Both the position numbers and the translations under genes were made by a program. From contig JAMORN010000150.1 in NCBI GenBank assembly GCA_027063545.1, positions 1 through 6,525 on the forward strand: a stretch of DNA of 6,525 nucleotides, read 5' to 3'. Under the pieces are notes generated by a model. It did not search any database, was not told the origin of the DNA, and saw only the letters and a program-made list of their open reading frames with translations. This stretch comes from JAMORN01 sp027063545 [NCBI: bacterium]. Lineage in GTDB: Bacteria; JAMORN01. This document shows positions 1 through 6,525 of this stretch, piece after piece (positions within the stretch are counted from its first letter, which is position 1; every line of letters starts with the position of its first letter).

Positions 1-423
1 GAGGGCAATTTATTAAGACTTACTCATTCTATTGAATTTACTCGTCAACAATATAGAAGATATGTAAGGTATGAAGTAAGATTACCTGTTAAATTTAAAA
101 TTCATTTATCAGAGAAAAAAAGAAAACCTGAAGAACTTCAAGAAATATATGATGGAAGTATTATTGATATATCAGGAGGAGGGGTAAAATTTAAATCTCC
201 AATACCTTTATATAAGAATGATCAAATATACATATATGGTATGTGGGATAAATTAGAACTAAAATTTATAGCAAAAGTTTTAAGAGTCGTAGAAACAAAA
301 ACACAGGATAAAGTATTTTATATTGCAAATTGTGAGTTTGTAAATATAGATACAAAAATTAAGGAAAAAATAGTAAAGAAAATTTTCGATAAGATGCGAG
401 AAGATATAAAAATGTTAAGATAA
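1..423 (+). CDS. PilZ-domain c-di-GMP receptor, YcgR-like, C-terminal part (5' end outside window)
   Basis: The frame is open from base 1 to a TAA at 421-423, giving 140 residues with no start, so the gene begins upstream of the window. Numbering from the edge, residues 19-23 read RRYVR, the arginine (RxxxR) motif of PilZ domains, and residues 56-61 read DISGGG, the D/NxSxxG motif. Both fall at the expected spacing in a beta-rich segment ending near residue 115, followed by a short charged helix. In this family the two motifs together bind a c-di-GMP dimer. The residues before the arginine motif (LTHSIEFTRQQY) resemble the junction between the N-terminal YcgR/YpfB-type domain and PilZ, so the complete protein is probably a two-domain cytoplasmic receptor; that part is inference. 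The dGTPase gene starts 8 bp downstream. The nearby pilus genes suggest a motility role, but its partner cannot be read from the sequence. Confidence 0.85.
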   Translation, partial: EGNLLRLTHSIEFTRQQYRRYVRYEVRLPVKFKIHLSEKKRKPEELQEIYDGSIIDISGGGVKFKSPIPLYKNDQIYIYGMWDKLELKFIAKVLRVVETKTQDKVFYIANCEFVNIDTKIKEKIVKKIFDKMREDIKMLR

Positions 424-431
424 AAGATAGT

Positions 432-1763
432 ATGAAATTATTTACAAAAGATGAATATATAAAAAACGAATCTTTATTTTTGAATAAATGGGCAACTTTT
501 TCTTATGAATCTGAGAGAATATCTGAAGAAAGGGATTCAGATTTATTAAGAACAGACTTTCAAAGAGATAGAGATAGAATAATACATTCAAGAGCATTTA
601 AAAGGATGATGCATAAAACGCAAGTATATTCTTTTGTAGAATTTAGAAATGATCATACAAGAACTAGACTTTTACATTCTATAGAGGTTATGCAGCTTGC
701 AACCACTGTAGGAAGATCTTTAGGATTAAATAATGATTTAATAGAAGCAATAGCTTTAGGACATGATGTTGGTCATACTCCTTTTGGTCATTCTGGCGAA
801 TACATACTTCATAGGATAAGTAAAGGTAAAGAGGATATCAAAGAGTTACCAGAAGATATAATTGACTACTGGGGTTTTAAGCATAATCACCAAAGTTTAA
901 GAATTTTTGACAAGATTGAGAAAAGAAATGGTTTTGATGATATGAATTTGACTAATCAAACTAGAGAGGGAATATTAAAACATACAGAAATTAATTACTC
1001 GAAAAATAGATTCAAAGATTATAATGAAGTTTTATATAGAGATTTAGATTATTCAGCTCTTTTTTTAGATAAGGTTCCTTTTTTAGAAGCACAGGTTGTA
1101 TATATATGTGATGAAATTGCTCAACAAACACATGATTTAGAGGATGGTCTAAGGTTAAAAGATAAGAAAGAAGTTTTGGAGATTCTATCTGAATTAAGGC
1201 GAGAAATTAATTTTATTGATAATATATACAAACAATATAAAGAAAAATTAGAAAACATGGAGTATTATCAAGAAAGATATTTCATTGCCAAAAAAATTAT
1301 AGATGTTTTAATAAGGGATTTAATAGAAAATAGTGTAAAAAATTTATCATTTTATTATAAAAAAAATAAAAGCAAGAAAAGACCTGATCGATTTTTAATA
1401 ACCTTTTCTGAAGCAATAGAAAAGGATTTTTTAAAATTTAAAGAAAAAATATATAGACATTTTATAAATATAGATGAAATAAAAAAGATGGATAAGAAAG
1501 CAAAAGAGATTATTATTTTTCTTTTTAGATATTATTTAATTAATCCTTGGGAATTACCAGATTATACATCCCATAAGTTTAAGTATTCAAAAATAAGAGA
1601 GAATATAAAAATATTATCAGATGAAAGTAAGGAAGAGATAAAAAGAAAGATATATTCCAAGGAATTTTTTAGGGAGTTGATTGATTATATAGCAGGTATG
1701 ACAGATTTTTATGCTATAGATTTATATAACAAACTAAAAACTAAAAATGGAGTACTTTTATGA
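432..1763 (+). CDS. dgt: HD-domain deoxyguanosinetriphosphate triphosphohydrolase-like protein
   Basis: This 443-residue cytoplasmic protein belongs to the dGTPase family, which hydrolyses dGTP or other dNTPs to the deoxynucleoside plus triphosphate. Family signatures occur in order: RTDFQRDRDRIIHSRAFKRM (40-59), HKTQV (61-65), H82 in RLLHSIEV, the HD pair H111-D112 in GHDVGHTPFGH (110-120), HNHQS (151-155), EGILKH (179-184), the second metal aspartate D227 in YICDEIA, THDLEDG (233-239) and the C-terminal AGMTDFYAIDLY (421-432). The metal-binding set H82, H111, D112, D227 is complete, so it should be active. Residues 240-410 are lysine-rich and divergent. The ATG at 432 gives an N-terminus of normal length, but the Shine-Dalgarno is weak (AAGA at 424-427), which fits coupling to the PilZ gene 8 bp upstream. 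Its stop overlaps the next start. Substrate preference cannot be read from the sequence. The symbol denotes the family only. Confidence 0.93.
   Translation: MKLFTKDEYIKNESLFLNKWATFSYESERISEERDSDLLRTDFQRDRDRIIHSRAFKRMMHKTQVYSFVEFRNDHTRTRLLHSIEVMQLATTVGRSLGLNNDLIEAIALGHDVGHTPFGHSGEYILHRISKGKEDIKELPEDIIDYWGFKHNHQSLRIFDKIEKRNGFDDMNLTNQTREGILKHTEINYSKNRFKDYNEVLYRDLDYSALFLDKVPFLEAQVVYICDEIAQQTHDLEDGLRLKDKKEVLEILSELRREINFIDNIYKQYKEKLENMEYYQERYFIAKKIIDVLIRDLIENSVKNLSFYYKKNKSKKRPDRFLITFSEAIEKDFLKFKEKIYRHFINIDEIKKMDKKAKEIIIFLFRYYLINPWELPDYTSHKFKYSKIRENIKILSDESKEEIKRKIYSKEFFRELIDYIAGMTDFYAIDLYNKLKTKNGVLL
1749..1752 (+). promoter_or_regulatory. Ribosome binding site for the small membrane protein
   Basis: GGAG lies inside the last codons of the dGTPase gene, 7 nt before the ATG at 1760. 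It supports that start and an ATGA stop/start overlap, a classic arrangement for translational coupling. Confidence 0.6.
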
Positions 1764-2149
1764 AATATAAGATAACTCTTATTTTAATATTTTTAACATT
1801 ATTTTTTTCAGGATATTATTCTTATAAATATATTCAAAATATAAAAAAAGAAAAAAGTTTAGTTTTTGATATGTTATTAGATGAAGCAGAAGGGAATATG
1901 AGTGTATTTTTAATGGGTATTGATACTTTAAATATAGAAAATATAAGAAATAGAAAAGAATATATTACAAAAAATGATACTATTTTATCCAAGATAATTG
2001 TTAAAAAAAATAATGATACACTTTATATTAATAGTATAGTACAAAGCTTAAAATTTAAGGGTTTAAAGAGGGTGGTTAGGTCTGTTGTTATAGTAGAAAG
2101 GGATTCTTTAGGTAACAAAAGATACAGATTGAAAAAAATAGAAAATTAG
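1760..2149 (+). CDS. Small membrane-anchored protein of unknown function
   Basis: I do not recognise this 129-residue protein. After MKYK comes one hydrophobic segment (about residues 4-21, ITLILIFLTLFF and onward), then a basic stretch (KKEKS) and about 95 mostly polar residues rich in K, N, I and D. By charge alone (MKYK before the segment) the N-terminus should stay inside, with the rest in the periplasm on an uncleaved anchor or after signal peptide cleavage. There is no cysteine, so it is not a lipoprotein, and no prepilin cleavage motif (G followed by F/M and E at +5). The C-terminal half alternates short beta-like stretches (DTLYINSIVQSL, RVVRSVVIVERD). The start overlaps the dGTPase stop by four bases (ATGA) and has GGAG 7 nt upstream, so expression is probably coupled. 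It precedes the pilM promoter region by 82 bp. A role with the pilus machine is possible from position only. Confidence 0.75.
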   Translation: MKYKITLILIFLTLFFSGYYSYKYIQNIKKEKSLVFDMLLDEAEGNMSVFLMGIDTLNIENIRNRKEYITKNDTILSKIIVKKNNDTLYINSIVQSLKFKGLKRVVRSVVIVERDSLGNKRYRLKKIEN

Positions 2150-2162
2150 AGTAAAAAATTAC

Positions 2163-2191
2163 TTGCTATTGCTTTTTTTTGAAATTATAAT
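2163..2191 (+). promoter_or_regulatory. Sigma-70-type promoter upstream of pilM (P1)
   Basis: TTGCTA (2163-2168, 4 of 6 to the -35 consensus) and a perfect TATAAT (2186-2191) are separated by 17 bp. A T8 run fills the middle of the spacer. Transcription would start near 2198, about 34 nt before the pilM ATG. It lies in the only real intergenic gap of the window, which strengthens the call, although A/T-rich DNA makes chance matches common. Confidence 0.6.
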
Positions 2192-2208
2192 TTATTTTAA
2201 AATATAAC
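2179..2208 (+). promoter_or_regulatory. Second, overlapping promoter candidate for pilM (P2)
   Basis: TTGAAA (2179-2184, 5 of 6) and TATAAC (2203-2208, 5 of 6) are separated by 18 bp. The -35 of this candidate sits inside the spacer of P1, so the two could not be occupied together. The start would be near 2215, leaving a leader of only about 17 nt. It could also be a chance match in A/T-rich DNA. Confidence 0.35.
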
Positions 2209-2231
2209 ACTCAAAAAATAAAGAGAAGAAT

Positions 2232-3347
2232 ATGAAAGTTTTATGGGATATCCTACTAAATAGAACTTATACTGTTGGCATTGATATAGGATCCAGTATA
2301 TTAAAGTTGGTTCAGGTGCTTCATCAAAAAGATAAGGATATTTTAACATATTTAAGTATGAAGGAATTACCAGAAGGTGTAATAGAAGATGGGCAAATAA
2401 AAGATAGAGAAAAGCTATATGAGAATTTGGAAAGTCTAATAAGAGAAGCTGAGGAGTCTATAGGTAAAATAAAGAATGTTGTTTTCACAATAACAAGTTC
2501 TGTAAATAAAGGTATATTTATAGATAGGGTAGAGGATACTATATCCAAAAAAGAAGATATAACAGAATGGGTAAGTAATATAATCACTCAAAGAAATTAT
2601 GCCTCTGCAGAGGAGAATATAACTTTTGATTATAAAATTATAGATAAAGAGGCTTCTCCACAAGATGATACAATGAGAATAAAAGCTATAGTTGTAACAA
2701 TAAAAGATAGTATAGTTCATGGATTTGTGAATGTATTAAAAGATTTAGAAATTAATCCTATGGTTATGGATATAGAGCCGTTAGCTGTTTTTAATGTATG
2801 GTATGTACAAAAACTTCCGGAAGATTTAAATAAAGCGATAATGATAGTAAATATAGGAGAGGTAAATAGTGAGGCTATACTAGTAAATGGGGGAGAGTTT
2901 ATAACATCAAGAACAATGAGTGCTGGTACAGGAGCTTTTATAAGAGATTTACAGACAAATTTAAAGATATCAAGAGAAGAAGCTATTTCTATATTAAAAG
3001 GTGATTTACCTGATGGAATAGATGAATCGATCGCTGATGAGGTAGTATTCTATAATGCAGAGGAATTTACAGGAAATATTGATATGACCCTAAGGCATTT
3101 TAATAATGAGATTTTGAAAAAAGAGACAAATGTTCAAAAAATTGTATTAACAGGAGGGGGAGCAACAATATTTAAATTTGATAAATTTGTTGAAAGAAGA
3201 TTAAAAATACCAACACATATATTAAATCCTTTTAATTCTATTGAGATTGATGAGGATTTAGAAATAGATACAGAAGGATTAAAACAAATTTTACCATTGT
3301 TTACAACAGTAATAGGATTAGGTTTAAGAAGAATAGAAGAGGTATAA
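2232..3347 (+). CDS. pilM: Type IV pilus assembly protein PilM, actin-like ATPase
   Basis: PilM is a cytoplasmic FtsA/actin-fold protein that binds the N-terminal tail of PilN and links the alignment complex to the pilus motors. The 371-residue product is of normal family length. The phosphate-1 loop is VGIDIGSSILKL (15-26), the phosphate-2 region is IVNIGEVNSEAILV (205-218) and the adenosine motif is VLTGGGATI (305-313). SAGTGAFIRDL (230-240) and the C-terminal PLFTTVIGLGLR (355-366) also fit PilM. One oddity is N207 where relatives usually have Asp in the DxG of phosphate-2. No membrane segment is seen. The ATG at 2232 leaves the usual short leader before the first strand, and a weak purine-rich AAGAGAAG (2221-2228) precedes it. 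It is first in the pilMNO-pilP-like-pilQ cluster, behind the likely promoter, and pilN begins 6 bp after its stop. Confidence 0.95.
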   Translation: MKVLWDILLNRTYTVGIDIGSSILKLVQVLHQKDKDILTYLSMKELPEGVIEDGQIKDREKLYENLESLIREAEESIGKIKNVVFTITSSVNKGIFIDRVEDTISKKEDITEWVSNIITQRNYASAEENITFDYKIIDKEASPQDDTMRIKAIVVTIKDSIVHGFVNVLKDLEINPMVMDIEPLAVFNVWYVQKLPEDLNKAIMIVNIGEVNSEAILVNGGEFITSRTMSAGTGAFIRDLQTNLKISREEAISILKGDLPDGIDESIADEVVFYNAEEFTGNIDMTLRHFNNEILKKETNVQKIVLTGGGATIFKFDKFVERRLKIPTHILNPFNSIEIDEDLEIDTEGLKQILPLFTTVIGLGLRRIEEV

Positions 3348-3353
3348 TATAAA

Positions 3354-3989
3354 ATGGCAAAATCTAATTTATATTTTGAATTAAATTTATTGCCTTCAGA
3401 ATATGGCGGCGGAAAAAGGTACAGATGGATTAGGGGAGAGCAGGTTTTAATAGGTGCACTTTCTTTATTATTACTCTTTTTTATTTTTTATTTGAGTTAT
3501 GAGGATATGAATAATAGGATAGAAGAATTGGAATATAATATAAGTATTATAAATGCTCAAATAGAGGCAAATAAGGATATTAATATAAAGATTAAAAAGT
3601 TAAAAGAGAAAAAAGCTAAAATAATGAAAAAAATTAATGCTTTAAAACAGATTGATATAGATAGGGCTAAGTGGGTAAAACTTCTTGAGTTATTTGAAAA
3701 ATATTTACCTGATAATACATGGTTAACACTTTTAAAACAGGAAAAGACAGATTTAAAGAAAATTAGAGTAGAAGGTTTTACATATTCTTTTGATGCTATA
3801 GCCCAGTATATAACAGAATTAAATTCAGATACATTAGTATCTGATGTAAAATTGAATACAGTACTGCAAACAAAATATAGAAAAGAAGATGTATATAAAT
3901 TTGTTTTATATGTAATTTTAAAACAGAAAAAATTAGGACAGTTAGATGGAACTAAATTGGGAAACACTCAAACAGCCAAAAGTAATTAA
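3354..3989 (+). CDS. pilN: Type IV pilus inner-membrane protein PilN
   Basis: PilN is a bitopic inner-membrane protein that joins cytoplasmic PilM to periplasmic PilO and PilP. The short cytoplasmic tail carries FELNLLPSEY (8-17), matching the INLLP-type peptide that PilN inserts into PilM. A single transmembrane helix follows (about 30-48), then a coiled coil rich in E, I and K (about 50-100). A PilN-family ferredoxin-like domain spans about 104-191, including LPDNTWLTLL (118-127) and IRVEGFTYSFDAIAQYI (137-153). The 211-residue length is usual. A short polar tail (about 192-211) is encoded in DNA partly shared with pilO. The start is 6 bp after the pilM stop, with AAGAGG (3337-3342) 11 nt before the ATG, a slightly long spacing. 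Identification rests on motifs, topology and gene order together. Confidence 0.93.
   Translation: MAKSNLYFELNLLPSEYGGGKRYRWIRGEQVLIGALSLLLLFFIFYLSYEDMNNRIEELEYNISIINAQIEANKDINIKIKKLKEKKAKIMKKINALKQIDIDRAKWVKLLELFEKYLPDNTWLTLLKQEKTDLKKIRVEGFTYSFDAIAQYITELNSDTLVSDVKLNTVLQTKYRKEDVYKFVLYVILKQKKLGQLDGTKLGNTQTAKSN
3935..3938 (+). promoter_or_regulatory. Ribosome binding site that sets the pilO start inside pilN
   Basis: AGGA ends 7 nt before the ATG at 3946 and lies within pilN. It decides the pilO start: the next in-frame start codons (TTG near 4000) fall inside the membrane helix and would remove the cytoplasmic tail and half the anchor. Confidence 0.6.
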
Positions 3990-4530
3990 TTATTTAATTT
4001 TGGCTGTTATTTTGGTGATTTTGTCTTTTATGTATTATAAATTGGTTTATGTACCATTACAAATGAAAATAGCTTCGTTAGAAAAAGAGTTAGAAAAAAA
4101 GAGTAAAGAGCTTGAAACAATCAGAGAAATGAAAAAAAATCTTGTAAATTTACAAAATGAAGTAAAAAAAGCAGAAATTGAATTAGAAAAATTAAAATCA
4201 ATGTTCCCGGAAAAGAAAGAGGTTGCTAGATTAATGTTTGATATAACAAAGCTAGCAAAGTTTCATAACATAATGATAGTAAGATTTTTGCCTGTTGGTG
4301 ATATTACAAAACCTTACTATATGGAATATAAATATTCTTTAGAAGTTAAAGGTCGTTATCATAATCTTGGGGCATTTTTAGCTGATATGGCAAATTTGAC
4401 ATTGATAATAAATACAGATAAATTAGAGATAAAAGCATTGAATTTCAAGAATGTTGAAGATTTCGAAAATATAAATGAAACATTAAAAGCAAGTATGGAA
4501 ATAACAACATATTCATCAAAAAAAGAGTAA
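3946..4530 (+). CDS. pilO: Type IV pilus inner-membrane protein PilO
   Basis: PilO is a bitopic inner-membrane protein that pairs with PilN through periplasmic coiled coils and ferredoxin-like folds. The 194-residue product has a short cytoplasmic tail (MELNWETLKQPK), one transmembrane helix (about 13-36), a long charged coiled coil (about 40-87, with KEVKK/ELEKLKS-like heptads) and a PilO-family domain. The latter includes MFPEKKEVARLMFDI (86-100), a variable loop, YKYSLEVKGRYHNLGAFLAD (128-147) and a terminal strand MEITTYS (184-190). The reading frame overlaps the end of pilN by 44 nt. AGGA 7 nt upstream and the canonical N-terminal tail favour this overlapping start. The next gene begins 4 bp after the stop. 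The identification is firm from topology, domain signature and position after pilN. Confidence 0.93.
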   Translation: MELNWETLKQPKVINYLILAVILVILSFMYYKLVYVPLQMKIASLEKELEKKSKELETIREMKKNLVNLQNEVKKAEIELEKLKSMFPEKKEVARLMFDITKLAKFHNIMIVRFLPVGDITKPYYMEYKYSLEVKGRYHNLGAFLADMANLTLIINTDKLEIKALNFKNVEDFENINETLKASMEITTYSSKKE

Positions 4531-4534
4531 GGAT

Positions 4535-6331
4535 ATGAAAAGAATAGTAGTAATTTTTTTAATGTATTTTTTGGTGTTTAATCTTTCAATAAATGGGGGG
4601 AGGCTATCATCTATAGATATTGAAGAAAATGGTAATGTAGTTGTTAAGGTAAATTATGATTATTCTAAGGATGATATAGATAAATTAACCTATAAGAAGT
4701 TAAAAAAGCCTGATAGAATATTTATAGATTTTATTGATATTGATACAAATAATATAAAAAATTTTATAAGGAAATTTGAAAATACACAGGTGATAAAAGG
4801 TGTAAAATTATGGTATCACAAAGAGTTATTAGGAAATAAAAATGTATATAGATTTGTTATTGAATATGACAGAGATAAAGTTAAAAATTATAATATTGTG
4901 TTTTTAGAAAATAAGGTGGTATTAACTTTCTATCCTAAGAAAAATATAAAGAGTGAATTTTTTTGGAGTACAAATAAGAATAAAACTTATAATTTAGTAA
5001 AAGCAAATAAGAAAAAAGAATATAATATTTCATTAATAGATATAAGCTACTATAATGTTGGAGATTATCAGGATATAGTTTTTGAATTTAATGGGGATGT
5101 TCCTAAGTATGATATATTAAAAAATAATGATTCAGAAATATTATTAAAATTTTATTCAATAAAAAATTCTGTAGCATCTTATTCTAAAATATATCAATTT
5201 AAAAATTCAATATATGATATTATTGAATTTTTAGGAGAGGATAATGGAAATATAATGTTTAAGATTTCATTGGCACCTCCTAATACAATTAATAATGTAA
5301 ATATGTTAAGTATAGAAAGAGACAAAAAGCTTATAATAACTGGACAAGGAAAAACAGAAGTTAATGAGTATACATATTTAAACATAAAAAGAATATGGAA
5401 TAAATTAAAAGAAAAGTTACCTAGTATAAAAAATATTTCAATAGTAAATGAAGTAAAAGCTCAAGAAATAGAGGATTTAACAAGTATAAAAGAGCCTAAA
5501 GTAGAAGAAAAAACTGGAGAACAGAAAAAGTATATAGAGATAATAAAGGATTCAATTAACATAAGAAAAGGTCCAGGTATAAATTATGATATTTTAGCTA
5601 TAGGGTTAAAAGGGGAAAAATATGAGGTTGTAGGTTTTAAATTAGGATTCTATAAAATTAAGTATAAAGATGGAAGAATTGGTTGGGTATACATGAGTTT
5701 ATGTAAACCTTTATACGAGAGTGAATTGACAGGACCTGAATATATTGTTACAGGCAATAGAGTAAATTTAAGAAGGATTCCATCTTTAAAATCTAAAATT
5801 ATAAAGAGATTAAATAAGAATGATATAGTATACGTTTTAAAAGAAAAAGGTAAATGGGTTAAGGTAAAAACAGAGGATAATACAATAGGGTGGGTATATA
5901 AAAAGTTTATTAGAAATTATAAAGAAGCTCAACTTGAATCTATAAAATTGAATAAAGAAGCAAAATTAGCGAAGGATACAATTGGTTCAATTATATCTTC
6001 AAAAAAGAAAAAAGTAAAGTTTGTTGTTTATTCCAATAGAGATCCATTTTTACCAATTTTAAAAGAAGATTTAAAATTAGAGGGTGGACCAGAGGTTGAC
6101 AAATTAACATTAGTGGGTATAATATATGATAAATATGATAAAATAGCATTATTTGAGCTTAAAAAAGGTCCTAAAAGTGAAGGTAAAACGATATTTACAA
6201 TGAGAGAAGGTGATAAAGTAAAAAATGGTAAATTATTTAAAATATATGAGGATAAAGTAGTATTTTTGATTACTTTATTTGGCGTAACAAAAACATATAC
6301 TTTAAAATTAGAAAAGGACGATAAAAGATAG
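4535..6331 (+). CDS. PilP-type pilus protein fused to two AMIN-like and two SH3b domains
   Basis: This 598-residue exported protein sits where pilP normally lies. An N-terminal signal sequence or anchor (about 3-19, after MKR) lacks both a lipobox Cys and a clear AxA site. An AMIN-like domain spans about 24-134, with KLKKPDRIFIDFIDID (55-70) matching its P-x-R-hhhD core. A weaker AMIN-like unit spans about 165-270. A charged linker (about 285-331) leads to two bacterial SH3 domains, about 332-393 (INIRKGPGINYDI, IGWVY) and 403-461 (VNLRRIPS, IGWVY). After a basic linker (463-496), a PilP-like domain (about 497-593) shows SNRDPFLPI, LTLVGIIYD, REGDKV and KIYEDKVVFLI. In known systems PilP links PilN/PilO to the secretin's N0 domain, and AMIN and SH3b domains bind peptidoglycan or cell-wall partners; a wall-anchored connector is my inference. 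AGAG at 4524-4527 is a weak RBS. Usual PilP is about 170-180 residues. PilP assignment is moderately sure. Confidence 0.8.
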   Translation: MKRIVVIFLMYFLVFNLSINGGRLSSIDIEENGNVVVKVNYDYSKDDIDKLTYKKLKKPDRIFIDFIDIDTNNIKNFIRKFENTQVIKGVKLWYHKELLGNKNVYRFVIEYDRDKVKNYNIVFLENKVVLTFYPKKNIKSEFFWSTNKNKTYNLVKANKKKEYNISLIDISYYNVGDYQDIVFEFNGDVPKYDILKNNDSEILLKFYSIKNSVASYSKIYQFKNSIYDIIEFLGEDNGNIMFKISLAPPNTINNVNMLSIERDKKLIITGQGKTEVNEYTYLNIKRIWNKLKEKLPSIKNISIVNEVKAQEIEDLTSIKEPKVEEKTGEQKKYIEIIKDSINIRKGPGINYDILAIGLKGEKYEVVGFKLGFYKIKYKDGRIGWVYMSLCKPLYESELTGPEYIVTGNRVNLRRIPSLKSKIIKRLNKNDIVYVLKEKGKWVKVKTEDNTIGWVYKKFIRNYKEAQLESIKLNKEAKLAKDTIGSIISSKKKKVKFVVYSNRDPFLPILKEDLKLEGGPEVDKLTLVGIIYDKYDKIALFELKKGPKSEGKTIFTMREGDKVKNGKLFKIYEDKVVFLITLFGVTKTYTLKLEKDDKR

Positions 6332-6337
6332 AATAAC

Positions 6338-6343
6338 GGGAGA
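6338..6343 (+). promoter_or_regulatory. Ribosome binding site of the secretin gene
   Basis: GGGAGA is the strongest Shine-Dalgarno match in the window, 6 nt before the ATG at 6350, in the 18-bp gap after the PilP-type gene. It supports this start and therefore the short N-terminus of the secretin. It may also give the secretin higher translation than its neighbours. Confidence 0.65.
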
Positions 6344-6349
6344 TATATT

Positions 6350-6525
6350 ATGAATAAAAAGATTTTAATTATATTATTTGCTTTAATCTTTATACTTTCA
6401 TTCAAAAACTATATAAAGGCCCAAAGTAATCCAAATCCACAAGTCCAGAGAGGCTATTATGCAAATAAGCCTATCCCCAAAATAGAGTTTAATAATGCTG
6501 ATTTACAGTCTGTTTTAAGGGTTCT
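6350..6525 (+). CDS. pilQ: Type IV pilus secretin PilQ, N-terminal part (3' end outside window)
   Basis: Only the first 58 codons are present; the frame is open at the right edge. The product starts with a clear Sec signal peptide (MNKK, a hydrophobic core at about 5-18, then NYIKA before QSN, likely cut after A24). A short polar segment (25-43) follows, and then IPKIEFNNADLQSVLRV (42-58). This matches the start of the secretin/TonB short N-terminal (N0) domain that precedes the N1 and secretin domains in PilQ-type proteins. PilQ forms the outer-membrane pore through which the pilus passes. Position after pilMNO and a PilP-type gene supports the call. No AMIN domain can fit between the signal peptide and N0, unlike many PilQ proteins. 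A GspD-like secretin of a related secretion system is the main alternative, but the neighbouring genes favour PilQ. Confidence 0.8.
   Translation, partial: MNKKILIILFALIFILSFKNYIKAQSNPNPQVQRGYYANKPIPKIEFNNADLQSVLRV

Follow-up and report, generated by a model that had tools for sequence, protein, structure and literature searches.

Positions 4535-6331 of the window, the whole 6,525-nucleotide stretch of DNA analysed here, probably encode a type IVa pilus PilP in which wall-binding modules lie upstream of the secretin-docking domain, the wall anchor having shifted from PilQ to PilP. The identity of the protein as a PilP, judged from its sequence and its neighbours, is secure. The new point of general bearing is that AMIN domains were found by profile on PilP or on PilQ, and at none of 103 loci on both.

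Gene order at the pilus locus

The window is an entire contig (C150) of a genome with 355 contigs, 1.57 Mb in size and 82.7% complete. Its genes are, in order, one for a PilZ-domain protein, which is cut, one for an HD-domain protein, one for a 129-residue protein, pilM, pilN, pilO, the frame at 4535-6331 and the opening part of a presumed secretin gene. The pil genes lie on the forward strand. pilM occupies positions 2232..3347 (Pfam PilM_2, E 2.6e-34, with the PilM tree described below), pilN 3354..3989 (Pfam PilN, E 1.5e-12) and pilO 3946..4530 (Pfam PilO, E 2.7e-20), the last overlapping the end of pilN. The gene for the multi-domain PilP of 598 residues, assigned from domain profiles, Pfam and operon place, starts four bases after the pilO stop. 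The presumed secretin gene, pilQ (6350..6525), is read from its translation and is cut by the end of the contig. The 58 residues in view comprise a signal peptide and an N0-like stretch from around residue 44, which would leave no room for a preceding AMIN domain. This fragment aligns to the first positions of the secretin profile with an E of 4.3, which is not significant at so short a length.

PilT is present in the genome (512 bits). The Pfam PilP, secretin and 16S families gave no match there; as the PilP family also found nothing in any of 14 control genomes, and the genome is incomplete, these nulls are not evidence of absence. The PilZ-domain protein (window 1-423), cut at the start of the contig, lies near the pil genes and raises a possible link to c-di-GMP. 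Directly upstream of pilM are the HD-domain gene (432-1763), which we take to be dGTPase-like, and the gene for the 129-residue protein (1760-2149), which is hydrophobic near its N-terminus and matches no Pfam family.

Domain content of the window protein

Known PilPs are short lipoproteins. Those of Pseudomonas, Neisseria and Myxococcus (PF04351) share with the window protein its place, after pilO and before the secretin gene, and the C-terminal HR domain; they differ from it in that the window protein has no lipobox by pattern and carries AMIN and two SH3b domains ahead of HR. Their N-terminal part is described as flexible in the account of PMC5285504 drawn on here.

The Pfam PilP family itself does not match the window protein. 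PilP-domain profiles built without the window match residues 500-593 (6032..6313; E 2e-19 to 3e-16, Z=1000), the predicted secretin-N0 docking domain, which is preceded by a charged linker (5912..6031). Furthermore, a profile of an 84-member family, window included, matches five PilPs in the PDB: 3jc8 (E 2e-34), 2ivw (2e-12), 4av2 (1e-11), 2lc4 (9e-11) and 2y4x (4e-10). The claim that the C-terminal hundred or so residues are a PilP domain was thus upheld. The family was gathered in steps. The whole window protein was searched against 59 diverse genomes, none nearer to the window than the same domain (Bacteria), and matched 19 of them, mostly through SH3b domains of other proteins. Three matches were to PilP domains (G009, G058 and G025), each adjoining pilO and a secretin gene, and these together with the window formed profile A1, which matches 153 of 386 diverse genomes. 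From the A1 list 80 loci were picked by score, frame length and family, a non-random choice, and added to the founding four. A secretin gene follows the PilP gene in 78 of these 84 loci, and 51 of the 84 proteins match Pfam PilP (E 0.01). A pattern search of named genomes for close relatives turned up a single locus, in a Peptostreptococcaceae MAG, where the match was to an SH3b domain.

The protein begins with a signal sequence (residues ~1-21; 4535..4597), recognised by eye and lacking a lipobox by a crude pattern. The same pattern found a lipobox in none of 10 AMIN-bearing PilPs, in one of 19 Fibrobacterota-like PilPs and in merely 13 of 42 PilPs encoded beside AMIN-bearing PilQs, and the lipobox is thus no reliable requirement for a PilP.

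AMIN domains were sought with a profile made from the N-terminal domains of seven other PilPs, the window excluded. It matches PilQ AMIN domains of other genomes with E down to 1e-23, and a profile of nothing but the 56 PilQ rows it collected matches the AMIN domains of PilPs with E down to 7e-22. These reciprocal matches indicate that both are the same domain. In the window protein, unit 1 (residues ~21-136; 4595..4942) is an AMIN domain by profile: two window-free AMIN profiles match it (E 8e-5 and 1.4e-3), as does the PilQ-only profile of 56 rows (E 5e-4), its HMM score is reached by none of 2000 shuffles, and hhalign aligns it to AMIN at 93% where 40 shuffles reach at most 7%. Pfam AMIN (PF11741) gives an E of 0.25 with the protein, under the cut-off. 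Unit 2 (residues ~159-276; 5009..5362) is weaker. Its AMIN-profile score is equalled by 42-66 of 2000 shuffles; its score against the second-unit profile of relatives is reached by 3-4 of 2000, with hhalign giving just 3-4%. It is a probable second AMIN by position only, lying where the relatives have theirs.

The two SH3b domains are borne out by Pfam. SH3_3 (PF08239) matches at 83.8 bits against a curated cut-off of 27 (E 9.1e-24) over two stretches, the better being 409-459, and our own SH3b profile, whose seeds include the two window copies, places them at residues 332-390 (5528..5704) and 402-459 (5738..5911). The motif IGWVY, to which the original prediction had drawn attention, is present in both. 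That prediction had read the protein as a signal sequence, two AMIN-like units, two SH3b domains and a PilP domain. The signal sequence (by eye), the first AMIN, both SH3b domains and the PilP domain stand, the second AMIN being only probable from profiles and shuffles; the HMM-HMM comparison it had proposed likewise bore out the first unit and failed to bear out the second. The structure prediction it had also called for was of no help. Single-sequence models of residues 21-280 and 478-598 were poor (pLDDT 46.5 and 42.3), and Foldseek returned nothing significant for either. Among the non-significant ranks for the former, 4aqz, the B2 domain of N. meningitidis PilQ, stood sixth (E 0.26) and M. 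xanthus PilQ seventh; for the latter there was no PilP among the best 50 matches listed.

Related proteins in a Fibrobacterota-like phylum

The layout is not unique to the window. In genomes G089, G229 and G358, which form one family of the survey, PilP consists of an AMIN-like unit, a lysine/alanine-rich stretch, a further AMIN-like unit, an SH3b domain and the PilP domain. The PilP domain occurs in 113 of 120 genomes of the phylum of G358, and most frames among the matches listed exceed 500 residues. This phylum is very likely Fibrobacterota, a naming that rests on the 93 matches to Fib_succ_major (PF09603) in G358 when set against Table 4 of PMC4704652; other members tested had 11, 4, 3, 0 and 0, and a Bacteroides control also matched. 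That table gives TIGR02145 counts of 17-119 in eight genomes listed as Fibrobacteraceae or Fibromonadaceae; two further genomes have 0 and 41, and bacteria average 0.1.

A sample of 39 Fibrobacterota-like genomes was assembled from the 30 best-scoring loci, six more picked to broaden the range of families, and the three genomes of the first survey. An SH3b domain precedes the PilP domain in 32 of them (E<0.01), some of the matches being weak and some in truncated loci, and the remaining seven have none. G388 has two SH3b domains, the layout of the window itself, and is the sole such case of the 39. With the same SH3b profile none was found in the PilP frames of the other loci scanned, the window excepted. 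On 10 of the long PilPs (E 0.01) Pfam recognised only SH3 families, in nine of the 10 and above a curated cut-off in four, and PilP or AMIN in none. By hhalign, profiles of unit 1 and unit 2 built from 12 of the proteins align to AMIN at 82-94%; shuffled columns do not exceed 3%, and the HR and SH3b controls stay at 0.2-0.3%. A secretin gene follows the long PilP gene in 16 of 17 first-copy loci, with none in view at L202. Separately, three genomes encode a second, short PilP-like frame of 164-190 residues away from the long one (L203 in G408, L204 in G440 and L205 in G394).

Fibrobacterota-like PilPs such as those of G388, G408 and G440 resemble the window protein in having two AMIN units (the second of the window being probable), one SH3b domain or in G388 two, a PilP domain and a short PilQ next to it (presumed for the window, from the part in view). 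They differ in that their N-terminal sequences have no detectable similarity to that of the window: BLAST gave nothing significant, hhalign gave 0.1-0.2% for the first AMIN of the window against their unit 1, and at most 4% for the N-terminal part of the window against their unit profiles. The window lineage is placed by a PilM tree only, of 26 rows, in which it groups with the Fibrobacterota-like phylum with a support of 98/100; positions inside and beside the phylum are not separated, and the window PilM has a long end branch (2.57) and a deviant letter make-up. Thirty genomes were tried for this tree; G125 had no PilM match, and G155, G025, G470 and G237 were omitted as partial, split or interrupted by a stop. 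The window protein has, by profile, the AMIN, SH3b and HR order of the Fibrobacterota-like architecture, and its lineage has PilM kinship to the bearers of that architecture. As far as profiles can tell, the AMIN-SH3b-PilP layout occurs widely in one phylum, very likely Fibrobacterota, and the reservation in the original prediction that it might be common in one phylum was apt.

AMIN domains on PilP or on PilQ

To call AMIN domains, the profile built without the window was applied (E<=0.01) to 123 loci, a non-random choice, of which 18, the window included, have no PilQ in view and two no PilP-domain match. Among the 103 loci with both PilP and PilQ in view, 11 have AMIN on PilP alone and 47 on PilQ alone; 45 have it on neither protein, and none has it on both. 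The first set of 84 loci had given the same picture (PilP 10, PilQ 42, neither 26, both 0, with six lacking PilQ). In the 10 AMIN-PilP loci of that set N0 starts 23-51 residues into PilQ, which leaves no room for an AMIN. The survey of architectures across genomes that had been suggested thus yielded, beyond the phylum above, AMIN-PilPs without SH3b in eight further families (G009, G136/G274, G157, G297, G151, G003/G291, G294/G006 and G125). These resemble the window protein in having AMIN at the N-terminus of PilP and an AMIN-less PilQ (the latter presumed for the window), and differ from it in having a single AMIN and no SH3b that could be found by profile, several of them with a long low-complexity linker. 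In AMIN-bearing PilQs the domain is the same as that of PilP, the anchor there being on the secretin and not on the connector.

The 45 loci with AMIN on neither protein comprise 18 Fibrobacterota-like loci, the locus of G297 and 26 others without a known AMIN anchor. Many Fibrobacterota-like loci fall into this class because the profile misses most of their AMIN domains: PilQ is in view in 16 of the 17 first-copy loci, and 15 of those 16 were scored as having neither. In all 16, N0 starts merely 33-65 residues past the PilP stop. At three further loci scored as neither (L135, L136 and L143) the secretin core starts 247-672 residues past the PilP stop. In G297 the PilP is cut at the start of its contig and was scored without AMIN; the AMIN sits at the end of another contig (E 1.2e-19) beside the same repeat-rich linker, as expected from its clade.

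In a secretin tree of 100 loci, made by a quick method, 21 of 22 AMIN-PilPs fall in one 31-row clade (SH-aLRT 94) that contains no AMIN-PilQ. AMIN on PilP requires five changes on this tree, at least two of them forced by starred branches. When AMIN on PilP was compared with AMIN on PilQ by independent pairs, two supported pairs were found (five when all branches are counted), with p 1. The idea of many independent AMIN swaps was rejected on this ground, there being merely two supported independent pairs. As the AMIN-PilPs lie mostly in one deep clade, few independent events stand behind the exclusion, which is not shown as a repeated outcome. The pattern may represent one old transfer and a small number of later or separate ones rather than a recurrent rule.

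Two members of the AMIN-PilP clade deserve mention. The PilP of G058 (L023, 5623-6489) belongs to this clade yet has no AMIN; it carries a C-terminal SPOR domain (Pfam E 9e-15), a fusion of PilP to a wall-binding module of a different type. G144, also in the clade, has no recognised wall module. Elsewhere in the survey PilP takes other forms. At L112 (G258), PilO and PilP seem by eye to be fused in one frame, and one protein among the 84 PilPs has a Pfam PilO match. The PilP frames of L125 (G102) and L128 (G369), around 500 residues long, contain a large additional segment ahead of the PilP domain that by eye resembles a beta-propeller, and those of L097 and L126, around 320 residues long, have an additional N-terminal segment that looks folded and by eye resembles NTF2.

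Proposed role and alternatives

In the mechanism we propose, the C-terminal HR domain would bind N0 of PilQ, the segment just upstream of it would bind PilN/PilO, and the AMIN unit or units together with the two SH3b domains would hold the connector PilP on peptidoglycan. The usual site of the anchor would be the N-terminus of PilQ, as in most surveyed pili in which an AMIN was found. For P. aeruginosa, PMC5285504 describes AMIN domains of PilQ that bind peptidoglycan and position the inner-membrane complex by way of PilP, and in M. xanthus polar recruitment requires the PilQ AMINs, according to parts of PMC10653833. In the window lineage and its relatives AMIN is on PilP and PilQ appears to begin almost at N0. 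The wall anchor thus seems to have passed from PilQ to PilP, a change of partner for what would anchor the machine and mark its place, with the SH3b domains added afterwards in the Fibrobacterota/window lineage. A role for PilP as the wall anchor would fit the occurrence of AMIN on PilP only where PilQ has none. We see about an even chance that, in a deep clade including Fibrobacterota and the window lineage, PilP took over from PilQ as bearer of the wall anchor and place-marker, with SH3b domains as reinforcement.

Hydrolases and scaffold proteins can likewise contain SH3b and AMIN domains, and SH3b domains can bind proteins. The protein might then be a PilP whose AMIN/SH3b part is a spacer or a protein platform, for instance one that recruits a wall hydrolase to clear a path for the pilus. 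The seven of 39 Fibrobacterota-like genomes without SH3b by profile would agree with this, as would the unrelated or low-complexity N-terminal parts of several surveyed PilPs. Against a spacer or platform speak the finding of AMIN on PilP only with an AMIN-less PilQ, and G058, where a PilP of the AMIN-PilP clade that lacks AMIN has a SPOR domain in its stead; we regard this explanation as rather unlikely.

The two remaining alternatives concern what the protein is. In the part of PMC9239104 that bears on it, the type II secretion protein OutB both binds secretin N0, through an HR domain, and is attached to the wall. Of the 84 family members, 14 match Pfam T2SSC and one matches T2SSB (E 0.01); the window protein could on these grounds be a scaffold of the GspB/OutB kind and not a pilus PilP. 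The likeness stops there, as OutB has a single transmembrane segment and attaches to the wall through a C-terminal extension, not through AMIN or SH3b (PMC9239104, same part). The gene lies within a pilMNO operon and not in a gsp context, PilT is encoded in the genome, and the family profile prefers PilP structures (2e-34 against 7e-4 for GspC), with the majority of members matching Pfam PilP as noted above. This identity was already disfavoured and is highly improbable. Similarly, a simple PilP might be encoded elsewhere and the frame at 4535-6331 be an additional factor, as the incompleteness of the genome allows and as the second, short PilP-like proteins of some Fibrobacterota-like genomes might suggest. 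The PilP-domain profile finds a single match in the 82.7% of the genome that is represented, namely this frame, which agrees with the earlier expectation that no separate pilP exists. Moreover, the frame fills the pilP slot from pilO to the secretin start, and in the relatives it is the long form that the secretin gene follows at every first-copy locus except L202. A second PilP is accordingly very doubtful. A PilP that carries the wall anchor of the pilus itself is the reading we retain.

Significance

No description of a PilP with AMIN or SH3b was found in such openly available full-text literature as was covered, and none is given in the portions used here of PMC9239104, PMC5285504, PMC4619616, PMC4704652 and PMC10653833. 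Among the type IV pilus genes of Fibrobacteres, Table 4 of PMC4704652 lists PilM, PilN, PilO and PilQ and has no row for PilP. The failure of Pfam PilP and AMIN on all 10 of the long Fibrobacterota-like PilPs may explain this missing row.

The distribution of AMIN suggests that anchoring can pass between two partners of one machine. It also hints at the place of the wall anchor in some pilus machines with an AMIN-less secretin. In a survey of 10 species, as reported in part of PMC10653833, AMIN on PilQ goes with polar pili and its absence with pili over the whole cell surface, apart from three exceptions; counting PilP could change tallies of this kind. If the proposed shift is true, pili with an AMIN-less PilQ would not be unanchored, and the prediction of pilus sites from the AMIN domains of PilQ would have to count PilP too.
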